From NCBI GenBank assembly GCA_019359435.1, contig JAHHHI010000083.1:1-64000 (forward strand): a stretch of DNA of 64,000 bases, given 5' to 3'. A program made the position numbers and the translations under genes. The stretch's first letter is position 1; every line of letters begins with the position of its first letter. The notes below the pieces were generated by a model, which was not told where the DNA came from, did no database searches, and saw nothing but the letters and a program-made list of their open reading frames with translations. Source of the stretch: Kaiparowitsia implicata GSE-PSE-MK54-09C (lineage in GTDB: Bacteria > Cyanobacteriota > Cyanobacteriia > Elainellales > Elainellaceae). This document shows positions 1-64,000 of the stretch, in pieces.

Positions 1-62
1 TCACCGCCCTTAAAGGCTTCGATTGCTTTTTGGCGCAGGTCGTTACTGTAAGGAGCAGGCAT
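1..62 (-). mobile_element. IS630-type transposase, N-terminal fragment (runs off the left edge)
   Basis: Read on the minus strand from an ATG at 62, the 20 visible codons begin MPAPYSNDLRQKAIEAFKGG. This is the start typical of IS630/Tc1-like transposases of cyanobacteria, whose first domain is a helix-turn-helix that binds the element's terminal repeats. Only the first residues are inside the window, so neither the catalytic DDE domain nor intactness can be judged. A possible ribosome binding site (GGAGGAAAG on the minus strand) lies about 15-20 bases upstream, inside the adjoining spacer. The family call rests on a short stretch. Confidence 0.6.
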
Positions 63-374
63 AGTTGTATCTCAACGCTTCTTTCCTCCTACAATAACGT
101 CCTAATCTGCCTCAGTAGTGCCATAATTCTGAATGCCCTAAGCCTTAGGCAGTTTAGCAACCCTGACCACAGGTCTAGAACATCACCGAAATAGCATCCC
201 TGTTAACTGGGCTGTCTCTCTACAGGAGCAGGTATGCGTTGGCGAAGCCTGTCCGAATGGCAAACGACTCCGCTCAGTTCTCAGTAGTCTACTGGTACCG
301 CACTAGCCTACAGCTCCCTTAACTGAATCTAACCAATGCAACGGTCGCAGTTGTCGAGGAAAAGGCTAAAAAGG
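63..374. other. Intergenic spacer next to the IS630 fragment
   Basis: No convincing coding region is visible. The stretch should contain the right end of the IS630 element. I could not identify its terminal repeat with certainty because the other end is outside the window. Confidence 0.5.
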
Positions 375-1241
375 CTACAGATCAGACGGCTGGCTTAGCC
401 CTGCCAAGGTGTCGCGAATGCGAGGGAGTTGTAGAAATAACTCAGCCTGGGTAATCAGGCGATCGCCCCAGAGGTTCTCTCGCAAAAATTCGGGATCAGC
501 ATAGCGAATATCTTCGCGCAGAGCGGTTTCTCCCTGGCGAATTGCGTCATCCTGCTGCCCCTGGGTAAAGAGAGCCACGGCGATCGCCAGTTTGGGCTCA
601 GGCTGAGACTCATCGATGGCGAGTGCAGCTTCCCAGCTTTCTACTGCTTCGTCAATATTGCCTGCCTCATAGTGCACGAGGCCAATATTGTTCACAGCAG
701 GCCAGAACGACTCGTCAATCTCTATCGCTCGTTGATAGGCGGCGATCGCCTCTTCACTGCGATTTAGCATGTAGTAGGCATTGCCCAAATCAAAGAACGC
801 AGCGGGCTCATCATCCCTCAGCCGCACGCCTTCTTGCAAAAACTGCACCGAGCGCTGGTAATTCTCAGTGCGGAAGTAGGCCGTGCCCAGGGCAAACAGC
901 ACAGCCGTATTGTCTGGTTCGAGCGATCGCGCTTGCAGCAACGCTTCAATCGCCTCTTCCTGCTGATTCAACTGAAGATGAATGCTGCCCAGCAGCCCCC
1001 ATACTTGGGGATTTTGGGGCAGCAACTGACTGGCCAATTGAGCCCGAATCAACGCAATCTCAAACTGCTGAAACTGGGAGAGTTGCGCCGCTTCCTGAGC
1101 CAGAATCAGCCCTTGCTCCTCTAGCTGCGCTTCGTCGAGTTGGGGCACATGGGGGATGAGTGCTTGGCTGAGAGCAGGGGGTGCCAGCGTTAGCAGACCC
1201 ACACACAGAGGCAAAGCAAGAGCAGTAAAACGAGTTAGCAC
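375..1241 (-). CDS. Secreted or periplasmic TPR-repeat protein
   Basis: The 288-residue product starts with a clear signal peptide (MLTRFTALALPLCVGLLTL, with likely cleavage after ALSQA). Tetratricopeptide repeats follow from about residue 45 to 240. Repeat-typical patterns such as AAFFDLGNAYYMLNRSEEAI and PAVNNIGLVHYEAGNIDEAV are plain. TPR arrays form helical scaffolds for protein-protein contacts, so this is probably an exported adaptor. There is no catalytic domain and no partner gene beside it. The C-terminal 50 residues (REDIRYADPEFLRENLWGDRL) fall outside the repeats and resemble tails of conserved cyanobacterial TPR proteins. Specific role unknown. Confidence 0.85.
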   Translation of the reverse strand: MLTRFTALALPLCVGLLTLAPPALSQALIPHVPQLDEAQLEEQGLILAQEAAQLSQFQQFEIALIRAQLASQLLPQNPQVWGLLGSIHLQLNQQEEAIEALLQARSLEPDNTAVLFALGTAYFRTENYQRSVQFLQEGVRLRDDEPAAFFDLGNAYYMLNRSEEAIAAYQRAIEIDESFWPAVNNIGLVHYEAGNIDEAVESWEAALAIDESQPEPKLAIAVALFTQGQQDDAIRQGETALREDIRYADPEFLRENLWGDRLITQAELFLQLPRIRDTLAGLSQPSDL

Positions 1242-1878
1242 AGTGTCACAACCAGAGGTTTAACGGTTTGAGTCTAGTAAACAAAGAATTGGGTGGCCCT
1301 TGATGCAGCGCCCCTGAGAGTCAGAGACTATCCTGCGATCGCCCCTCTTAGACAAATCACTTATCCATCATTCTAAGAGACTAACCCTTAGTCAGGATGA
1401 CCTTAGTCAATATGACCCAGATGAACAGTTGGGCCGAAGTTACCGAAGGCGGCGACCTAAGAACTTAGAGGGATTTTGGATGGCTGAGTCAGGCTTTATA
1501 CCCCTTCCATGATCTAAATCCTGACGCCACGCTGGAGGGCGATCGCCCTCCAGCAGCATTGAATGCAACCGTAACCGTAACACACCCCGAGGGCAATGGC
1601 ACCCCTTAGGATAGCCTCTCAATGCGAGTGAAAAAGCTCTTAAGGTAAGAAAAACAAACCTCCTTGGCTGCCTTCGGTTCGCTGGGTGATTGGGCATGTG
1701 GTCGCTGGATAATTAGGCGTGAATAAAACCCGTAGAACTAAGCCTGTAGGTTGATGCCTGTAGGTTGATGATCCTAATAGAAACGTCTAGAAACGTTAGT
1801 TCGGCAACGTCCCAAAATCGTGCTGCCCGCGTCGTGATTGACGATGCTAAGCGATGTTGATCGCTATAGACGCCATAG
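1242..1878. other. Intergenic spacer with a 14-bp tandem duplication
   Basis: About 640 bp lies between the TPR gene and tyrA. GCCTGTAGGTTGAT is repeated head to tail at 1742-1755 and 1756-1769, followed by two copies of TAGAAACGT near 1790. A minus-strand reading frame at 1440-1697 has basic, unstructured composition and no family resemblance, and I do not regard it as a gene. Confidence 0.5.
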
Positions 1879-2715
1879 CTATAGAAAGGACGGGCGATCG
1901 CCCTGGGTTTGTTCTAGCAGCGTGGCGATCGCTCCCCAGTCTGACTGGTTGACCTGCTGAATCAGCTGATCAAGACTGGCGCGATAGTGCGTCAAGGCTT
2001 CTAGTAATGCCGATTGATTATAGCGAGCCATCATTATGCCCAGTTCAGGGTTGCCGCCGCCCACTCGGCTAGTATCCCGAAACCCCGAACTTGCCAACTG
2101 CTGCGCCAGCCTCAAGATTGCAGCGTGGGGTTCTGCCATGCAGGATTGAATCAGGCAAGCGCTGACCATCACGGGCAGGTGCGAGATCCAGGCGACCGCT
2201 TGATCATGTTCCTGAGGTGAGCAGCACACAACCTGGCTCTGGAGCGATCGCGCCAGATCGGCCACTGTCTCCACGGCATCAGCAGGCGTCGCGGGGGTGG
2301 GCGTCAGCACATAGGGGCGTTGCGCAAACAGGTCGGCCTGCGCTGCCTCTAAGCCGCTGTCTGCGGTGCCTGCCATCGGGTGCCCGCCGACGACCGGAGT
2401 CCAGTAGCAGGTCAACATGTCTACGATAGGCTGCTTCACCGACCCCACATCCGTCAGGATGGTGTGAGGTGAAAGGTGGGGCACCAGGGCCTGCACCGTC
2501 GCCTCCATCACCCCCAGCGGCGTGCAAAGAAACACCACCTCTGCGGCAGCCATGCTCGACAGAGCACTGCCCGCGTCGTCTACAATACCCAGAGCGATCG
2601 CCCGTTGACAGGTCTCAGGCCGACGGCTGACCCCAACCACCCAATGCCCCAGCCGCCGCAGGTCAATCGCTAACGACCCGCCAATCAGCCCCAATCCTAC
2701 AATCCCAATCTTCAT
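1879..2715 (-). CDS. tyrA: Prephenate/arogenate dehydrogenase
   Basis: This 278-residue oxidoreductase makes tyrosine. In cyanobacteria the family usually oxidises arogenate with NADP+. The N-terminal Rossmann fold starts at residue 2 with IGIVGLGLIGGSLA (GxGxxG). The signature segments ILTDVGSVKQP (about 87-97) and VGGHPMAGT (about 108-116) follow, the latter carrying the catalytic-site His of the family. The helical dimerisation half runs to the end. Length is normal and the ATG at 2715 gives the standard MKIGIVGLG start. It is monocistronic, with a spacer of about 500 bp upstream. Substrate preference cannot be read from the sequence. Confidence 0.93.
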   Translation of the reverse strand: MKIGIVGLGLIGGSLAIDLRRLGHWVVGVSRRPETCQRAIALGIVDDAGSALSSMAAAEVVFLCTPLGVMEATVQALVPHLSPHTILTDVGSVKQPIVDMLTCYWTPVVGGHPMAGTADSGLEAAQADLFAQRPYVLTPTPATPADAVETVADLARSLQSQVVCCSPQEHDQAVAWISHLPVMVSACLIQSCMAEPHAAILRLAQQLASSGFRDTSRVGGGNPELGIMMARYNQSALLEALTHYRASLDQLIQQVNQSDWGAIATLLEQTQGDRPSFL

Positions 2716-3214
2716 GGTTGCCCCGCTGCAACGGTCTGCTTACGGTCTACGTACGGTCTACTTATTTTAGGAGCAGAAGAGGAGCAGAAGCTTGCTACAC
2801 CTGAAGGTCTGTGGACGGTCTGCGGTTGGTCAGGTTTCCTGGCCTCATGGTTTCTTCGCTGGTAAAGCCCTTGGGGTTTTATCGCACCGCCCCCGGCGCG
2901 AGATGTTCATCAAGAGGGGGAGTAGCTAGTGGGATGAAATTTATGCAGGGCAAGAATTCCAGCTATCCTGCAACTCGGATTGAGCCGTGAGGGAAAGCCC
3001 CTTCTAAGGCAGACTAGCGTTTGTGTCACAATAAAGTTCAACTTCAATCAGTGGGAATGGTTTTGATTGGTTTGGAGGGGAGGACTGGGAGATGCCGCCT
3101 TGCCGCAACCGCGCCGCAACACGGCGATCGCCCCCTCGAGGCCATCCCCAAAACTGGCTGAGGCAATACGTTCGTTAGAGTCTCAATAATGTACGATTTA
3201 CGGCCGTTTTATTT
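2716..3214. other. Intergenic spacer between divergent tyrA and the helicase-like gene
   Basis: This 499-bp region must hold both divergent promoters. There are near-repeats of ACGGTCTACGTACGGTCTAC around 2740-2760, next to the tyrA start, plus HIP1 sites. No RNA gene or reading frame is convincing. Confidence 0.4.
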
Positions 3215-4816
3215 GTGATTGAGGCAGAAGTCCATCAGCAATTGCGCGCCTTTTTGCGAGAGCAAGGCGAACCCCATTGGCACCATCATCTAACGATGGC
3301 GCGCCTTGTGGCGCGGGCGTTGCGGCTGGGGCGCAGTGCTCTGATTCAAACTGGCACCTACTCGGGCTATCAAAGCCGCCATCGTCTGAGCTATTTGATG
3401 CCCGCGTTGCTGTGGCCGCAGCCTGCCATTTTGGCAGTGCCTCAATCCATGCATCCGCAGCTATTGCTGGTGGATATTCCCCGAATTCAAGACTGGATGA
3501 CGGTGCCCAAGCCAGTGCAAACGGGCGATCGCTTTCCCGATCCTCACTTTGCTGGGTTGCTCATCACCACGCCCGAAGCCTGGCTAGCCGATCGGCTGAA
3601 TCCTCAGGGGCGATTTCCTGACGGCGTGCCTGTGATTGTGGATGGGGCAGACGATATTGAGGCGATCGCCCGTCGTCACCTCACGCTGCGGCTAGAGCCC
3701 GCCGCTTGGGATGAGTTGATGCTGGCCTGCCCCGATCAGGTGAATGCCATCCGCGATAGCCGGGTGCGCCTGATTCACAATGCGTTTCAGCATCCGCCCA
3801 ATCCCTATAACTGCTACCTGTTGGATGCGGCAGAACAGGCAATTTTGCACCAGCTCTATCAGCAGTTGCAGCCCGGTTCTGAGGTGCGCTCCAAGTCGCC
3901 CCATGAGCCCCATGAGCCTGGGCGGGCGATCGCCCCACTGCCGCAACTCTGGCTCCGCTTTTTTCAGCAGATGCAAACCGAGAACCAACTCGTGTGGGCT
4001 ACTGTCAGCCGTTCGAATGGGCAATTTAGCCTGCACAGCAGCCCGGCAGAACTGGCCTCTACACTAGACCCCATCTGGCGACAGCAGCCCGTCGTCCTCA
4101 TCGGCAGCGCGCTAGATTTGGAGACCGACGCCCCCATCTATCGGCAGCGCATTGGCCTCCAAGAGATGACCTGCCTCAAGTTTTGCCCAGATCGCCACCA
4201 TGAGCTGATTCAACTTTATCTGCCTGACGGGTTGCCCATGCCCAATACGGCACAGTTTCAACCAGCCCTGCTAAGTGAAATTCGGGCCTTGCTCAGCGTT
4301 AATACGGCGCAAGAAGGGTTAACGGTTGTGCTGGTGGGCGATTTGCCCCTCAAGGCCCAAGTGGCGTCAGCGCTAGCGTCAGAATATGGCTCGCGGGTTC
4401 AGGTTGAAAACCCCCACGTGAATGGCTATGGCGTTTTGGTGGCAGGGTGGGGGTTTTGGCGGCAGCATCAGGCCCGGCTGCCAGTGCCGCGCTTGCTGGT
4501 TATTGCCACCCTACCGATTCCATCGCTGGAAGAGCCGCTGGTAGCGGGGCGCGTCAGCTACTATAAGCGCCGTCGCCAAGATTGGTTTCGCCTGTTTCTG
4601 CTGCCCGAGGCCTTAACCGAGCTGCAACGCGCAGTTGCCCCGATTCGCGAAACCCAGGGCGTTGTGGCTCTGCTCGACAACCGCGTTAACCACCGCAGCT
4701 ATGGCAAGCAGGTGCTGGCGGCGCTGCACCCCCTCGCCCGAATCAACTATGTGGATGCGAGTCTCTTCAGTCATCTCGATTGCGCCCCCGTTGACCCAAA
4801 CGGTGATCCCCGTTAA
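3215..4816 (+). CDS. Degenerate DinG/Rad3-like helicase-family protein
   Basis: The 533-residue protein resembles a cyanobacterial group annotated as ATP-dependent DNA helicases of the DinG/Rad3 type. It has an N-terminal segment with the layout of helicase motif I (SALIQTGTYSGYQSRH, about 40-55), a motif II-like VIVDGADDIEAIARR (about 141-155), and a C-terminal half with PRLLVIATLPIPSLEEPL and YYKRRRQDWFRLFLLPEAL (motif V-like, then QxxGR-like). The usual GKT Walker A and DEAH box are not present, so ATP hydrolysis is doubtful. Translation probably starts at the GTG at 3215; no in-frame ATG precedes it. DNA binding without unwinding is one possibility. Function inferred, not certain. Confidence 0.7.
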   Translation: MIEAEVHQQLRAFLREQGEPHWHHHLTMARLVARALRLGRSALIQTGTYSGYQSRHRLSYLMPALLWPQPAILAVPQSMHPQLLLVDIPRIQDWMTVPKPVQTGDRFPDPHFAGLLITTPEAWLADRLNPQGRFPDGVPVIVDGADDIEAIARRHLTLRLEPAAWDELMLACPDQVNAIRDSRVRLIHNAFQHPPNPYNCYLLDAAEQAILHQLYQQLQPGSEVRSKSPHEPHEPGRAIAPLPQLWLRFFQQMQTENQLVWATVSRSNGQFSLHSSPAELASTLDPIWRQQPVVLIGSALDLETDAPIYRQRIGLQEMTCLKFCPDRHHELIQLYLPDGLPMPNTAQFQPALLSEIRALLSVNTAQEGLTVVLVGDLPLKAQVASALASEYGSRVQVENPHVNGYGVLVAGWGFWRQHQARLPVPRLLVIATLPIPSLEEPLVAGRVSYYKRRRQDWFRLFLLPEALTELQRAVAPIRETQGVVALLDNRVNHRSYGKQVLAALHPLARINYVDASLFSHLDCAPVDPNGDPR

Positions 4817-5107
4817 GGCGCAACCCCGCTGCTGCCTCGGTACTGTGGAACTGGTAGGACGAGAACCCTTCGCGCTACTCTGGGAAAGGGCGATCGCCCT
4901 TCAATGAGGTCAGCCGAATCACACAGGCTTTAGACAGAGGTGTGCTCCCACCCGCAGAACGTCCCACCCCAAGCGAGCAGCGGTGATATCGGGGCGATCG
5001 CCCACGAATTTGCAAGATCGGTTTGCCCAGTGTTTGCTCACTCTGTCTGTCCATTCCGGTTGCCCAGTTTTTTGTTTTGCCCAATTTATTGTTAACTGTT
5101 GACCATC

Positions 5108-6199
5108 ATGCTAAGAGCTGGAATTGTTGGGCTGCCCAACGTGGGAAAATCGACCTTGTTTAACGCTGTGGTGGCAAATGCCAAAGCTCAAGCCGCAAAT
5201 TTTCCCTTTTGCACCATTGAGCCCAACACGGGCATCGTCGCCGTACCGGATGATCGATTGGGCGTGTTAGCCAACATTTCTAGCTCAGCCGAAACCGTGC
5301 CCGCACGGGTAGAATTTGTGGACATTGCTGGATTGGTGAAGGGTGCCAGTAAGGGCGAGGGTCTGGGCAACCAGTTTTTGGCCAACATCCGCGAAGTCGA
5401 TGCCATTGTGCATGTGGTGCGCTGTTTCGACAACGATGACATCATCCACGTGGCTGGCTCAGTAGACCCCGCTCGCGACATTGAGGTGATTAATCTGGAG
5501 TTGGCATTGTCAGACCTAGCGCAGCTCGAAAAACGGATGGATCGGACGCGCAAGCAAGCCAAAACCAGCAAAGATGCCCAAGCTGAGATGGCGGTACTCG
5601 AAAAGCTGCTCTTGGTGCTGAACGAGGGCAAATCAGCGCGGCTGGTAGACCTGAGCCAGGATGAGGAAGCGCTCGTTAAATCACTGGGGTTGCTCACCCG
5701 AAAGCCGGTGATTTTTGCGGCCAATGTGTCGGATGATGACCTCGCGACAGGGAATGCCTGGGTAGAACAGGTGCGGGCGATCGCCACCACAGAAAATGCG
5801 CAAGTCGTCGTCGTGTCTGCCCAGGTTGAGTCAGAACTCGTTGAGCTACCACCCGAAGAACAGTCTGACTTTTTGGAAGCGCTGGGCGTGAGTGAAGGCG
5901 GTCTCAAAACGCTAATTCGCGCCACCTACGACTTGCTGGGGCTGCGCACTTACTTCACCACTGGCCCCAAAGAAACCCGCGCCTGGACGATTCGCGCCGG
6001 GATGGTCGCACCCCAAGCCGCAGGCGTGATCCACACCGATTTTGAGCGGGGCTTCATTCGAGCCGAAACCGTTTCCTACGGCGATTTAGTCGCAACCGGG
6101 TCGATGCCCGCCGCCAAGGAAAAGGGCCTAGTGCGCAGTGAAGGCAAAGAGTATGTGGTGCAAGAAGGGGACGTAATGCTATTCCGCTTTAATGTGTGA
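5108..6199 (+). CDS. ychF: Redox-regulated ATPase / Obg-like GTPase YchF
   Basis: YchF is a ribosome-associated P-loop NTPase of the Obg family, prefers ATP, and dampens oxidative-stress responses. Motifs in order: G1 GLPNVGKST (about 7-15), switch region with NFPFCTIEPN, G3 DIAGLVKGAS, G4-like AANVSDDD, and a C-terminal TGS domain (TYFTTGPKETRAWTIRAGM, ending VMLFRFNV). Length of 363 residues matches the family. I chose the ATG at 5108, giving the canonical MLRAGIVGLPNVG, rather than an in-frame TTG three codons upstream. It stands alone; the gene after it is a small DUF6761 gene 620 bp away. Confidence 0.96.
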   Translation: MLRAGIVGLPNVGKSTLFNAVVANAKAQAANFPFCTIEPNTGIVAVPDDRLGVLANISSSAETVPARVEFVDIAGLVKGASKGEGLGNQFLANIREVDAIVHVVRCFDNDDIIHVAGSVDPARDIEVINLELALSDLAQLEKRMDRTRKQAKTSKDAQAEMAVLEKLLLVLNEGKSARLVDLSQDEEALVKSLGLLTRKPVIFAANVSDDDLATGNAWVEQVRAIATTENAQVVVVSAQVESELVELPPEEQSDFLEALGVSEGGLKTLIRATYDLLGLRTYFTTGPKETRAWTIRAGMVAPQAAGVIHTDFERGFIRAETVSYGDLVATGSMPAAKEKGLVRSEGKEYVVQEGDVMLFRFNV

Positions 6200-6296
6200 G
6201 GGATGATGCGGGTTAAACCCCAGCCGAATGTCCCATAATGGAGGCGATCGCCCTTGATCGCTCAGCTTGAACGGTAGAGGTTAACCGACCCTTGCG

Positions 6297-6340
6297 CTAG
6301 GAGCTGTCATCAATTAGCCTCTGATATCCCAGAAATCAAC
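6297..6340. mobile_element. Truncated, inverted remnant of a CTAG-bounded MITE
   Basis: Starting CTAGGAGCTGTCATCAATTA, these bases match the reverse complement of the right end of the full-length copy at 52297-52432, including the internal CTCTGATATCCCAGAAATCA stretch. Similarity ends near 6340 and no second terminus is visible. Confidence 0.65.
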
Positions 6341-6553
6341 CTAACGTTAGCGAGAAGCGCGGATACTACGCAAGATATTTCACTGGATGCCCAATTCTAC
6401 TTTGCGACACCCCATTCAGCAGCGCAAAGGCAGAGTGCTCCGACCTAATAACCTCCTCCCGAAGTGAGACGCGTGAACGTAAAGACCGAGAGGCTTGAAA
6501 TTTAGATTTGTATTCTCTCTCTTCCCATAGGTTATCGAACTCGCAGTCCGCCA

Positions 6554-6592
6554 TTTTCATACAACCCTTGCAGAGCAAGGGTTGTATGAAAA
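6554..6592. repeat. 18-bp perfect hairpin (AACCCTTGC-type palindrome)
   Basis: Arms 6554-6571 and 6575-6592 are perfect inverted copies separated by AGA, with core ACAACCCTTGC. A related but imperfect hairpin lies at 37024-37051, pointing to a dispersed palindromic repeat family. There is no T-run in keeping with a simple terminator. Confidence 0.7.
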
Positions 6593-6820
6593 CTCTTGCT
6601 CTGGCTAAGGATATTGGTGCCGTCCAAGAATGATTACAGTTTATCTATGCTGGCTCTCGCGGTAGAGAAGCCTACCTATAGAAAAGGGTAGAATGTACTT
6701 ATACCGCTGGAGAGGAGTGGTGCTGTTGCAGAAGAGGGAAGCAGATTATTGCCCTACTCAACCTACGACGGCCTTGCCTGCTCCGCTGGTAGTTTTTTAC
6801 CGAGTTCAGCTCATTGCCTC

Positions 6821-7069
6821 ATGCTGCAAGACGCTCAGTCCATTCGCTACTACCAACGAATCACCGACGCTCTTAATGAGCAGTGGAGTCGAGGCTATCG
6901 CTTTGATGACCTCAGACTGTTCTTGGATGGCTACTTGGCGGCGCTCCGCCACTCCAATGCCATCGAAGCCTACCTAATCCATCGGCTAGAAGAAGAGGCG
7001 ATACGATACCTCTACGACCCCTCTAACTTTGAGATGACTCAGACCCAGGTCGAAACAGACTATCGCTAA
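6821..7069 (+). CDS. DUF6761 family protein (small cyanobacterial protein)
   Basis: The 82-residue product begins MLQDAQSIRYYQRITDALN and contains the family hallmark LFLDGYLAALRHSNAIEAYLIHRLEEEAIRYLYDPSNF. This is a strongly conserved short protein of cyanobacteria without known function (DUF6761). The reading frame is open further upstream, but the ATG at 6821 matches the usual family start. The protein is all-alpha in appearance and soluble. It converges on the bolA-grxD pair, with a bidirectional terminator between them. Identity of the family is a recollection of its conserved core; biochemical role unknown. Confidence 0.82.
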   Translation: MLQDAQSIRYYQRITDALNEQWSRGYRFDDLRLFLDGYLAALRHSNAIEAYLIHRLEEEAIRYLYDPSNFEMTQTQVETDYR

Positions 7070-7228
7070 GGGCGATCGCCCACTTCCGCCGTTGATAGGT
7101 GAAAAGGAATCAGCAAGAGATTCCATCGAACCGTTTGGCTCAACAGCATGGATAGATTGCGTTTCCAAATCCCATCGCTAACCTGCTGAAGCGCCTTCAG
7201 TATCAAAAAATTTGGCCGAAAAATCTGC

Positions 7229-7259
7229 AAAAAAGCCTGCGCAATGCGCAGGCTTTTTT
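7229..7259. terminator. Bidirectional rho-independent terminator
   Basis: AAAAAAGCCTGCGC, loop AAT, then the exact complement ending TTTTTT. The 14-bp symmetric stem with A-run and T-run can end transcription from both the DUF6761 gene (plus) and the grxD gene (minus). Confidence 0.88.
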
Positions 7260-7408
7260 GGATCTCACGTCATATTCTAATCTACGCGCTAGCCCTGTAA
7301 CCAACGCTGCTTAGAACGGCATAGGCTCGCTTAAACACAGTTACGGATAGTCATCTTACGTCAGTGGGTCACACAGCCGACAGCATCGCTTGGGGATAGC
7401 TTGCAAAA

Positions 7409-7732
7409 CTAAGACGCAAGCGCGACTTCTACCACCTGCTGAAGCTCACCTTTCTGATAAAGCTCAATCAGAATATCAGAACCCCCCACAAACTCTCCAT
7501 TGACATACACCTGGGGAATAGTAGGCCAGCTAGAGTATTCCTTAATACCCTGACGAATGGCTTCATCTTCTAATACATCCACCGTGTGGAATGGCACGCT
7601 GAGCATGTTTAGAATTTGCACCACATTGTTAGAAAACCCGCACATAGGCATCAGCTTAGTTCCCTTCATGAACACCACGATCTTGTCGCTGTTCACAATG
7701 TCATCGATTCGCTGCTTTAGCTCTGGCGTCAT
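7409..7732 (-). CDS. grxD: Monothiol glutaredoxin (Grx4/CGFS type)
   Basis: A 107-residue monothiol glutaredoxin that binds a [2Fe-2S] cluster through its CGFS cysteine and glutathione and delivers iron-sulfur clusters. Visible features: [20 protein letters not shown] (active-site Cys at about residue 31, CGFS), [19 protein letters not shown] (TVP-like glutathione site and GG motif). Length is normal for the single-domain class. It lies 117 bp downstream of a BolA gene on the same strand, the known partner with which CGFS glutaredoxins form mixed [2Fe-2S] complexes, so co-transcription is likely. Confidence 0.95.
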
Positions 7733-7849
7733 AGCTTTACCTGAGAATGATCACGTTGCTTTGATTCTATCCAATTTTGCGGAGCGTCCAAGGTTGCAAA
7801 AATGTTGCAGAGCGCTCTAGATCCTCTCAACCCTTATCCAGCAATCGGC

Positions 7850-8113
7850 CTAAGACGCCACCTGTCCAGACTCTTGCCAGGCCTGAGGTGTATAGGTTTT
7901 GAGCGATAGTGCATGGATTGCTTCTGTCGACATAGCCTGCTGCACTGAGCGATAAACCAACTGATGCTGCTGGATCAGGCTCTTCCCCTCAAACGCTGAA
8001 GAAACGATAACAACTTGATAGTGGTCACCCCCACCCGTTAAATCTTGCACCTGCACAGCAGCATCGGGCAATGCCGCCTGAATCATTGTCTCTACCTGGT
8101 TGGGACTAATCAT
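7850..8113 (-). CDS. BolA/IbaG family protein
   Basis: The protein has 87 residues if started at the ATG at 8113 ([20 protein letters not shown]). It has the BolA class II KH-like fold with the conserved block [33 protein letters not shown] and the C-terminal helix [13 protein letters not shown]. BolA proteins partner CGFS glutaredoxins in iron-sulfur traffic; the His in GGGDHY is a candidate cluster ligand. The next gene downstream is grxD. The frame is open for 25 further codons upstream, but these contain repeated TGACTTCCTTTTACC and are unlike the family. Confidence 0.92.
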
Positions 8114-8293
8114 GCATCCTCCACGGCCTAACGCATTCTGCTGACTTCCTTTTACCGCTGACTTCCTTTTACCACAGGACTGAGGCACTTCGTGTGGCGA
8201 CCTAACAATTCAAAGGCGTTTGAGCAAACGATCCCTGCCCAAACGCCTCTAATAGCATTTCCCACAGCATTGTGAGTCATCCTGCATCGTGGT

Positions 8294-8944
8294 TTAGTTG
8301 CTGAAGTTTGGTGCAGGGGTGCTGGATGTGGACTGGTCAGGCTGGGTGCGGGGGTAGGGCGATTCCACAAAGCCCAATTCAAACAGTTGGCGATAGGCTT
8401 GCTGTCCCAGATCTCGGGTGGGGTTTTGGCTGCGAATGATTTGAATCAGAAGCGGCACGGCGAGTTCTGGCTGGTTTTGAGCCCGATGAACCAGTGCCAG
8501 TTGATAGGTGGCTTCGTCACGCAGTTGGGCGGTTTCAAAGGCTTGTCGGCGTAGGCTATCGGCAATGCGGTTATCAACAGCCGTGAAGCTATTAAAGAGA
8601 TCTTGATAGAAATTGGTGAGCTGGTTAAACAACTGACGGGCTTGCTGAAGCATCGTTGCGGCTTCGGCATAGTTTTGCTGAGAGCTGGCGGTGCCTGCGT
8701 CAGTAATCATGCGCCGACCGGCTTCGATGCTGAGCAGGGTGTTGTTCTGATTGAGGGGGCGCAGTTCGTCGTTGCTGGGTTCGTCTAGCGGGTCTACGGA
8801 CTCACCCGGCAACTCAGGGATGTCGCTGGGTAGGTTGGGAACTTGGGCGATCGCACTGCCACCCATCAGCAACATCGCAGCGGGCAGCGACGCTAAGAAC
8901 CCAGCAATGGTGGATAGACGGACAAATGAGGATGAGATCAGCAT
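8294..8944 (-). CDS. Exported conserved cyanobacterial protein with TPR-like helices
   Basis: A 216-residue protein with a signal peptide (SLPAAMLLMGGSAIAQV, cleavage near residue 33), a Pro/Asp/Glu-rich linker, and two helical hairpins resembling TPRs (NYAEAATMLQQARQLFNQL and RAQNQPELAVPLLIQIIRSQN). The tail after about residue 200 is Ser/Thr/Pro-rich. I recognise no enzymatic motif. It probably acts in the periplasm or thylakoid lumen as a scaffold. It lies 180 bp upstream of bolA on the same strand, close enough for read-through but without a functional link. Confidence 0.78.
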   Translation of the reverse strand: MLISSSFVRLSTIAGFLASLPAAMLLMGGSAIAQVPNLPSDIPELPGESVDPLDEPSNDELRPLNQNNTLLSIEAGRRMITDAGTASSQQNYAEAATMLQQARQLFNQLTNFYQDLFNSFTAVDNRIADSLRRQAFETAQLRDEATYQLALVHRAQNQPELAVPLLIQIIRSQNPTRDLGQQAYRQLFELGFVESPYPRTQPDQSTSSTPAPNFSN

Positions 8945-9527
8945 GAAGGGATACGGGTTAATGACAGTTAATAATGAGCGGGAACACTGAGTAAAGTCAG
9001 CACTGGAAAAAACCGGCCTGACACACTTGAAACTGAGCGGTAGTGCGGAATTGATGGTCTAACTCGGGGGCTGCCACCCATGCACCCCTGTTGGGACTAA
9101 TTTACAGCCTCCGATTTTATCACCTAATGTTTTGATCAACGTGGGGGAGCAAAAAACAACCCATTAGCAACTCTAATGTTTGGGTTGGCCTCTAAGGCTG
9201 GGCCGAGTGTCAGAAAAAGGGCGATCGCCCTTCCCATTCGCAGCATTTTCGCAGCCTTGTTGGGATTGTCGAGATCTAGAAGTCGAGATCTAGAAACGGA
9301 TTAGGCGTGCAACCTGCGTTAACGCCAGCGGTTGCATCCTGGTCTGACTATCAGAAGACGTTGGCATGGGCAAAAAGTTCCGGTTTGCGGAGGTAGGGAA
9401 ACTCGGGTGGAGTCAGCGCCACAAGCGCGTCCTAAACTTTTCTGACCCAACCGGGAAAGACTCCTGGTTCACTTTATTAAAACTGCGATTACCATGAACG
9501 GGAATTGAGTGAGCGTGGCAACCGTTT
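8945..9527. other. Divergent intergenic spacer with a 14-bp tandem repeat
   Basis: 583 bp between the exported protein (minus) and the S8 protease (plus). GTCGAGATCTAGAA is repeated exactly at 9268-9281 and 9282-9295. A HIP1-centred inverted repeat (AAAGGGCGATCGCCCTT) lies at about 9217-9233. No gene seen. Confidence 0.5.
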
Positions 9528-11633
9528 ATGACTGCTTTTGACCCGAATCAAGCCTCCCCCCAGGGGGGGGTGCTCCCGGCCCAAGAAGGCGTGATGCTGC
9601 AACGGGGCGGGGAAGAGTTGGCGCTGACCCGCGTGGGCGATCGCTTTACGGTGCGGTTGGTGGATGTGACCACGGCTGAATCCCTGGCGACCGATATAGG
9701 GGCCGTGGCGACCCTGTTCATCCCTACAGTGCGGTTGATGCAGATTCAGGTAGAGCCTGAGCAGCTAGAAGCGGCGATCGCCGCCGTGCGCGACTCCAGT
9801 CAGGTGGTGTTTGCCAGCCATGTCTATTCCCTAGCCAACAGTCCTCAAACTCTGGTGTATCTAACCGATGAGTTGACGGTGCAGTTTGTGAATGATTTGA
9901 ATATGGAGACGGTGCGGGCGATCGCCACCTCCCTAGGGTTGCAGGGGCTCAAGCCCGTCGCGGGGATTCCCCAAACCTTTGTGTTTCAGGTGACAACGCA
10001 GGCTACCGCCAACCCGATTAAGCTGGCGAACCAACTGATGCGGATGCCAGACGTGCTAGTGGCAGAGCCAAACGTGGCGATTGAGTCGCAGGTGCTCTAT
10101 CGGCCTCGTGATCCTGAGTATGGGCGGCAGTGGTATCTCAACAACACGGGCGGTGTTCAGATCGTGCCCGAGGCACATATTTCAGTAGAGCCCGCCTGGG
10201 ATGTCACGCGGGGAGTGCGCTCGGTGGTGGTCGCCATCACTGACGATGGGTTTGATCTCAACCATCCCGACCTGCAGGGCACGGGCAAGGTGGTGGCTCC
10301 CCGCGATCTTAAGGGCAAAGATGACTTGCCGCTGCCAGAGCAGGCTCACGAAAACCACGGCACGGCCTGCGCTGGCGTGGCGATCGCCGAAGAAAATAAT
10401 GTCGGCATTGTGGGCGTGGCGCCGGGCTGTAGCGTTATGCCGCTGCGAACCACTGGCTTTTTGGATGACCAAGCGATTGAAGATCTATTTAGCTGGGCGA
10501 TCGACAAGGGCGCATCGGTGATCTCGTGTAGCTGGGGGGCTAGCGCCATCTACTTTTCGCTGTCTCTGCGGCAGCGGGCGGTGATCACCCGCGCGGCCAC
10601 CCAGGGGCGGAATGGGCGCGGCTGTGTGGTGCTGTTTGCCGCAGGCAACGCCAACCGACCCATCAGTGGCACCATCAACGAGCGCGGCTGGGATCGCAAC
10701 GTGCTGAGCGGCAGCACGAACTGGCTCAACGGCTATGCGGTGCATCCCGATGTGATTGCCGTGTCGGCTAGCACCAGTCTGGGCAAAAAATCGGCCTATA
10801 GCAATTGGGGTGAGGCGATTTCGGTCTGCGCCCCCAGCAACAACGCCCAGCCGGGGGTGTGGCTGCCCCAAACCGGCTATGTGTTCACCGCGCCCCAAAT
10901 TCAAGGGACGTTATCCGGCCAAGGGGTCGTAACGAGCGATCGCCTAGAGCCCGAAGGCTACAATCCTAGAGGCGGCTACACCAACAACTTTGGCGGCACG
11001 TCAAGCGCCTGCCCCGTGGTGGCAGGGGTTGCCGGGCTAATGCTCTCGGTCAACCCATTTCTGACCGCCCGCGACGTGAAGCTCATTCTGCAAGAAACCG
11101 CTGACAAGATTGTGGATACTGAGGCCGATCCCCAATTGGGGTTTCGCTATGGCACCTACAGCGCCAGCGGACACTCTCGCTGGTTTGGCTATGGCAAAGT
11201 CAATGCGGCTAAGGCCGTGCAAGAGGCCCGCCGCCGCCTGCCAGCGGCCCCCACGCCTAGCCGCTGGGTGACGCAGCAAAACACGAATCCAGTGACGATT
11301 CCCGACTTTAATCTAGGCGGTGCCACCAGCCTGATTCAGGTGCAAGAAACAGCCCCCCTGCGCGATCTGCGCCTCACGCTGGATGTTGAGCATGAGTACT
11401 TGGGTGATCTAGAGATTTTGCTGCTGCCGCTGTCGGCGGGGGCGGTGTTATTGCAAAGCCGCACCTTAGGTCGCGCCACTCGTTTGCAGACTACGTTTAC
11501 CCTGCAAACGAGCCCTATGCTGCGACAGTTGCTAAACCAGTCGCCCCGGGGAACGTGGCAACTGCGGCTAATTGACTATGCGCCGACTCACGTGGGTCGG
11601 TTACTCAGTTGGCAGTTGAGTTTGGGGTTCTAA
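9528..11633 (+). CDS. S8 (subtilisin/kexin-like) serine protease with C-terminal P-domain
   Basis: A 701-residue peptidase. The N-terminal 200 residues look like a prodomain and linker. The S8 domain follows with catalytic Asp in VVVAITDDGFDLNHPDL (about 237), His in HENHGTACAGVA (about 274), and Ser in NNFGGTSSACPVVAGVAGLM (about 491). The last 110 residues (LRDLRLTLDVEHEYLGDLEI to GRLLSWQLSLGF) form a proprotein-convertase P-domain (jelly-roll), as in kexin-type enzymes. No signal peptide is visible at the ATG-derived N-terminus, so it may act in the cytoplasm or leave by another route. Substrate unknown. Confidence 0.92.
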   Translation: MTAFDPNQASPQGGVLPAQEGVMLQRGGEELALTRVGDRFTVRLVDVTTAESLATDIGAVATLFIPTVRLMQIQVEPEQLEAAIAAVRDSSQVVFASHVYSLANSPQTLVYLTDELTVQFVNDLNMETVRAIATSLGLQGLKPVAGIPQTFVFQVTTQATANPIKLANQLMRMPDVLVAEPNVAIESQVLYRPRDPEYGRQWYLNNTGGVQIVPEAHISVEPAWDVTRGVRSVVVAITDDGFDLNHPDLQGTGKVVAPRDLKGKDDLPLPEQAHENHGTACAGVAIAEENNVGIVGVAPGCSVMPLRTTGFLDDQAIEDLFSWAIDKGASVISCSWGASAIYFSLSLRQRAVITRAATQGRNGRGCVVLFAAGNANRPISGTINERGWDRNVLSGSTNWLNGYAVHPDVIAVSASTSLGKKSAYSNWGEAISVCAPSNNAQPGVWLPQTGYVFTAPQIQGTLSGQGVVTSDRLEPEGYNPRGGYTNNFGGTSSACPVVAGVAGLMLSVNPFLTARDVKLILQETADKIVDTEADPQLGFRYGTYSASGHSRWFGYGKVNAAKAVQEARRRLPAAPTPSRWVTQQNTNPVTIPDFNLGGATSLIQVQETAPLRDLRLTLDVEHEYLGDLEILLLPLSAGAVLLQSRTLGRATRLQTTFTLQTSPMLRQLLNQSPRGTWQLRLIDYAPTHVGRLLSWQLSLGF

Positions 11634-11910
11634 CGCCGAAGTTGATTGAATGCCACTGCAAGAAGCGAGTTCAAGAGGCCATTGAGAAGGCGGCTCAAAA
11701 GTATTGCGGGATGTCCCTAAAGTAGGGCCTGTTCTATAACGAATCACAACAGCCAAGGGGTGGAGTGGAGTGTGGTGAAACGGGCGATCGCCCCTTGAAT
11801 AGGGCGTTTCAGATTTTCTTTAAGGAATTTTTCGAACCGTGATCTTTCCCTGGCAAGATGCAAAATTTTAAAAGACTACGCTAATCTTGAATAAACTGTC
11901 GAGTTTACAT

Positions 11911-11914
11911 GGAG
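11911..11914 (+). promoter_or_regulatory. Shine-Dalgarno GGAG that selects an ATC start for infC
   Basis: GGAG at 11911-11914 sits 8 bases before ATC at 11923 in the infC frame. No ATG or GTG is available in frame, and the upstream TTG at 11887 lacks a ribosome binding site. Confidence 0.55.
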
Positions 11915-11922
11915 ACTGTCTT

Positions 11923-12417
11923 ATCGCTACAGCACAGAAACAACTGGTTAATCGTCAAATTCGCTCCCCACAGGTGTTGCTGATCGACCACGAAGGCAAC
12001 AACATTGGGCTGATTGATACCCGTGATGCTTTGCAGCGTGCTACCGATGCCGGATTAGATTTGGTCGTGGTCTCGGAGAGCAAAGATGCCCCCGTCGCCA
12101 AAATCCTAGATTTTGGGAAATACCAATATCAGCAGAAAAAGCGCCAGCGTCAAAACACCAGCAAGCCCTCTATGAAAGAGGTAAAGCTGCGTCCTAATGT
12201 GGGTGAGTCAGACTACAACATCCGCATTAGTCGGGCAGTGAAATGGCTGAGTGACGGTGATTCTGTGAAGTTCCAGATCCGCCTGCGGGGTCGTGAGCAC
12301 CAGCACCGCGATCGCGCGGCTGAGTTGCTCGACCGCATCGTGGCAGACCTCGGAGAAGCGGGTAAGGTGCAGTCGTTAGATAAGCGATCGCTGATTGTGC
12401 AACTTTCCCCGGCATAA
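11923..12417 (+). CDS. infC: Translation initiation factor IF-3 (divergent form; probable ATC start)
   Basis: IF-3 binds the 30S subunit and proofreads start-codon choice. Both domains are visible: N-domain QLVNRQIRSPQVLLIDHEG to KILDFGKYQYQQKKRQRQ, then C-domain KEVKLRPNVGESDYNIRISRA and FQIRLRGREHQHRDRA, ending QLSPA. Known infC genes use rare start codons (AUU, AUC, AUA) through which IF-3 represses its own synthesis. Here ATC at 11923 is the only candidate with a well-spaced GGAG, giving about 164 residues. The sequence differs from the common cyanobacterial form (DLPQINERIR..., ending in a Lys-rich tail), so it may be a second IF-3 paralogue. Start inferred. Confidence 0.85.
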   Translation: MATAQKQLVNRQIRSPQVLLIDHEGNNIGLIDTRDALQRATDAGLDLVVVSESKDAPVAKILDFGKYQYQQKKRQRQNTSKPSMKEVKLRPNVGESDYNIRISRAVKWLSDGDSVKFQIRLRGREHQHRDRAAELLDRIVADLGEAGKVQSLDKRSLIVQLSPA

Positions 12418-12461
12418 TCTGGTGAACTTAGCCCCGATTGATCAGATGTCGGGACATGCTT

Positions 12462-12511
12462 AAGCGGTAGAGTGGCTGTGTGCAATGCAAACGGCAACCC
12501 TACCGCTTTTT
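12462..12511 (+). terminator. Probable terminator after infC
   Basis: AAGCGGTAG at 12462-12470 pairs with CTACCGCTT at 12500-12508, followed by a short T-run (TTTTTGG). The loop is about 29 bases, longer than ideal, so strength is uncertain. Confidence 0.6.
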
Positions 12512-12600
12512 GGTTTATGGAGCCGGTTTAACTAAGACAGGGGCCTTGCTGATGATATGCGCAGAATCAATTCATACCCCTGCAGATTTAGCGTGGAGCG

Positions 12601-14136
12601 TTGTGTGCCTTGCTCATTCTGGGATTTCTGATTGGCCTGTCGGTGGGGATTGTGCTGTTGATGCATCAGCGCATTCGTCTAGATGGCAAGCTAAAGCGGA
12701 TGCTAAAGGAACTGCATCGCACAGCGGATGGAACCTCTCCGTTTGGGGTCAGTAGCCAGCTGGCGCTGGCGGTTGCGCAGCAACAGCGAATTCAGCAAGA
12801 GCTAGAGCAGCAGCTCGAGACCTATCGCCGAGTGCTGATGTCGGCACCCCTGGGGTTTGTAGAAGTAGACGATGAAAATCGGCTAATGTGGTGCAATGAG
12901 CAGGCGCGATCGCTCCTAGACATTGCGCACCTGCCAGAGCCCAAAACCCGTCTGGTGCTAGAACTCGTCCGCTCCTACGAATTGGATCATTTGATGGATC
13001 AAACCCGGTCGAAGCAGGGGTTCTGTCAGTGTGACTGGTTCTTCTACCCCGTTAGCCCAGACCCCTCGCAAATTTCGCGTCAGCAGCCGCGGGCGCTCCG
13101 GGGCTATGGATTGCCGCTGCTGCAGAACCACATCGGCATCTTTTTAGAAGACCGAGATGAACCGGTGCTACTCAAGCAGCAGCGCGATCGCTGGGCTTCG
13201 GATGTGGCCCATGAGCTAAAGACGCCCCTCACCTCCATTCGCCTAGTGGCAGAAACAGTCTCTAGTCGAGTAGATGTGCCCCTGAAGGGCTGGCTCGACC
13301 GCCTAATTAACGAAACGGTGCGGCTAAGCAATCTAGTGCAAGATTTGCTGGATTTGGCGCAGTTAGATCAAGAAGCCGCAAACTGTTTGCACATTCAGCC
13401 CATTCAGCTTCCTGACTTAATCAATCGCGCTTGGATTGGGCTAGAGCCGCTGGCTCGGAAGAAGCAAATTCAGCTGATCTATCAAGGCACACCAGAGTTG
13501 CTGATAGAAGGAGATGAAGCGCGGCTGCACCAAGTGTTTCTGAATTTATTTGACAACAGTATCAAATTCAGCCCGCCATGGGGCGAGGTAAGGGTACGAG
13601 TGACTGTCGAAGCGGCAGATGCCGCGTCTGCTGAGGAGTCTATGGCAGAGATTGAAGTTGTGGACGCTGGGCCTGGGTTTCCAGAAGCTGCGTTGCCCCA
13701 CGTGTTTGAGCGGTTTTATCGCGCTGATCCATCCCGATCACGCCTAGCGCCTCAATCGGGCCAAGGGGGTGACGCCCCGCGCGACGGACGGGGCGATCGC
13801 CCACCTAAGCCGGCTCCCCTGCCATCTGCCCAGACCTCTTTATCAGAATCAGACGCGTCAGACGCTCCAGATCTGGTCAGAGCCAAATCTCAAACCAGCT
13901 CTCAAGACCTAGCGCAGGGATTGGCTGCTAGCGTGCCTACTAGCACGGCAGCTAGTGTGGCCTCCCATTCCACGGCAGCTAGCCAGCACACCAGCAGCAG
14001 TACTGGGCTGGGGCTGGCGATTGTGCATCAAATCATTGACGCCCATCAAGGCTCGGTGCAGGCTAGCAACCATCCTGAGACTGGCGGGGCTTGGCTGCGG
14101 CTGCGGTTGCCGCTGCAGCAACCGCGCAATGTTTAG
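12601..14136 (+). CDS. PAS-containing sensor histidine kinase (SphS/PhoR-like) with an insertion in the ATP lid
   Basis: A 511-residue sensor kinase. A single N-terminal membrane helix (LLILGFLIGLSVGIVLLMH), a coiled segment, and a PAS-like domain (about 75-185, with MSAPLGFVEVDDENRLMWCN) precede HisKA with phospho-acceptor His in DVAHELKTPLTSIR (about 204). The ATPase domain has N-box VFLNLFDNSIKFSP, G1 EVVDAGPGFPEA, F-box VFERFYRADPSR and G2 STGLGLAIVHQI. This layout resembles phosphate-sensing SphS/PhoR, but no response regulator is adjacent. About 85 residues of Ser/Ala/Pro-rich sequence separate F-box and G2, where roughly 10 are usual. The start is a TTG at 12601 with no better in-frame choice. 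Confidence 0.88.
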   Translation: MCALLILGFLIGLSVGIVLLMHQRIRLDGKLKRMLKELHRTADGTSPFGVSSQLALAVAQQQRIQQELEQQLETYRRVLMSAPLGFVEVDDENRLMWCNEQARSLLDIAHLPEPKTRLVLELVRSYELDHLMDQTRSKQGFCQCDWFFYPVSPDPSQISRQQPRALRGYGLPLLQNHIGIFLEDRDEPVLLKQQRDRWASDVAHELKTPLTSIRLVAETVSSRVDVPLKGWLDRLINETVRLSNLVQDLLDLAQLDQEAANCLHIQPIQLPDLINRAWIGLEPLARKKQIQLIYQGTPELLIEGDEARLHQVFLNLFDNSIKFSPPWGEVRVRVTVEAADAASAEESMAEIEVVDAGPGFPEAALPHVFERFYRADPSRSRLAPQSGQGGDAPRDGRGDRPPKPAPLPSAQTSLSESDASDAPDLVRAKSQTSSQDLAQGLAASVPTSTAASVASHSTAASQHTSSSTGLGLAIVHQIIDAHQGSVQASNHPETGGAWLRLRLPLQQPRNV

Positions 14137-14192
14137 AGGTGTGATTGGGCGTGAAGGGCAAGCTGCTAGCGTAATGACCTGACATAACCACC

Positions 14193-14954
14193 ATGGATGA
14201 ACGCGTGCAGAAAATCTTGGCGCAGTGGGGCATTGCCTCTCGCCGCCGGGCAGAGCAGATGATTCTGGATGGGCGGGTTGAGGTGAATGGGGCGATCGCC
14301 CACCTGGGTCAAAAGGCAGATCCCGCGGGCGATCGCATTGCCGTAGATGGGCAACCCATTCAACCCATCCAGCGTCCCAAGCTGCTGTATTTGCTGCTGC
14401 ATAAGCCTCGTGGGGTGATCTCCACTTGTGCTGATCCCCAGGGTCGCCGTACGGTGCTCGACCTCTTGCCGCCTGCGCTTCAGGACGGCACAGGTCTGCA
14501 TCCTGTGGGTCGGCTAGATACCGACTCGACCGGGGCGCTGCTGCTCACTAATGATGGCAATCTAACCTTTGCGCTAACGCATCCCTCCCATCAAATTCCT
14601 AAACACTATCGCGTTTGGGTAGAGGGACGCCCTCCTGAGGCGGTGCTGCGGCAGTGGCGCACCGGGGTCATGCTAGAAGAGGGCCTCACGCAACCCGCCG
14701 AGGTGCAGGTTCTCCGCCAAACCGCGACCGCGACCTTGCTCGCCATTGACCTCCGCGAAGGCCGAAATCGTCAGATTCGCCGCGTTGCAGAGCAGCTGGG
14801 CTACCCGGTTCAATCGCTACATCGCATAGCCATTGGCCCTATCCACTTGGGCAACCTGGCTCTGGGGCAGCATCGCCCACTTACAGATCCAGAGCTTGAT
14901 GTTTTGCAAACACAAGCGGTAGGATTTTTGCAGAGGCCAAACCAGATTGAGTAA
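14193..14954 (+). CDS. RsuA/RluB-family 23S/16S rRNA pseudouridine synthase
   Basis: A 253-residue pseudouridine synthase. The N-terminal S4 RNA-binding domain (MDERVQKILAQWGIASRRRAEQMILDG, residues 1-45) is followed by the catalytic domain, with the active-site Asp in LHPVGRLDTDSTGALLLTN (about residue 109). RQIRRVAEQLGYPV near residue 190 is the family's conserved arginine-rich motif. It modifies a uridine in ribosomal RNA; RluB, RluE, RluF and RsuA cannot be told apart here. It follows the histidine kinase by 56 bp on the same strand. Confidence 0.93.
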   Translation: MDERVQKILAQWGIASRRRAEQMILDGRVEVNGAIAHLGQKADPAGDRIAVDGQPIQPIQRPKLLYLLLHKPRGVISTCADPQGRRTVLDLLPPALQDGTGLHPVGRLDTDSTGALLLTNDGNLTFALTHPSHQIPKHYRVWVEGRPPEAVLRQWRTGVMLEEGLTQPAEVQVLRQTATATLLAIDLREGRNRQIRRVAEQLGYPVQSLHRIAIGPIHLGNLALGQHRPLTDPELDVLQTQAVGFLQRPNQIE

Positions 14955-15159
14955 AGTTGGCTAACGTAATAACCCTGAGGATGCAAAGAATTTCAGCAAG
15001 AAGTCTATAAAATCGCGCTAAATTTCTCTGCGTAAAGCTACTACTATGAGCATGAGGGAATAAATGGCAGTGCAGGCATGCATCGCTAGGGGGCGATCGC
15101 CCCTCACATTCCCCACTACCACCCCCCAACACCAGACCACGACAGGAGTTTGACACCAG

Positions 15160-15960
15160 GTGACAGATGCAATGAGCAAGGGGATCTCCCAACTGGAGCA
15201 GCTACAGCAGGAGCGACTACAGCAGATTGGCGACTACCTCATGCAGGTTCGTCAAGATGCAGGTCTCACGATCGATCATATTTCTGCCAAAACCCTGATT
15301 CAATCGCGCCTACTAAACGCCATCGAAGCAGGCAACATGCGCATCTTGCCAGAGCCGGTCTACGTCCGGGGCTTCATCAAACGCTATGCAGACGCCCTAG
15401 GGCTAAGTGGCGAAGAAGTAGCCCAGTCGTTTCCTGTGGATGCAGGACGACAGGCGGTGGTCTCCTCCTGGAAAGAAACGCCAGCGGCTCAACTGGGCCA
15501 TTTTCATTTGTGGATGGGGTATGCCGCCATTATTACGGCAGCAGTGATTGGCCTATCATTTTTAATTAATCGCAATCCCTCTAATTCTCCGGTACCTGTT
15601 ACCGATGCGGAGACGACCCTTCCAAGCGTGGCTAGCCCCCCACCAGCACTGGTCGAATCTCCGGTGGCAGAGGCCACTCCGGCCACGCCGCAGCGCCCCG
15701 TGGAAGTAGAAGTCATGATTACGTCTGAATCTTGGGTGCGCGTTAGGGTGGATGGCAGAACTGACTTTGAAGGCATGCTGCAAGAAGGCACGCAACGGTC
15801 TTGGGCCGCTGAGCAAGAAATTGAACTGCGGGCAGGCAATGCGGGTGGGGTGATAGTAATTCACAACAATCGGCCTGCTGAACCGATGGGGAGACCTGGC
15901 ATTCCCGAGACGGTGGTCTACACCCCCCAGCAAACTGACCAAGCGGCCAACTTGCCTTGA
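15160..15960 (+). CDS. RodZ-like membrane protein (HTH_25 plus DUF4115)
   Basis: A 266-residue protein with a cytoplasmic helix-turn-helix of the RodZ class (QIGDYLMQVRQDAGLTIDHI and the hallmark EPVYVRGFIKRYADALGL), a single membrane helix (AAIITAAVIGLSFLIN, about 128-144), a Pro/Ala-rich linker, and a periplasmic DUF4115 beta domain (VEVEVMITSESWVRVRVDG). RodZ links MreB to the cell-wall elongation machinery. Translation may start at GTG 15160, where AGGAG lies about 13 bases upstream, or at ATG 15172. A 61-bp gap leads to the next gene on the same strand, suggesting co-transcription. Confidence 0.85.
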   Translation: MTDAMSKGISQLEQLQQERLQQIGDYLMQVRQDAGLTIDHISAKTLIQSRLLNAIEAGNMRILPEPVYVRGFIKRYADALGLSGEEVAQSFPVDAGRQAVVSSWKETPAAQLGHFHLWMGYAAIITAAVIGLSFLINRNPSNSPVPVTDAETTLPSVASPPPALVESPVAEATPATPQRPVEVEVMITSESWVRVRVDGRTDFEGMLQEGTQRSWAAEQEIELRAGNAGGVIVIHNNRPAEPMGRPGIPETVVYTPQQTDQAANLP

Positions 15961-16021
15961 GTGGTTTATTGGCTGACGCGGCATCGCAAAGAGTAGCCAT
16001 CCATCCAGAGGGGCTCTCCCG

Positions 16022-17221
16022 TTGACTTTGTTGCCCGCCTTACCCTCCACCCATCAAGGTCTTGGCTCGATTCTGCAGTCTAGTGCGCGGGTTTTGCTGG
16101 CATTGGGCCTAGCACTGGCGCTGGGGTGTGGTTTGGTGAGGTTAGGGCTAGGAGGTGGCGCGTGGATTTTGGGTGGCATTGGGGCTGGGGCGATCGCCCT
16201 CTGGAGCCTGCGCCTAATGGCTACACAGCCGTCGGGGCTGGGATCAGCCATAGCGCCCAATCGCCATTTGCGAAAAGCAGGGCAGCTATTAATTGGCTTG
16301 ACGATCGGTAGCTCTATCCATGCAGACACTCTGGCCGCAACCTCAGGCCAACTGCCGCTGTTTTTAGGAGCCGTGCTGCTGCTGTTGCTGGGCAGCTTGG
16401 CGATCGCCCGAGTCTATGCCTGGTTAGAATCAACCGACTGGTTAACCGGCACGCTGGCCACCACGCCCGGCAATATTGGCATCATGGCTAGCATTGCCGC
16501 AGACTTTAGCAAAAACTCCGCCCAAGTGACGCTGGTGCAGCTACTGCGCTTTACGGCCATTGTGGGGTTAATGCCGCTGATGGTCCATGTGTCCAACGTC
16601 ACCGATGTGGGGGTAGTGCTATACCACCTGATGGATGATCCCCTGCTGCGCCTGCCGCGCTATTGGGTTCAGGTGTTGGTGGTGCTGGGAGGGGCGATCG
16701 CCGCTGCCAACCTAGGATCTCGGCTCCGGATTCCTGTAGCCACGTTTTTCTGCCCGATTGTGGTGGGCATGGCCGCGACCCAGCTAGTAGGAATGGGTGT
16801 GTCAGAGGCCCCCTTTGCTCTGCCTCAAAGTCTCAGCGTTTTGGGACAGCTCTTACTCGGCATCACCATTGGGGAATATTGGGCCGTAAACCCTCGCCTC
16901 AAGGCTGTCGTGGTTGCCCGTGCGGTGCTGCCGGTGGGGTTGACGCTGGGGTTGGGTCTGGCGGTGGCGGCGCTGTTGCACCAGCTAACGACCTGGAGCT
17001 GGCTCACCTGTTTGCTGGTCGCGGCTCCCGGCGGCTCTCCTGAAATGATTTGGATTGCCCTGTCGTTGCAGCAGTCGGTAGAAATAGTGACAGCAGCGCA
17101 TCTCGTGCGTCTCTTGGTGCTAAACCTATCGCTGCCGGGGATCATTCTGCTGGTAAGCCGGTGGGATGCTCGGCAGTCAGTTTCCTATGGTTTTTCTTCT
17201 AATTCCTCTTCTAAAGTCTGA
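16022..17221 (+). CDS. AbrB-family (COG3180) integral membrane protein
   Basis: A 399-residue hydrophobic protein with about ten membrane spans in two related halves. Each half contains the pattern KAGQLLIGLTIGSSI / LGQLLLGITIGEYW followed by TTPGNIGIMASIA / VAAPGGSPEMIWIAL. This is the AbrB/COG3180 family, once labelled ammonia monooxygenase and probably a transporter. Start is a TTG at 16022; no ATG is better placed. The final 37 bases overlap the converging PAP2 gene. Substrate unknown. Confidence 0.85.
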   Translation: MTLLPALPSTHQGLGSILQSSARVLLALGLALALGCGLVRLGLGGGAWILGGIGAGAIALWSLRLMATQPSGLGSAIAPNRHLRKAGQLLIGLTIGSSIHADTLAATSGQLPLFLGAVLLLLLGSLAIARVYAWLESTDWLTGTLATTPGNIGIMASIAADFSKNSAQVTLVQLLRFTAIVGLMPLMVHVSNVTDVGVVLYHLMDDPLLRLPRYWVQVLVVLGGAIAAANLGSRLRIPVATFFCPIVVGMAATQLVGMGVSEAPFALPQSLSVLGQLLLGITIGEYWAVNPRLKAVVVARAVLPVGLTLGLGLAVAALLHQLTTWSWLTCLLVAAPGGSPEMIWIALSLQQSVEIVTAAHLVRLLVLNLSLPGIILLVSRWDARQSVSYGFSSNSSSKV

Positions 17222-17919
17222 GGAGTAGGGGCGGGTGGAATGCTGGGTTGGATTAGCTGCTGCAGACCCAGGCACCAAGCGATCGCCACCATCCACCCGG
17301 CGGCAATGTCGCTGGGGTAGTGCACGCCCAGGTAGAGCCGCGTCCAGCCAATAGTGAGAACATAGAGCCCCCCTAGAATCAGCGCTAGCCCCCGCCAGCG
17401 GCTTTGCCACAGCAGCACCCCCAGCGTCGCTGCTAGCGCCATGCTGGTCATGGCATGACCGCTAGGAAACGAAAAGTCTTGCGGATGCGGATAAAACGAG
17501 GGCCACAGATCAGGACGGGCACGGTGCCACAGCCCTTTGCCTAAGCGATTGATGATCACGCATCCGAGTAATGCACTGGTGAGATAAAGCAGCGATCGCC
17601 ATCGTTTCGTTTGATAAAGAACCAGGGCGATCGCCACGGATATCGGGATAACCGTCCAGATTGAACCCAGATCTGTCAAAACTGCCGCGGCTCGATCAAG
17701 CGCTGCAGTTTCTGAGCGGTGAATCATCCACATCAGCGGCACATCCCATCCCAGGCCGCCCACGCGCCCCCACACTAGCAACGCCAACACCGCAAAGACT
17801 TGGAGCGGCAACAGCACACCCACCAGCAACCCCAGCAATGCCAGACCGCGATCGCTCCCCCACGCTTGCAAAAACCGCAAAAATATTGACGCCTTAGAGG
17901 CTTGATTAGGGTGAGTCAT
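17185..17919 (-). CDS. PAP2-superfamily membrane phosphatase
   Basis: A 244-residue membrane protein with the three acid-phosphatase motifs: KGLWHRARP (about 131-139), FPSGHAM (about 152-158, catalytic His) and TRLYLGVHYPSDIAAG (about 195-210, nucleophilic His). About six membrane helices surround them. Members dephosphorylate phosphatidic acid, undecaprenyl diphosphate or phosphatidylglycerophosphate; which one cannot be decided here. Its stop lies inside the 3' end of the convergent AbrB-family gene. Confidence 0.92.
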   Translation of the reverse strand: MTHPNQASKASIFLRFLQAWGSDRGLALLGLLVGVLLPLQVFAVLALLVWGRVGGLGWDVPLMWMIHRSETAALDRAAAVLTDLGSIWTVIPISVAIALVLYQTKRWRSLLYLTSALLGCVIINRLGKGLWHRARPDLWPSFYPHPQDFSFPSGHAMTSMALAATLGVLLWQSRWRGLALILGGLYVLTIGWTRLYLGVHYPSDIAAGWMVAIAWCLGLQQLIQPSIPPAPTPQTLEEELEEKP

Positions 17920-18015
17920 CGGGATCGGGATAACGAAATGACAGCAAATCCTACTCAGGCAAACACGATTCGGGTAAATCCAATAGTGCCGGACGGGTGT
18001 ACCTCCTCACCAAAC

Positions 18016-18330
18016 CTAATACATGCTTTGGCAAAGCCCACCATCTACCTGCAGCATAACGCCGTTTATGAAGGATGCCGCCGGGGAGCAGAGAAACACC
18101 GCCATATGGGCAAACTCCTCGGGCATGCCCATGCGCCCCAGGGAAATGCTGCTGGTGATGCTGGCGATCGCCGCTTCCTTGGTTTCGTCGGTTTTGGTCA
18201 TGCGCGCCGCTAACAACTCCTCAATGCGGTCGGTATAGGTATAACCCGGCAAAATGCTGTTGACCCGACTGGCCTCTGGCCCCAGATCTTGACTGAAGGT
18301 TTTGATAAGGCCAAAGGCCAAGATTTGTCC
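18016..18330 (-). pseudogene. 5'-truncated short-chain dehydrogenase (SDR) remnant
   Basis: Only the C-terminal 100 or so residues of an SDR are present: GLIKTFSQDLGPEASRVNSILPG, GRMGMPEEFAHMAVFLCSP and the family-typical end INGVMLQVDGG. The Rossmann NAD(P)-binding half and the catalytic Tyr-Lys pair are missing. Upstream the frame runs into the AT-rich tandem repeat at 18331-18366 and then a stop. A full SDR is about 250 residues, so this is a dead fragment. The breakpoint coincides with the repeat, suggesting a deletion or insertion junction. Confidence 0.85.
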
Positions 18331-18366
18331 ATTTAAATTTGGGATTTCATTTAAATTTGGGATTTA
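18331..18366. repeat. 18-bp tandem repeat at the SDR breakpoint
   Basis: ATTTAAATTTGGGATTT followed by C (18331-18348), then the same followed by A (18349-18366). It marks the end of the SDR homology. Confidence 0.85.
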
Positions 18367-18692
18367 ACGGTGGAAGGCTCGCCCTGCAAGGGATGCAGCC
18401 TGAAATAGGTAGATAAATCTCTGCCTTGCGGTTGTGGCATTGCTGAGAATATGAGATAAAAATATAAAAAAATGTAAATGATTTTCATAAACATTCACGA
18501 AATTTAGTTTAGGGTTAAGTTCGGGATTCATAGTTTTAGGCGCGGGTTGCAGGGCTGAGACCACACATCAGAATGCAACGTGCCTTAAGCTAAATGGCAG
18601 TGAATTTCTCAGAATGGCGCATTTATGGCGTTAGTTCTGAACAAGGTTAGTTTTTTTGAGTTTAATTTGTTGTTGACGGTAGATATACGGTA
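18367..18692. other. AT-rich spacer upstream of frp
   Basis: 326 bp, clearly richer in A+T than the surroundings, consistent with a promoter region or foreign insertion remnant. No coding region is supported. Confidence 0.4.
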
Positions 18693-19022
18693 ATGATGTC
18701 AGTGAGTGATGTAACGTGGTCGCAGTCAGAACAGGCGATCGCCCGAAAAGCATTTGATATGGCCTATGAGCGAGAAATTGAGGCATTGCTGCAACAGGTG
18801 CAGCAGCGCGCAGGGGCGATCGCTCAACTCGACGATCTGTGGCAATTGCACGACTTTCTCAGCACCCAGCGGCACGAGATTGACGGCAAATATGACTATC
18901 GGTACTCGGTGCTGATTTTTGTCTTTGCCCGACTGATCAAAGAAGGCTGGCTTCAAGTGGATGAGCTAGAGGGGCTAGACACCGAAAAGCTAACCAAGAT
19001 GAAACTCATGTCACGGATGTAG
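18693..19022 (+). CDS. frp: Fluorescence recovery protein (FRP) family
   Basis: FRP speeds relaxation of photoactivated orange carotenoid protein (OCP) and its release from phycobilisomes, ending photoprotective quenching. The 109-residue length equals that of the studied Synechocystis FRP. The core DDLWQLHDFLSTQRHEIDGK has the functional Trp, His, Asp and Arg in the spacing W-x2-H-D-x5-R, followed by YDYRYSVLIFVFARLIKEG. It is all-helical and forms dimers in known members. OCP is normally next door; here the neighbours are a truncated SDR and a GST, and no OCP gene occurs in the window. Confidence 0.85.
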   Translation: MMSVSDVTWSQSEQAIARKAFDMAYEREIEALLQQVQQRAGAIAQLDDLWQLHDFLSTQRHEIDGKYDYRYSVLIFVFARLIKEGWLQVDELEGLDTEKLTKMKLMSRM

Positions 19023-19054
19023 ATGGGATGGCGGCCACTCCAAACACTCTTCCG

Positions 19055-19101
19055 TCAAGAATCATGCGGTATGAGTTTGACTCACGCCACATGATTCTTG
19101 A
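19055..19101. terminator. Long hairpin between frp and the GST gene
   Basis: TCAAGAATCATG (19055-19066) and CATGATTCTTGA (19090-19101) are perfect inverted copies, with an inner TGAGT/ACTCA pairing at 19072-19084. It lies between converging genes and probably ends transcription, although a T-run is absent. Confidence 0.6.
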
Positions 19102-19120
19102 GACCCAAGTTCTATCTTGC

Positions 19121-20341
19121 TCAGGCAGATCGGGTATAGCTTGTCGCAAAGAGAGCCGGATCTTGATCCCGCCGATGCCTTTGGGGAATGGGGGTGCCTT
19201 GGCCGTCGCCCACCAGAGCCGCTGTGGCCTCTAGGGCTTCTCGTAGGCGCTTGGCGGCATAAATGGACATGTCACGCGGGACATTAATGCGATCGCGCAA
19301 ATAACGCAGCGCTACATCTGCACCTGCAGGCGGCATACTTGCCTCCCCCGTCATCATGAACGACAGCGCACACCGCAACGCTTCGTCAATCAGCGCATCG
19401 TCTGCGGGATTGACGCGAATAATATTAGCGCGGTGCTTGAGCACGCGATAGAGCGCTTCCTGCCGCGAGGTTTCTGGCTCGGGATAGGCTACATCGGGTA
19501 GCCCAAACCACGGCCCTTGGTCGACTCTCGCCTGATTCTGCTGCGTTTGCGGCTCGCCATTCGCCCAACAGCCACCCATCTGCGGCGGCAGGTCGTGAGC
19601 ATGGGTATGAAAATCGCTCTGGGTGCCCCGATAGGTGACTCGGCTCTCCATGCCGTTAAACCAAGCGGCGAGATGAGGGTTCTCATCTCGCAGAGAATAG
19701 CCTTTGTAATAGTAAAGGCTGGCGTTCATGCGCTCTACATAGGGCGTAAAGATCACATCGGCGGTGCCAAACTCAGCCAAGAAATAAGGGCTCGGGGTGC
19801 TTGCCAGCGCCTGCTCCACCTGCTCAGCTACCGCCACAAATTGGGTGCGATTGCGTTGATCCTCTCGGGCAGAGGTGGTGGGATAGCACAGCCAGCCGCA
19901 CCAGGCGCGAAACAGCAAGCGCTCAAGCTGTCGCAGTGGCAGCACCGCCGGGTCGGTCATTCCCTGTCCTAGACTGCCAAAGGCGCTCTCTAGGGCCTGC
20001 AAAATGTCATCGCTTTCAGTAATCATGCGCCCGTCTAGCTCTAGCGCGGGCAACATGCCCGAGGGCACTTTGCGCGTGTACCAGCGCTCCTTTTCCCCAT
20101 AGCAAAACATCGTCACTTTTTCGATGCGGTAGGGAATCTGTTTTTCCTCAAGCCATAACCACACTTTTTGACAGTAGGGGCACCAGGCATGGTTATCGCG
20201 ATAGAGCGTGACTCGAACTGCGGACTCGGGCTGCCCAAATAGGCGCAGTCGAGCTTGGGCGTTGGTGGGGCCGTTGACCTGATCAACCGGCGTAGTCGTC
20301 AGGTTTTCAAGTTCAGTCCAACTCAGAGGGGCAATGGGCAT
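19121..20341 (-). CDS. Glutathione S-transferase family protein
   Basis: 406 residues from the ATG at 20341 ([20 protein letters not shown]). The N-terminal thioredoxin-like domain carries a glutaredoxin-like CPYC in [20 protein letters not shown], then the GST glutathione-site pattern [21 protein letters not shown]. The C-terminal helical GST domain ([26 protein letters not shown]) is extended by about 150 residues unlike classic GSTs, which have about 210. The layout matches a plant and cyanobacterial group of long GST-like proteins. Reaction unknown; the CxxC suggests thiol-disulfide chemistry. An upstream in-frame codon at 20437 would add 32 implausible residues. Confidence 0.86.
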
Positions 20342-20442
20342 AGGGGGCAGAATTTTGGTGGGTGCAAGCTTTATTCCAGCGTAGCCTATGGGTTGCAGTC
20401 GCGGAGGCGATCGCCCTTGACGGCCTAAGACCCACACAGTAT

Positions 20443-21615
20443 CTAGGGCGTCATAAGGTGGGTATAGAAGGCTAGTTGCTGCTGGGCTAGGGCGCGCTGG
20501 GTATAGTGCTGAAGAACGCGGTGGCGGCCCTGCTGGGCTAGGGTGTGGGCAAGCGTTGGGGACTGCATGAGCTGTTGCAGGCGATCGCTCAACTCTACGA
20601 CGCTCCCCTCGGGGAATATTAGCCCTGCGTCGCCAATCACGTGGGGAATTTCGCCAGAGTCGGAGCCAATGACAGGGATGCCACAGGCCATGGCTTCGAT
20701 CAGCACATGTCCGAACTGCTCTTGCCAGCCCGTGGCGGTTAGGGTTTTGGCATCTTTGGCAGTTTCGGACGGCAGCACTAGTGCCTGCATCAGGTTTAGG
20801 TAGCGGGGTACGTCGGCGTGGGGCACGCTGTCGATCCAGATGAGCCGATGCTGGATGTGATGGGCGATCGCCTCTTGGTCTACCTGAGCGCGAAACGGGC
20901 CGCGCCCTAGCAGCAGCAACCGCCAGGGCAGGTCAGGACACTGGGCCAGCGCTTGCACCAGCGTCAGCAGCCCTTTTTCGGGGACAAATCGGCCTACATA
21001 GCCCACGACGAATGTGTCGGGCAAAATCCCTAAGCTGGCGGCTAACTGCGGCTGGGGCTGGGGCCGAAAGCGATGCTCGTCTACGCCCAATTGCGGCAGC
21101 ACGGTCAGGTGCCCGGTGAAGCCGTGGGTTTGCAAAATTGAGGCTCCAGCCTGATTTCCGGCGATCGCCCCGTGACAGTGGCGCAGGTTAAAGGCTTCGA
21201 GCCATTGGGCGGGGGGCCTGAGTTGGTAGGGCAGGTTCCACCAGGTGAAGCAGACGAGCTTGGCCTGTAGCCCCAGCAGCCGATTCAGCAGGATCAGTTG
21301 GGCTAGGGCGAGCGATCGCGTGCCCTGCTCTACCTGAATGATGTGGGGACGCAATTGCCGCAGCAGCGGTATCAGCCCTTTGCCAAAGCACAGTAACCCC
21401 TGGTGGTTCTGGCTGATATGGCCCAGGGGCACCCGCTGAAACTGACCCTCGTCAAGCGGGGTACTCTGAATGGCTTGGGCTTGCACCCCGCCGGGTCGCC
21501 ATCGGCGGGGCACCCCAGCCACCACACGCCCGTCGGGCAATAGCGCTGCCATTTGCCGCAGCTTGTCGCAGTTGAGGCCAACAATGTAAGTGTGGCTAAT
21601 GACGAGAATTCGCAT
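20443..21615 (-). CDS. Glycosyltransferase family 4 (GT-B)
   Basis: A 390-residue GT-B glycosyltransferase from ATG 21615 ([23 protein letters not shown]). The C-terminal nucleotide-sugar domain has [22 protein letters not shown] and the EX7E element [21 protein letters not shown]. The acceptor and sugar are unknown; surface polysaccharide assembly is typical. Its first 20 bases overlap the end of the upstream GT2 gene, so the two are translationally coupled and probably act in one pathway. Confidence 0.92.
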
Positions 21616-22582
21616 TCTGGCGGCTGTCTTGGCGGCTATATTGCTGCCCATCATCCCAGCTCGATTGAAGCGCTAGCGCCAGCGCCCGCAGTGACCCCAG
21701 CAGATAAAAGCCCGCTCGGGCCAGCACTGTGAGGGGATGCCCGCTTTTGCAGCATGGGGCATGGCCCAGCACATGGCAATCAAACAGCCGGAGGGCAAAC
21801 CGCAGCTGCTGCGTGGGCGTCAGGTTCTTTAACGCCATCCACACATGGTGTTGGTAAAAGCTGATCTGGTATTGGGGCGATCGCACGGCCAGGGTATGGC
21901 AGCCGCCCGTGGCCTCGCCCCGGTGCCACAGCCGCGCCTCGGGGTCATACCAAATTTGCAGCCCGGTGCGCCGCAGTCGCAGGCACAAGTCTGACTCTTC
22001 GCGGATGGCGTGGCCGGTGAACCGCTCGTCGAACCAGAGCTGATGGTGGGTAAAGAGCGATCGCCGAAACGACATATTGCAGCCCCGCGTGGTAATCACC
22101 GCCTGGGGCTGAATGGTGCGGGCAAAGTCCAAATAATACCAGGCCACCCCCGGATCCATGGCTTGGGGGGGCAACAGGTGAATGGGCGGCTGTGGCAGCG
22201 GTGCATCGGCAGCGGCATCCAGCACGCGCCCTGCAACGGCTGCTGTTTCGGGGTGCTGGTAGTTGCGGGCATGCGCCCACAAAAACCCCGACGGCAGCAC
22301 CACATCATCATCAATAAAGACCACGACTTCGCCACAGGCTCGACGAATGCCATAGTTGCGCGCAGCGGGCAGATTGGCCCACTCCACCCGAAACCAGCGA
22401 ATGTCGCCCGCCTCGTGACACTTTTGCAGATAGGCTTCGGTTTCAACCTCGTGCTGTGGGGTTTGATCGACCACCAGCACTTCTAAGTGGGGATAGTCTT
22501 GCTCTAGCAAACTCGCCAAAGTCTGCCGCAGCACCGCCTCGCGCTGATAGGTGGGAATGATAACCGATAGGAAAACTGACAT
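21596..22582 (-). CDS. Glycosyltransferase family 2 (GT-A)
   Basis: A 328-residue GT-A enzyme from ATG 22582 (MSVFLSVIIPTYQREAVLRQTL). Visible are the nucleotide-binding start, the metal-binding DxD as VVFIDDDVVLPS (about 96), and an acceptor-side region RGCNMSFRRSLFTHHQLWFDERF with a likely catalytic acidic residue in IREESDLCLRLRRTG. It is followed by the overlapping GT4 gene. Together they look like a small sugar-transfer operon for an exopolysaccharide or glycolipid. An extra 12 codons upstream are possible but unlike the family. Confidence 0.92.
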   Translation of the reverse strand: MSVFLSVIIPTYQREAVLRQTLASLLEQDYPHLEVLVVDQTPQHEVETEAYLQKCHEAGDIRWFRVEWANLPAARNYGIRRACGEVVVFIDDDVVLPSGFLWAHARNYQHPETAAVAGRVLDAAADAPLPQPPIHLLPPQAMDPGVAWYYLDFARTIQPQAVITTRGCNMSFRRSLFTHHQLWFDERFTGHAIREESDLCLRLRRTGLQIWYDPEARLWHRGEATGGCHTLAVRSPQYQISFYQHHVWMALKNLTPTQQLRFALRLFDCHVLGHAPCCKSGHPLTVLARAGFYLLGSLRALALALQSSWDDGQQYSRQDSRQNANSRH

Positions 22583-22859
22583 GGTATTAGGCTGAGTGCA
22601 TAGCACTAAGATTCCCAAGATTGAGTCCTATGGGTGTAAGGGTTCCTACGCGAGTCAGCGCAGCGCCCTACAGGGTAAGCCTTTCAAACACCCCTATCCT
22701 ACAGGGACAGAGATGGTTTGTCGTACGCCAGATACTAGGGAAGCCAGTTTTGGCCCAGGTGATGCATGTCGGTGTTAACACTAACGGAAAATACTTTTCT
22801 CTAGTGGTTAGCGGTCGCAGCTCCGGTAGGGTGGACGTTGCCTATCCGTGGAGAAGTGG

Positions 22860-22960
22860 GCGATCGCCCTAATGCAACCTGCTGAACTTGCCTAGTTTTA
22901 CGGAAGATTGGGCTAACTGGGGAATCTTAAATTTGATAGTGTGCATTGCCCACTCTACTT
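22860..22960. repeat. Dispersed repeat R1, copy 1 (about 100 bp)
   Basis: Begins with HIP1 followed by AATGCAACCTGCTGAACTTG and contains GAAGATTGGGCTAACT and TTAAATTTGATA. A second copy is at 25189-25290. A GTGGGCACTGCCCAC-type palindrome follows at about 22985-23000. Confidence 0.8.
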
Positions 22961-23020
22961 ACTGGGGCAGCTTAATTTTAATGGTGGGCACTGCCCACCC
23001 TACTTACCTACTAAGGATTT

Positions 23021-24254
23021 TTAGTCGTCAACCGTGAACATTGTAAGGTAGCCTTCTAAACAATCTGCTTGTACTTCAAAGACTCCTTCACGGCGCTCAA
23101 AAGCCCATGCATAGAAGTGCAGGTCGTTGACCCAATGAACCGCAGTAGGCAGGTCAACCTGTGCAAAACACTCCTCAATCGATAACTTTTGAGGAAACTT
23201 TAGTATAGTGCGGTTCCAACGATTGAAACGATCTGTGCCTTCACCCTCTTCTTCTAAGCAAAACCAATCTAAATCAACTTCACCCGTCTGGAACAACGCT
23301 TGTTGTATCGACAAAATAAAGAGGTTATACATTTGAAAATGAGCTAGATTGTCGAACTTATCCTTTGCATAAAGACCAGCATAAACCGATCCAGGACTGT
23401 CTAGAAAAGGTGATGAGCAGGCTGTGCACTTGATTGGCATGGCATACTCAGGCCCAATTTGTATGAACTCAGCCCACTTCTTCTTGATAATTTTGTCTGA
23501 CCAAAAATTTGTACGAAAGCCGTATTGCGAGGCTATGACTTGCGATATCTTATGATCTGATGACTTTGATTTATCCGACAGATTTTCAGTATTATAGTTT
23601 TGGCCTAAATCGTTATAAATAATCAATTGTGCGGGTTCAGGTGAAGCAAGCTGGGCAGACAAATGTGTGGGATCATATGAAGAAACCTGGAATGTCGTAA
23701 CATCCCTGCCCTTATCCTCGTCTATCGTGGTTTCTGGGCGAATTTCTCCTGGTAGTACTCCTTGTATTTCTAATTGTTGAAGGTGTTCTGAGGATTGGCT
23801 CTGATTCAGGAGCAAGGTCATTTCCCTATTCTTGATGAATAGAGATAGTATCTCTTCGTTGCTGAAAAATGTATTGTATGAGCGATCACCCTTTGAGCGA
23901 TTACAGCTTTTGCAGAGTAGGATAGCATTATTTACCAAGTAACCATCTTTGTGCCTCAGAGCGAAATTACCGCCTTCATTCTTGCTCAAAAAAAATGATC
24001 TAACTCATAACCATTGTCTGACTTGAGACATTTAGCACATTGATTCTGATACACGTTGAAAAGAGCGAGTGCATGCTTTTTTTGTACTCACTTTCTCGCT
24101 TATTTCCTCGCTTGTAATCTTCTCTACTGATAATGTAATCTTCTCTATTTGTGCTGATAAGAACCTCGCTTAATTTCTTATAGTATTCTTCTTGTGATCG
24201 CCGAGCATCTTGCTCAGCTTGAATAACCTGAGTTCGGGATAAGCTCAAAGCCTT
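23021..24254 (-). pseudogene. HNH endonuclease gene broken by two frameshifts
   Basis: Conceptual translation gives an N-terminal charged region (SRTQVIQAEQDARRSQEEYY), an HNH domain, and a C-terminal domain of about 250 residues of unknown type. The HNH core is split over frames: NQCAKCLKSDNGYELDHFF in one frame, then LSKNEGGNFALRHKDGYLVN and LLCKSCNRSKGDRSY in another. The break lies in a run of eight T (minus strand, near 23991-23998), one short of an open frame. A second shift near 24057-24060 (four T) separates the N-terminal part. Intact, it would be a nuclease with two zinc-binding CxxC pairs. Its 5' end merges with the palindrome at 24231-24342. Confidence 0.8.
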
Positions 24255-24342
24255 AATGTGCCGTGCGCGTCGCGCACGGCACATTAAGGCTTTTGGGGCA
24301 TCGCGCGTCGCGCGATGCCCCAAAAGCCTCTTAACCCGAACT
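24231..24342. repeat. 112-bp palindromic element: two long hairpins within an outer stem
   Basis: The outer arms AGTTCGGGATAAG (24231-24243) and CTTAACCCGAACT (24330-24342) pair with one mismatch. Inside are a 47-base palindrome (24247-24293, 23-bp perfect arms around one T) and a second palindrome (24287-24329, 21-bp perfect arms around one T). The two share AGGCTTT, so only one can form fully at a time. A decayed relative of the first hairpin lies at 48767-48803. It is probably a REP/MITE-like element. Confidence 0.85.
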
Positions 24343-24515
24343 GACGTTGAATACGTCGTTGTTCAAAAGTACCCATCTGGACAGAAAACTAATATGTTAC
24401 AAAATTCAATTTACAAATCCCGGTGGATGAAGTTCGTAGAATGTGTTGGCAATAGCGTAACGCATCAAATTCTTACACAGCATGGATTACGCTTGGCTAA
24501 TCCAGCCTACGGCTA

Positions 24516-24767
24516 CTACGGTTGATCGGGGTCTTGGTTTTTGAGAATATTGCCAAGATAGAGATAAACGAAGGTTTCGGCGGCCTCGCCGTTTAAGTCT
24601 TTTAGAGCTTCTACAATATCTGCCACCGTTTCCGCCGTTGGGTCGCGTTCTTCGTGGAACCATTTATAGACAGCCGATCGCTTCAAACCCATCTTCACGG
24701 CAAGGCTGTTTTGGCTAATGTCGTACTGCGTAAGGACTTCCCGTAGCGCTTTCCCTGCTCTTCCCAT
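24516..24767 (-). CDS. XRE-family repressor, module copy A
   Basis: 83 residues from the start at 24767 (MGRAGKALREVLTQYDISQN). The XRE helix-turn-helix spans SQNSLAVKMGLKRSAVYKWF and is followed by RDPTAETVADIVEALKDLN and a helical tail (AETFVYLYLGNIL). A start further upstream would run through the operator at 24802-24872 and is unlikely. It is divergent from the 82-residue protein gene at 24887 and paralogous to the regulator at 28060-28308. About 46 of 79 positions match by hand, and the recognition helix differs (KRSAVYKW against ERTNVYRW). It probably represses itself and its divergent partner. Confidence 0.85.
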   Translation of the reverse strand: MGRAGKALREVLTQYDISQNSLAVKMGLKRSAVYKWFHEERDPTAETVADIVEALKDLNGEAAETFVYLYLGNILKNQDPDQP

Positions 24768-24801
24768 GTCCCCATCGTCCCAAAGGAACATGGGATCGTA
24801 A

Positions 24802-24872
24802 ATGTAATCGCATAAGATGACATTCTCTGGATAGGTGCTGTATGATGCGCTTGTCATCTTAAGCGATTACAT
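24802..24872. promoter_or_regulatory. Operator/promoter of module A: 21-bp inverted repeat overlapping a promoter
   Basis: Arms 24802-24822 and 24852-24872 (ATGTAATCGC..TAAGATGACA) are inverted copies with one mismatch at their centre, 29 bp apart. A -35-like ATGACA (24817-24822) and a -10 TATGAT (24841-24846), 18 bp apart, lie across the left arm and spacer. The right arm covers the predicted start of transcription of the 82-aa gene. The placement suits repression by the divergent XRE protein. Confidence 0.72.
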
Positions 24873-24886
24873 CGAAGGAGCCTTCC

Positions 24887-25135
24887 ATGCCGCAAGCGTT
24901 CATCCCTTCAGTCCTGGCTGATCCCGCACTGCACGTCACCATCGAGCCTGCTGCCAAGCCGGGACAGGAAGTGATTCGCATCTTAGTGATTGGCAGCGTC
25001 CACGGTGTAGAGCGCATCGTCCATGAACTCTACCGCCTCGGCTTTGCCGAAGTGCCCGAATGGAGCAAGCCCCAGCCCACCGGGCGCATCAACGAAATTA
25101 TGCGGGTGCTGACTCGTTATGTCGTGGTGAAGTAG
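24887..25135 (+). CDS. 82-residue protein of unknown function, module copy A
   Basis: Starts MPQAFIPSVLADPALHVTIE with AAGGAG 6 bases upstream of the ATG, and continues VIRILVIGSVHGVERIVHELYRLGFAEVPEW to RVLTRYVVVK. I do not recognise a characterised domain; the alternation of beta-like (VIRILVIGS) and helical (GVERIVHELYRLG) stretches suggests a small alpha/beta fold. It is 77/82 identical to the product of 28422-28670. Each copy is divergent from its own XRE regulator, which suggests a two-gene functional unit, possibly toxin-antitoxin-like or a regulatory pair. Confidence 0.82.
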   Translation: MPQAFIPSVLADPALHVTIEPAAKPGQEVIRILVIGSVHGVERIVHELYRLGFAEVPEWSKPQPTGRINEIMRVLTRYVVVK

Positions 25136-25188
25136 TGAACTATAGCCGTGCCAGCCTGCGCTTGGGGGCGATGATGACTGCTTAGGGG

Positions 25189-25290
25189 CGATCGCCCAAT
25201 GCAACCTGCTGAACTTGCCTGATTTCAAGGAAGATTGGGCTAACTAGAGCAGCTTAAATTTGATAACGGGTAATGTCTACTCTATTTAGT
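25189..25290. repeat. Dispersed repeat R1, copy 2
   Basis: Matches 22860-22960 in the same orientation (HIP1, AATGCAACCTGCTGAACTTG, AAGATTGGGCTAACT, TTAAATTTGATA). The two copies bracket the HNH pseudogene and module A. Confidence 0.8.
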
Positions 25291-25628
25291 CAGCCTGATG
25301 ACTTTCAATAATTTGGCAAATGGTTCTATCTGAAATGTCGCCTTGATCAGACTTAGAGTAGATAGTTACCAGAATTATCTTGACTTTGGTCTTGAGGTAG
25401 TAGATGACCCGGTAGCCGCCGCTTTTACCCCGTTGGGCATCGGTGTTTCTAAGCCGTACCTTAAGCAATGCCCGAGATTTAGTCGCCGGGGCAATCTCCA
25501 GCCTGTAGTTGAGCTAGCAGAGGCTCTAGGTCTGAGCGAATGTGGCGATAGCGCTTGGCCAAGGCGCGGAGGTTGCGCTTGAAGTCTGACGAAACCTCAA
25601 GCGCAATGAGTGGAGACTCACTCGGCAT
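25286..25628 (-). pseudogene. Decayed RelE/ParE-superfamily toxin
   Basis: From ATG 25628 the frame reads MPSESPLIALEVSSDFKRNL to LQAGDCPGD, where a TAA (25479-25481) replaces a sense codon. After a frame change the C-terminal half continues KVRLRNTDAQRGKSGGYRVI YYLKTKVKIILVTIYSKSD, typical of RelE/HigB-like mRNA interferases (GKSGGYRVIYY core). A stop plus a frameshift make it non-functional. The ATG overlaps the stop of the antitoxin gene, as in intact toxin-antitoxin operons. Confidence 0.83.
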
Positions 25629-25833
25629 CAATGCCGTCCCACAGATCGGAGAGGGGAATGGTTTGGCCGGTCATGGCTTCGTGCCAGCCCTGGCGAAAGC
25701 TTTCTTCGGCGCTTTTGAGGGTGACGCTTTCGCGAAAGAGCCGCACAATTTGCAACAGGTTGGGCAGGTACTCGGGAGGCGTTTGCTCAATCTCTTGTAT
25801 TACGGCGTCGAGCACAACGTTGGTTGAAGCCAT
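25618..25833 (-). CDS. Antitoxin partner of the decayed RelE-type toxin
   Basis: 71 residues from ATG 25833 (MASTNVVLDAVIQEIEQTPP). The small acidic helical protein ends DLWDGIDAE, and its TGA lies downstream of, and overlaps, the toxin start. Order (antitoxin then toxin) and overlap are those of RelBE/HigBA-like pairs. Proteins beginning with this type of helix and ending in an acidic tail are common cyanobacterial antitoxins. The frame is intact although the toxin is broken. Up to 11 extra N-terminal codons are possible. Confidence 0.7.
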   Translation of the reverse strand: MASTNVVLDAVIQEIEQTPPEYLPNLLQIVRLFRESVTLKSAEESFRQGWHEAMTGQTIPLSDLWDGIDAE

Positions 25834-25902
25834 GGGGTTACCTGCGGTCATGGGGTTTGGGCGCACTACTCTCTTTAGTGTAGCCCTAGCGAAGGATCTC
25901 TC

Positions 25903-26259
25903 TCAGGCTGGTTGCTTTTGGCGGTTATAGAGCACAATGCCTTCGGTGAGCACCTGGTGGGCAAAGCTGCCGGGCACCTGTTGCCACTCTTTGATTGTCT
26001 GGGCTGAGCGAACGACAACATCAATGGGTTCGGCGTAGTCTTGGGCTAGCATTTTGATGATGGGCGCACTGCGCTGGCCCAGCGGGGCGCGGGTTTTTGT
26101 GACGATGAGGAGGGTTAGGTCGCTGTGGGGGTGGGCTTCGCCACGGGCATAGCTGCCAAAGAGAATAATTTCCTCTGGGTTGAAGCGATCGGCGATGCGT
26201 TCACGAAGTGTCTCAGAATGAAAATCGGCGATTTTCTGAATGGTGGCTTGGGAGGGCAT
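25903..26259 (-). CDS. MNT-type nucleotidyltransferase-domain protein
   Basis: A 118-residue minimal nucleotidyltransferase. The signature IILFGSYARGEAHPHSDLTL lies at about 32-51. The family pattern is GSxxxG..SDxD; here the second metal-binding Asp is Thr (SDLT), so catalysis is doubtful. Such proteins are the antitoxin half of HEPN-MNT systems, where they usually adenylylate the HEPN toxin. No HEPN gene is adjacent; the next gene downstream is the RelE-type pair, 70 bp away. It may be an orphan remnant. Confidence 0.82.
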   Translation of the reverse strand: MPSQATIQKIADFHSETLRERIADRFNPEEIILFGSYARGEAHPHSDLTLLIVTKTRAPLGQRSAPIIKMLAQDYAEPIDVVVRSAQTIKEWQQVPGSFAHQVLTEGIVLYNRQKQPA

Positions 26260-26357
26260 CAGAATGTATCCAATATCTCTAGCTTCAAAAGAGGGTTCCC
26301 TGGATCACCTCTGGCTCCAATAACTTGGGTGGCCAAAACAGACCAAGTACAACCCAA

Positions 26358-26390
26358 GTGTTTTATGGGAACACCGTGCCCATAAAACAC
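26358..26390. terminator. 12-bp hairpin at the 3' end of the DUF488 operon
   Basis: GTGTTTTATGGG (26358-26369) and CCCATAAAACAC (26379-26390) are perfect inverted copies. The hairpin overlaps the last codons and stop of the upstream gene on the minus strand. No T-run follows, so it may stabilise the transcript end rather than terminate it. Confidence 0.55.
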
Positions 26391-27097
26391 AACGTGTCTT
26401 TTTTGTGACTACAGATCTCGTCAAAAAATTTACGGCGAACATTCTGAGCAGCCTGTTCTTCATTGCCTAGACGAGCTACTTCATTCAACCAAAGTACCCC
26501 CAGTTCCCAGTCTTCAATCATAGCATTATGAGGTTTGTGGCTGTCTTCGCACTCAAACACATAACTGAATTTATAAGGTATTTTTCGGAGTGGCTTCTGC
26601 ACTGGACCAAAGAGTGTTAGTTGGTCAAAGAGTGACTGCCATTCGGGTTTCCAGTCTGGCTCAGCAGGCTCAATTTTGAGATCTAGAACTCTAGTAGGTC
26701 GAACAATTCCAAGAGAAGTAAGATCTAAATCATGCAGTTCCTTGAGCTGCTTCACTGTGCTAAGAGGCATTCGGTCGATAATTTGACGCCGATCTCGCCA
26801 TCCGTTCTTGGTCGACAAGGGTTCGCCCAGCACACGGAGAGAATCTAAATCAGGCTTTCTACTTTCCTTTCGCCGATCATTTCCCTGACCTCGTGGCAAT
26901 AAATTTACTTCTACCCACTGGTACTTACGAAACTGCTGATTTCTAGGTCTATAGCGATAATCAATTGGGTAAAGCCTCACCCGTTCATAATTTTCAGTAA
27001 TGCCAGCAGTACAAACCAATTCTTGATATCCCTGTGATGGATGAGGATAAGTCATCACAGTGATGAGAACTTTAGTTTTCGCTGAATGAGCGTTCAT
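26363..27097 (-). CDS. Uncharacterised protein encoded with a DUF488 protein
   Basis: 244 residues. No named domain recognised. Notable parts are the N-terminal strand pattern KVLITVMTYPHPSQGYQELV, a charged RYRPRNQQFRKYQWVEVNLL stretch, and a C-terminal helical segment. Its ATG overlaps the stop of the DUF488 gene by four bases (ATGA at 27094-27097), so the two are translationally coupled and presumably act together. The composition is soluble and slightly basic. The setting among toxin-antitoxin and nuclease remnants suggests a defence or stress role; this is inference. Confidence 0.72.
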   Translation of the reverse strand: MNAHSAKTKVLITVMTYPHPSQGYQELVCTAGITENYERVRLYPIDYRYRPRNQQFRKYQWVEVNLLPRGQGNDRRKESRKPDLDSLRVLGEPLSTKNGWRDRRQIIDRMPLSTVKQLKELHDLDLTSLGIVRPTRVLDLKIEPAEPDWKPEWQSLFDQLTLFGPVQKPLRKIPYKFSYVFECEDSHKPHNAMIEDWELGVLWLNEVARLGNEEQAAQNVRRKFFDEICSHKKDTLCFMGTVFP

Positions 27098-27966
27098 GAC
27101 TCATACCCGAGATGCTGAATGGGTAAATTCAGCACGCCAGTGAGGTGATAGGCTAAAACATTACGGTGGCAATATTGTGGGTTTGCTTCCATGCAGACCA
27201 AAACACTGGGTTTTGATTGCAGAAGCAATTGAACAGCTTCTAGATCTTCACCTCGATTGGGCAAGTCTTCACGATAGTTCTCAAAAAGTGATGTGTAGCT
27301 TTCGGTTGAGTGTAAATCCGTCCTAGCAGCGCTGGAAATTCCCAATCCAGGAAAATGCTGATAATCAATGTCGAGGGAACTACAAATCTTCTGTAGAGTA
27401 CTTTTGTGAAAGCCGTAGCGGCGAGAAACTGGGTTACGGCGAACATCAATAAATCGGCGAATGCCTGACCGCATCAGTAGATTCAAAAACTCATCAACAG
27501 TTTTGCCCTCATAGCCAGCGGTGTAGATGGCTAAATCAGCTGTAGGACGCTCTATGTTTCGTCTACCAGGCAAGTCGCTATTGACGGTAAACCAGGGGTA
27601 TTTTGCATAAACTGCGTCAATTAAGGCTGCCCCAGACAGTTGGCCGTACTGCTGAGTAATACTTGTAACATCTTGAATAATCGACTTTGGTAGATTATTC
27701 TGCTGCCCATGTCCATAGGATGTTAAGTGCCAGCTACTTTGACCTGTCTTTTCTACAAGCCCATTGCGCACTAAGGCATCAGTTTCTCGATTGAGCGTAA
27801 AGGAAAAAGGACCGTATCGGTAAGGAATAAATTGGTAAAAGGTCTTGCCCCCATGGGAAGGAGTCTCTTGACCAAGCAAAAAAGCCCACTTCATGATTTG
27901 CAGAGTGGAGGCTTCCCCCCCCACTTGCTGGAGTATGGCTAATAATGCTTGTTGCCGATGGAGCAC
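27094..27966 (-). CDS. DUF488-family protein with an N-terminal winged-helix/Panacea-like domain
   Basis: 290 residues in two parts. The N-terminal 110 residues (LQIMKWAFLLGQETPSHGGK, YRYGPFSFTLNRETDALVRN) resemble the Panacea/SocA-type region found in antitoxins and adaptors. The rest is DUF488: IYTAGYEGKTVDEFLNLL, FIDVRRNPVSRRYGFHKSTL and VLVCMEANPQYCHRNVLAYH, whose CHR motif is diagnostic. DUF488 function is unresolved. Co-translated with the 244-residue protein that follows. The fused domain order and operon suggest a two-component accessory system. Confidence 0.8.
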   Translation of the reverse strand: MLHRQQALLAILQQVGGEASTLQIMKWAFLLGQETPSHGGKTFYQFIPYRYGPFSFTLNRETDALVRNGLVEKTGQSSWHLTSYGHGQQNNLPKSIIQDVTSITQQYGQLSGAALIDAVYAKYPWFTVNSDLPGRRNIERPTADLAIYTAGYEGKTVDEFLNLLMRSGIRRFIDVRRNPVSRRYGFHKSTLQKICSSLDIDYQHFPGLGISSAARTDLHSTESYTSLFENYREDLPNRGEDLEAVQLLLQSKPSVLVCMEANPQYCHRNVLAYHLTGVLNLPIQHLGYES

Positions 27967-28059
27967 CTTCGATCCTTCTTAGTTCATTTGTATTGTATTC
28001 TCAACTGCACGCAAGCAACTAGGCCAACTAAAAACCTAAGGTTCAGCACTACTACTAGT

Positions 28060-28308
28060 CTAATCATCACTCTTCAGCACTTCGCCTAAATAAAGCTGTA
28101 CAAACTCTTCAGCAGCCGCGTGACTTAGGGATTTTAGCGCTTTAACGATATCTAACAACGTCTCAGCTGTTGGATCTCGCATCTCGTGAACCCACCGATA
28201 GACGTTGGTACGCTCTACGCCCAGTGTCTTGGCGAGGCTGTATTGGCTGACGTTGTACTTCTCTAAAACGTGCTTGAGCACCTGACCTGCTTTACCCATG
28301 AGCTTCAT
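28060..28308 (-). CDS. XRE-family repressor, module copy B
   Basis: 82 residues (MKLMGKAGQVLKHVLEKYNV) with helix-turn-helix SQYSLAKTLGVERTNVYRWV, RDPTAETLLDIVKALKSLS and an acidic helical tail. It is the paralogue of the regulator at 24516-24767. MGKAG at 28299 is an alternative start matching the other copy. Divergent from the 82-aa gene at 28422, with three direct repeats between them. It probably recognises those repeats. Confidence 0.87.
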   Translation of the reverse strand: MKLMGKAGQVLKHVLEKYNVSQYSLAKTLGVERTNVYRWVHEMRDPTAETLLDIVKALKSLSHAAAEEFVQLYLGEVLKSDD

Positions 28309-28334
28309 GGTGTCAGAGGTTCAGGACTTAGTAA

Positions 28335-28401
28335 ACGAATGCCTAATAGTTGACGAATACCTAGTGGATGACTATAGTTATTTCTATTCCTAATGGTTCA
28401 C
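28335..28401. promoter_or_regulatory. Operator/promoter of module B: three direct repeats with embedded promoter
   Basis: ACGAATGCCTAATAGTTG (28335-28352), ACGAATACCTAGTGGATG (28353-28370) and a looser third copy at 28385-28401 (TATTCCTAATGGTTCAC). A -35 TTGACG (28350-28355) and -10 TATAGT (28373-28378), 17 bp apart, are interleaved with them and point to the 82-aa gene. Confidence 0.7.
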
Positions 28402-28421
28402 GCATTTCAGAGGTACTCGTC

Positions 28422-28670
28422 ATGCCGCGCGCATTTATCCCTTCAGCCCTGGCTGATCCCGCATTCCACGTCACCATCGAACCTGCCGTCAAGCCGGGAC
28501 AGGAAGTGATTCGCATCTTGGTGATTGGCAGCGTCCACGGTGTAGAGCGCATCGTCCACGAACTCTACCGCCTTGGCTTTGCCGAAGTGCCTGAATGGAG
28601 CAAGCCCCTGCCCACTGGGCGCATCAACGAAATCATGCGGGTGCTGACTCGTTATGTCGTGGTGAAGTAG
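28422..28670 (+). CDS. 82-residue protein of unknown function, module copy B
   Basis: MPRAFIPSALADPAFHVTIE through RVLTRYVVVK, differing from copy A at only five of 82 residues (positions 3, 9, 15, 23 and 63). Near-identity continues about 30 bases past the stop codon (GTGAACTATAGCCGTGC), while the sequences upstream of the ATG are unrelated. A possible ribosome binding site AGAGG lies 10 bases upstream. The function is unknown; see copy A for structure. Confidence 0.82.
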   Translation: MPRAFIPSALADPAFHVTIEPAVKPGQEVIRILVIGSVHGVERIVHELYRLGFAEVPEWSKPLPTGRINEIMRVLTRYVVVK

Positions 28671-28758
28671 TGAACTATAGCCGTGCTAGCCCCGTCTTGG
28701 GGGCGATGGTGCTCGTCTGGGGGCGATCGCCCCCACCTATCTAAATCTCACTCATGAC

Positions 28759-31518
28759 TTACAGAACATAGGCAACGGTGACACCCGTGCCGCCGTCAGC
28801 TTTTTCCGCCGGTTCAAACCGCTCAATTTGAGGATGCTGCTTGAGAAATTCATGGACGCCCTGGCGTAGTTTGCCCGTGCCATGGCCGTGGATGATCCAC
28901 AGTGGCCCCATATCTGCACTGGCGATCGCCCGATCCAGCACAATCTCGGCATCAGCGACGCGGCTACCGCGCAGATCCACCGTATTGCGGCTAGTGCGCA
29001 CAGTGGGCACCGTGGGGGGCGCAGGGGGGGCAATTACAGGCTGCGGGTCAGGCTTTCGGGTTTCTTTGACGGGCTCTCTTTTCGGCGGCAACTCGGCTTT
29101 TTCGCCCTGCAATGACTCCACATCGGCCAGAGCGACCGACATTTTCATGATCCCGAAGCGCACCATCAACTCACCGTTGGCGTCGGCCTGGGTTAGGACT
29201 TCGGCAGTCTGCCCCAAGCGGGGAATGCGGACGCGATCGCCCGCCTGAGGCCGAAACCCCGGCTTAGGCTTGGGGGGCTGTTGCTGGGAGGGCAGGCGGC
29301 GAGCGGCAATCTGCTCCACCGATTCGGTTGCCTGCTGGGCCTCTTGGGCTGAGGTGTTGCCGCGCTGCAAGCGGCGAATCACCCCCGCGATTTCTCCCTT
29401 GGCTTGGGCGATCGCCCGCTGCACTTCGAGTTCTTGCTGCTGCTTTAGCTCGCGCTCCTTATGCGCCAGCAGCTCGGCGCGGCGGGCAATTTCGCGGTGA
29501 AGCTGCTCTGTTTGGCGTAGGAGGTCTGCCGCCGCCGCATTTTTTTCTTCTTGTTGACGGCGCTGCTGCTCTAGGCCCGCAATCACCTGGTTTACATCTT
29601 GTGTGGCGCCCACGCCCAGGGTTTGCTGCGCCGCCTGCACAATGGCCGCGTCTAGCCCCAGCCGCTGGGCAATGGTCAGCGCGTTAGAACGCCCCGGAAT
29701 GCCCCACAGCAGCCGATAGGTCGGAGCCAACTGCACATCGTCGAACTCTACGGAGGCGTTTTCGAATCGTGCGTCGTCATATTTCAGCGCCTTTAGCTCG
29801 CCAAAGTGGGTGGTAGCGACCGTCAGCAGGGCGTGGTCTGCCAGATGGCGCAGCAGGGCGATCGCCAGCGCACTCCCCTCGGTGGGGTCTGTGCCTGCGC
29901 CCACTTCATCCAGCAGCACTAGCGCAGGAGAGAGGGCAGGGGACGCCGCCGGAACCCGATTGGGATGATCCACGTTGAGCGTCTGTGTCTCTTCCTTCTC
30001 TGAGGCCTCAGACGCTAAGGACTCAATCAGGGCAGACGGTTCACTACTGTCTACATCGGTAGGAGGGATGGACGTGAACCCTTTTGCGAACGCTGTAGAA
30101 GACTCTGACGCCTCAGTTGAGTCCCGCGTGACGGCTGGGGAAGACGCCGCTGCCGAAACCGCCAGCGCCTCCAAAATTCGCCCAATGCGGCGAATATGGC
30201 CTGAAAAGGTGGAGAGGCTTTGCTGCAAGGACTGCTCATCTCCAATATCGGCGAGCACCTGCTCAAACCACGGCAGTTCCACGGGCTCGCGGGCGGGGAC
30301 AAAGAGCCCTGCCTTAGCCATGAGGGCTGCTAGCCCCAAGGTTTTGAGGGTGACGGTTTTGCCGCCTGTGTTGGGGCCGGTGATAGCCACCACCCGCAGA
30401 TGCGGCTGGATCACCAAATCGATGGGCACCACGGCTGTGCCCTGTTCATGTTGCTGCTGCCACACCAGCAGGGGATGGCGCAATTGGCGCAGCACAATAG
30501 GCTCTGAGTTGGTCTTTGAGGTGGGTGTTGCAGGGTGGGCCGTGGCATTCGAGCTGTCTGGGGCGAAGGGCACAAACCGGGGTGGATTGGCCCCCAGCCA
30601 CAGGGAGTAGCGGGCGCGAGCGGTGGCGAGATCAATCAAGGTGGCGATCGCCAATAGCTCTTCCAAATCTTCTTGCACTGCCGCCACCTGCTCTGACAGC
30701 GCCCGACGCACCGCTTCTTCTTCGGCCTGTTCTTGCCGCAGCAACTGCCGCATTTGGTTGCCCAGGCTGACGATGGCATGGGGTTCGACATACAGCGTGG
30801 CGCCGCTGGTAGACGCATCGTGCACCACGCCGGGGATGGCATCCTTTTGCGGGGCTTTGACAGGCAGCACAAAGCGATCGCCCCGCTGAGTAATCAGCGA
30901 CTCTTGCAGGGCATTGGCCTGCCGCTGCATAATGCCATTCAGAATTTGATAGATGCGATCGCGCTGGTGTTTGAGCTGCTCTCGAATGCCCGCCAGTTTA
31001 ACGCTGGCGCGGTCTGCAACTTGTGCCCGTTCGTCGATGCAGCGGTGAATCTCTTGCTCGAGGTCGGGATAGGTGCGCAGGGGCGACACGAGCGCCTGCA
31101 GGGTCGGCACCGGGTCTTGATTGTCGATGGTGCGACGAAGCTGACGGACGCCCGCTAACGTGGTGGCGATCGCCAATAGCTCTTCTCCCCGCAGCACCCC
31201 CTGCAGGCCCGCCCGTTCCACGGCATCCCCAATGTCGTGAATGCCGTCAAACGTGAGCCCACCAGGCAGGGTGGTCTCTAACAGATACGCTTCGGTGGTT
31301 TGAGCCAGCAGTGCTGCACTGTCTGTGGGGCAAGTGGGCAGCAGCAAAGACCGGGCGGCGATCGCCCCCAGCTTGGTCGCGGCAAAGGTTGCCACCTGCT
31401 GACACAGGCGCGGCCATTCCAGTAAGTTCAGTGTTTCTTGTTGGATGGGGGAGAGGTCTGTCAAGGTCTGGCGTTGGGGAATGAAGAGAGCGGGAATGCC
31501 GCCGGAGTATCTTCCCAT
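28759..31518 (-). CDS. mutS2: Endonuclease MutS2 with a large insertion in the ATPase domain
   Basis: MutS2 is a MutS-like ATPase with a C-terminal Smr nuclease domain that binds branched DNA, suppresses recombination, and in Bacillus acts on collided ribosomes. Walker A is ITGPNTGGKTVTLKTLG (about 378-394) and Walker B ALVLLDEVGAGTDPTEGSAL (about 528-547). The Smr domain is at the end (TVDLRGSRVADAEIVLDRAI and IIHGHGTGKLRQGVHEFL). Length is 919 residues against about 790 usually. The excess is largely a Ser/Ala/Glu-rich stretch of roughly 80 residues (about 447-525) between the two Walker motifs. Confidence 0.94.
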   Translation of the reverse strand: MGRYSGGIPALFIPQRQTLTDLSPIQQETLNLLEWPRLCQQVATFAATKLGAIAARSLLLPTCPTDSAALLAQTTEAYLLETTLPGGLTFDGIHDIGDAVERAGLQGVLRGEELLAIATTLAGVRQLRRTIDNQDPVPTLQALVSPLRTYPDLEQEIHRCIDERAQVADRASVKLAGIREQLKHQRDRIYQILNGIMQRQANALQESLITQRGDRFVLPVKAPQKDAIPGVVHDASTSGATLYVEPHAIVSLGNQMRQLLRQEQAEEEAVRRALSEQVAAVQEDLEELLAIATLIDLATARARYSLWLGANPPRFVPFAPDSSNATAHPATPTSKTNSEPIVLRQLRHPLLVWQQQHEQGTAVVPIDLVIQPHLRVVAITGPNTGGKTVTLKTLGLAALMAKAGLFVPAREPVELPWFEQVLADIGDEQSLQQSLSTFSGHIRRIGRILEALAVSAAASSPAVTRDSTEASESSTAFAKGFTSIPPTDVDSSEPSALIESLASEASEKEETQTLNVDHPNRVPAASPALSPALVLLDEVGAGTDPTEGSALAIALLRHLADHALLTVATTHFGELKALKYDDARFENASVEFDDVQLAPTYRLLWGIPGRSNALTIAQRLGLDAAIVQAAQQTLGVGATQDVNQVIAGLEQQRRQQEEKNAAAADLLRQTEQLHREIARRAELLAHKERELKQQQELEVQRAIAQAKGEIAGVIRRLQRGNTSAQEAQQATESVEQIAARRLPSQQQPPKPKPGFRPQAGDRVRIPRLGQTAEVLTQADANGELMVRFGIMKMSVALADVESLQGEKAELPPKREPVKETRKPDPQPVIAPPAPPTVPTVRTSRNTVDLRGSRVADAEIVLDRAIASADMGPLWIIHGHGTGKLRQGVHEFLKQHPQIERFEPAEKADGGTGVTVAYVL

Positions 31519-31987
31519 TATTGCGCGGGATCTTTCAGATGCTCTACCTCCTCAGCCGGATCGGTGACTCGGGGGCTTTCCTGTCCATGGACGTTCTGTC
31601 TATGGACGTTCGGTTAGAGTGCTCCAACACAATAAGCATCCAGCGTAAAAGCCCATCGTCAGAGAGGCTTCGCGTCGCTCAACCTGACATGGCGTGTCAT
31701 TCCGATCGAAAGGAGGACTCTCAACTGGATAACTCTGGATAACTATTTTCTTGGAACACTCTTAGTTCACCTGACGGCCTGTTCGTGCTCCCCGGTGGAA
31801 ACAAGGCATCCCGCACTGGCAGGTGCGCTTGCGATAGATTAAAAGCAATGCTCTAGATGCGTTGTGGAGTCCACTCGCGGTTGCGGGCAGCGCGGTCGGC
31901 AGGTTCACCCCTGGGGAAAATAGCGCCACGCAATTATCTTGATTCAGGTTGTCTGAGGAATACTCTATCTTCGGTTGTCTTTCCACC
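31519..31987. other. Divergent spacer between mutS2 and cysteine desulfurase
   Basis: 469 bp. TGTCYATGGACGTTC occurs twice in tandem at about 31582-31611, and a short repeat CTGGATAACT near 31725-31743. A 73-codon plus-strand frame at 31521 lacks any coding character I trust. Confidence 0.45.
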
Positions 31988-33157
31988 ATGCTTCATCGCC
32001 CTATTTATCTCGACTGTCATGCCACCACGCCCCTAGATGAGCGGGTGCTAGAAGCCATGCTGCCCTATTTTCGCGAGCAGTTTGGCAATCCTGCTAGCAG
32101 CGGTCATGCCTATGGCTGGGCAGCCGCAGCAGCCGTGACACAGGCTCGGGAGACCCTGGCAGCGGCGATCCATGCAGAGCCTGAAGAGATGATCTTTACC
32201 AGCGGTGCGACAGAATCTAACAATTTGGCGATTAAGGGAGTGGCAGAAGCCTACTTCAGCCAAGGCCGACACCTGATCACCCTAGCGACAGAGCACCGTG
32301 CGGTGCTTGATCCCTGTGCTTACCTAGAGTCTCTCGGGTTTGAGGTGACTTATCTGCCCGTGCAGGCTGATGGTCGGATCGATCTAGAGCAGCTCGAAGC
32401 GGCGATTCGCCCTGACACGATTTTGGTGTCGGTCATGGCGGCTAACAACGAAATTGGGGTGCTGCACCCGCTGGCGGCGATCGGGGCACTCTGCCATCGA
32501 CGGAACGTGCTGTTTCATACCGATGCGGCTCAGGCGATTGGCAAGGTGCCGCTGGATGTGCAGGCGATGCAGATTGATTTGCTGTCGCTGACGGCGCACA
32601 AAGTCTATGGCCCTAAGGGGATTGGCTCGCTGTATGTGCGGCGCAAGCAGCCTCGGGTGCAGTTGGCACCGCAGTTGCACGGGGGTGGGCAGGAGCGGGG
32701 GCTGCGCTCGGGCACGCTCTATCCGCCGCAGATTGTGGGGTTTGCCAAGGCGATAGAGTTGGCGATCGCCCATCAGGTGACTGAAAACCAGCGCATTGAT
32801 ACCTTGCGCGATCGCCTTTGGCAGGCGCTTCAGGCTATAGACGGCATCCATCTCAACGGACACCCCACCCATCGGCTCGCGGGCAACCTCAATGTGCGGG
32901 TAGACGGTGTGGATGGGCAGGCGCTGTTGTTGGGGCTTCAGCCAGTGGTGGCGGTGTCGTCGGGGTCGGCCTGCAGCAGCACCACTACCGCGCCCTCCCA
33001 TGTGCTGACGGCCCTCGGGCTATCTGCCCCGCAGGCCTATGCCTCGATTCGGTTTGGACTGGGGCGCTTTACCACCGCAGCCGAGATTGACCAAGTGGCA
33101 CAGCATGTCACCACAACGGTGCGTAGCTTGCGGCAGGCTGTGGGTCAAGCGGTTTAA
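31988..33157 (+). CDS. Cysteine desulfurase (IscS/NifS-like, class V aminotransferase)
   Basis: 389 residues from ATG 31988 (MLHRPIYLDCHATTPLDERV). A PLP enzyme that removes sulfur from cysteine for iron-sulfur clusters and thiolation. Visible are the N-terminal YLDCHATTPLD, the PLP-region TSGATESNN, the Schiff-base Lys in LTAHKVYGPKGIGSLYVRR, and the persulfide-forming Cys loop SSGSACSSTTTAPSHVLTALG, which is of the long-loop group I type. It stands apart from other iron-sulfur genes. An upstream TTG would add 13 residues. Confidence 0.94.
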   Translation: MLHRPIYLDCHATTPLDERVLEAMLPYFREQFGNPASSGHAYGWAAAAAVTQARETLAAAIHAEPEEMIFTSGATESNNLAIKGVAEAYFSQGRHLITLATEHRAVLDPCAYLESLGFEVTYLPVQADGRIDLEQLEAAIRPDTILVSVMAANNEIGVLHPLAAIGALCHRRNVLFHTDAAQAIGKVPLDVQAMQIDLLSLTAHKVYGPKGIGSLYVRRKQPRVQLAPQLHGGGQERGLRSGTLYPPQIVGFAKAIELAIAHQVTENQRIDTLRDRLWQALQAIDGIHLNGHPTHRLAGNLNVRVDGVDGQALLLGLQPVVAVSSGSACSSTTTAPSHVLTALGLSAPQAYASIRFGLGRFTTAAEIDQVAQHVTTTVRSLRQAVGQAV

Positions 33158-33258
33158 TCTTGGCTCGTGTTGGGACAGTTGGGGAGCTGATCCCGAGCTT
33201 GCTGATCCCAAACTCAGGGTGGCTGAATTGAGTATGCATCTGAAGGAGAACTAGGGGA

Positions 33259-35325
33259 CTAATCGGCGATCGCCTCTGGCTCTGGTTCGGCTGTTGGGTC
33301 TGGCGATACTCCATTGCGTTCGAGCTTGGGTTCGGGCTTGGGTTCGGGTTTGGGTGCGAGTTGGGGAGCCGATGGCGGTGGCGGTGGCGGCGGCGAGAGT
33401 TCTTCCTCCACGGTCGGCAGGTTTTCTACGTCAGCGATGCGCTCTAGAACTAAGTCGCTCTGGGTGCCTGCCCCGCCGAGTCGCTTTATCAGCTTCGTCT
33501 TGGGTGAATGGTAGAGATAAATCAGGCGATCGCCCCCCTTCCATTCATCCGCCGTAGACGCAATTTGCACCCGGCGATCGCGCCCTATCAACAGCGGCAG
33601 CACCTTGCCGTCCTCAATCAAAATCCTCAGGTGGGCCGTTTGCTGCGGCAGCACCTCGCCGCGAAAACTCGTTTCACCCAGCCGCACATCGCGATCGCCA
33701 ATGTAGCGATTCCACACCTTGAGCGGCACCAGCGGCAAAAACGCCACCTTCACGCTGCCCTGGTTCACCGACGACTCTGCCGGAATCGCCCCAGCGGAAT
33801 CCTTCGGCACTGTCACCAGTACCCGAGGCGGGCGAAACTCTTCCGCCGCCTTTTGAGCCAGCACCAGATTCACCTCGCCGTTGTTGGTCATCGCCAAAAA
33901 CGAGCCCGCCTGTCCCAACCCGGCCCGCGCCAGCACGGCGGCATCTAGCGCACTACTGGCGATCGCCGTTAATCCCTGCAGCTCTGCCTCGCGACAGGCC
34001 TTGAGGTCTGTATCAATCAGCGCCGCCGACTCACCCTGCTCCATCAGCAGCCGCGCCATCAGCCGACTGAGGGGATTGCTGCCCACAATCACAGCACCCG
34101 TTGCCTCTTCGGACGTAATGCCCAACAGCCGCGCCACATAGCGCGCCGTCAACCCCTGCAAAAACACCGTCGAGAGAATGGTGAGAAACACCAGCGCCTT
34201 AATCGCCTCCCCCCCCGAAATGCCCCGCTCTGTCAGCAAAATCGCAAACAGCGACGCCACCGACGCAGACACAATGCCGCGCGGGGCCACCCAGCAGAGA
34301 AACAGTTTCTGTCGCCAGTTCAGACCGCTGTTATAGGTGCAGACGCCCACATTGATCGGGCGCACCACAAACATCAACACCGCCACGGTGAACACCGCCC
34401 CACGCCCCAACGCAAACAGGCTAGCAATCGACAAATCCGCCGCCAGCAGCACAAACAGCACCGACACGGCCAAAATCGTTAGCTGACTTTTGAATCGACG
34501 CAGCAGCCGCTCTTCTGGAATAGAGGACGCCCGGAGCACGAGCCCCGACACCACCGCGGCCATCAGCCCTGCTTCATCGCGAATACACTGCGCCAGGGCA
34601 AACAGGCTCCAGATACCGGCCAGCACGACCAGGTTTTTTAAATCTTCAGATAGAAAGCGACTGCGTTTGAGAAAATAGCTCAGCACCAGCCCGCCTGCCG
34701 CGCCAATGCCGCCGCCAATGCCCAGCCGCAGCAGTAGGCCGCTAATCACCAGCAGCGGGTCAGCGTCGCCGTTGAGAATCACATCCAGCACCACCACTGC
34801 GAGAATGGCGCCTACCGGGTCGATCAGCACCCCCTCGCCTTCTAGCAGCGCCGCCACGCGGGTATCGACTTTCACCTGCTTTAGCAGCGGGCTAATCACC
34901 GTGGGCCCGGTCACAACCACCAGCGCCGCATAGAGAAAGGCGATCGCCCAAGGAAATTCACCCAGCCAGTGGGCCGCCATGCCGCCACCCAGCAGCGTAA
35001 TCAACGTCCCAATGGTGACCAAATTCCGCAGACTGCCCGACACCTGGTTAATGTTGCGCAGCTCTAGGTTAAAGCCGCCCTCAAACAAAATCAGCGCTAC
35101 CGAAAGGGAGACAATCACCTCTAAGCCATCGCCCAAGACCTGTGGGCGCAGCACATCCAGCCCATCTGCCCCTAGCACAATGCCAAACGCCAGCAGAAAC
35201 ACAATGCTGGGCACTTTGCACACATCGGCCAGCACCTGAGCACTAATGCCCGCAATTACCGCAATCACAAATTGCAGCATGGTGCCGAGCGGTGTATTAA
35301 GGGAAATGGTTAACCCGTCCAGCAT
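33259..35325 (-). CDS. Na+(K+)/H+ antiporter (CPA family) with TrkA-N domain
   Basis: About 688 residues from the ATG at 35325. Twelve or so membrane spans (for example VIAVIAGISAQVLADVCKVP, VVVTGPTVISPLLKQVK and LAADLSIASLFALGRG) form the exchanger. A cytoplasmic Rossmann domain follows (GAVIVGSNPLSRLMARLLM, NAD-binding TrkA-N), then a TrkA-C-like part and an acidic Pro-rich tail (PPPPPPSAP, PEPKPEPKLE). It exchanges monovalent cations for protons. The frame stays open to a GTG at 35499, adding 58 residues with one more hydrophobic segment; this longer start is possible. Confidence 0.88.
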   Translation of the reverse strand: MLDGLTISLNTPLGTMLQFVIAVIAGISAQVLADVCKVPSIVFLLAFGIVLGADGLDVLRPQVLGDGLEVIVSLSVALILFEGGFNLELRNINQVSGSLRNLVTIGTLITLLGGGMAAHWLGEFPWAIAFLYAALVVVTGPTVISPLLKQVKVDTRVAALLEGEGVLIDPVGAILAVVVLDVILNGDADPLLVISGLLLRLGIGGGIGAAGGLVLSYFLKRSRFLSEDLKNLVVLAGIWSLFALAQCIRDEAGLMAAVVSGLVLRASSIPEERLLRRFKSQLTILAVSVLFVLLAADLSIASLFALGRGAVFTVAVLMFVVRPINVGVCTYNSGLNWRQKLFLCWVAPRGIVSASVASLFAILLTERGISGGEAIKALVFLTILSTVFLQGLTARYVARLLGITSEEATGAVIVGSNPLSRLMARLLMEQGESAALIDTDLKACREAELQGLTAIASSALDAAVLARAGLGQAGSFLAMTNNGEVNLVLAQKAAEEFRPPRVLVTVPKDSAGAIPAESSVNQGSVKVAFLPLVPLKVWNRYIGDRDVRLGETSFRGEVLPQQTAHLRILIEDGKVLPLLIGRDRRVQIASTADEWKGGDRLIYLYHSPKTKLIKRLGGAGTQSDLVLERIADVENLPTVEEELSPPPPPPPSAPQLAPKPEPKPEPKLERNGVSPDPTAEPEPEAIAD

Positions 35326-35604
35326 AAACTCTGGAAATCGGTGTCCTGAGAATAGGTACAGTTGCCATGTTACCCAAATGTATGGGCGATCGACTCTCTC
35401 TAACGATTTCCTCCACAGTCCTCCAAATTTTTCCTCAGTATGCAGGTCTGCCCAACAAACCGCCCCAATAGAGGCGATAATGACCACAATATGGATCACG
35501 ACTTGATTGAGTCACAGATTAAAAGCTTGCTGTGCCATTAGCCCTGCTGCACCTTTAGCATTGATACTGCCTCGCGTTTTTGCCGTTTATTCATACCGAC
35601 GACC

Positions 35605-36246
35605 TTGGGAATTGACCTCCGTAGCTATGTCTATATCGATCGCCTTCAACAGCAGCACGCGGCCTACCTAGGCACCGTCTCGTTAGGGTTTCTGCCTCTA
35701 CCCGGCGATGCGTCTTTATGGATCGAAGTATCACCCGGCATTGAAGTTAATAAACTTATGGATAAAGCACTCAAGGCCGCGGTGGTGCGTCCTGGAGTGC
35801 TGCTGATTGAGCGGCTATACGGACTGCTCGAAGTTCATGCCAGCTCCCAAGGCGAGGTGCAGGCTGCCGGGCGCGCCATGCTGCAAGAGATGGGGCTGGA
35901 AGCCGACGACTGCATGAAGCCGCGTATCGTCTCCAATCAAATCATCCGCAACATCGACCCGTATCATACGCAGATGATCAACCGCAATCGGCGGGGACAA
36001 ATGATTATGGCGGGGCAAACCCTCTATATTTTGGAAGTGGAGCCCGCCGCCTATGCGGCACTTGCTGCCAACGAAGCCGAAAAAGCCGCGCTGATCAATA
36101 TTTTGCAAGTGTCGGCGGTGGGTAGCTTTGGGCGACTTTATTTGGGCGGAGAAGAGCGCGATATTCTTGCGGGTGCTCGTGCAGTAGAAGCCGCTATGGA
36201 AAGCATCGCTGGGCGCGAGGTTCCGACCACGGTATCGACAGAATAG
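35605..36246 (+). CDS. ccmP: Carboxysome shell protein CcmP (tandem BMC domains)
   Basis: 213 residues, the length of Synechococcus CcmP, with strong resemblance throughout ([92 protein letters not shown]). CcmP carries two BMC domains; trimers stack into a double-layered, gated pore in the beta-carboxysome shell. Translation starts at TTG 35605. As in other cyanobacteria the gene is away from the main ccm operon; a Na+/H+ antiporter gene is divergent upstream and a TPR gene follows. Confidence 0.93.
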
Positions 36247-36419
36247 AGCCAGTGGGGTATCTGGAGCCGGGCTGAAGTCAGGCACATTGCCAACGTTGAG
36301 GGTCAGAATGAGGGGCTAAAACCGAACCAACTGCGCCAGAGATCCACCCTTTTCGTCAGCGAATCTGCGCCGCAATAATGGGAGAGACAAGATGCCACCC
36401 AAGGATACTAAAACCTGCC

Positions 36420-36821
36420 ATGACCACTCCCAGTTTGGATACTAGCGCCTACGCCACCCATGATGTTTGGAACCAGCGGGGCTGTGACCATTGCGACGCT
36501 CAGCGCTACGGTGATGCTGTTGCCGCGTTTGACCGAGCGATCGCCCTAAATCCTCACTATTGCCCGGCGTGGAACAACCGGGGAGTGGCCTTAGGTCAAC
36601 AGCAGCGCTACGCAGAGGCGCTTGCGGCCTATGATCGGGCGATCGCCCTGCAACCCCACTATCACCAAGCATGGTATAATCGAGGTCTGCTATTCGTCGC
36701 TATGATGGCCTATGGCAACGCGCTCGAATCCTTTGACCGAGCCCTCTCGCTCTATCCCGATGCGGCCTATCTTGATGCAAGTCAGCGCATCTATAACGAC
36801 GGCAAGCTGATTGCGGCCTAG
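36420..36821 (+). CDS. Small TPR-repeat protein
   Basis: 133 residues from ATG 36420 (MTTPSLDTSAYATHDVWNQR). It consists of three tetratricopeptide repeats (GDAVAAFDRAIALNPHYCPA, AEALAAYDRAIALQPHYHQA, GNALESFDRALSLYPDAAYL) with no signal peptide. HIP1 sites encode the AIALNP and AIALQP junctions. It is presumably a cytoplasmic adaptor; the partner is unknown. Confidence 0.82.
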   Translation: MTTPSLDTSAYATHDVWNQRGCDHCDAQRYGDAVAAFDRAIALNPHYCPAWNNRGVALGQQQRYAEALAAYDRAIALQPHYHQAWYNRGLLFVAMMAYGNALESFDRALSLYPDAAYLDASQRIYNDGKLIAA

Positions 36822-37282
36822 CGGTTTGAATCGCCTGCTGTTTAAGGCAGGATGAAAAAATTGAATCTCGTTCCCCCCAGATTTGGATAGGCTGCGTCAC
36901 CGAGCACCCAACCCTGGGGGCTGTTTTGCTGCTATGGATGCGCCTGGACGCCACCCTAAAGAGTGATCCTAAACGATGCCCTGCCGAGTCATCGGGCGAT
37001 CGCCCTCGCCGTACGGATCAAAGTTTCTACAACCTTTGTTCAGCAAGGGTTATAGAAAACCCTCTCCCAAATGCCATGGACTATGTAGAGCGAGAAATCC
37101 TAGCGTCAAAATAGTAAATTTGTACTATAATAGAAGCTTCTCCCAAAGCATGCTCTTCTTTGGAACGTCCCCAATTCTCGGAAGCTTCTCCCCGGCGCAG
37201 CGCACGAGAATTTAGATAAAATCGCCTATCATGGCGGCATTTATGATCGCGCTAGCCCCTATCCTTTCCCTTCCTTACTCCT
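36822..37282. other. Spacer with hairpin repeats and a promoter-like AT-rich patch
   Basis: 461 bp. It contains the hairpin at 37024-37051 and two copies of GAAGCTTCTCCC (about 37132 and 37182). The block TAAATTTGTACTATAATAG near 37110-37130 looks like a promoter -10 region. No gene seen. Confidence 0.45.
37024..37051. repeat. Imperfect hairpin related to 6554-6592
   Basis: GTTTCTACAACCTTTG pairs imperfectly with GCAAGGGTTATAGAAAAC. Core and flanks resemble the 18-bp hairpin at 6554-6592. Confidence 0.6.
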
Positions 37283-38044
37283 ATGGCAATTATTGCGCTC
37301 AAAGCCTGGTATCTTCGCGAATATGAGCCGGTGCGCGAGCTGGAGCAGCGCCCCCACGACTTGCGGCTGAGCAAAAATAGCTTGCTGCGATCAGCGCTAC
37401 GGGCTGATTTTTTGGATGACAGCGCCGAGGTGAAGCAGGCTGAGTGGTTTCAGCGCTATCTCGATGGGGAAACGGTGGAGTTCTACATTGAGGGCAGCGG
37501 TGGGTATGCGATCGCCAACATTGACCTGATCAGCCACGAAATGTATTTCGTTAAGCAGGATGTGATGGCGCGGCTTAATCCGACCATTTTCTTTTGCTAC
37601 CAAACTGAGTTTGCCGATTCTAGCCACCACATTCGCGATCAGCTCAACGATTTTGTGGATGCGTTTAACGGGCGATCGCGCGTGACGCTCACGTTAGAAG
37701 AGTCACATCGACTAACCGATTCTCCGGTGCGGCTTAACAGCACGCTCATGCGCAAAATCCGTAACAGCCTACTGTTTGTTGCAGATGCCACGCCCGTGAT
37801 GCAGCTCGATGGCACGCCGCCTCAGCTCTTTCCCAGCCCAAAAGTGTGTGTCGAAGTGGGTTATGCGCTGCAATGTCGCCGCGCTGAGCAACTGTTGATC
37901 ATCAGCCAAGATCGACCTGAGATGCCGGGTCAGTTTCCGTTTGATGTGCCCAGCGCCAGCCGCCTCCAGTTTCGCACCCCGGCAGAACTCCGCAAAATTC
38001 TAAGCACTACCTTAAAAGACCAGTTGCAGCGATTTAATCTGTAG
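37283..38044 (+). CDS. Conserved protein with a C-terminal TIR-like/nucleotide-binding fold
   Basis: 253 residues; not a named enzyme that I recognise. The C-terminal two thirds reads like a TIR-like or nucleoside-deoxyribosyltransferase-like Rossmann fold: IFFCYQTEFADSSHHIRDQL, a buried strand MRKIRNSLLFVADATPV, then SPKVCVEVGYALQCRRAEQL, where the Glu in VCVEVGYA sits where TIR-like NADases keep theirs, and LLIISQDRPEMPGQFPFDV. The N-terminal 90 residues form a separate basic/acidic domain (LKAWYLREYEPVRELEQRPH). Single gene, no operon. Enzymatic activity is speculation. Confidence 0.68.
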   Translation: MAIIALKAWYLREYEPVRELEQRPHDLRLSKNSLLRSALRADFLDDSAEVKQAEWFQRYLDGETVEFYIEGSGGYAIANIDLISHEMYFVKQDVMARLNPTIFFCYQTEFADSSHHIRDQLNDFVDAFNGRSRVTLTLEESHRLTDSPVRLNSTLMRKIRNSLLFVADATPVMQLDGTPPQLFPSPKVCVEVGYALQCRRAEQLLIISQDRPEMPGQFPFDVPSASRLQFRTPAELRKILSTTLKDQLQRFNL

Positions 38045-39068
38045 GGTTTGGGGCGGCTGGCCGATTTTCTATGAGGCTAGAGCCATTGGGAGAACTGGCG
38101 TTGAGCGATCGCCCGCTGCCGCCCCGCCGCACCAAAATCAGCTCTGCCGCAATGCTGACGGCAATTTCTGCGGGGGTGAGTGCGCCAATATCCAACCCAA
38201 TCGGTGCATAGATTTGGGTCAGCGTTTCAGCCGCCACTCCGCTGGCTTGCAGCGTGTGGAACACCTGATTGACGCGCTTTTTGCTGCCAATCATGCCGAT
38301 ATAGCGGCAGGGGGTTGAGCGGGTCAGCAGGGCCTGTAGTGCGTCCAGATCGTAGGGGTAGCCTCGGGTGACGAGGGCCACGTAAAGCTGGGTGTGGTGC
38401 GCGAGGGCGATCGCCCCCTCCCCAACCAGAGCGGCGATGGGCTGGTGCCAGATGTGGGCGGCTTGGGGGTAGCGTTGGGGGTTGGCCCACTCGGGGCGAT
38501 CGTCCTGCACCATTACCTGAAAGCCAATCTGGTGCGCCACGGTCGCCAACTGTTCGCCGCAGTGCCCCGCGCCAATAATCAGCAGCACGGGAGGCGGGTA
38601 CAGAGTTTCAACAAAGGCGTGGGGCGGGTAAGGCGCATCTGCCGGCAAGAGATAGGGGGCCTGATCTAAGGCTAGGGGGGTGACCAGCGTAATGGACTGT
38701 CCGCTGTCTAGGGTGTGCAGCAGTGTGTGCAAGAGGGCGATCGCCCCAGTCCCACTCCAGCGCTCTAGCCACACCTGCATCGTGCCGCCGCAGATGCCCT
38801 CCGTCGGTCGCTGCGTCGCCATATTGCCCGACAAATCCACGGTGACGCGCTGTTTGACGCCCTGCGCCAAAACTGCCTGTGCTTGTTGAATCACCTTCGC
38901 TTCGCCAGCGCCGCCGCCTACCGTGCCGACGATGCGTCCATCTGCTTCCACAAACATCTTGGCGCCCACCTCGCGGGGCACCGAGCCGGTTGTTGCAATC
39001 ACCGTGGCCAGCACGGCAGCCTGCTGAGGCAAGATGTGAACAAGGTGACGAAAGCAGTCGAGAGACAT
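38034..39068 (-). CDS. XdhC/CoxI-family protein
   Basis: 344 residues. The N-terminal XdhC_CoxI block (VLATVIATTGSVPREVGAKM and GRIVGTVGGGAGEAKVIQQA) and the middle RPTEGICGGTMQVWLERW precede a C-terminal Rossmann domain (PPVLLIIGAGHCGEQLATVA and TRGYPYDLDALQALL, RYIGMIGSKKRVNQVF). XdhC inserts and sulfurates the molybdenum cofactor of xanthine dehydrogenase-type enzymes. No such hydroxylase gene lies in the window, though a guanine deaminase lies 5 kb away. The 3' end overlaps the convergent gene by 11 bp. Confidence 0.9.
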   Translation of the reverse strand: MSLDCFRHLVHILPQQAAVLATVIATTGSVPREVGAKMFVEADGRIVGTVGGGAGEAKVIQQAQAVLAQGVKQRVTVDLSGNMATQRPTEGICGGTMQVWLERWSGTGAIALLHTLLHTLDSGQSITLVTPLALDQAPYLLPADAPYPPHAFVETLYPPPVLLIIGAGHCGEQLATVAHQIGFQVMVQDDRPEWANPQRYPQAAHIWHQPIAALVGEGAIALAHHTQLYVALVTRGYPYDLDALQALLTRSTPCRYIGMIGSKKRVNQVFHTLQASGVAAETLTQIYAPIGLDIGALTPAEIAVSIAAELILVRRGGSGRSLNASSPNGSSLIENRPAAPNPTD

Positions 39069-39198
39069 GAGCGTTGAAGATTCGAGGGTGTGCAGTCTAT
39101 CGGCGTGCCGCAGCCGTGGGCTAATCTAGCTGAATTGCCAGGGCGAATATCAGTCATGCAGGGTTTAAATCCTTTGAATATTCTTTCGAGATCGCAAC

Positions 39199-39329
39199 CT
39201 AGGACGTGTCATCAATCCCAACCAAAAGTCTTATGCTATGAGCGTTACCACGCCCGATCCAAAAAACAGGCTAGGGGCTGTGACCGTTGATTTCTGGGCC
39301 ATTAGCGGCTAATTGATAACAGTCTCTAG
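39199..39329. mobile_element. MITE-like element, copy 1 (131 bp)
   Basis: Bounded by CTAG on both sides with terminal inverted repeats CTAGGACGTGTCATCAAT and, reversed, CTAGAGACTGTTATCAAT. An internal GGCTAGGGGCTGTGACCGTT repeats the terminus. Non-coding. Homologous to 43941-44071 and 52297-52432. Confidence 0.85.
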
Positions 39330-39817
39330 CAACCTGGGAACCTCATTCAGCTGCATTCCTAGAACTAGATGGCGCACGATCCGCTATTAGCCACCGAAGC
39401 TTGAGACGGTTTCTGCCCAAGTAAATCTTTAATCAATCAGCGGTTACACCCTAGGGGCATTGGCGCAACCAAGCCGAAGTAGTTAGGTTCGCCCAATGTT
39501 AAGACAACTCTTTGCCAGAGACGACTTAGCCCCCCTGCCTCAGTTTTCGCCTGATCGTGAAATATTAGCCAGAAAGGACGAGTCATGTTGAGTTGAATGG
39601 CACTGAAATCAAGCTGAAAACAGCCTTCGCGAATCGTCGAAAACCTTGATCTGCCGTAGGGTGGGCGCTGCCCACCAGCCTTATTTCAGTACCATGCATG
39701 GTTGCGTTCGTTAAGCGCCTCCTTCAAGTTTAGAACTGGCTTTGGGTTAGTTCTGTGAGCGCTGCTGCTTAAAGCCAGCCACGGGGCCGCATTGGTTCAG
39801 GGATAACTGAGTTAGCC
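39330..39817. other. Spacer downstream of MITE copy 1
   Basis: 488 bp without a supported gene. A GTAGGGTGGGCGCTGCCCACC palindrome near 39657-39677 belongs to the same type as the one at about 22985. Confidence 0.45.
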
Positions 39818-41518
39818 CTAGGGTTGAAGACCACCGTAGACTCGCATTGGACCATACAGATCATCATTGTCTATAACGAGATGGGCTGCGTCTGTGGCGC
39901 GATTGTCTACAAAAATAGGGCGGTTTCCTAGAACGGCGATCGCCGCAGACGGTCTGTTATCAGCAGGTAAGACTGATGCTGGCATGATAAACACGGCGCC
40001 CCCCTTGCCTTGCCCTGCATAGGCTCCGCGGCCTCCCATGGCACCATTGCGCTCAAATGCAGTGTGGTAGAGGACGAGATGGCCTGCGTGGACGAAGACT
40101 GCGCCGCCCAAACCGCCGCCGCCGCCGCCACGGTTGACGGTGCCATCGCCCCCGCCAAAGCCGCCATTCCCCGGCTGCCCTTGGGCTCCAGGGATGCCCA
40201 CCGTGCCCCCAACGCCGCCTAACCCCCCGCTGCCCCCGCCGCCGCCAAAGCCGCCGTTGCCGCCATTGCCGCCATTGCCGCCATTGCCCCCGTTGGCAAC
40301 CTTTGCCAGGGCAGTGCCGCCGTTGCCGCCATTGCCCGCATTACCAAACCCGCCAAAGCCGCCGCCGCCGCCAAAGGCGATCGCCCCAATACTGCCCTCG
40401 TCTTCCCACTGACCCAAGTCGCCAAAGATGCCGACGCCGCCATTGCCGCCGTTGCCGCCGTTGCCGCCATTGCCGCTGTCGCCGCCGTTGCCGCCGTTGC
40501 CGCCGTTGCCCGCATTGCCAAACCCGCCAAAGCCGCCGCCGCCGCCAAAAGCGATCGCCCCAATGCCGCCCATACCAATCCCATGCACTCCGGCGATTGC
40601 CCCCCGATTGGCTCGATATTTATTGCCGTCGCTAGCAATGTGAACCGACTCCACTGGCTCCTGCAAATCAGACGGATGGCGCAAACCAATGCCATCAACA
40701 TCTAGGATGGCACCGCGATTGACTTTGAACAGATGTCCCTGACTGTTCAGGCTTACAGTAGACCCCTGCTCCAATTGTTCCAATGTGTTATCGGGTGTCT
40801 TATTCGATGGAGTGAAGGCATTGGAGTTCAACCGATGAGAAGACTCTTTTACAGCATCGTCCTGCACAGCATTCCCCAATCCATTAACCGGTGAATTCAC
40901 GCCTGCATTCGTGCTCGTCACACTCAAGGCCTGTTGCGACCCTGGATGATCAGTCCCCGCACCCCCAACGGCTTGATTGTCGACAAAGCGAACATCGTTG
41001 AGGATGACGGCACCGCCATTCATCAGCAAGCCGCCGCCCATGCCCGCTGCACCACCCGCACCCTGCACCCCATCGGCTCCACGGGCCATGCCCTCTGCAA
41101 GGGTGAGATGCGCAATGTGAATGCGCCCCTGATCTACAGTGAGCACTCGGTGCAAGTGGTTGCCGCTAATGACCGTGTCTGCGCTGCCGACGATCGCCAT
41201 ATTGCTGCGCAGCGGTGACAGGGGACTGTTTAGGTAAATGGGGTTCTGAATTGCCGTAAGGTCGATCAGCGTATCGTTTGGATGGGCGTTGGCCTGGGCG
41301 ATCGCCCAGCGCAGTGAGCCCTCTCCCTCATCTGCCGCCGTCGTCACCTGCAGACGCAGGGGACTCGAATCCATAACTGGCTGGGAGAGGTGTGTGCCAG
41401 GGGTGGGATTTCCCCGCGCGATCGCAGCACTCAAGGGCGATCGCACCCCTATCACTCCCAGCACCAGCACCAGCACCAGCAGCCCCAATCCTAGCCCCAG
41501 CCAAATCCGTCGCCCCAT
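39818..41518 (-). CDS. Glycine-rich PGRS-like exported protein with beta-helix-type N-terminal region
   Basis: 566 residues. An N-terminal hydrophobic anchor (IWLGLGLGLLVLVLVLGVIG) is followed by a parallel beta-helix-like region (LRWAIAQANAHPNDTLIDLT, MAIVGSADTVISGNHLHRVL, LTLAEGMARGADGV), as in polymorphic outer-membrane or pectate-lyase-like surface proteins. About residues 300-500 consist of GGNGG and GFGGFGNAGNGG repeats, with a block GAIAFGGGGGFGGFGNAGNG present twice. NRGAIxxVxGIG also occurs twice. Composition recalls mycobacterial PE_PGRS proteins, but there is no PE domain. Probably cell-surface; function unknown. Confidence 0.78.
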   Translation of the reverse strand: MGRRIWLGLGLGLLVLVLVLGVIGVRSPLSAAIARGNPTPGTHLSQPVMDSSPLRLQVTTAADEGEGSLRWAIAQANAHPNDTLIDLTAIQNPIYLNSPLSPLRSNMAIVGSADTVISGNHLHRVLTVDQGRIHIAHLTLAEGMARGADGVQGAGGAAGMGGGLLMNGGAVILNDVRFVDNQAVGGAGTDHPGSQQALSVTSTNAGVNSPVNGLGNAVQDDAVKESSHRLNSNAFTPSNKTPDNTLEQLEQGSTVSLNSQGHLFKVNRGAILDVDGIGLRHPSDLQEPVESVHIASDGNKYRANRGAIAGVHGIGMGGIGAIAFGGGGGFGGFGNAGNGGNGGNGGDSGNGGNGGNGGNGGVGIFGDLGQWEDEGSIGAIAFGGGGGFGGFGNAGNGGNGGTALAKVANGGNGGNGGNGGNGGFGGGGGSGGLGGVGGTVGIPGAQGQPGNGGFGGGDGTVNRGGGGGGLGGAVFVHAGHLVLYHTAFERNGAMGGRGAYAGQGKGGAVFIMPASVLPADNRPSAAIAVLGNRPIFVDNRATDAAHLVIDNDDLYGPMRVYGGLQP

Positions 41519-41660
41519 TATTCCGCAGACCCACAGCAGTGAAGAGATTTATTGAAGAGATATCGTGCACACCAGCCGCGCGTTGTTCAGCCTTCAGAGA
41601 CTCGTGGGCTGTGGATCGGAACCGTGGCATTAAGTCACAGCCCCGGTTGTTCGCCTTACC

Positions 41661-42368
41661 TTACTCAAACTGCTGAAACAGCACGACGAGCAGACCCAGC
41701 ATCAGGGCGATCGCCCCCAACCCTAGCCACTCCGAGCGTTTTGAGCCAGGGCTATAGGATGGACGCAGCCAAAAGCTTAGTCCTTTTGTAACTAGCGGCA
41801 TGATCAGCCAGGTCAACAGAGAAGACGTAATCAAATTATTCACCAGCATTGCGCTAGAGAGCGTCCAACCCTGCATAATGCCCACCGCTGAGAATAGCAG
41901 CGTTTGCACCATCACTACTGGATACAGGCCGAGCACTACCGCTAGGTTCTGCTTCCAAGCCGGTGGCCCTAGTCCCAAATGCTCAGAGCCTGATTTGTTA
42001 GAAAACCAACCTTCTAGCCCCGTTGCAAAAGATTTGAACTGATAGGTAGAAAAAATAGTCCGCCCCGACTCAATCAACTGCTCACGTTCGGGAGAATTGA
42101 TCCAACGGTTGAGTGACTCGGGCGAGTCGAAGTGGGTCATGGCATACCACTTGATGGGTTGATTGGCCGACCTCGCGGGCAAGAGTGGCACCCATCCCAA
42201 CCGGCTATTGACCACTGGCGGACACAGATCAGCCCGAATATAGCCTTCAAATTTCTGTGCGGTTTTGGCCAGTCGGGCATGCCACAGGCGAAACGCCAAA
42301 CCCTTGCCCCGAGGCACCAAATGCTCCACTACTACGCTTGCCTGCAAAACCATCTGGGAATCTGTCAT
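41661..42368 (-). CDS. Membrane protein with an antibiotic-biosynthesis-monooxygenase-like (ABM) domain
   Basis: 235 residues. The N-terminal 110 residues show the ABM ferredoxin-like pattern (VVVEHLVPRGKGLAFRLWHA, WYAMTHFDSPESLNRWINSP). Three membrane spans follow (NLAVVLGLYPVVMVQTLLFS, LITSSLLTWLIMPLV, LGLGAIALMLGLLVVLFQQ). This domain pair is known in uncharacterised bacterial membrane proteins. The catalytic role of ABM domains varies widely and cannot be assigned here. Starts at an ATG at 42368. Confidence 0.8.
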   Translation of the reverse strand: MTDSQMVLQASVVVEHLVPRGKGLAFRLWHARLAKTAQKFEGYIRADLCPPVVNSRLGWVPLLPARSANQPIKWYAMTHFDSPESLNRWINSPEREQLIESGRTIFSTYQFKSFATGLEGWFSNKSGSEHLGLGPPAWKQNLAVVLGLYPVVMVQTLLFSAVGIMQGWTLSSAMLVNNLITSSLLTWLIMPLVTKGLSFWLRPSYSPGSKRSEWLGLGAIALMLGLLVVLFQQFE

Positions 42369-42748
42369 GGGTTTAAGGCAGATCAGAATCTACGTCGTTA
42401 GGTGTTGAAGAGGGGAAGAATCGCTGGAATCTGGAAACCCTTAAATTTAGCAATTCTTAATTTACATAGAGAATTTGTGTAGAGGCGTTGGGCAATAAGC
42501 TCGAGGAGTCTTGAAAGCCTTGCCTAGAAAGCATTTCAGCGATTTTAGCAGAAAGTCCTTAAAAGTCAAACTGTATAAAGGTTTCAGCGATTTTGGATCG
42601 CGATTGCTGGTTCTCAGCAGATCCAATGTCTCCAGGGTAGTCTGCGTATCCGTTTACTCTTTTGCATTTAGTTAGGATTTGGGGCGATCGCCCAACCGTG
42701 ACAGCGTTAAGTCAGGGGTTAATCAACACAAGCGAGGAAATCTGAGCC
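42369..42748. other. Divergent spacer
   Basis: 380 bp between the ABM-membrane gene and the DMT transporter. TTTCAGCGATTTTAG/G is repeated at about 42534 and 42581. No RNA gene or reading frame is supported. Confidence 0.4.
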
Positions 42749-43798
42749 ATGCTGCTAAACATCAAAAGGGATGCGTTGGTCAAATCTCCACTGTTCTTGC
42801 TAGCGCCGTTCTTCTTTTTAGGAACAGCGATGGTAGTGATGAAGGTTATTCTTCCCCACACCACCCCGCTGTTTTTGGCGGCATTTCGGCTATTGCCCGC
42901 AGGCGTGTTGATTCTGCTCTTGGGTGCAGTGTTTAAACTGCCCCAGCCCAAAACACTCAAAGCCTGGCTATGGATTGCGCTTTTTTCTCTGGTGGATGGC
43001 GCAATGTTTCAGGGATTTTTGACGACGGGACTCGTCAATACAGGGGCTGGACTCGGGGCCGTGCTGATTGATGCCCAACCGTTAGTTGTGGCCCTGCTGT
43101 CGCGGGCTCTGTTTGCAGAGTTCATTGGGCTTTGGGGCTGGCTGGGGTTGGCCATTGGGCTTGTGGGCATTTGCCTGTGCGGGCTGCCCGCAGAATGGAT
43201 TAGTGCCGTGCTGAGTTCGCCAGCCACGGTGCTATCGGAGAGCATGAACGCCTCGGTAAACGGGGTGGAACTGCTGCAAAGTGGTGAGTTTTTGATGCTG
43301 TTAGCGGCACTGGCTATGTCGTTTGGTACGGTGATTGTGCGCTACGTCAAGCAACATGCTGACCCGATTGTGGCGACGGGCTGGCACATGATTTTGGGAG
43401 GGTTGCCGCTCATGGCCCTCTCGGTATGGGGAGAAACTGATCAAATCGTGAACCTTCAGTCGATGGACTGGTTAGGGTTGGGCTATGCCACTGTGCTGGG
43501 TACGGCGGTCACCTATGGCATCTTCTTCTTTCTGGCCGCTAGCGGCAACATTACTAGTGTGAGTGCGTTAATTTTTCTCACACCTGTGTTTGCGCTGTTG
43601 TTTAGCAGCCTATTTCTTAGTGAACGCTTGAGTGAGTTTCAGTGGATTGGGGTGGTGTTAACCCTGGTGAGTGTTTATCTGGTGATTCAACGAGAGCAGA
43701 TTGCCACTTGGCTGTCGGCCATGCCTGTTGCTGAAGCAGAGGCGATCGCCCCTCTCGAACCCGATGGTGAAGCCAGTCCCCAGTCTAGCGATGCCTAG
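42749..43798 (+). CDS. DMT-superfamily (EamA) transporter
   Basis: 349 residues with ten predicted membrane helices in two EamA halves: first PLFLLAPFFFLGTAMVVMKV to GLVGICLCGLPAE, second LMLLAALAMSFGTVIVRYVK to FQWIGVVLTLVSVYLVI. Members export metabolites or amino acids; the substrate is unknown. A 45-residue loop with low complexity (ISAVLSSPATVLSESMNASV) separates the halves. The C-terminal tail is acidic. The ATG at 42749 follows an acceptable GAGG. Confidence 0.9.
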   Translation: MLLNIKRDALVKSPLFLLAPFFFLGTAMVVMKVILPHTTPLFLAAFRLLPAGVLILLLGAVFKLPQPKTLKAWLWIALFSLVDGAMFQGFLTTGLVNTGAGLGAVLIDAQPLVVALLSRALFAEFIGLWGWLGLAIGLVGICLCGLPAEWISAVLSSPATVLSESMNASVNGVELLQSGEFLMLLAALAMSFGTVIVRYVKQHADPIVATGWHMILGGLPLMALSVWGETDQIVNLQSMDWLGLGYATVLGTAVTYGIFFFLAASGNITSVSALIFLTPVFALLFSSLFLSERLSEFQWIGVVLTLVSVYLVIQREQIATWLSAMPVAEAEAIAPLEPDGEASPQSSDA

Positions 43799-43940
43799 TT
43801 TCCCTTTAGTTCCAGGCTGATGCAAGCATCGGGTTGAAATCGACGCTGAACCGATGGCTCTGGACGAATGAGGTGCTGGAGTGGGATGGGAAAGAGCCAG
43901 CCTTCTGCCCAAAATCGACAGAGTGGCCAGTCCACTCACA

Positions 43941-44071
43941 CTAGGGCGCGTCATCAATCACAACCAAAACCCTTGTGGGATAAGCCCTGCCGCGCCCGCC
44001 CCAAATAACAGGCTAGGGGCTGTAACCTTTGATTCTTGGATCATACGCGACTAATTGATGACAGCCCCTAG
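43941..44071. mobile_element. MITE-like element, copy 2 (131 bp)
   Basis: CTAG-bounded, terminal inverted repeats CTAGGGCGCGTCATCAAT and, reversed, CTAGGGGCTGTCATCAAT. Same length as copy 1, same internal GGCTAGGGGCTGTAACC. Non-coding. Confidence 0.88.
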
Positions 44072-44221
44072 TAGACCCGCCTAAATCCGCAACGATTTTG
44101 GATAGGGGAATCTTTGCTTATTCAAAACTCGGTGCTCAAAGATCACTACCGCCAAACGCATTGCGCGTCCTTTTTGAACTGCATCAGGTATAAATTAAAC
44201 TGTTCCTTAGTTTTGCTGACT

Positions 44222-45571
44222 ATGTGTTCTCTTCAAGCGTTTCGAGCATCTATCCTCGATTTCATCGACGATCCGTTCTATGCAACGCTGGCTGATAGCG
44301 TTCGCTATTTTCCGGATGGATTGCTAGTGCTGGAAGATGGACATGTCCATGCATTCGGCCACTATCCCGATCTTCACAGTCAGTATGCTAATTGTCCCAT
44401 TGTGGACTACTCCAATCACCTGATCATGCCAGGGTTTGTAGATCTGCATGTGCACTACTCCCAAACCGAAATGATTGCCTCCTATGGCAAGCAACTGTTG
44501 GACTGGCTGAATACCTATACGTTCCCTACAGAACGAAAGTTTAAAGAACTCTCCTATGCCCGCCAGATTGCATCTATGTTCTGTGACGAGTTGATGCGAA
44601 ATGGAACGACGACGGCACTGGTGTTCACCACAGTGTTTCCTCAGTCGGTGGATGCATTTTTTGAAGAAGCTCAGCAGCGAAATTTGCGCATGATTGCAGG
44701 CAAGGTGATGATGAATCGCCATGCACCCGACTATTTAACTGATACAGCAGAGACAGCCTATACAGAGACAAAAACATTAATCGAACGATGGCACAAGCAG
44801 AATCGATTGCTGTATGCAGTGACACCACGCTTTGCTATCACGTCCACTCCAGAACAGTTGCAGCGGGCGGGGCAGTTGCTTCGAGAGTTTCCGGATGTGT
44901 ATGTGCATACCCACCTTTCTGAAAACGTGAAGGAGGTGGCGTGGGTAAAGGAACTGTTTCCTCAAGCGGCGGGCTATCTAGACGTGTATGACCAAGCGGG
45001 GCTGGTGGGCGATCGCTCCATCTTTGCCCATGGAGTTCAGCTAACCGATGCAGAGTTTGAGCGGATGGCGCAAGCGGGTGGGGCGATCGCCTTTTGCCCC
45101 ACCAGCAATCTATTTCTGGGCAGCGGCCTATTCAAAATTGAGCAGGCCAAATCGACCAAAACACCCATCCACGTCGGGTTGGGTTCTGATGTTGGGGGCG
45201 GCACCAGCTTATCAATTCTACAGACTGCCCATGCAGCCTATGAGGTCGCGCAACTGCGGCAGCAAACGCTTTCTCCCTATCAGATACTCTTTCTCGCTAC
45301 CCTAGGCGGCGCTAAAGCGCTGAAGCTGGATGATAAAATTGGCAACTTCAACGTGGGTAAGGAAGCTGACTTTGTGGTGCTTGATCCGCGGGCAACGCCC
45401 ATTATGGCGTTGCGCAATGCGGCACCCACGCCCACAACCTTAGAGACATTGGCAGAGCAACTGTTTGCCCTGGTGATGATGGGCGATGATCGCAGCGTCC
45501 GAGCGACTTATGTGATGGGGGCGATCGCCCACAGCCACGATTCCGCAACAGCCACGCCCTCCGCTAGTTGA
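44222..45571 (+). CDS. guaD: Guanine deaminase
   Basis: 449 residues from ATG 44222 (MCSLQAFRASILDFIDDPFY). An amidohydrolase that converts guanine to xanthine and ammonia. Metal-binding HVH in LIMPGFVDLHVHYSQTEMIA, substrate-site region RFAITSTPEQLQRAG, metal His in DVYVHTHLSENVKEV, and the Asp in HVGLGSDVGGGTSLSILQ are all present. The C-terminal EADFVVLDP is family-typical. The length equals that of bacterial GuaD. A frame extending to 44114 is open but starts within a hydrophobic, family-unlike segment. Confidence 0.94.
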   Translation: MCSLQAFRASILDFIDDPFYATLADSVRYFPDGLLVLEDGHVHAFGHYPDLHSQYANCPIVDYSNHLIMPGFVDLHVHYSQTEMIASYGKQLLDWLNTYTFPTERKFKELSYARQIASMFCDELMRNGTTTALVFTTVFPQSVDAFFEEAQQRNLRMIAGKVMMNRHAPDYLTDTAETAYTETKTLIERWHKQNRLLYAVTPRFAITSTPEQLQRAGQLLREFPDVYVHTHLSENVKEVAWVKELFPQAAGYLDVYDQAGLVGDRSIFAHGVQLTDAEFERMAQAGGAIAFCPTSNLFLGSGLFKIEQAKSTKTPIHVGLGSDVGGGTSLSILQTAHAAYEVAQLRQQTLSPYQILFLATLGGAKALKLDDKIGNFNVGKEADFVVLDPRATPIMALRNAAPTPTTLETLAEQLFALVMMGDDRSVRATYVMGAIAHSHDSATATPSAS

Positions 45572-45697
45572 GTACCCGACTCCACATGGCCGTTAAAACT
45601 CTGATCCGATGCCAATGCTCTGAAGCAAAACGACATTAGAACCACTGCTGCAGATGTAGGACTATCAGGATTTCGACCGTATTAAGGAGATAAATGA

Positions 45698-46153
45698 TTG
45701 GACATTCGAGAAGACGATCTAACCGGTGACGCAATCATTAACTTGCTTCAAGAACATCTTGAAAACATGCATGAGATTACGCCCCCAGGCAGCATCCATG
45801 CGCTGGATTTAGACGCCTTGCGATCGCCCAATATTACGTTCTGGACGGCTTGGGATGGAGATGAGTTACTGGGGTGCGGTGCCCTCAAAGAACTTGATTC
45901 TCGAAGCGGCGAAATCAAATCAATGCGCACCGTCACGAGGCATCGCCGTCGAGGCATCGCCTCGAAAATACTTGAACACATCATCAAAGAGGCCGAACAG
46001 CGTGCCTATGAGAGCTTGAATTTGGAAACAGGGGCGTTTCCTGAGTTTGCTCCGGCCCGGGCGTTATACACCCGATATGGATTCGAGTATCGAGGCCCCT
46101 TTGCAGACTATACCAACGATCCCAACAGCGTATTTATGACAAAAACGCTCTAG
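45698..46153 (+). CDS. GNAT-family N-acetyltransferase
   Basis: 151 residues. TTG start at 45698 with AGGAG 8 bases upstream (TTAAGGAGATAAATGATTG). The acetyl-CoA site follows the GNAT pattern: IKSMRTVTRHRRRGIASKIL (RxxGxA), then ETGAFPEFAPARALYTRYGF. N-terminal LQEHLENMHEITPPGSIHAL resembles YsnE/PhiA-type acetyltransferases, which modify amines or auxin-like substrates. The actual substrate is unknown. Stands alone between guaD and trxA. Confidence 0.88.
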   Translation: MDIREDDLTGDAIINLLQEHLENMHEITPPGSIHALDLDALRSPNITFWTAWDGDELLGCGALKELDSRSGEIKSMRTVTRHRRRGIASKILEHIIKEAEQRAYESLNLETGAFPEFAPARALYTRYGFEYRGPFADYTNDPNSVFMTKTL

Positions 46154-46406
46154 AGTCTCACGGTCAGGTTAAAGGAACGCGAGTCCATCCAGTGCTGCAA
46201 GCACCCACCCTGCGGGAAGAGCATCGCTCCACATCCCCCAACCCGTGTTCGACACACTCAGGACATCGCTTCTCCCAAACAAGGAGAACGGGAACTGAAG
46301 CAAAGTCCCTCTTCCGTTCTGGGAGCAGAATTTAGGGTGTAGACGCGGAGCGGCTTCTCTATGAGTGGGCTACAAACGGGGATGCAACTATCCGCTAACC
46401 TTGGCG

Positions 46407-46730
46407 CTAGCTTAGATACTTATCAAGCGTGGCGCTATATTCCTCATATTTTTTTGCGCCCACGAGGGTCTCTGCTACATCGCCTTGATTGAAAAACATC
46501 ACAGCGGGAATGCTGCGAATGCCATATCGTTTGGCCACTTCTTTATTAGAATCTAGGTCTAGCTTCAGGACTTTGGCACGAGCACCGTATTCATCTGCGA
46601 GTTGATCAATCAATGGTGCAATAAGTTTGCAGGGGCCACACCAGGTCGCAGTGCAGTCTACAACAAAGAGTGACTCTGCACTCAGAAGTGCGTCGAACTC
46701 GGCTTCGTCTTGAATGTATGCGGCGGGCAT
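46407..46730 (-). CDS. trxA: Thioredoxin
   Basis: 107 residues; a protein disulfide reductase with active site TATWCGPCKLIAPLIDQL (Cys at about 31 and 34), cis-Pro in RYGIRSIPAVMFF, and the expected thioredoxin fold and length. The tail KYEEYSATLDKYLS is normal. It is monocistronic. Which cyanobacterial Trx type (m, x, y or the B group) it belongs to cannot be fixed by eye. Confidence 0.94.
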   Translation of the reverse strand: MPAAYIQDEAEFDALLSAESLFVVDCTATWCGPCKLIAPLIDQLADEYGARAKVLKLDLDSNKEVAKRYGIRSIPAVMFFNQGDVAETLVGAKKYEEYSATLDKYLS

Positions 46731-47181
46731 ATGTCAAATCTCATTAAAGTTCTATTCATTCTCCCATGTCGCTCTCACTTATCGTCGGGGCGATCGCTCC
46801 AACATTGCCTCAACTCTGAATTCGATGCTGGTGCTCTCTACCTGAATCCCTGCTTGACTGATAGAACTAAGTAGAAGTTACCCAAAAGGGTACTACCAGA
46901 GCCTGAATAGGTTCATTAGAATTTAATAGTAAACATAGAGAATTAGGGCGATCGCCCCCTAGAGCCGATGGCTTAATTTGTCTAGACGCCAGAGTGACAA
47001 AGCTGTCCGTCCGTCTAGAGCATCAATCTGCTTGTAATTTGTAATTTTTACCTCTGGCTTAGACTCCACAAAAGTCAATAGGCCGTGGTGTTCGCTCACT
47101 TTAAGATGCGTGTTGGGTTCGTTCAAGCCACCGGCTACTGGCTAAACGCAATATCAAATCGAACAGAAGAGGATAGAGCAA
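46731..47181. other. Divergent spacer between trxA and the P-loop ATPase gene
   Basis: 451 bp with one HIP1-based palindrome (near 46948). Composition becomes A+T-richer toward the P-loop ATPase gene. Nothing else identified. Confidence 0.4.
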
Positions 47182-48747
47182 TTGGTGAATCAGCATTCAG
47201 AAATCTTGTGCAAGTATTTATCCCCCGATGAGCCTTTTGGGCCGATCGATGCTCGAGAAATAACTGATCCTGAAGCGCTTAAACTACTGTTTGAGCGCCA
47301 TAATAAGCTTTACCAAGCACTTCATAAACGACCTTCGCTTGTGGTAGGACGAAGGGGTTCAGGAAAGACATCTTTCCTGAACTCGGTATATTTTGACTCA
47401 AGCTATGTTTACGTTGTAAATCTAAACACCTCAGAAGCATTTAGCAGCGTAATCGAGTCTATCAGTTCAATTGCATCTGGGCTGGTCTTTGCTGAGTCAG
47501 TCCAGAAAGTTTGGACAACAGTCATCTTCATTGGTTTATTTGGAGGAATTCGCGATCAACTCCCAGCAGGTTCTCGAGCCAGAAGCTTGATTAATGATTA
47601 TTTAGCTAAGATTGGGTTTAGAGACAAGGGCACAGTAGACGATATTCTATGGAAAGTAACGGAAATTATTTCAGACCGTGTTAAAGACAAACCCTATGGG
47701 GTTGTAGCAGAAATTCTTAGAGCATTAGATAACGTTAGCTTTCAGTCAATTCTTGAGACTCTCGAATCAGAATTGGAAAAGAAAAATCACCGCGCTGTGA
47801 TATTGCTAGATACCCTGGATGATTTTCAACTTCATGTGGAGGTCGTTGGTCTAGCAATACAGGGCCTACTGAAATTTATTGGGGAGGCCAATCGTCCAGC
47901 CACACGAATCGACATTCGATTTTGCCTTCCCGCTGAGCTTTATCACCTTTTTGTCCCTCTTTCTTCGAACCCAAACAAAGATTTTCGGCGAAGACTCACC
48001 CTGCATTGGACAGCGCCGGAGCTAGTGGCTTTGGCAGCGCACCGATTAATCTTGTTTGGGATAGCCTGTGATGATCATCCACTTTCCGTATCAGATGAGT
48101 TAGAGAGTGTCGAAAAAGGTCAGGCTGTACAAACGCTACGAAAAATATTTCCCAAAAAAGTGGTTTGTGGACTCGGCGTTGAAGAAGATCCAATCGCCTA
48201 TATTCTTCGCCATACTCAGCTGTTGCCTAGACACTTATTGATTATATTGAACTCGATTTGTAGCAAACTCAAGAAATATCCAGATGCTGAGTCAATGAAA
48301 TTATCGGAAGAAGCAATTCGTCAAGGAATTGCTGAAGTCGAAGAAACATTAGTGCAAGAGATATTTTCTGCTTATAAGCCCGTCTATCCTAAGGCTGCGG
48401 CAGTCTGTAAAGCGTGCATTCCAGAACTTCAGCATAAGTTCTCTGCGGGCGATTTGGAGCGTGTGTTTCGCCGCCAGGGAAAGAAAACTATGGAGAGCGA
48501 CGACTTTGCTCAATTCAGACGCATGTTAATAGAAATGGGTATCGTTGGTCGTGTTTTGGATGACAGCGGTCGATACATTCAGGCACAGTTTGAATACACA
48601 GTTCCACACCAGCTTGTCTCTAGCACGGATGACATGCTTTGTTTACATCCGCTATTTACAAAAGTTTTCTCTGCAAAGACACGTGAAAAGAAGCCCGTTT
48701 ACCCCTATGGCACGCGTCTTGAAGATGAGGACTATAGAAGGGATTAA
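47182..48747 (+). CDS. STAND-like P-loop ATPase (Sll1717-like family)
   Basis: 521 residues. Walker A in SLVVGRRGSGKTSFLN (about 51-66), Walker B in RAVILLDTLDDFQLHV (about 210-225), a helical middle, and a C-terminal winged-helix-like part (DDFAQFRRMLIEMGIVGRVL). This resembles the cyanobacterial 'P-loop ATPase, Sll1717 family'. It is a lone gene whose A+T content exceeds that of its neighbours, consistent with acquisition by transfer. Start is TTG 47182 or GTG 47185. STAND-type ATPases often act in signalling or phage defence, but no effector domain is recognised here. Possible role inferred only. Confidence 0.8.
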   Translation: MVNQHSEILCKYLSPDEPFGPIDAREITDPEALKLLFERHNKLYQALHKRPSLVVGRRGSGKTSFLNSVYFDSSYVYVVNLNTSEAFSSVIESISSIASGLVFAESVQKVWTTVIFIGLFGGIRDQLPAGSRARSLINDYLAKIGFRDKGTVDDILWKVTEIISDRVKDKPYGVVAEILRALDNVSFQSILETLESELEKKNHRAVILLDTLDDFQLHVEVVGLAIQGLLKFIGEANRPATRIDIRFCLPAELYHLFVPLSSNPNKDFRRRLTLHWTAPELVALAAHRLILFGIACDDHPLSVSDELESVEKGQAVQTLRKIFPKKVVCGLGVEEDPIAYILRHTQLLPRHLLIILNSICSKLKKYPDAESMKLSEEAIRQGIAEVEETLVQEIFSAYKPVYPKAAAVCKACIPELQHKFSAGDLERVFRRQGKKTMESDDFAQFRRMLIEMGIVGRVLDDSGRYIQAQFEYTVPHQLVSSTDDMLCLHPLFTKVFSAKTREKKPVYPYGTRLEDEDYRRD

Positions 48748-48765
48748 TGCTTAAACACTTAAAAA

Positions 48766-48803
48766 CCCTTGGTGTGCCGTGCATCACGCACCGTAAACCA
48801 AGG
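48766..48803. repeat. Decayed palindrome after the P-loop ATPase gene
   Basis: CCTTGGT ... ACCAAGG with a GTGCCGTGC..ACGCACCG interior, resembling the GTGCCGTGCGCG hairpin at 24247-24293 but with mismatches. It may serve as the gene's terminator. Confidence 0.5.
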
Positions 48804-48887
48804 ATTTAAGTCCTACCCTGAACTGGGTTTCTTTACGTTTAGGCTAGATTCGGCAGTAACCAGATGCTGCGGAACGCGTCAACTATC

Positions 48888-51668
48888 TCAGACTGTTTGC
48901 TGCACTACGGGTTGGGGCTGCGGTTGAAACTGAAATAGGGAGTACACCACATTCCGGCGGATGTCCGTCATCATATTTAGGAATAGTTCGTAGCCTTCGC
49001 TCTTGTATTCAATCAACGGGTCTTTTTGCCCATAGCCGCGTAGCCCGACTGATTCCCTCAGGGCATCCATCTGTTGCAGGTGCTCACGCCACAGGGTATC
49101 AATTTGCTGCAAGATGAAGAATCGCTCGGCCTGTCGCATCAGACCTTGTTTAATTGCGTCTACCTCCGCTTCTTTGCGGTCGTAGGCAATACGAACCTGC
49201 TCATGCAAGAAGGTTTTAATTTCCCCGGGCGACAGATCTTCTAGATGAGAAGGCTCTAAATCTGCTAGCAAATACACAAATTCCTTCACCTTGAGTACGA
49301 CTTTATCGAGTTCCCATTCTTCGGGGGGCAGGTCAGGGTTGATGTAGGCATTCACAATGTCGTCCATCGTGAGTTCTGCATATTTAATGACCTGCTCTTT
49401 CAAATCTTGCCCTTCTAGCACCCGGCGACGCTCAGCATAGATAGCACGACGCTGGTTGTTCATCACCTCGTCGTACTCAAACACCTGTTTTCGGATGTCG
49501 TAGTAGTAGGTTTCCACTTTCTTTTGAGCACCTTCGAGCGATCGCGTCAAGATTCCCGACTCGATCGGCATATCTTCTTCAACGCGGAAGGCATTCATTA
49601 ACCCAGCCACGCGATCGCCCCCAAAAATCCGCAACAGGTTATCCTGCAAACTGAGGAAGAACCGGGTAGACCCAGGGTCACCCTGGCGTGCGGCACGGCC
49701 GCGCAACTGGTTATCAATGCGGCGTGACTCATGGCGCTCGGTGCCCATCACATGCAGGCCACCGAGGCTCACCACCTCGTTATGTTCCGCGACGGTAAAC
49801 TGCTCATACTCTGCCTTCACCCGATTATAGGCTTCGCGCAGCTTCAGCAGCAGCGCATCATCTGTGGGTGCTTTTTCTGCCGCAGTAGCCACCATGTCTT
49901 CTGCCTGCAGCTCCGCAAGTGACTGCTCACCCAACTGCTTCACGGCAAAGTCCACCGCGCTCTTCAGCACGGCTTCCGCGTCCTTCGGCAACTCCGTGGG
50001 GAAAATCTGTGGCGACGCCTTCCAGGTCTTAACCCGCTTGCCCGGCGCAAAGCCTTGTCCGCCGCCTCTAGGATTTCCATCCATCGGGCGCGTGACAGAG
50101 AACGAGCCCTCATCCTCTGGCTTGACCAAACGGGGCATGAAGTACTCTCGCACTTTGAGCCGCGCCATATAGTCAGAGTTACCCCCAAGGATGATATCGG
50201 TACCGCGTCCCGCCATGTTTGTAGCAATGGTAACAGCACCCCGACGGCCTGCCTGGGCCACAATTTCAGCCTCGCGCTCCACGTTTTCGGGCTTGGCGTT
50301 GAGCAATTTATGGGGCACCTGCATCTGGTTCAGCAGCAGCGACAGCACCTCTGACTTTTCCACACTGGTCGTACCGACCAGTACCGGACGCCCCATCTCG
50401 TGCATTTCAGCGCATTCTGCGGCAACAGCTTTCCACTTGGCTTCTTCGGTTTTATAAACCACATCCGACAAATCTTGCCGCACGTTGGTGCGGTTTGTGG
50501 GAATGATGGTGACTTCTAGGTTATAGATTTTCTCGAACTCCGCCTCTTCGGTCTTGGCGGTGCCCGTCATCCCTGCCAAGGTGGGATACAGCAAAAAGAA
50601 GTTTTGGTAGGTGATGGTTGCCATCGTCTGGGTTTCGGGCTGGATGTCAGCATGCTCTTTGGCCTCAATCGCTTGGTGCAGCCCATCGCTCCAACGCCGA
50701 CCTGGCATCACCCGCCCTGTGAATTCATCAACAATCACCACTTCGCCATCACGGACGATGTAGTTGACATCCTTGACGAATAGCTCTTTCCCCTTCAAGG
50801 CGTTGAAGATATAGTGCGCCCACGGGTCTTTGGGATCAAAGAGATCGGTCACGCCCAGCAACTGCTCGGCAGCGATGAAGCCTTCATCGGTCAGCAACAC
50901 GTTGCGCTGCTTTTCATCAACTTCGTAGTGGTCTTCGCTATTGAGCTGGGCTGCTACCTCTGCTGCTTTGAGGTACTTTTCACTGGGGCGATCGACCTGG
51001 CCAGAAATGATCAGCGGCGTGCGGGCTTCGTCGATCAGCACAGAGTCGACTTCGTCAATGACGCAATAGTTAAAGGGGCGCTGCACCACGTCTTCCATTG
51101 CAGTGGACATGTTGTCGCGCAGGTAGTCAAAGCCCAACTCACTGTTGGTGCCGTAGGTAATGTCGCAGGCGTAGTTGCGTTTGCGCTCTTGCGGATTCAT
51201 GCCTTGCTGGATGAGCCCTACGGTTAATCCTAGAAAACGGTGGACTTGGCCCATCCACTCGGCGTCACGACGAGCCAGGTAGTCGTTGACCGTCACCACG
51301 TGAGCGCCTTTGCCAGAGATGGCGTTGAGATAGGCGGGCAAGGTGGAGACGAGGGTTTTGCCCTCTCCAGTTTTCATCTCGGCGATTTGCCCATCATGCA
51401 GCACCATGCCGCCGAGCAACTGCACGTCAAAGTGGCGCATCCCCAGCACGCGCTTAGCCGCCTCGCGCACCACAGCAAACGCTTCGGGGAGCAGGTCGTC
51501 TAGGCTTTCGCCTTTGTCTACACGCTGCCTAAATTCGTCGGTTTTGCCCCGCAGTTCATCGTCTGTGAGCGCAGAGATTTCTGGCTCTAGCGAGTTAATC
51601 AGAACGATGTCGGGTTGATATTTTTTGAGTTTGCGTGCGTTGGGATCGCCCAGCAAATTTTTAAACAT
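48888..51668 (-). CDS. secA: Preprotein translocase ATPase SecA
   Basis: 926 residues, normal for cyanobacteria. SecA is the motor that drives proteins through SecYEG at plasma and thylakoid membranes. Visible motifs: Walker [20 protein letters not shown] (about 102-120), DEAD-type [19 protein letters not shown], preprotein crosslinking and scaffold regions, [20 protein letters not shown] and [20 protein letters not shown] (motif VI). No C-terminal zinc-binding CxCx8CH tail is present; it ends [10 protein letters not shown], as usual in this phylum. ATG at 51668, spacer of over 800 bp upstream. Confidence 0.97.
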
Positions 51669-52296
51669 GGCAGGAGATGGCAGGAGCGCGAGAGGTGGTT
51701 CGAAGTTGGATCTAGTGGCGATTTTGCGGTCTGTTTTGCGGTCTGTTATGAGGTGCGATCGCCCCCTGTTGGTATTTGCGAAGCTGTAACGCCTGTACTC
51801 TACCGTAGGCTAGGGTTCGACTCACGGTTTGGGGTGTCGAGCGACACCCATTCAGTGCTGCAAGTGCTGCAGACTTGAATGATAGTGCAATTCAGATCAC
51901 TCCGAACTCAGAGACCCCAGATGACTCTGGTTGGAGTTGTAGGCTCTGTCGAGTGCGGCTTATCCTTTGACTCTTACGAGTAGAACTGCATCAATTCGCT
52001 TAAACCTAGACCTGATGGCTGATCGCGCGGCTAACGCTGGCTAGTATCCATGCCCATCCTATCACTTGGGTTGCAGGACTAGGGGAGGGAGGGATATCCT
52101 CACTCGGCCATCGGCAAGCAGATCCGTTGCAGTCATCTCTAGCCCTCTGATGTCCGCCCTGCACCGCCGTGGCTAATCCACTGGGGTGAAGTGTAGACTC
52201 GGGTATCTGCTTTACCGTAGGGAAGGATTTACGTGATTTTGCCCAGATTGCGCAAGCGGATGAGATGGCGTGGGTTAGTATCGAGTCTGGCTTGAC
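51669..52296. other. Spacer upstream of secA
   Basis: 628 bp up to MITE copy 3. It contains a HIP1-like site and GGTGTCGAGCGACACC near 51832-51848, a short perfect hairpin. No coding sequence or RNA family recognised. Confidence 0.45.
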
Positions 52297-52432
52297 CTAG
52301 GGCGTATCATCAATTCTGATCTGACCAAAAGCTTTATGCTATGAGCGTTGCCACGCCCGGCCCAAAAACTAGACTAGGGGCTGTGACCGTTGATTTCTGG
52401 GACATCAGAGTCTAATTGATGACAGCCCCTAG
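52297..52432. mobile_element. MITE-like element, copy 3 (136 bp)
   Basis: CTAG-bounded; ends CTAGGGCGTATCATCAAT and, reversed, CTAGGGGCTGTCATCAAT. Slightly longer than the other copies because of an insertion near the left end (AATTCTGATCTGACC). Non-coding. Confidence 0.88.
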
Positions 52433-52511
52433 CGTTTGGGGCAAGCGGGTTGACTAAATCAGGTTAGAACGAGTGAAATAGATTTGAAATAAAGGGAGTC
52501 GAGTTCTGGAG

Positions 52512-52997
52512 ATGGATTGTAGTCACGTTCAATTTTGTATACACGATGGGTTGTTGACAGGCACCTGTTCTCGTGAGATTGATCTGGTTCAACTTCAGGA
52601 TTTGTTTCGAGCCACTGCCCATTGGGGGCGCGATCGCCAGCTTGATGACCTAGCAACCGCGATTCGGTATAGCAACCCGGTGGTCACGATTTGGGATGGC
52701 GATCGCCTGATGGGATTTGCCCGCGCTACGTCTGACGGCGTTTATCGCGCTACCCTCTGGGATGTGCTGATACATCCCGATTATCAGGGCGCTGGGTTGG
52801 GGCGCAAGCTGGTAGAAACGGTGCTGATGCATCCCCATGTCAACCGGGTAGAGCGGGTGTATCTGATGACCACACACCAGCAAAACTTCTACAAGCGCAT
52901 TGGCTTTGAAGAAAACGAAACCACCACGATGGTGCTGTTCAACCATCCGGTGCTGACTCAAGAACACTTGTCGGTTGCCGCGCAGCGCCAAGCGTAG
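52512..52997 (+). CDS. GNAT-family N-acetyltransferase
   Basis: 161 residues. Acetyl-CoA site in LIHPDYQGAGLGRKLVETVL (QGxGLG), followed by RVYLMTTHQQNFYKRIGFEE, a typical GNAT C-terminal strand and helix. The N-terminal DLVQLQDLFRATAHWGRDRQ and TIWDGDRLMGFARATSDGVYRA resemble plastid/cyanobacterial GNATs of the serotonin N-acetyltransferase-like (NSI/GNAT) group. Substrates of those include lysines and arylamines. It stands between a MITE and a terminator hairpin. Confidence 0.87.
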   Translation: MDCSHVQFCIHDGLLTGTCSREIDLVQLQDLFRATAHWGRDRQLDDLATAIRYSNPVVTIWDGDRLMGFARATSDGVYRATLWDVLIHPDYQGAGLGRKLVETVLMHPHVNRVERVYLMTTHQQNFYKRIGFEENETTTMVLFNHPVLTQEHLSVAAQRQA

Positions 52998-53096
52998 CGG
53001 CAGAGCGCCCAAAGAATCCAAGGCTTAGAGATGAGCTTTGTTTTTTAAAGCGTCTTATGGCGAATGGCGCAAGGTCAGCAACCCAGCAATCGAGGC

Positions 53097-53128
53097 TTAA
53101 GGGGTTTCTGTCAAAGAAAATCCCCTTA
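53097..53128. terminator. Hairpin between two convergent GNAT genes
   Basis: TTAAGGGGTTTCT pairs with AGAAAATCCCCTTAA with a two-base bulge. Placed between convergent genes, it is a plausible terminator for one or both. Confidence 0.6.
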
Positions 53129-53160
53129 AAGAAAACCCCCTTGACGCAATTTGGCCTGGG

Positions 53161-53646
53161 CTAGATTCGCTTCTCGTAGATGATTTCATACGGCTTGTAG
53201 TCGATTTGCTCGTAGAAGCAGCACGCGTCGGTATTGCTGGCGAGAGTGCTGATCCGCAGCTTGTTGAGGCCCAGTTGCTTGAAGTGGGTCTCTGCTGCGC
53301 GGATTAGGGCACTGCCGATGCCGTGGGTGCGATCGCCCGCCTCTACAAACAGATCTGAAATCAGACCATAGCGCTGCTCTGATGACACAATATGCAGATC
53401 GCCTGAATCGAGGTGTTCTACAAAGCAGATCAGAAAACCAAGAATGGTGCCCTCGTTCTCGGCTACCAAAATTCGCCCCTTGTGCTTGCTCACCAACTCT
53501 TCTAGGTACCCCAGGTGGGGGCTGGCGATAACGTTGCCATCGCTGCGGTTGGGGTGGAGCGATCGCTCGTAATTTTGCAGCTGTGCCATCAGCTTGACTA
53601 GGCTAGGGCGATCGAGGCCAACCGCATCGCGAATAGAATAATTCAT
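53161..53646 (-). CDS. GNAT-family N-acetyltransferase
   Basis: 161 residues. GNAT pattern: YGLISDLFVEAGDRTHGIGS (R/QxxGxG variant THGIGSALIRAAE), KLRISTLASNTDACCFYEQI (strand-helix with N-terminal LxxxxxN), and IYEKRI end. It overlaps the upstream radA by four bases (ATGA at 53643-53646), so it is translated from the same message. Functional link to RadA unknown; substrate unknown. Confidence 0.87.
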   Translation of the reverse strand: MNYSIRDAVGLDRPSLVKLMAQLQNYERSLHPNRSDGNVIASPHLGYLEELVSKHKGRILVAENEGTILGFLICFVEHLDSGDLHIVSSEQRYGLISDLFVEAGDRTHGIGSALIRAAETHFKQLGLNKLRISTLASNTDACCFYEQIDYKPYEIIYEKRI

Positions 53647-55085
53647 GATTGCGGCAAGCCCCCGATCAGCGCGGTGCCAATTGCATCCACCACTCGCGAC
53701 ACAGGAATGATATCGAGTCCTAAGTTGGTGTGATGCGCCTGGTTGGCGGGCACAATCGCTTGCTCAAACCCTAGCTTTGCCGCCTCCTTGAGCCGCAACT
53801 CTAGCTGAGAGACCGGACGCACCTGCCCGCCTAGCCCCACCTCGCCAATTAACACCAATTTGGGATTAACATAGCGATCGCGGAAGCTGGCCGCCACCGC
53901 CACCGCCACGCCCAGATCGGCTGCCGGTTCGCCGACATTAATGCCACCTGACGAAGACACATAGGCGTCGAGTTTAGATAGGGGAATGCCGACCCGCTTT
54001 TCCAGTACCGCTAGAATTTGCAGAAATCGATTGTATTCAATGCCTGTCGTTGACCGGCGGGGCGAGGGATAGCTAGTGGGACTCGCCAGCGCCTGCAACT
54101 CCACCACTAGGGGTCGGGTGCCCTCACAGGCCACGATGGTCGCCGTCCCCGGGGTGGCTTCTTCCTGATTGCCTAGAAATAACGCAGAGGGGTTTAGCAC
54201 TTCCTCTAAGCCTCGATCCACCATCTCAAACACCCCCAACTCGTGGGTCGCCCCAAACCGATTTTTTACCGACCGCAGCAGTCGATGGCTGGCAAAGCGA
54301 TCGCCCTCAAAATACAGCACCGTATCCACTAAATGCTCTAACACCTTTGGCCCGGCGATCGCCCCTTCCTTGGTCACATGCCCCACGATAAACAGCGAAA
54401 TATGCTCCCGCTTTGCCACCTGCATTAGCGCCGAGGTGCATTCTCGCACCTGAGACACCGACCCCGGAGCCGAGGTAAGTGAGGCAAAGTATAGCGCCTG
54501 AATACTGTCGATGACGGCGACCTGAGGGCGCAAGGCTTCCAATTCGTTGAGAATCGTGTCGAGATCAATCTCGGGCAACAGGTAGAGAGATTGGGGATTG
54601 GGACTAGGGGAAGGGGAATTGCCATCGGGCTCAACGCCCAGGCGCTGGGCTCGCAGCTTTACCTGTTGGCCCGACTCTTCTGCACAGACATAGAGAACCC
54701 GATACTGCTGGGCTAATCGGTTGGCAGTTTGCAGCAGCAGGGTAGATTTGCCAATGCCAGGGTCGCCGCCAATCAGCACGAGAGAGCCGGGCACAATGCC
54801 ACCCCCCAGCACCCGATCAAGCTCTCCATAGCCTGAAGACAGGCGGGCTTGGGGATGATCAGAAATTTGCTCTAGCGTCAGTGCCGCAACGGGTTGGGGA
54901 GCCGTGGCCGCGCGGGGTTTGCGGCTGCTGCCTCGAGCGATCGCCCCCACCTTGGCCGTCGCGGCAGGCTGCACCGCCTGTTCCACCAAGGCATTCCAAC
55001 TGCCACAGGCGGGACACTTACCAAAAAATTGCGGCGACGTAGCTCCGCACTCATTGCATACATAAATCGTTCGCTGCTTTGGCAT
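53643..55085 (-). CDS. radA: DNA repair protein RadA (Sms)
   Basis: 480 residues. RadA is a RecA-like, DnaB-like helicase acting in branch migration and recombination. N-terminal zinc finger YVCNECGATSPQFFGKCPAC, Walker A GGDPGIGKSTLLLQTAN (about 104-120), RadA-specific KNRFG motif (LRSVKNRFGATHELG), and a C-terminal Lon-protease-like domain (GGINVGEPAADLGVAVAVAA). An insertion near residue 155 (GNSPSPSPNPQ) is unusual but short. It heads a two-gene message with a GNAT gene. Confidence 0.96.
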   Translation of the reverse strand: MPKQRTIYVCNECGATSPQFFGKCPACGSWNALVEQAVQPAATAKVGAIARGSSRKPRAATAPQPVAALTLEQISDHPQARLSSGYGELDRVLGGGIVPGSLVLIGGDPGIGKSTLLLQTANRLAQQYRVLYVCAEESGQQVKLRAQRLGVEPDGNSPSPSPNPQSLYLLPEIDLDTILNELEALRPQVAVIDSIQALYFASLTSAPGSVSQVRECTSALMQVAKREHISLFIVGHVTKEGAIAGPKVLEHLVDTVLYFEGDRFASHRLLRSVKNRFGATHELGVFEMVDRGLEEVLNPSALFLGNQEEATPGTATIVACEGTRPLVVELQALASPTSYPSPRRSTTGIEYNRFLQILAVLEKRVGIPLSKLDAYVSSSGGINVGEPAADLGVAVAVAASFRDRYVNPKLVLIGEVGLGGQVRPVSQLELRLKEAAKLGFEQAIVPANQAHHTNLGLDIIPVSRVVDAIGTALIGGLPQS

Positions 55086-55931
55086 ATCAACTGTCGATAG
55101 GAGTCTAGCGATAGAGGTCTGGGTGTCCGATAGCTGGGTTGCGATAGCAATGCCGCCCCAGCGACTGAGAGCCTATCCAAAGCCCCTAACTTGGCTGATA
55201 AGCGATCAAGGACTTAAAACGGGTTTGACTCGATTCAATCGATCCATCGGTGTGGAATGCTGATCGAGAGAGGGCTGCAGAGATCTTGGACTAACTGGCG
55301 GTTGGGGTTAACTCAACGGCAACTCGCCCAATTGCCAGCGTCGCCCATCAAGAACAATGAATTCCGTTAACAACAATTAATAAAGAATCCGTTACACCCG
55401 GTTGCAATGACTTCACATTAGCAATGTTTAGCAATGTAACGTGCTGGCAAGCTAGCGTTGTTGAGGCGCGGTCTGCTGGGCTAGGACTCTCTGCTTGATC
55501 AAGAGGGTCTTCACAGGGCGATCGCCCCCTATGCTTTTAATTTTCTAATCCAGAGAGAAACCTTAAAAAACTCTGAAGTGTAGCTATTATAAGAAGTTCA
55601 GCATTTCCAATTGAAAGACTTAGGCTACCATCTTTAATGATAGGGTGGAAAAATTAACGATTGACAAATTGCCGCTTTAAAATTGGCCTACAAAAACTAA
55701 AGTGTTTGAACAGCCACTGTTTAATCACAGATTTTAATAGTGGCAATAGTGGTAAATCTTTGATAGCTATCATGCGCCTGTCGTTAACCACTGGCAAGCT
55801 ATCGGCAAGCCATCGGCTACTACCCCATCCGCAAGTATTTAAATTCAGTGAATACTTGACTCAGGCGCATGCCACTCGGCATGTCGTCCTTCCGGCCCAT
55901 CTCGTTATAGCGTCAAGGAGTGTTGAGGAAA
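55086..55931. other. Long spacer upstream of rpaB
   Basis: 846 bp between divergent radA and rpaB. A+T-rich in 55300-55700 with GTTAACAACAATTAATAAAG-like promoter elements. A plus-strand frame at 55661-55978 runs into rpaB in another frame and shows no family resemblance. An extended rpaB leader is likely. Confidence 0.45.
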
Positions 55932-56675
55932 TTGGAGAATCACAAAGAGAAAATTCTGGTGGTAGACGACGAGGCTAGCATTCGTCGTATCCTCGAAACC
56001 CGTCTATCCATGATTGGCTACGACGTGGTCACTGCCGCCGACGGGGAAGAAGCTCTAGAGACGTTTCGCCATGCCATTCCCGACTTAGTGGTGCTGGATG
56101 TGATGATGCCCAAGCTCGACGGCTATGGCGTATGTCAAGAGCTTCGCAAAGAATCAGATGTGCCCATCATCATGCTGACGGCGCTCGGTGATGTGGCCGA
56201 TCGAATCACTGGGTTAGAGTTGGGGGCCGATGACTACGTGGTTAAGCCCTTCTCCCCTAAAGAGCTGGAAGCCCGCATTCGCTCAGTGCTGCGTCGGGTA
56301 GACAAGGTCGGCACCACGGGCATCCCCAGCTCTGGCGTGATTCAAATCAACAGCATTCGCATTGATACGAACAAGCGCCAAGTCTACAAAGGCGACGAGC
56401 GCATTCGCCTGACAGGAATGGAGTTTAGCCTATTGGAATTGTTGGTCGGCAAATCCGGCGAGCCTTTCTCCCGGTCTGAAATTTTACAAGAGGTCTGGGG
56501 CTACACGCCTGAGCGCCATGTTGACACCCGCGTGGTCGATGTTCATATTTCTCGTCTGCGCGCCAAACTTGAAGATGATCCCAGCAATCCAGAGCTGATT
56601 CTGACCGCACGCGGTACAGGCTATCTGTTTCAGCGGATTTTGCCCCCTGGCGAAAGTGATAAAGATGTGAATTAA
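55932..56675 (+). CDS. rpaB: OmpR-type response regulator RpaB
   Basis: RpaB is an essential cyanobacterial response regulator that binds HLR1 sites and controls high-light and photosystem genes. Receiver domain: KILVVDDEASIRRILETRLS, phospho-Asp in DLVVLDVMMPKLDGYGV (about 56), LGADDYVVKPFSPKE with Lys. The C-terminal winged helix ends VDVHISRLRAKLEDDPSNPE. The TTG at 55932 gives LENHKEK... (read as Met), which matches the well-known MENxKEKILVV start, with AAGGAG 11 bases upstream. The open frame extends 4 codons to a GTG at 55920. No kinase is adjacent. Confidence 0.94.
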   Translation: MENHKEKILVVDDEASIRRILETRLSMIGYDVVTAADGEEALETFRHAIPDLVVLDVMMPKLDGYGVCQELRKESDVPIIMLTALGDVADRITGLELGADDYVVKPFSPKELEARIRSVLRRVDKVGTTGIPSSGVIQINSIRIDTNKRQVYKGDERIRLTGMEFSLLELLVGKSGEPFSRSEILQEVWGYTPERHVDTRVVDVHISRLRAKLEDDPSNPELILTARGTGYLFQRILPPGESDKDVN

Positions 56676-56776
56676 GGTCAGATTTGGGACAACTCTACGC
56701 ACCTTCGCAACCAAGGTGGCGTCAGTGGGTAGAGTCCATCTGGTAGAATTTTTGAGGTTTCTACAACTTCGATCTA

Positions 56777-57850
56777 ATGGGTTCAACTCGGGCACGGATC
56801 GCGGTCGATGCGATGGGTGGGGATAATGCCCCCGCTGAAATTGTTGCAGGAGCGCTGCGAGCGCAAGAGGAGTTAGGCGTTAAGGTGTTGCTCGTGGGTG
56901 ATCCAGAGCAGATCAACGCCTCGCTAACGCATCACCATTCCTCTGCAGAGATAGAAATTGTCTCGGCAGAAGGTGTGGTGGAAATGCATGAAGAACCACT
57001 GACTGGTATTCGTCGTAAGCCAAAGGCATCCATCAATGTGGCGATGGACTTGGTGAAACAAGGGCGGGCCGATGCAGTGGTGTCTGCAGGGCATTCGGGT
57101 GCGGCGATGGCGGCAGCTTTGCTGCGGCTGGGCCGACTGTCGGGCATTGACCGTCCGGCGATTGGGGCGGTGCTGCCCACCATGATGTCAAAACCAGTGC
57201 TGATTCTAGATGTGGGAGCAAATGTGGACTGTCGCCCTAAATTCTTAGAGCAGTTTGCTGTCATGGGAACCGTGTATTCCCGCTATGTGTTGGGTATTTC
57301 GGAGCCCAAGGTGGGGCTATTGAATATTGGCGAAGAGGCGTCAAAGGGGAACGATTTGGCGGTGCGTACGCATCAGATGCTGCACGATAATCCCAACATT
57401 CCATTTGTTGGTAATGCTGAGGGGCGAGATGTGCTGTCGGGTGAGTTTGATGTCGTGGTGTGCGACGGGTTTGTGGGCAATGTGCTGCTCAAGTTTGCCG
57501 AAGCCATTGGCGAGGTGATGCTGCAAATTATGCGCGAAGAGCTGCCGCAGGGGTTCAACGGCAAGTTGGGCACAGCGATTCTTAAGCCTAATTTGCGACG
57601 CATTAAGCAGCGGGTTGATCATGCTGAGCATGGCGGGGCGTTGCTGCTTGGGGTGGCGGGTATTTGCATCATCAGCCACGGCAGTTCTCAGGCTCCGTCT
57701 ATTTTCAATGCCATTCGCATGGCAAAGGAGGCCGTAGATCATCAGGTGCTAGAGCGCATTCGCTCTCAGTTTGAGCATCCTAAATCTGCGTTAGCGTCGG
57801 AACAGTTGCCGCTGTCGCGCACGAGTGATAATTCAGAGAGTATTGAATAA
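56777..57850 (+). CDS. plsX: Phosphate acyltransferase PlsX
   Basis: 357 residues. PlsX makes acyl-phosphate from acyl-ACP, the donor for the first acylation of glycerol-3-phosphate. Key blocks: RIAVDAMGGDNAPAEIVAGAL at the N-terminus, ADAVVSAGHSGAAMAAALL, LDVGANVDCRPKFLEQFAVM and LNIGEEASKGNDLAV. The TAA overlaps the ATG of fabH by one base. First gene of the cluster plsX-fabH-fabD-plsC. Confidence 0.96.
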   Translation: MGSTRARIAVDAMGGDNAPAEIVAGALRAQEELGVKVLLVGDPEQINASLTHHHSSAEIEIVSAEGVVEMHEEPLTGIRRKPKASINVAMDLVKQGRADAVVSAGHSGAAMAAALLRLGRLSGIDRPAIGAVLPTMMSKPVLILDVGANVDCRPKFLEQFAVMGTVYSRYVLGISEPKVGLLNIGEEASKGNDLAVRTHQMLHDNPNIPFVGNAEGRDVLSGEFDVVVCDGFVGNVLLKFAEAIGEVMLQIMREELPQGFNGKLGTAILKPNLRRIKQRVDHAEHGGALLLGVAGICIISHGSSQAPSIFNAIRMAKEAVDHQVLERIRSQFEHPKSALASEQLPLSRTSDNSESIE

Positions 57851-58851
57851 TGCTGCACGATGTTGGCGCAGGGGTAGCCGTAGTGGGCTGTGGCTCTGCC
57901 GTTCCTGCTGTTGCGTTGGACAATGACGGTCTGAGCCGCGTTGTCGAAACGTCAGATGAGTGGATTGCTAGCCGCACAGGGATTCGCGAACGCCGGATCG
58001 CTTCGGGAGATGAGTGTCTGCGATCGCTCGCCACAACGGCTTGCCAAAACGCCCTAGAAATGGCTGGGGTAGATGCTGCGGATGTGGATCTGATTTTGCT
58101 GGCTACGTCTACGCCGGATGATTTATTTGGCACGGCGGGTCAGGTACAGTTTGCGCTGGGCGCAACCAAGGCAGTGGCCTTTGACCTAACGGCGGCCTGC
58201 TCGGGGTTTGTGTTTGGACTGGTGACGGCTGCGCAGTTCATTCGCACGGGAGCCTATCGAACGGTGCTGCTGATTGGGGCGGATGTGCTGTCGCGCTGGA
58301 CGGATTGGGGCGATCGCCGCACCTGCATCTTGTTTGGCGATGGGGCCGGGGCCGTCGTGCTGCAGGCTACGGCAGAGGGCGATCGCCTCTTGGGGTTTGA
58401 ACTGCACAGCGACGGCAGCCTCAGTGGGTCGCTTAATCTGGCCTTTGCTGGGCAGGCTCGTCCGTTGACGGATGAAACCACCGTGACTCAGGGCACGTTT
58501 CAGCCCATCACCATGAACGGGCAAGAAATCTACCGCTTTGCCGTCAAGCGAGTACCTGAGGTGATTGAAAAGGCATTATTCCGTGCCGATATTGGGGTTG
58601 AGCAGGTGGACTGGCTGCTGTTGCACCAGGCGAATCAACGCATTTTGGATGCGGTGGGCGATCGCCTGGGCATTCCCCGAGACAAAATCATCAGCAATAT
58701 GGCCACCTACGGCAACACATCCGCCGCCTCCATTCCCTTGGCATTAGATCAGTGGGTTCGCAGCGGCCAGATCAAGCCCGGTGATACCATTGCCTCCGCA
58801 GGCTTTGGTGCAGGGCTGACTTGGGGTGCCGCAATTTTTCAGTGGAAGTAG
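57850..58851 (+). CDS. fabH: Beta-ketoacyl-ACP synthase III
   Basis: 333 residues. FabH condenses acetyl-CoA with malonyl-ACP to start fatty acid chains. Catalytic triad visible: Cys in AFDLTAACSGFVFGLV (about 115), His in DWLLLHQANQRILDAV (about 258), Asn in SNMATYGNTSAASIPLAL (about 288). SRTGIRERR near residue 41 is a CoA/ACP-site motif. Starts at ATG 57850, directly coupled to plsX (TAATG). Confidence 0.96.
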   Translation: MLHDVGAGVAVVGCGSAVPAVALDNDGLSRVVETSDEWIASRTGIRERRIASGDECLRSLATTACQNALEMAGVDAADVDLILLATSTPDDLFGTAGQVQFALGATKAVAFDLTAACSGFVFGLVTAAQFIRTGAYRTVLLIGADVLSRWTDWGDRRTCILFGDGAGAVVLQATAEGDRLLGFELHSDGSLSGSLNLAFAGQARPLTDETTVTQGTFQPITMNGQEIYRFAVKRVPEVIEKALFRADIGVEQVDWLLLHQANQRILDAVGDRLGIPRDKIISNMATYGNTSAASIPLALDQWVRSGQIKPGDTIASAGFGAGLTWGAAIFQWK

Positions 58852-59064
58852 GCGTTGGGAATCGGCACGCGGGACAGAGGGATGTCAGGTCATACTTGAC
58901 CCTGTCATTACTGGGTGCAACTGGGTGGGCAATACGCTGCAGCACCTAGAATTTGTGGGCGAATAGATGGGTGACGAAGTATTTTCCTGGGACTGTTCTT
59001 CGAGGCGGTTAAAGAGTTCCTGGCCTCTAATTCCCCGAGCTTAACCCCTCATACGTAAGGATGA

Positions 59065-59961
59065 ATGAGCATGACGAAAACCGCATGGGTGTTTCCGGGA
59101 CAGGGGTCTCAAGCTGTAGGAATGGGCGCAGATTTGGTCGATTTGCCAGGGGCGATCGCCAAATTTGAGAGTGCAGCGGCTGTTCTAGGCTGGTCGGTTC
59201 CAGCAATTTGCCAGAATGACGATGATAAAGTGTCGCGAACGCTTTACACTCAACCCTGCCTGTATGTGATCGAAAGCATTTTGGTCGATGCCTTGCAGCA
59301 GCGGGGGCATCATCCGGCGCTTGTCGCAGGGCATAGCCTGGGTGAGTATGTAGCGCTCTATGCGGCAGGCGTATTTGAGTTTGAAGCAGGGCTGCAGCTG
59401 GTGCAGCGCCGCGCTGAGCTGATGGATGCGGCCTCGGAAGGGATGATGGCCGCGCTGATTGGCTTTGATCCTGAGCAGCTAGAGGCCGCGTTGGCAGCCA
59501 CACCAGATGCCGTGTTGGCAAACGATAACAATGCTGGACAGGTGGTGATTTCAGGGACGCCCTCAGCGATAGAAGCGGTGATGGGCATTGTCAAAACGAA
59601 GCGGGCGGTGAAGCTCAACGTCAGCGGAGCGTTTCACTCGCCGCTTATGGCCGCTGCCGCCGCAGAGTTTGAGACAGTACTAAACGCAACGCCGTTTCAG
59701 GCTGCGACGGTGCCTGTGTTGTCGAACGTAGACCCGACGCCGTCGATAGAAGCGGACGTGCTAAAGACGCGACTGGCACAGCAGATGACGGGGTCGGTGC
59801 GGTGGCGCGAAATTTCTCTGCATCTGGCCGAAGCCGGGGTTAAGCAGGTGATGGAAGTGGGCCCCGGCAAGGTGCTAACGGGTTTGGTCAAGCGCACCTG
59901 TCCCGGCATGGCGCTAGAGAATATTGGGGCGATCGCCGATCTAGATCGGCTGAGTGTGTAG
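59065..59961 (+). CDS. fabD: Malonyl-CoA:ACP transacylase
   Basis: 298 residues. FabD moves malonyl from CoA to ACP. N-terminal WVFPGQGSQAVGMG, catalytic Ser in VAGHSLGEYVALYAAG (about 96), Arg in LVQRRAELM, and the His in VSGAFHSPLM (about 205). GXGKVLTGLVKR near the end (MEVGPGKVLTGL). A 213-bp gap precedes it after fabH; plsC follows after 5 bp. Confidence 0.95.
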   Translation: MSMTKTAWVFPGQGSQAVGMGADLVDLPGAIAKFESAAAVLGWSVPAICQNDDDKVSRTLYTQPCLYVIESILVDALQQRGHHPALVAGHSLGEYVALYAAGVFEFEAGLQLVQRRAELMDAASEGMMAALIGFDPEQLEAALAATPDAVLANDNNAGQVVISGTPSAIEAVMGIVKTKRAVKLNVSGAFHSPLMAAAAAEFETVLNATPFQAATVPVLSNVDPTPSIEADVLKTRLAQQMTGSVRWREISLHLAEAGVKQVMEVGPGKVLTGLVKRTCPGMALENIGAIADLDRLSV

Positions 59962-59966
59962 CGGCC

Positions 59967-60617
59967 ATGACCCTGACTCTAAACCGCCGTCGCGAACCCC
60001 TCACTAGCCTGGCGCTGTATCACCTGTTTAAGTGGTCGGCGGTCGCGCCAGCGCTGCGATTTTACTTTCGGGGGCGAGTGCATGGGTTGGATCAGGTGCC
60101 TCAAGCAGGGCCGCTGATTGTAGTGGCTAACCACGCCAGCGACTTTGACCCGCCGCTGCTGTCGGCCTGTATGCGCCGCCCAGTCTCCTACATGGCAAAA
60201 GAAGAGCTGTTCCGGGTGCCGGTGCTGAGCCAAGCCATTCGCCTTTACGGAGCCTATCCCGTAAAACGTGCCGCTGCCGACCGGAGCGCCATTCGGGCTG
60301 CGATTCATCAGTTGCAGCAGGGGTGGGCCGTGGGCATTTTTCTGTCGGGAACGCGCACACCCGATGGCAGAATTCCCAATCCCAAACTGGGCGCGGCAAT
60401 GATTGCGGCCAAGGTTCAGGCCCCGCTGCTGCCCGTAAGCCTGTGGGGCACCCAGCACATCCTGCCGCGGGGTTCGCGGTTTCCCCAGCCTGCTCCCATC
60501 ACGGTACGAATTGGCGCGGCGATCGCCCCTCCCCCCTCCTCTAGCCGAGTTCACCTCGAAGCGACGACGCAGCAGTGTGTGGATGCAATCCACGCCCTGC
60601 ATGACCTAGGGCGCTAG
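59967..60617 (+). CDS. plsC: 1-acyl-sn-glycerol-3-phosphate acyltransferase (PlsC family)
   Basis: 216 residues. Transfers the second acyl group to make phosphatidic acid. Motif I HX4D in VVANHASDFDPPLLSAC; motif III appears as FLSGTRTPDGR in place of the usual FPEGTR, a variant I recall as common in cyanobacteria. GAAMIAAKVQAPLLPVSLWG is motif IV-like. It lacks strong membrane helices. Directly downstream of fabD and probably co-transcribed. Confidence 0.93.
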   Translation: MTLTLNRRREPLTSLALYHLFKWSAVAPALRFYFRGRVHGLDQVPQAGPLIVVANHASDFDPPLLSACMRRPVSYMAKEELFRVPVLSQAIRLYGAYPVKRAAADRSAIRAAIHQLQQGWAVGIFLSGTRTPDGRIPNPKLGAAMIAAKVQAPLLPVSLWGTQHILPRGSRFPQPAPITVRIGAAIAPPPSSSRVHLEATTQQCVDAIHALHDLGR

Positions 60618-60824
60618 CCGTGAGGGACTGCCCCTCCTACCCGGCCTGACGCAGTTGGACGAAGTGCGCAAGTCCTGCCTAGGAAAGACAGGGGAATGGG
60701 GTCACCGCGTTAAAATTCGATAGGGAAAATCAGCAGCCAGAGAATCTAGATACTATGCCCTGAGCACCCCGGTATGGCTCGAGCAGGCGTAATGAACGTG
60801 ACGGTTATAGGAGAACGCACAGAC

Positions 60825-61124
60825 ATGAATGATTTGAGCGCTGAGCTAGCAGGGCGGATGGGGGAAGCAGCATGGGAGTGGCTGATGCCCCATGTTGACC
60901 GCGATGCGCTAATTGTGGTGTCTGCTGAGCTAGATTTGCTAGAGGTGGGCGTGGCGATCGCCAATGACGATGTAGCCCATGTGCAGCCGTGGATTGACCA
61001 AAAGCTGATTCAAAAGCCCTCGCCCGATCAAATCAAAGCGTGGACTGCGGCCTCTAACCAGCGCTTCAACGCGCTGATCTTGCAGCCCTATGTGCTCATG
61101 CAAGAGATTCCCTCAGATCAATAG
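60825..61124 (+). CDS. DUF2288 family protein
   Basis: 99 residues from ATG 60825 (MNDLSAELAGRMGEAAWEWL), with GGAG upstream. The conserved block VVSAELDLLEVGVAIANDDV and WIDQKLIQKPSPDQIKAW is DUF2288, a small protein family of cyanobacteria and proteobacteria without known function. A further 17 codons upstream are open but unlikely. It is convergent with the metallophosphoesterase gene, 15 bp apart. Confidence 0.85.
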   Translation: MNDLSAELAGRMGEAAWEWLMPHVDRDALIVVSAELDLLEVGVAIANDDVAHVQPWIDQKLIQKPSPDQIKAWTAASNQRFNALILQPYVLMQEIPSDQ

Positions 61125-61139
61125 CTCGGTCAAAAAGCG

Positions 61140-61973
61140 CTAAGCCGGATGCAGCGTCAGCACCGTTACCTCTGGCGGACAGCGAAACCGACCCGGCGGA
61201 TAGGTGCCCAATCCCCGATTCACATACAGCTGGTTTGAGCCAACGCGGTGCAGCCCCTGGGCCCATTCCCAATGGCGCACAATCTTGTAGCACTGCTGGC
61301 GCATGTAGGGCATCCACTGGCGTATCGGCTTAGGCAGTTTTTCTGCCGTGCCAAAGTAAGCCGCAAACGGATTCCCCAACGCGGGCAGATCCATCTGTCC
61401 ACCGTGGGTGTGTCCTGAGAGCTGCAAATCCACTCGCCAGGGTGCCAAGATTTCAGCACTGTCAGGATTATGGGATAGCACGAGACGCGGCACAGCCGGA
61501 TCAAGCTGCCCAAAGACGCGCTCGGGATGAAACTCCCGCGACCAAAAATCGGCCATGCCCACCACGGGAAAGGGCTCTCCCAATGGATAGGCAATCTCGT
61601 TCCACAACACCTGAACGCCCGCCTGGGTTAGGGCTGCGGTGATTGTGTCTTTGGCAGTGGGCTGGGCATAATCGTGGTTGCCCAATACGGCGACTGTTTT
61701 ATGCTGACGAGTGATGCCTCGCAGCGCCTCTGCCAGCGCCCAAATGGGCTGAGGATCGTCTGTAACAAAATCGCCTGTCAGCGCGACCAAGTGGGGATTG
61801 GCGTGGGTGCAGGCGGCGATCGCCCCTTCTAACATCGCGTTTGACAACCGCAGGCCATCATAATGAAAATCTGAAAGCTGGACGATGCGCGTGCCGCTGA
61901 GAGCCATAGGCAGATCCACAATGCGGATTTCGACCTGCTCGACCTGTAAATCGCCTGTAAGAAGTCTATGCAT
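61140..61973 (-). CDS. Calcineurin-like metallophosphoesterase
   Basis: 277 residues with all five motifs of the family: IVQLSDFHYDG (DxH), LVALTGDFVTDD (GDxx), VAVLGNHDYAQP (GNHD), VLSHNPDSAEIL (H), and LQLSGHTHGGQMDLP (GHTH). These residues bind two metals. It resembles YkuE/YaeI-type phosphodiesterases, some of which act on UDP-2,3-diacylglucosamine or phospholipids. The N-terminal membrane segment seen in some relatives is absent. ATG at 61973. Confidence 0.92.
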   Translation of the reverse strand: MHRLLTGDLQVEQVEIRIVDLPMALSGTRIVQLSDFHYDGLRLSNAMLEGAIAACTHANPHLVALTGDFVTDDPQPIWALAEALRGITRQHKTVAVLGNHDYAQPTAKDTITAALTQAGVQVLWNEIAYPLGEPFPVVGMADFWSREFHPERVFGQLDPAVPRLVLSHNPDSAEILAPWRVDLQLSGHTHGGQMDLPALGNPFAAYFGTAEKLPKPIRQWMPYMRQQCYKIVRHWEWAQGLHRVGSNQLYVNRGLGTYPPGRFRCPPEVTVLTLHPA

Positions 61974-62368
61974 AGAGGGAGCGATGTAAGGAAGGTCTAA
62001 AGCTATTTCTCAAAAAAACGTCCCTGCATTGGGTGAACAGCCGTAATGCCTTCGGCTTGGCTGAGCCAATACCCCTACGGTATCACTGCTGACGTGGGAT
62101 TTTTTATGGCAGAAATCACCGAACGAAATCGTGATTGGGTGGAGCAAGAGGATGCCTTCCTCCCGTTCCTGCTCTGCATGCCACTATTCGACATCAGGAT
62201 TGGGGAGTGGAGCCATTGCGAATGGCAGGTTTAATCTTACACGGGTCTCACACTGGGAGGTTAACCGCAAGAGTTGGGGTTCCCCATAGAAGCGCTAAAG
62301 CTCTGACACCCGTATTATTAGGGTCGGTGATGTTCACAGGGCGCCCCAAGGGCAAGGGCGAAAACGGG
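61974..62368. other. Divergent spacer
   Basis: 395 bp. A short plus-strand frame (62046-62234) and the upstream extension of the next gene both lack coding character. GCCTTCGGCTTGGCTGAGCC near 62048-62067 is a small palindromic repeat. Confidence 0.4.
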
Positions 62369-63334
62369 ATGAAGCGATGGATTTCGATGGGGGTAAGCGG
62401 CGCGATTTTGCTGCTGATCTACTGGCGGATTGATGCGGCGGGGCTGGTGCAGGTGTTGCGCGAGTGCGATCGCCCGTGGATGATCGGCAGTTTGGCGATG
62501 GTGGTGCCCATTACCCTAATGACCGCCTGGCGGCTACAGCAGTTGATGCCCCGGCCTGCCCAGACTGGTGGAGCAGGACTGAGCTTTGGGGAAGCAAATC
62601 GACTGATTCTAGCAGCGAGCAGCCTGAATATGATCTTGCCTTCAAAGATGGGGGATATCGCCAAAGCCTACTTTATGCGCGATCGCGGGCATCTGAGCGG
62701 GGCGTTGTCGCTGTCGCTCGTGGTGTTTGAAAAAGCCTGCGATATGCTGTCGCTGCTGCTGTGGTGCGCCTTGGGGCTGTTGCTCTATCCCCAGCGCGAC
62801 TGGCTGTTTACGGTGATGACCCTAAGCGTGGCAACGGGGTTAGGGTTGGGACTTTTGCTGCTCGCGTGGCCCCGGTTTGCCCAGAGCGGGTTTGCCCTGG
62901 CCCATCGGATTGCACCCAAGTCGCTAAAGCTGAAGCTCAGCCAGCTCAGCCATTCCTGGCAAGACATGCATGACTACTTTTGGAGCGATCGCCCCCGTCT
63001 AATTACCATCATCCTTACCTCCATCTTTATCTGGTTTCTGCACCTATTTCAGATTTGGGGCTTCATTCTGGCGCTCAACGCTTGGGCTCCGTTTCTCGCC
63101 AATCTAGCGCTGTCTCCACTGGCAATTCTGGCTGGGCTGCTGCCCTTGACCTTTGCTGGCATCGGCACCCGCGATGCCGCGCTAATTGTGTTTTATCAGC
63201 CCTACTTTGATGCGCCGACGGCTGCTGCGCTGGGCTTGCTGTGCACCTCACGCTATCTGTTGCCTGCCATTGGGGGTCTCCCGTTTTTGGGGCAATATCT
63301 CACCCTGGCGCAGCGGGCAAAATCTCAAGGTTAA
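62369..63334 (+). CDS. Lysylphosphatidylglycerol-synthase-type flippase-like membrane protein (UPF0104)
   Basis: 322 residues from ATG 62369 (MKRWISMGVSGAILLLIYWR), with about seven membrane helices. The family core is clear: LILAASSLNMILPSKMGDIA, AYFMRDRGHLSGALSLSLVV, and SPLAILAGLLPLTFAGIGTRDAALIVF near the C-terminus. Proteins like this are related to the N-terminal flippase of MprF and to glycosyltransferase-associated membrane proteins. The substrate lipid is unknown. ATG 62330 is an alternative start, adding 13 polar residues. Confidence 0.88.
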   Translation: MKRWISMGVSGAILLLIYWRIDAAGLVQVLRECDRPWMIGSLAMVVPITLMTAWRLQQLMPRPAQTGGAGLSFGEANRLILAASSLNMILPSKMGDIAKAYFMRDRGHLSGALSLSLVVFEKACDMLSLLLWCALGLLLYPQRDWLFTVMTLSVATGLGLGLLLLAWPRFAQSGFALAHRIAPKSLKLKLSQLSHSWQDMHDYFWSDRPRLITIILTSIFIWFLHLFQIWGFILALNAWAPFLANLALSPLAILAGLLPLTFAGIGTRDAALIVFYQPYFDAPTAAALGLLCTSRYLLPAIGGLPFLGQYLTLAQRAKSQG

Positions 63335-63387
63335 CGTGAGGGCGATCGCGTTGGTTCAGCCCCGCGCTGTGGATCTCAAACAACACT

Positions 63388-63424
63388 AAACCGTGCTGCC
63401 CATGATGCAGGCAGCACGGTTTTA
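63388..63424. terminator. Rho-independent terminator, bidirectional
   Basis: AAACCGTGCTGCC (63388-63400) and GGCAGCACGGTTT (63410-63422) are perfect arms with a 9-base loop, followed by T. It lies between converging genes. Confidence 0.85.
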
Positions 63425-63448
63425 GGCATTTGCCGAACCAACGGTCAA

Positions 63449-63641
63449 GGCTAGGGAATTGGAGCTAATATCAATTCTCTAAATCAGAACGACGGATTGT
63501 TTGAGGAGGGGGGTGGGGAACGCAGTTCCCCACAAAGGGGCTTTGCCCCCTTGCCCCCCATCTGTAGCCCAAATTTTCGGAATTGATATAAGGAATTGAA
63601 GCTAGGGAATTGGAGCTAAGGAACGAGAGCTAGGGAATCGG
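63449..63641. repeat. Composite repeat region
   Basis: GCTAGGGAATTGGAGCTAA occurs at 63450-63468 and 63601-63619, with a third degenerate copy from 63629 (GCTAGGGAATCGG). Between them are hairpins GTGGGGAA/TTCCCCAC (63513-63533) and a G/C-rich AAAGGGG..CCCCCTT (63534-63552), plus TATCAATT/AATTGATA inverted copies. This resembles cyanobacterial interspersed repeats. Confidence 0.75.
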
Positions 63642-64000
63642 GACAAATGGCAGCAGGATTCGAAAAGTCTTTCGCAGGCGCAATAGAAACACCAACCGTT
63701 CTCCCCCTTCAGAGACTCGTCTGGGTTGGTCGACAGCGGCGGCTGTCTCGGCGGCCTCGTCAGCATAGTCTTGGGCAGACAGCGACTGGTTATCCACGGG
63801 CGATCGCCCCTCCAGGGTGATCTGGGTGCGCAGCACTTCTTCAGGCACGTCATTGGGGGGCGGCATCAGCAGTTCTGCACTGGCGGGTTCTGCACTGGCG
63901 GGTTCTGCACTGGCGCTGCCTGCGCTACCCAGCAGCCCCACACTGCCCCACACACTCCCTACTAAGGTGGCTGCCCATCGAGTTTGTCGCTTGGCTAGAC
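63630..64000 (-). CDS. Exported protein, 5' end outside the window
   Basis: The frame is open to the right edge. Visible protein: a signal-peptide-like start region (KRQTRWAATLVGSVWGSVGLLGSAGSASA), then repeats of EPAS(AEPASAE) and a short C-terminal region ending LRKTFRILLPFVPIP. No known family recognised. The ASAEPASAEPASAE track is encoded by the near-perfect 15-bp repeat TTCTGCACTGGCGGG. A HIP1 site encodes part of LEGRSPVD. Either a small lipoprotein-like secreted protein or the tail of a longer one. Confidence 0.6.
   Translation of the reverse strand, partial: LAKRQTRWAATLVGSVWGSVGLLGSAGSASAEPASAEPASAELLMPPPNDVPEEVLRTQITLEGRSPVDNQSLSAQDYADEAAETAAAVDQPRRVSEGGERLVFLLRLRKTFRILLPFVPIP

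Follow-up and report, generated by a model that had tools for sequence, protein, structure and literature searches.

The window, a stretch of 64,000 nucleotides of Kaiparowitsia implicata DNA, contains an infC gene whose product, judged from its sequence, belongs to a second, divergent family of IF3 ("B") and not to the canonical one of cyanobacteria ("A"). Comparison with related genes makes it nearly certain that translation of this gene starts at the AUC codon at position 11923. It is likely that IF3-B is translated from this codon behind a Shine-Dalgarno (SD) sequence with IF3 start-codon feedback as in E. coli infC. Bacterial IF3 is commonly regarded as universal and encoded by one gene copy. 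Here, a second family was found alongside A in many cyanobacteria and on plasmids, and it apparently replaces A in some lineages. The features of the gene and its surroundings are listed in Table 1.

Table 1. Features of the B-type infC region in the window
Feature	Positions	Strand	Remark
In-frame TAA stop	11869..11871	+	upstream bound of the infC reading frame
TTG	11887..11889	+	sole ATG/GTG/TTG upstream alternative; rejected as start
Shine-Dalgarno GGAG	11911..11914	+	8 nt ahead of ATC
Predicted ATC initiation codon	11923..11925	+	aligned codon is ATC, ATT or ATA across the B family
B-family infC, IF3 of 164 aa	11923..12417	+	TAA stop included; TIGR00168, both Pfam domains, clade B
IF3 N-terminal domain (PF05198)	11947..12153	+	91.5 bits vs cut-off 26.9
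IF3 C-terminal domain (PF00707)	12172..12411	+	73.8 bits vs cut-off 34.8
Probable intrinsic terminator	12462..12511	+	long G+C-rich hairpin, then five T

A divergent second IF3 family in cyanobacteria

An earlier note on this DNA had identified the gene as infC. With regard to the protein this identification held: the frame 11887-12417 (+) matched TIGR00168 with 156.5 bits (cut-off 60), which places it in the IF-3 family, and both Pfam domains of IF3 were recovered. The gene is, however, not the usual cyanobacterial infC but a second type. The predicted structure of the window protein (pLDDT 80.9; pTM 0.48, with two domains) had IF3 structures as its best matches, the first with an E value of 2e-16, in agreement with an IF3 fold.

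When 60 related genomes were searched, two groups of matches were obtained. One comprised close relatives with 67-81% identity, found in the window's own genome and in 18 others; the other was the canonical gene, with 40-46% identity. A tree was calculated from 93 B, 23 A and 7 outside sequences. All B rows fell into one clade (100/100) and all A rows into another (99/90), with a bootstrap that was not fully settled, and the window gene was placed outside the A clade. The branch leading to B is long (1.27) in this tree with only 7 outgroup rows and the same unsettled bootstrap, and the family may have arisen by an old duplication or by transfer, possibly from another phylum.

Both families are two-domain IF3 proteins, and canonical A differs from B in its ATG/GTG/TTG start, mostly without SD, in forming its own clade and in its linker. 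The linker (between E. coli positions 70 and 94) is 24 residues long in E. coli, as it is in 23/23 A proteins, whereas 20-22 residues were counted in 93/93 B proteins, i.e. 2-4 fewer. We further inspected E. coli R25, R66, R99, R112, R116, R131, R133, R147 and R168, which we take to be residues that matter in IF3. Arginine was retained at R99, R131, R133, R147 and R168 in 76 to 93 of the 93 B proteins. R25, R66, R112 and R116 were altered in most B proteins, where L or F stands in place of R25, K in place of R66 and mostly E or Q in place of R116; R112 is altered in most A proteins as well. Several conserved arginines would thus fit 30S binding, anti-association and start-codon proofreading by B. 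Duplicated genes were seen in both families: locus L022 (G011) has a tandem pair of canonical infC with one more divergent copy, and a Coleofasciculus MAG (L075) has two nearby B-type infC on the same strand, whose start codons are ATA and ATC.

The start codon of B-type infC

Between the upstream TAA stop and the N-domain core of the window gene, TTG 11887 is the single ATG, GTG or TTG. The sequence therefore bears out the earlier note, according to which no ATG or GTG lies in frame ahead of the N-domain and GGAG stands 8 nt ahead of ATC 11923. Its further claim that TTG 11887 lacks an SD agrees with the anti-SD duplex energies, which were -6.4 kcal/mol for ATC 11923 versus about -0.2 kcal/mol for TTG 11887. 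An equally good SD at a spacing of 5-8 was found at 154 of 5355 ATH triplets on both strands of the window, and the site taken alone is thus no more than suggestive; the ATC start rises above chance because it is conserved across the B family.

For this comparison, 102 B start sites were collected from the window, the 18 related genomes, 79 usable loci (80 sites, as one locus has a tandem pair; L111 was excluded, its N-terminus being missing) and three Nostoc plasmid genes. The scan of genome contigs covered the best 80 of 103 relatives, so that the most divergent members of B are under-represented. Nine of the 102 sites were exact repeats over 120 bases and were removed, leaving 93 distinct sites. 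The start was then picked automatically as the codon with the best SD among ATG, GTG, TTG, ATC, ATT and ATA, without a bonus for the second residue. ATC (66), ATT (20) or ATA (6) behind an SD was picked at 92 of the 93 distinct sites, with a median SD energy of -6.3. The energies of the family ranged from -3.0 to -12.5 kcal/mol, the weakest being that of L120 (-3.0). The lone TTG was picked at L005, where the family ATC behind GAGG is also in frame; this locus was aligned at TTG in the conservation profile and at ATC when start codons were mapped on the tree. The earlier note had named an ATG at another conserved site in relatives as evidence against ATC, and none was found in the 93 distinct relatives. 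Alignment of upstream regions, as it had proposed, revealed ATC, ATT or ATA conserved at the start position.

In the conservation profile of the B loci, the AT of the start codon reached 1.9-2.0 bits. The most conserved upstream block was GAG at -12 to -10 (~1.5-1.6 bits), and positions before -20 were mostly below 0.3 bits. At position 2, 91 of 93 sites encode A, S, V or T, which is compatible with Met removal, and L113 encodes L. Two features of an autocontrolled infC, an SD at normal spacing and a start outside ATG/GTG/TTG, were therefore found by comparison. On the tree, only 8 changes of the start codon were required (four for ATT, four for ATA), and none involved ATG; so small a count is a weak test of whether ATG itself is avoided ((2/3)^8 = 0.04 if third-base changes are equal). 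The motif TA[TC][CGT]CT[AG]G[TA]A was observed 42-61 nt upstream of the start in 18 of 93 B loci (0.26 expected from mononucleotide shuffling). It may be a promoter or a regulatory site common to these loci, and the window is not among them.

As a control, the same SD scoring was applied to E. coli infC and recovered the known ATT. In seven control infC genes of Alphaproteobacteria, Gammaproteobacteria, Bacillota and Actinomycetota, ATH was the best-paired codon in 7/7 (one weak, -4.7), and 3/7 had no in-frame ATG/GTG/TTG ahead of the core. Canonical A had ATG/GTG/TTG ahead of the core in 23/23 genes examined, with an SD energy of -4 kcal/mol or lower in just 3/23 among the candidates listed (the last four ATG/GTG/TTG within 45 codons). 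Thus, B shows the pattern of these control genes, from which cyanobacterial A deviates.

Plasmids were also found to carry B-type infC, two in Nostoc sp. HK-01 and a conjugative one in Nostoc sp. ATCC 53789 (L144, L145 and L146; six plasmid records were matched by name and three of them examined). Each of the three has the family ATC behind an SD, yet is annotated from TTG, one upstream and two inside the N-domain. We judge these TTG starts to be wrong from the sequences, and misplaced starts of the kind that the earlier note had expected were hence encountered in 3/3 plasmid genes examined. B reveals a class of start sites that are wrongly placed in annotations.

Apparent loss of A and surroundings of B

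The distribution of A and B was analysed in 241 cyanobacterial genomes, for which a completeness of 95% or more was requested. Counts were made by hand from the match numbers per genome and the listed matches of at least 225 bits (78 rows, 69 genomes). B was found in 69 of the 241 genomes, and by match number 45 of these also contain A. A was absent in 24/69 genomes with B versus 1/172 without B, the latter being a 700-contig assembly without any IF3 match. Fifteen of the 24 B-only genomes, which include the window's, have one B and nine have two. When these genomes, Richelia intracellularis HH01 and the filamentous cyanobacterium ESFC-1 were searched with an A query, only B was obtained, with at most 131 bits; in a control genome, A was obtained with 302 bits. 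Culturable strains with B as the sole IF3 found include Nodosilinea nodulosa PCC 7104 and ESFC-1. The proportions (24/69 versus 1/172) argue that B supplies IF3. Since IF3 is called an essential bacterial protein in PMC8266586, the lack of A in B-only genomes also argues that B does the IF3 work there, and we conclude that B very probably supplies IF3 function where A is missing. Twenty-three of the 24 B-only genomes share one family code (f13), and the window's genome has another (f1); the window's genome, Richelia and ESFC-1 suggest further separate losses of A.

In the window's genome, a second IF3 gene was searched for with a B query, the Pfam C-domain and two canonical queries, which gave chance-level matches only (with the A query two, E 0.24 and 0.58). 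In the neighbourhoods of relatives, canonical infC adjoins a divergent comF-like gene in 11/11 (comF read by eye) and lies upstream of a ~1000-residue gene in 7/11. The window gene has neighbours other than the comF-like gene and is hence not at the canonical A locus. The comF-like gene of this genome is located mid-contig (C12) without infC beside it, and the ~1000-residue gene lies inside another contig (C10). An assembly gap at the ancestral A site has no support, as both flanks lie inside contigs and the fetched stretches contained no N and no infC remnant. A canonical copy may still lie in unassembled DNA of this genome. Where relatives have canonical infC, two xanthine-dehydrogenase-like genes (by eye) adjoin the comF-like gene (L135 5990-9759, on C12).

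In the window, infC is situated between protease-like and histidine-kinase-like genes (by eye), the former a large subtilisin-like gene (9528-11633, by eye) upstream on the same strand. No neighbour common to most B loci was found among 92 loci. The largest neighbour cluster comprised 28 of these loci including the window and is response-regulator/histidine-kinase-like (by eye), a large promiscuous family. A small gene with an RNA-recognition motif (Rbp-like, by eye) was observed near B infC in 8/92 loci, e.g. L005, L006, L015, L016, L080 and L081; Rbp-like proteins with this motif are often cold-induced in cyanobacteria.

A sigma-70 best-score scan revealed no consistent promoter in the B upstream regions, and a scan of the window revealed none on the plus strand. 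Around the window infC no Rfam match was obtained up to E 1 and hence no known leader RNA, and the fold of the leader around the start was no better than shuffles (z +0.7), so that structural sequestering of the start is without support. Downstream of the gene, the fold of 12455-12520 reached -27.3 kcal/mol compared to -17.2 for shuffles (sd 2.7). The terminator hairpin was not listed by a simple terminator scan, probably because the scan takes loops of 3-8 only. Given this strong hairpin and the T tract behind it, infC probably ends its own transcription unit. In Nodularia, an infC, which may be A or B, is among the strongest transcription starts according to PMC3610870.

Proposed start-codon feedback, its alternatives and known systems

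IF3 destabilises initiation complexes whose codon mismatches the initiator tRNA, and E. coli infC, which starts with AUU, is under IF3 autocontrol by feedback, for which work of Butler in 1987 is said to be the reference. The start of B was deduced by comparison, and we infer feedback by IF3 as the likeliest mechanism acting on it. The SD would keep the B mRNA bound to the 30S subunit, and sensitivity to IF3 would come from the unusual start codon. IF3 would reject initiation complexes at AUC, AUU or AUA, so that more IF3 would mean less translation of the B mRNA; scarce IF3 would allow initiation on it. Together, AUC/AUU/AUA and SD on an IF3 mRNA would form a sensor of free IF3, and the start codon of B would be one policed by IF3 itself. 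Wherever A is missing, IF3-B would carry out the essential IF3 work. In genomes with both, A, started from ATG/GTG/TTG and thus outside the loop, would also repress B, and B would top up total IF3. Genomes with A only, A and B, or B only offer a natural comparison for how start-codon stringency is set and evolves.

Different starts of the B genes were weighed against ATC/ATT/ATA. That translation begins at TTG 11887 or another upstream ATG/GTG/TTG, the ATC being an internal isoleucine codon, is very improbable. In its favour, TTG 11887 is in frame, one of the Nostoc plasmid genes is annotated in this manner, and in-frame ATG/GTG/TTG occur at 34 of the 93 loci (at least one each), five of which (L005, L051, L056, L095 and L105) have one whose SD reaches -4 kcal/mol or lower. 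Against it, TTG 11887 has no SD and is not conserved, no such codon was found from the upstream stop to the conserved core in 59/93 sites or to the chosen start in 65/93, the SD would fall within the coding region, and conservation 5' of the SD is low. A start at a downstream ATG/GTG/TTG (GTG 11974 in the window) has two deposited Nostoc plasmid annotations in its favour, and the first candidate lies a median of 18 codons past the chosen start; its position, however, varies by locus from 5 to 60 codons, and such a start would lie within the N-domain's first predicted strand and remove N10 and I13, which are invariant in 19 B proteins. The stretch ATTCGCTCCCCACAG ahead of GTG 11974 contains no SD, and we give this start equally little credence. 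The least probable variant, close to negligible, places the start upstream in another frame, from which the gene would be reached by ribosomal frameshift. At 66/93 loci (33 with ATG), an ORF in another frame has an ATG/GTG/TTG within 300 nt and is still open where the B start lies, but 12/93 loci have neither such an ORF nor an in-frame ATG/GTG/TTG, the SD-to-codon spacing is typical of initiation, and the low conservation 5' of the SD speaks against this variant too.

With ATC/ATT/ATA as the start, its role could differ from feedback. The codon might merely keep a minor IF3 at a level that is low and constant, which would agree with the reduced expression from odd start codons in general and with the presence of A in the 45 genomes that have both. 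In S. aureus, AUU and AUA reporters yielded ~10% of AUG in poor medium and one up to 30% in rich medium, as reported in PMC13009471. We regard this role as unlikely: a low level is an improbable goal in the 24 of 69 genomes where B is the sole IF3 found, the codon is preceded by an SD throughout the energy range given above, and the judge of such codons is the product of the B gene itself. It is doubtful, but slightly easier to accept, that IF3-B is functionally distinct through its short linker and changed R25, R66 and R116 contacts and tolerates AUC/AUU/AUA starts. Linker shortening in E. coli IF3 leads to incorrect start-site decoding, as stated with reference to other work in PMC8266586, and with its linker 2-4 residues shorter B may discriminate poorly, which would weaken self-repression. 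If IF3-B were tolerant, lineages without A would be under relaxed start-codon rules, with such starts on more genes, and in lineages with both the A/B ratio, set by the AUC start of B, would tune start-codon stringency.

Feedback on B would place the gene beside known infC systems. E. coli infC is part of an operon with rpmI and rplT. It shares with B an AUU-class start behind a strong SD, whereas the window gene has protease-like and histidine-kinase-like neighbours, a shorter linker and AUC, and many relatives of its genome contain a separate A-type infC. The infC operon of E. coli is named in PMC2837039. For S. aureus infC, PMC13009471 describes an AUA start with a retapamulin ribosome signal and proposes auto-regulation; like B, this gene has an AUH-class start and an extended SD, ribosome-mapped in S. 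aureus, and unlike B it is not described there as a second family. None of the open-licence literature matches listed described a second IF3 in cyanobacteria or AUC/AUU/AUA starts for it. Measured against these matches, the B family, its AUC/AUU/AUA start, the replacement of A, the Nostoc plasmid copies and the shorter linker are new; the start-codon principle itself is already known. We take Myxococcus xanthus dsg to be an IF3 gene with an AUC start, which differs from B in belonging to another phylum. Its IF3 identity and a mutant phenotype are reported in PMC2268962.
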